Shown: positions 1 through 5,421 of the stretch, one piece after another | How positions within the stretch are numbered: position 1 is the first letter of the stretch | Layout: every line of letters starts with the position of its first letter | DNA from: Candidatus Aenigmatarchaeota archaeon | GTDB taxonomy: Archaea; Aenigmatarchaeota; Aenigmatarchaeia; QMZP01 | Assembly: GCA_030672315.1 (NCBI GenBank) | Contig: DAOVGQ010000016.1 | Coordinates: 1 to 5,421 of the forward strand | Direction: 5' to 3' | DNA: 5,421 nucleotides | Notes under the pieces: generated by a model | What the model was told of the DNA's origin: nothing | The model's database searches: none | What the model saw: the letters and a program-made list of their open reading frames with translations, nothing else | Translations under genes and position numbers: made by a program

Positions 1-920
1 TTGGTGAGTTCGGCCACGGAGACGCTGGAACCCTTCTGGGAAAGGGCCATGTAGGGGAGAATCTGGTCAGCCATCCACCTGTCCAGGCAGGCACCGGTTC
101 CAATCTGCTTCAGAAGCAGGTCAGCGCATTCCTTTCCAACCGTCTCAGCGGGTTTGCCCCTCTCGCCAAGGACAGTGGCCCCTAGAATGGTGTTATCGAA
201 ATGTGCATGTATGTGAAGGGATGAGCCTGGTGACTGGGTCTGGACATATTCCCTGAGTTCGCTCTCTGACTTCCTGCCTAGGATTCCTATTGCTTCATCC
301 GCCTGCCTCTCAGCCACCCTGGCCTGCCTGAGGTTCTCAGAGGCAACACTCAAGACATCATACCTTATGAACCTGGTCCTTTCTGTGAGGTTGGTTGATC
401 TTAGACTTCCCGTATGCACCCTGAGCAATACCCTTCCCCCTCCTTTGGGATAAAAACCGTACCTCAATATTGTTGTCTCAGTCTCAATACCCATCTTTCT
501 TAGGATACTGCAAAAAACTTCTTTGAAATATGTAATGCTGGGGCTCCAGGACACGTCTGTTCCTCCTGTAACCTCGAATTCCAGGGGCCTGTCTGTGTGG
601 ACAGCAGGAATCATCAGGCTCTGGAAGACCAGTCCTATTGAGCCCGCTGTCCCTATATCTATCCTGAGGTGGTCGCAGGCGAGCTCTCCTGGAGTGAACT
701 CTATCTGGGTGGAGCCCTCGGTGAGGCCAGAGACCCTGGCGTTACAGAGCCTGGCCACAGCCTCTATTCCCTTGAGGTGCTGGGGCTTCAGGCCGGGCTT
801 GGGCCGTTTGGACCGGATGTTGGTAATCCTGACGGGCTTTCCTGTAACTGCAGAGAGGCCCGTGGCTATCCTGACAATCTGGCCGCCTCCTTCGAGATAA
901 TCCCCTGGAATCTCTATCAT
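1..920 (-). CDS. rtcA: RNA 3'-terminal phosphate cyclase RtcA (partial, C-terminus beyond left edge)
   Basis: This gene encodes the ATP-dependent enzyme that turns an RNA 3'-phosphate into a 2',3'-cyclic phosphate through an enzyme-adenylate and RNA-adenylate; it acts in the cytoplasm. Translating the minus strand from the ATG at 920-918 gives 306 open residues to the left edge. Visible family signatures are EGGGQIVR (residues 10-17), the RSKRPKPGLKPQHL block (36-49), GTDVSWSPSITYF (120-132), the YPKGGG turn (157-162) before the insert domain, and DRWMADQILPYMAL (280-293). Family members are about 340 residues, so roughly the last 30-35 are missing. The histidine that carries AMP in E. coli RtcA (His309) should lie just past the edge, after SVAELT, so its presence cannot be confirmed. 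The ATG overlaps the stop of the upstream regulator gene (ATGA), and a weak Shine-Dalgarno (AAGGA, 932-928) sits 7 bases upstream, which supports this start and translational coupling. It probably has no promoter of its own. Confidence 0.93.
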   Translation of the reverse strand, partial: MIEIPGDYLEGGGQIVRIATGLSAVTGKPVRITNIRSKRPKPGLKPQHLKGIEAVARLCNARVSGLTEGSTQIEFTPGELACDHLRIDIGTAGSIGLVFQSLMIPAVHTDRPLEFEVTGGTDVSWSPSITYFKEVFCSILRKMGIETETTILRYGFYPKGGGRVLLRVHTGSLRSTNLTERTRFIRYDVLSVASENLRQARVAERQADEAIGILGRKSESELREYVQTQSPGSSLHIHAHFDNTILGATVLGERGKPAETVGKECADLLLKQIGTGACLDRWMADQILPYMALSQKGSSVSVAELT

Positions 921-1141
921 GTTAGTTTCCTTAACCTGACTATCTTTATCCATCTGTTATCGCTAACAAAGACTTCCTCGACCTCCCCTGCCAGGTGTTT
1001 CTCCAGGTAGATGGATACAGTGGACTTGTCCAGGTTGGCCTGCCTTGCTATCTCCCTTACCCAGAGGCCATCTGGGTTTTCCTTCAGGACCTTCTTTATT
1101 TTGTTTAGTTTTGATTTGTCTGGGCCTGCTTCTCTGCCCAT
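917..1141 (-). CDS. small winged helix-turn-helix DNA-binding protein, likely autoregulator of the rtcA operon
   Basis: This gene encodes a 74-residue basic protein that I cannot name beyond its fold. Residues 11-21 form a lysine-rich first helix. Residues 25-50 read as a helix-turn-helix: WVREIARQANL is the positioning helix and DKSTVSIYLEKHL the recognition helix. Residues 53-70 look like two beta strands of a wing (VEEVFVS, then RWIKIVRL). It lacks any ligand or dimerisation domain, so it presumably dimerises through the wing or terminal parts, fitting the palindromic sites found directly upstream. The ATG at 1141 has no Shine-Dalgarno, but a TATA box (1164-1171) lies about 26 bases upstream, so the transcript is probably leaderless, which supports this start. 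Its stop overlaps the rtcA start by 4 bases, so the two are one operon. Control of rtcA and of itself through the three palindromes is an inference; the HTH call itself is firm. Confidence 0.82.
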   Translation of the reverse strand: MGREAGPDKSKLNKIKKVLKENPDGLWVREIARQANLDKSTVSIYLEKHLAGEVEEVFVSDNRWIKIVRLRKLT

Positions 1142-1147
1142 GTTATA

Positions 1148-1168
1148 ATATTAGACATTGTCTAATAT
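1148..1168. promoter_or_regulatory. palindromic operator 1, overlapping the regulator's TATA box
   Basis: The core TTAGACATTGTCTAA (1151-1165) is a perfect inverted repeat around a single central T at 1158, and the symmetry continues to ten base pairs per arm (1148-1157 with 1159-1168). It lies between the minus-strand TATA box (1164-1171) and the regulator's ATG at 1141, partly covering the box. A protein bound here would block TBP/TFB or polymerase, so autorepression is the simplest reading. This is the longest palindrome of the three. Confidence 0.72.
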
Positions 1169-1171
1169 AAA
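1164..1171 (-). promoter_or_regulatory. TATA box for the regulator-rtcA operon
   Basis: The minus strand reads AGAAATG then TTTATATT, a good archaeal BRE/TATA arrangement. Its centre is about 26 bases from the regulator ATG at 1141, so transcription should begin at or within a base or two of the start codon, giving a leaderless mRNA. Operator 1 overlaps it. The call is based on sequence resemblance and spacing only. Confidence 0.6.
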
Positions 1172-1199
1172 CATTTCTATGGCCGGCTAATATGTAATA

Positions 1200-1214
1200 C
1201 TAGACATTGTCTAA
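1200..1214. promoter_or_regulatory. palindromic operator 2
   Basis: This is a second copy of the 15-bp site, CTAGACATTGTCTAA, differing from copies 1 and 3 only in the first base, which leaves six matched pairs per arm around the central T at 1207. It lies about 40 bases upstream of the regulator's TATA box and 49 bases from the centre of operator 1. The central base has the same orientation in all three copies. Confidence 0.68.
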
Positions 1215-1247
1215 TTTTCAAGATTTTGGAGCTACAACATACATTTA

Positions 1248-1262
1248 TTAGACATTGTCTAA
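1248..1262. promoter_or_regulatory. palindromic operator 3
   Basis: This is a third copy of TTAGACATTGTCTAA, with seven perfect pairs plus one flanking A/T pair (1247 with 1263) around the central T at 1255. It lies 48 bases from the centre of operator 2 and about 40 bases beyond the end of the beta-CASP nuclease gene, so it is probably not part of that gene's own promoter. Together the three sites form an evenly pitched array upstream of the regulator-rtcA operon. Confidence 0.68.
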
Positions 1263-1276
1263 TTATCCCAGACTGA

Positions 1277-1291
1277 CGGGGCGTTGCCCCG
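1277..1291 (-). other. GC-rich stem-loop after the beta-CASP gene
   Basis: CGGGGC, a GTT loop and GCCCCG form a perfect six-pair stem starting about 12 bases past the stop codon of the beta-CASP gene. A 13-base palindrome, TAGCCCTGGGCTA (1293-1305), lies immediately before it in transcription order and contains the TAG stop itself. No clear U-run follows on the minus strand, so this is not a convincing terminator; it may stabilise or mark the mRNA 3' end. Confidence 0.35.
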
Positions 1292-1302
1292 ATAGCCCTG
1301 GG

Positions 1303-2550
1303 CTAGACCTTTACCGTGTCCCCGTTCTTGGGGGCCTCGGCATCAATCCCCATGGCCTGAAGTTCCCTAGCAAAGACCTGGGTCCTGTCCCCGTGGACCA
1401 GGAAGACCTTCCTGGGCTTTATCCTCTTGAAGAACTCAATAAGATGGGTCCTGTCTGTGTGGGCCGAGAAGTCCATGAACTCTATCCTCATCTTGGGCTT
1501 CACGTCAAGACCCTCATTCACATACCTTCCAGTATCAAGAAGCCTTCTTCCAACCGTCCCTTCCACCATGAAGCCTGTCAGGGCCAGGGTGCAGTTCTCC
1601 CTGTCATGGAGATTCTTTATATAGTAGCTAACCGGCCCGCCATTGAGCATGCCTGCTGTGCAGATTATTATTCCCGGCTTCTCCAGAACCCTCTTTCTGT
1701 CCTTGAAGTTCAGAACCTTGTGTGCCCTGCTGAATGCCTTCCGGAGGAGCCTGCTGTCCCGCACAGAGCTGGGATGCTGAAGCATGGCGTTTGTGACCCC
1801 AATCCCCATCCCATCCACATGGATGGGAAACCCGAGGTCGTGCAGGACTATCAGAAGCTCCTGGGTTCTTCCCACAGCAAAGCTTGGGGCTATAATGTAG
1901 CCATTGTTATAGATGGTTTGCTGGCAGAGCTCCCTGAGCCTGTCCTCGAGCTTATCCCTGTCAGGGTGGTCCTTGTAGGAGTATGTGGACTCGCATATAA
2001 GGGCATCGAGCCCCATCACGTCTATCCTGGCTCCTCTAACAAGCTTTGTCTCAATGAACTTGATATCCCCTGTATAGAGGATTTTCTTGCCCTGGGACTC
2101 GAGGAGTATACTTGCTGCTCCAGGGATGTGGCCTGCATCAAGCAGGGTCACGGTTGATGACTTGAACCTCACTGGTTCGCCATAGCCAGGCGTCTTGCCC
2201 AGGCGCATGGTCTTCTGTATGTCTGCCGGCAGGAAATGGGGCTGCTTTCCCCTCTTCTTCTGGACCTTGATTGAATCCTTCAGGAGAATCTCCATGATGG
2301 AGGCAGCTGCCTTGGTGGTATAGACACTTCCCTCATAGCCTATCCTGTAGAGCTGGGGTGTCATGCCTGAGTGGTCTATGTGTGCATGGGAGATAAAGAC
2401 CCCGCTCAGGGGAAGCTTAGGCTTTATCGGCACATTGCCCTCCTGAACCTCTAGCCCATAGTCAAAGACAAAGCTGTCGCTGCCAGCAGTGAACTGCACT
2501 GCAGATTTGCCTACCTCTCTTGCACCGCCCAAGAATTTGATTTCAACCAT
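1303..2550 (-). CDS. beta-CASP metallo-beta-lactamase RNA nuclease, aCPSF2-like
   Basis: The gene encodes a 415-residue cytoplasmic ribonuclease of the metallo-beta-lactamase/beta-CASP family, which trims or cleaves RNA using two zinc ions. Visible motifs in order are the N-terminal FLGGAREVGKSA (6-17), the zinc motif HAHIDH (55-60), motif 3 His141 in DAGHIPG, motif 4 Asp162 in TGD, beta-CASP motif A Glu187 in ICESTY, the APSFAVGRTQELL block (221-233), motif B His364 in FSAHTD and motif C His386 in LVHGD. All catalytic positions are present. There are no N-terminal KH domains, so it is not the termination factor aCPSF1 (about 630 residues). Length and the GGAREVG start fit the aCPSF2 group better than RNase J, whose start is usually GGVGEIG-like; this subgroup call is less certain than the family. 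The ATG at 2550 is chosen because a Shine-Dalgarno (AGGAG, 2562-2558) lies 7 bases upstream and the fold begins at once; an in-frame ATG at 2643 would extend into RuBisCO. It lies upstream of the regulator-rtcA operon on the same strand, 161 bases away. Confidence 0.9.
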   Translation of the reverse strand: MVEIKFLGGAREVGKSAVQFTAGSDSFVFDYGLEVQEGNVPIKPKLPLSGVFISHAHIDHSGMTPQLYRIGYEGSVYTTKAAASIMEILLKDSIKVQKKRGKQPHFLPADIQKTMRLGKTPGYGEPVRFKSSTVTLLDAGHIPGAASILLESQGKKILYTGDIKFIETKLVRGARIDVMGLDALICESTYSYKDHPDRDKLEDRLRELCQQTIYNNGYIIAPSFAVGRTQELLIVLHDLGFPIHVDGMGIGVTNAMLQHPSSVRDSRLLRKAFSRAHKVLNFKDRKRVLEKPGIIICTAGMLNGGPVSYYIKNLHDRENCTLALTGFMVEGTVGRRLLDTGRYVNEGLDVKPKMRIEFMDFSAHTDRTHLIEFFKRIKPRKVFLVHGDRTQVFARELQAMGIDAEAPKNGDTVKV

Positions 2551-2557
2551 TCCAAAA

Positions 2558-2562
2558 CTCCT
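2558..2562 (-). promoter_or_regulatory. Shine-Dalgarno deciding the beta-CASP start
   Basis: AGGAG on the minus strand lies 7 bases before the ATG at 2550. It is one of few clear ribosome binding sites in the window and rules against the longer reading from 2643. It also implies that this mRNA has a short leader, so its TATA box must lie further upstream, probably at 2594-2601. Confidence 0.6.
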
Positions 2563-2572
2563 GCAAAGCAAG

Positions 2573-2580
2573 TATAATAT
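2573..2580 (+). promoter_or_regulatory. TATA box for RuBisCO
   Basis: TATAATAT, preceded by purine-rich GCAAAGCAAG, has its centre about 26 bases before the RuBisCO ATG at 2603, so the RuBisCO mRNA is probably leaderless; no Shine-Dalgarno is present. The element also reads as TATATTATA on the minus strand and is equally far from the beta-CASP start at 2550, so it could fire both ways. Confidence 0.55.
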
Positions 2581-2593
2581 AGTTGTGGGTTCA

Positions 2594-2601
2594 ATAATAA
2601 A
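2594..2601 (-). promoter_or_regulatory. candidate TATA box for the beta-CASP gene
   Basis: The minus strand reads TTTATTAT, about 47 bases from the beta-CASP ATG. Transcription starting about 26 bases downstream would give a leader of roughly 20 bases that contains the AGGAG ribosome binding site, which makes this box a better fit for that gene than the central element at 2573-2580. It abuts the RuBisCO start codon. Confidence 0.4.
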
Positions 2602-2602
2602 T

Positions 2603-3829
2603 ATGACCGGATACGTGGACCTGGGATACAGGCCAAGGGACAACCTGATATGCGAGTTCTATGTGGAGCCCGCCCCCGGACACACCATGAAGCAGGCAGC
2701 AGAGGCAGTCGCAGAGGAGTCCTCAACAGGAACGTGGACCGAGGTCAAGGCCGGAAAGCCCATGGTGGAAAAAATCCATGCCAGGGTTTTTGAGCTCAAG
2801 CACAACAGAATCAGGGTGGCCTATCCCAGGGAACTATTCGAGGCCGGGAACATTCCCCAGCTCATGAGCAGCGTGGCCGGGAACATCTTCGGCATGAAGG
2901 CCATCAAAAGGATTCGCCTCGAGGACCTAGAGTTTCCCAGGAAGATGGTGAGATCCTATAAGGGGCCTGAACTCGGCCTCAGGGAGATAAGAAAACTCAC
3001 AAGGATAAGGGACAGGCCCATACTCGGGACAATCTACAAGCCAAAGCTGGGCCTCAAGCCCCTGGAGATGGCCGAGCTGGCCTACAGGGTCTATTCAGCT
3101 GGAATGGACTACAGCAAGGATGATGAAAACCTCGGCTCCATGGTCTTCAACCGCTTCCAGGACAGGGTCGTGAAGGTCCTAGATGTGGTGGACAGGATAA
3201 AATCCGAGCAGGGCAGGCGGGTTGTCTACGCAGCCAACATAACCGCCCCTGTTGACGACATGCTCAGGAGGGCCCAGTTCGTCAGGGACCACGGCGGGAA
3301 TTGCATCATGATTGACATACTGACTGCAGGATGGAGCGCCCTGGAATACATCACCAAGCAGAGACTTAAGCTCATTGTCCACGGCCACAGGGCCATGCAT
3401 GCCGCCCTGACCAGGAACCCCAGGCACGGCATATCCATGCTTGTAATTGCAAAGCTTGCCAGACTGGCCGGGGTGAGTGCACTCCACACAGGAACGGTTG
3501 TGGGAAAGATGGAGGGCAGCAAGGGCGATGTCCTTGAGATAGACAGCTTCCTCAGGGAGAGATGGCACGGCCTCAAGCCAGTCATGCCCATTGCCTCAGG
3601 GGGCCTCCATCCGGGTCTGGCGCCAAGGGTTATAGAAATCCTGGGCAGGAACCTTATCATGACATTCGGCGGGGGCCTCTGGGGCCATCCCGGCGGGCCC
3701 GAGGCTGGGGCCAGGGCCATAAGGCAGGCTGTGAGCGCCTCCATGAAGGGCATCCCTGTCAGGGACTATGCCCGGGAGCATCCCGAACTGGCCAAGGCCA
3801 TAGAGGAGTGGGGAACGGATTTCCATTGA
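2603..3829 (+). CDS. rbcL: form III ribulose-1,5-bisphosphate carboxylase (RuBisCO large chain), shortened after loop 6
   Basis: The 408-residue protein is an archaeal RuBisCO, adding CO2 to ribulose bisphosphate to give two 3-phosphoglycerates; in archaea this usually ends AMP/nucleoside breakdown rather than a Calvin cycle. Residues matching the spinach active site are visible: Glu39, Thr44 and Trp45 in ESSTGTW, Asn94 in AGNIFG, Lys146 and Lys148 in GTIYKPKLG, the carbamylated Lys172 with Asp174 and Glu175 in KDDEN, His262 and Arg263 in HGHRAMH, His295, loop-6 Lys302 in GTVVGKMEG, Ser332-Gly334 in ASGG, and Gly356-Gly357. Offsets to spinach numbering stay at 32 from His262 to Lys302, then jump to 47 by Ser332, showing a 15-residue shortening between them. 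From memory, the C-terminus and the HGHRAMHAALTRNP block resemble form III-b, while loop 6 resembles form III-a; the exact subgroup is open. The ATG at 2603 fits a leaderless transcript from the TATA box at 2573-2580; an upstream in-frame ATG at 2489 lies inside the beta-CASP gene and is unlikely. AMP phosphorylase and ribose-1,5-bisphosphate isomerase genes are not in the window. Confidence 0.95.
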   Translation: MTGYVDLGYRPRDNLICEFYVEPAPGHTMKQAAEAVAEESSTGTWTEVKAGKPMVEKIHARVFELKHNRIRVAYPRELFEAGNIPQLMSSVAGNIFGMKAIKRIRLEDLEFPRKMVRSYKGPELGLREIRKLTRIRDRPILGTIYKPKLGLKPLEMAELAYRVYSAGMDYSKDDENLGSMVFNRFQDRVVKVLDVVDRIKSEQGRRVVYAANITAPVDDMLRRAQFVRDHGGNCIMIDILTAGWSALEYITKQRLKLIVHGHRAMHAALTRNPRHGISMLVIAKLARLAGVSALHTGTVVGKMEGSKGDVLEIDSFLRERWHGLKPVMPIASGGLHPGLAPRVIEILGRNLIMTFGGGLWGHPGGPEAGARAIRQAVSASMKGIPVRDYAREHPELAKAIEEWGTDFH

Positions 3830-3837
3830 AAAGCCGG

Positions 3838-4860
3838 TTAATTCTGGGAAACCGTCGCAGCAGCCAAGGCAACCAGGTAAAGGGACTGGGACCACCCAAG
3901 GGGGGAGTTCTCGTTGTGCTCATCCGAGTCGGCAAAGTATAACTCGGGGAGTTCCCCGGAAACATTCATGACCTCCCTGGTCTTTTTCATGTAGAATTCA
4001 AACTTCTCTTTATTACCGAGTTTTTTGAAGATTATTGCAAGCCAGGGGAACCCCATGGTCCACTCTGCCTCGGCTTCATGGTTGTAATAATAATCCCCGT
4101 AATGCCTGATTACCCCCCTTTCCTTAACCAGTTTTTCCTCTACATTCTTGAGAATGGCATCCCTTTGTTCGGGTGTTACCAGGTTGTATGGGTATATCAG
4201 TGAAAGAAGAGCCAGGTCGACCTCCTTGGTCTCTGACTCCCTTGGAAGAAGGCTGTTAAGGGCTTCCTGACCCTTCTCTATCATCTCCCCCGGAACTTCC
4301 ACGTATCTGGAAATTGCCTTCAGGCCGGCCAGGCAGGCCCCGATTGAGGAGGCATGAACCTCTTCCTCCTTCTCCCACATGCCGTTATCCCTGTCCTCCC
4401 AGTACCTAAGAGATGACAGGTACTGGACAAGCTTCCTGAGAATCCTCATGTCTCCTGAATCCCTGGCCACCTTCCTGCCCCTTCTTGTAAGGTCAGCAAA
4501 CCTGAAAAGGAATGCTCCTATTGCATCATTCTGCTTGTTTCCCCATTCATCCCAGAACTCCTCAAGGGTTTCCGGGTTGTATCTTGCGTGAATGTACTGA
4601 TATGCATGAACGGGCCTTTCCCTTATGGTCCAGTCTATCTTGTATTCGTGCTTCTTCAGAATATCAAAGAGCCTGTGCAATACCCGAACTGTCTCCCTTG
4701 TACCCACAACCTCAAGGCCAAGGGACTCATATATATTATCTCTTAACCAGACCTTGTTGTAACCGGTTTTCTGGCTCGGGGCAGCCAGGAACAGGCCGTT
4801 CTTGACCTGGAGGGATTTCAGTATCCTGGAATTCTCTCTTATCTCGTTTTTTATGTCCAT
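3838..4860 (-). CDS. single-domain GH15-like protein (glucoamylase / phosphorylase kinase alpha-beta type)
   Basis: The 340-residue protein looks like one (alpha/alpha)6 barrel of glycoside hydrolase family 15. Motifs in order are the substrate-site Arg40-Asp41 in VWLRDNIY (37-44), HARYNPET (91-98), WGNKQNDAIGAFLF (106-119), a candidate general acid Glu163 in GMWEKEEEVHASSIG (160-174), and a candidate general base Glu306 in ELPELYF, followed by PLGWSQSLYLVAL (320-332). The WGxxQ-DA, WE...ASS and ELY...WxQxLY patterns resemble the GH15-like part of eukaryotic phosphorylase kinase alpha/beta at least as much as classical glucoamylase. Archaeal and bacterial glucoamylases usually carry an N-terminal beta-sandwich and exceed 600 residues; that part is absent. 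No signal peptide is seen, so it should act inside the cell, perhaps on an alpha-glucan or glucoside; substrate and activity are unknown. The chosen ATG at 4860 has a Shine-Dalgarno (GGAG, 4870-4867) six bases upstream; an ATG at 4902 (354 residues) with its own TATA box is a real alternative. Its stop is 8 bases from the RuBisCO stop, so the two genes converge. Confidence 0.8.
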   Translation of the reverse strand: MDIKNEIRENSRILKSLQVKNGLFLAAPSQKTGYNKVWLRDNIYESLGLEVVGTRETVRVLHRLFDILKKHEYKIDWTIRERPVHAYQYIHARYNPETLEEFWDEWGNKQNDAIGAFLFRFADLTRRGRKVARDSGDMRILRKLVQYLSSLRYWEDRDNGMWEKEEEVHASSIGACLAGLKAISRYVEVPGEMIEKGQEALNSLLPRESETKEVDLALLSLIYPYNLVTPEQRDAILKNVEEKLVKERGVIRHYGDYYYNHEAEAEWTMGFPWLAIIFKKLGNKEKFEFYMKKTREVMNVSGELPELYFADSDEHNENSPLGWSQSLYLVALAAATVSQN

Positions 4861-4866
4861 ACCCTT

Positions 4867-4870
4867 CTCC
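4867..4870 (-). promoter_or_regulatory. Shine-Dalgarno favouring the 4860 start of the GH15-like gene
   Basis: GGAG on the minus strand lies six bases before the ATG at 4860. Transcription from the TATA-like element at 4901-4908 would give a leader of about 18 bases carrying this site. Confidence 0.5.
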
Positions 4871-4900
4871 AAATGAACTATGTAACTACTTACTAGTGAC

Positions 4901-4908
4901 ATATAATT
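4901..4908 (-). promoter_or_regulatory. proximal TATA box candidate for the GH15-like gene
   Basis: The minus strand reads AATTATAT. A start about 26 bases downstream (near 4878) would place the GGAG ribosome binding site in a short leader before the ATG at 4860. It overlaps the alternative start codon at 4902-4900. Confidence 0.4.
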
Positions 4909-4924
4909 AGGATTAGAAATGGGG

Positions 4925-4932
4925 TATTTAAA
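4925..4932 (-). promoter_or_regulatory. distal TATA box candidate for the GH15-like gene
   Basis: The minus strand reads CAGAAAGC then TTTAAATA, a near-ideal archaeal BRE plus TATA box. Its centre is about 26 bases from the ATG at 4902, which would make a leaderless mRNA and a protein 14 residues longer. This is the strongest-looking box in the window by consensus. Confidence 0.5.
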
Positions 4933-5021
4933 GCTTTCTGTGGGTCGCATGTTATTGAAAACCAGGAGGGGATTCCCTGCTCCCAACCCTCTCGGTGAAG
5001 TCGCTCCCGTTATTGGATTGA

Positions 5022-5029
5022 TTTAATAA
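5022..5029 (+). promoter_or_regulatory. TATA box for the oxidoreductase gamma-subunit gene
   Basis: TTTAATAA has its centre about 25 bases before the ATG at 5050. With no Shine-Dalgarno before that ATG, a leaderless transcript is likely. Since gamma is the first gene after this box, the box probably drives the whole multi-subunit operon continuing past the right edge. Confidence 0.55.
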
Positions 5030-5049
5030 CAAACCGTGCCAAATAATAA

Positions 5050-5421
5050 ATGGTGTTTTGCATCTACGAGATAAGGATTCACGGAAGGGGAGGCCAGGGG
5101 GTCAGGATGACCGCCCACATACTGGGCCGTGCGGCCTTCCTCTCTGGTTACGAGACCCAGGACTTTGCAATATACGGGGCCGAGAGGAGGGGTGCCCCTG
5201 TGGCGAGCTTCTGCAGAATGGACAGGACCAGGGTTCTCACCAGAGGATATATATTCAACCCGGATGCTGTGATAGTCCTTGACCCCACCATAGACAGGGA
5301 GGCCATGCTTAAGGGGGCCAAGGAGAAAGGCCTGGTCCTTGTTAACTCAGGGAGGCCCCTCAGCAAGTTCAGGGGAGCGGTGTTTGTGGATGCCACCAGG
5401 ATTGCCCTGGACACCCTTGGA
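5050..5421 (+). CDS. 2-oxoacid:ferredoxin oxidoreductase gamma subunit (partial, C-terminus beyond right edge)
   Basis: This gene encodes the gamma subunit of a pyruvate- or related 2-oxoacid:ferredoxin oxidoreductase, the enzyme that oxidatively decarboxylates a 2-oxoacid to an acyl-CoA and reduces ferredoxin. The 124 visible residues contain the family hallmarks: EIRIHGRGGQGV (7-18), an alanine-rich helix, TQDFAIYGAERRGAPVASF (36-54), and NPDAVIVLDPTI near residues 72-83. Gamma subunits are usually about 180-190 residues, so about two thirds is visible. Which 2-oxoacid is used (pyruvate, 2-ketoisovalerate or another) cannot be told from this subunit, so no symbol is given. In archaeal four-subunit enzymes gamma is normally followed by delta (ferredoxin-like), alpha and beta, expected to the right. 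The ATG at 5050 fits the TATA spacing and begins just before the conserved fold; a GTG follows directly at 5053. It is transcribed away from the GH15-like gene across a 189-base gap. Confidence 0.93.
   Translation, partial: MVFCIYEIRIHGRGGQGVRMTAHILGRAAFLSGYETQDFAIYGAERRGAPVASFCRMDRTRVLTRGYIFNPDAVIVLDPTIDREAMLKGAKEKGLVLVNSGRPLSKFRGAVFVDATRIALDTLG

Follow-up and report, generated by a model that had tools for sequence, protein, structure and literature searches.

Several archaeal regulators that act on their own promoters have been described in the genus Sulfolobus. Stf76, encoded by the plasmid-virus pSSVx of Sulfolobus islandicus (homologue: ORF80), is described as a 76-residue winged helix-turn-helix (wHTH) protein without the usual dimerisation elements, which binds two palindromic sites in its own promoter and pairs on the DNA; its operator is given as TTAA-N7-TTAA with a spacing of 60 bp, about six turns (PMC4027180). 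Ss-LrpB from Sulfolobus solfataricus is reported to bind three juxtaposed sites in its own control region as three dimers (PMC4046817) and to switch between positive and negative autoregulation (PMC2995911, PMC4046817), the sites of its family lying on the same face of the DNA at intervals of two or three helical turns (PMC2995911). For Lrs14 from S. solfataricus, the same paper describes negative autoregulation in which the promoter is covered so that TBP and TFB cannot bind (PMC2995911).

The locus analyzed here, a 5,421-nucleotide stretch of DNA from a Candidatus Aenigmatarchaeota archaeon (hereafter "the window"), carries a gene for a 74-residue wHTH protein followed by rtcA and preceded by three near-identical palindromes (Table 1), and it belongs with the known small autoregulated archaeal wHTH regulators. 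With Stf76, as that protein is described in PMC4027180, it shares the small wHTH and the palindromes in its own promoter; however, the published operator is TTAA-N7-TTAA at 60 bp in a plasmid-virus, while the window has AGAC-N3-GTCT in three sites in front of an rtcA operon, and no TTAA-N7-TTAA operator with 60-bp spacing was found in it, the palindrome being TTAGACATTGTCTAA at 48-49 bp. Ss-LrpB, in the published accounts, resembles it in autoregulation (proposed for the window) and in that its own control region has three sites which follow a 15-bp palindromic consensus, but differs in belonging to the Lrp family, in its RAM domain, in its consensus TTGCAAAATTTGCAA and in the in-phase spacing of its family. 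The likeness to Lrs14, drawn from its published description, is to the mechanism proposed here, i.e. promoter occlusion. On the evidence presented below, we consider it very probable that the palindromes are a dedicated operator of the 74-residue protein, which would repress its own synthesis by blocking TBP/TFB at the wHTH-rtcA promoter.

Table 1. Coordinates of the features discussed in the text (positions in the window unless a locus of another genome is named).
Feature	Position	Strand	Sequence	Remarks
Operator site 1	1151-1165		TTAGACATTGTCTAA	overlaps downstream end of wHTH-rtcA TATA box; related site likewise placed in many relatives
Operator-like site 2	1200-1214		CTAGACATTGTCTAA	one mismatch (first base C); its centre lies 49 bp upstream of that of site 1
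Operator-like site 3	1248-1262		TTAGACATTGTCTAA	48 bp upstream of site 2
TATA-like box	1164-1171	-	TTTATATT	wHTH-rtcA promoter; shares two bases with site 1
wHTH gene (74 residues, proposed autorepressor)	917-1141	-		ORF; recognition helix LDKSTVSIYL
rtcA (RNA 3'-terminal phosphate cyclase)	3-920	-		TIGR03399, 5.9e-101; cut by window edge
beta-CASP ribonuclease gene	1303-2550	-		its end lies upstream of wHTH gene
Type III RuBisCO gene	2603-3829	+		
GH15 glycoside hydrolase gene and pyruvate:ferredoxin oxidoreductase gamma gene				beyond type III RuBisCO gene
EF-2 gene, interrupted stretch (G625)	L176:5000-5560	-		
EF-2 gene, interrupted stretch (G624)	L177:1764-1990	+		
EF-2 gene, interrupted stretch (G606)	L175:5773-6040	+		

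The first-pass annotation had reported three near-identical palindromes at a pitch of 48-49 bp, found nowhere else in the window, the first of them on the TATA box and the other two upstream of it. All of this is confirmed: the centres lie at 1158, 1207 and 1255 (spacings of 49 and 48 bp), the presence of three copies of the 15-mer was reached by none of 200 dinucleotide-preserving shuffles, no fourth copy exists in the window with up to 3 mismatches allowed (expected number of matches 0.10), and the overlap at site 1 amounts to two bases. The operator core in the window is AGAC-N3-GTCT, with a 3-base centre. A unit of 21 bases is common to the copies, with identities of 95% and 86% to the reference copy, and a duplicated block or an assembly stutter looks unlikely, because the stretches between the copies were not reported as repeats in the repeat comparison. 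Near-identical units at regular spacing would also suit a mobile repeat, a CRISPR-like array or an assembly artefact; however, the units measure 15-21 bp and lack repeated spacers, and a related single site occupies the same promoter position in many genomes, so we regard an origin of this kind as vanishingly improbable. As to a viral origin, no homologue of the wHTH protein was found among the viral contigs searched, and the exact 15-mer is present in 61 viral stretches, once each, a number taken as the level of chance by judgement rather than from a computed expectation. Among the papers listed by searches of the open-access literature, none concerned the palindrome motif or a wHTH-rtcA operator.

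The AlphaFold2 model of the 74-residue protein (mean pLDDT 84) is a wHTH with predicted helices at residues 9-21, 28-35 and 39-48 and strands at 54-59 and 65-70. Pfam reports HTH_IclR with an E-value of 0.001, below the cut-off of that family, and Foldseek ranks an RNA polymerase III subunit, through its wHTH, first in the PDB (E-value 5.4e-4), ahead of MarR-family structures; no PDB chain matched the family profile below an E-value of 0.046. The predicted structure thus shares its fold with the MarR family, but the flanking dimerisation helices described for that family (PMC4027180) are missing: the model shows none outside the wHTH, and Pfam gives MarR_2 an E-value of only 0.11. Similarly, no RAM domain of the Lrp/AsnC type was matched by Pfam up to an E-value of 1. 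The protein fits no named regulator family among those tested; as modelled, it appears to be a stand-alone wHTH of the ~75-residue class without dimerisation helices, as is Stf76.

The wHTH gene begins with the ATG at 1141 on the minus strand, and, given the usual archaeal spacing, the transcript is predicted to begin at or just before this codon, i.e. to be leaderless or nearly so. The rtcA ORF as listed begins with the ATG at 953; the start at 920 is likelier, because a second ATG at that position overlaps the wHTH stop codon (ATGA), and this overlap suggests translational coupling. The best organism-named relative of RtcA comes from Candidatus Aenigmarchaeota (73% identity), and the relative P0050 shows 85% identity. 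On the other side of the promoter, the beta-CASP ribonuclease is matched by the aCPSF1 model only from position 175 of that model onward, so the protein is without the N-terminal part; a further match, to the type VII Cas14 model, scores far under the cut-off of that model. A G+C hairpin, perhaps an end-of-gene element, lies on the minus strand at 1267-1302, between the beta-CASP stop codon and site 3; the RNA fold of 1248-1305 as a whole has a z-score of -3.9.

Hairpins raise the question of whether the palindromes act in RNA, in termination or in control of the mRNA. Sites 1 and 3, the two that were folded, form RNA hairpins of 6-9 bp, but such folding is common to any DNA palindrome; moreover, site 1 and its counterparts abut the TATA box upstream of the predicted start and would be mostly untranscribed, no terminator-like site was found in 1100-1340, and the separate G+C hairpin is already present between the beta-CASP stop codon and site 3. 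We consider a role in RNA extremely improbable.

The single-protein search gave 48 matches including the query, of which 47 were aligned (P0044 was left out); the nearest homologue, P0002 (86%), was compared at the protein level. An alignment search of the genome collection gave 14 loci. wHTH matches with E-values up to 1e-8 occur in 9 of 371 genomes in the phylum of G001, 8 of 87 in that of G005, 18 of 34 in that of G009 and 64 of 156 in that of G007. From 82 matches at E-values up to 1e-8 we retained 56 genes for comparison, having removed those that lacked the wHTH core pattern, had fewer than 55 residues or fewer than 60 upstream bases, or were more than 90% identical to one already kept (L069 is not among the 56). 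Class A comprises the 20 genes with E-values below 1e-19, the window included, class B 24 more distant genes, and class C the 12 most distant. The 23 genes with an operator core within 80 nt of the start are referred to as operator-bearing.

The first-pass annotation had proposed to check whether the motif tracks homologues of the 74-residue protein, and for many of them a related motif does. At a distance of at most 80 nt from the start, 14 of 20 class A genes and 9 of the 24 in class B have the core GACN3-4GTC, whereas only 6 of 436 other ORFs in the loci studied do (Fisher p 1.4e-16 for class A without the window versus the other ORFs, a value uncorrected for kinship). It is absent from these 80 nt in 6 class A, 15 class B and all 12 class C genes; 5 of the latter exhibit GTC-N3/4-GAC instead, compared to 4 of 436 other ORFs. 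A looser test, for any perfect inverted repeat with arms of at least 5 bases within 60 nt, gave the less striking ratio of 24/56 versus 69/426. As to position, the core starts at -26 to -18 in 17 of the 23 operator-bearing genes, and a TATA-like hexamer lies at most 13 nt on its 5' side in 20 of the 23 (against 14% of 940 random positions). The layout expected of TBP/TFB occlusion, with the operator at the TATA box, is thus seen in the window and in 20/23 operator-bearing genes, and palindromic sites at the own gene, as in Stf76, in 14 of 20 close homologues (window counted). The promoter of the closest relative compared as DNA (L065 of genome G531), TTTAATTAGACACGTGTCTAATAATAACTTATG, follows the same design with a 4-base centre and a single site.

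A scatter of the motif over the genome, which the first-pass annotation had named as a ground for giving up its proposal, was looked for in 21 relatives and not found. The pattern WWRGACANNTGTCYWW gave 20 sites in 14 of these genomes, 12 of them within ~150 nt before a wHTH gene, and the other 8 equal the 8 sites of a reversed-pattern control. Since the off-target sites are at the level of the control, the operator looks dedicated to its own promoter in these relatives. Two extra sites in G531 lie inside ORFs of 426 and 71 residues, not in promoters; 7 of the 21 genomes gave no match, and in these the pattern does not allow for the flanks of several native operators. Perfect copies of TTAGACATATGTCTAA were seen at or beyond the 3' ends of ORFs in L173:2793 and L174:4075, not in promoters; both belong to G606, whose wHTH operator is of the GGAC type.

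Adjacency is no proof of binding, and with 6 of the 20 close homologues lacking the core, one could suppose that another regulator binds the palindromes and that the wHTH gene is a bystander in the operon. This is very improbable in our opinion: the site stays with the wHTH gene while the genes downstream differ, and the operator goes with the recognition helix. The first residue of that helix is D or H where the outer base on the TATA side gives AGAC (16 genes) and S or A where it gives GGAC (7 genes), in 23 of 23 cases; this match was noticed before the residues were grouped (D with H, S with A), and the A/G labels were set by hand. On the best tree the operator base changes 4 times, but supported branches carry only 2 independent pairs, which is not enough for significance; because of these few pairs and the post hoc grouping, we take the match as suggestive and not as proven. 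Searches for more homologues, with matches in 1 of 241 genomes of the order of G017 and 1 of 6 of the order of G245, returned those already known and thus no additional independent helix changes. One of the 23 genes (L080) has a second half-site, GTCA, that does not fit, and L005, outside the 23, combines a D helix with a mixed GGAC/GTCT site further upstream and is half discordant. L048 (phylum of G005), with the helix ISKSTVSRYL and the site GGAC, suggests that the first helix residue, and not the later VS/VH difference, goes with the operator base. Some more distant homologues with other helices have other palindromes at the promoter: GAAC-N3-GTTC for PLSTVHYY (L087, L090, L091) and GTGTC-N4-GACAC for HMETARR (L009, L010, L011, L013). 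What emerges is a simple and testable rule relating residue 38 of the window protein to the outer operator base.

The triple array is seen in the window alone among the operator-bearing genes compared. None of the 22 operator-bearing relatives has a second GACN3-4GTC core within 200 nt upstream. A second upstream site was found in 2 of the 23 genes, with 0.27 expected, namely in the window and, as a weak site with three mismatches, in L003; an earlier test on 24 genes that accepted any inverted repeat, some of these not being the operator, found one only in the window. Tandem pairs of the N3 form, which the pattern covered, are absent from 156 genomes in the phylum of G007. Spacings of 49 and 48 bp correspond to 4.67 and 4.57 turns at 10.5 bp per turn, not to the whole-turn spacing of Lrp/AsnC sites, and thus put neighbouring sites on nearly opposite faces of the DNA, which argues against simple same-face stacking or looping. 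The first-pass annotation had read the layout as an autoregulated operator with cooperative or looping upstream sites: the autoregulatory part is favored by the tracking of the motif, its position at the TATA box and the match to the helix, whereas the single cores of the relatives and the off-phase pitch lend no support to the cooperative or looping part; the protein may still act cooperatively without phasing.

A dual switch after the fashion of Ss-LrpB can also be envisaged, in which the protein at low level would occupy sites 2 and 3 and activate, and at high level would fill site 1 and repress. In its favor, Ss-LrpB is described with just such a layout, its own control region holding several palindromic sites of 15 bp (PMC2995911, PMC4046817). 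On the other hand, site 2 is centred ~39 bp upstream of the TATA centre, while the activators described in PMC2995911 sit a few bases from the BRE; the palindromes are spaced off helical phase, the 74-residue protein has no RAM domain match, and 22/22 operator-bearing relatives have a single core. On balance we find such a switch unlikely.

The preferred reading, autorepression through a dedicated operator, appears well supported by the comparison of sequences, and the steps we infer (binding and its stoichiometry, repression, and what sites 2 and 3 do) would be as follows. Two copies of the protein would bind the two half-sites of AGAC-N3-GTCT. On site 1 such a pair would cover the end of the TATA box together with the DNA leading to the transcription start, which would prevent the loading of TBP/TFB and hold the wHTH-rtcA operon at a self-limiting level. 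It is probable that the 74-residue protein also binds sites 2 and 3; these could be extra places for it, added in the lineage of the window, that probably raise its local concentration or change the response curve.

The genes downstream of the wHTH gene vary; they were named by Pfam for one or a few per kind and otherwise by the look of the first residues. They encode GatE (L002, L004, L005, L006, L048), an ATP-grasp protein (L018 and its kin), a CYTH protein (L046), a FEN1-like XPG nuclease (L074) and EF-2 (L065). The gatE of L184 looked cut short, but its reading frame is continuous and encodes a shorter form from which one internal stretch is missing, so that it is not an interrupted gene. 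In eight loci (L001, L038, L039, L066-L069, L072) the gene directly downstream of the wHTH gene is a free-standing LAGLIDADG-like one; the eight products match one another by phmmer, some weakly, and Pfam names the domain in 4 of the 6 scanned. In 5 of the 8 the next gene is EF-2 or gatE (L066, L067, L069; L038, L072). An rtcA match was found in 4 of 128 loci, all of them loci of class C homologues and none beside a close homologue: in L058 rtcA (1074-2289) starts directly after the wHTH-like gene, in L010 (1060-2124) and L013 (6694-7716) it lies ~2.3 kb upstream of the wHTH gene, and in L056 (3-260) the end of an rtcA lies ~1.2 kb upstream. The link to rtcA may therefore be wider than the window.

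We tentatively put forward, as a possibility that we rate well below even, that the wHTH with its TATA-fused operator is a portable autorepressor module of LAGLIDADG endonuclease-like genes, passed between DPANN archaea and kept before gatE, EF-2 or rtcA, with helix and operator changing together; in the lineage of the window the operator would have been tripled, and its centre has one base fewer than that of most relatives. Such a module would keep free-standing LAGLIDADG endonuclease-like genes quiet and would later serve as a leader cistron before essential RNA and translation genes (gatE, EF-2, here rtcA). Transfer of the wHTH family fits the finding that 1 of 241 genomes of one order (phylum of G001) has a member.

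The EF-2 genes next to some of these loci are themselves unusual. In G606, G624 and G625, where wHTH and LAGLIDADG-like genes precede EF-2, the reading frame is broken at the same place of the P-loop (IVAHI/DHGKTT) by an insert of 32-33 bases, as counted from pattern matches of 52-53 bases; the exact-pattern search found the insert in at least 3 of 156 genomes. Two of the inserts were folded with their flanks and come close to a bulge-helix-bulge, with a helix between the exons, a short inner helix and a stem within the insert, although the loops of the minimum-energy folds are larger than in the canonical form; the third was read by eye. By our reading, AHIDHG is restored in frame in 3 of 3 cases if each supposed 3-base bulge is cut behind its second base. 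The inserts thus seem to be bulge-helix-bulge micro-introns in a protein-coding gene. For archaea, the cbf5 pre-mRNAs are called the first examples in PMC2738675; none of the papers listed by our literature searches reports EF-2 introns. By eye, L176 appears to contain one or two further inserts, after GHVD and FGGDV, and a second break is visible in the alignment. In G531 the EF-2 gene beside the wHTH gene (L170:4234-8013, minus strand) contains an intein that includes a LAGLIDADG domain and is followed at once by the remainder of the GTP-binding domain, possibly with a further break immediately in front of the intein.

To our knowledge, little is known about the control of transcription in DPANN archaea. 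The small regulator family described here comes with its operator, promoter geometry and residue-base rule, and can be tested in vitro from synthetic DNA; its operator motif can be used for the annotation of other genomes. The LAGLIDADG-like genes, together with EF-2 genes carrying apparent introns or an intein, raise a separate question about mobile elements in these archaea.
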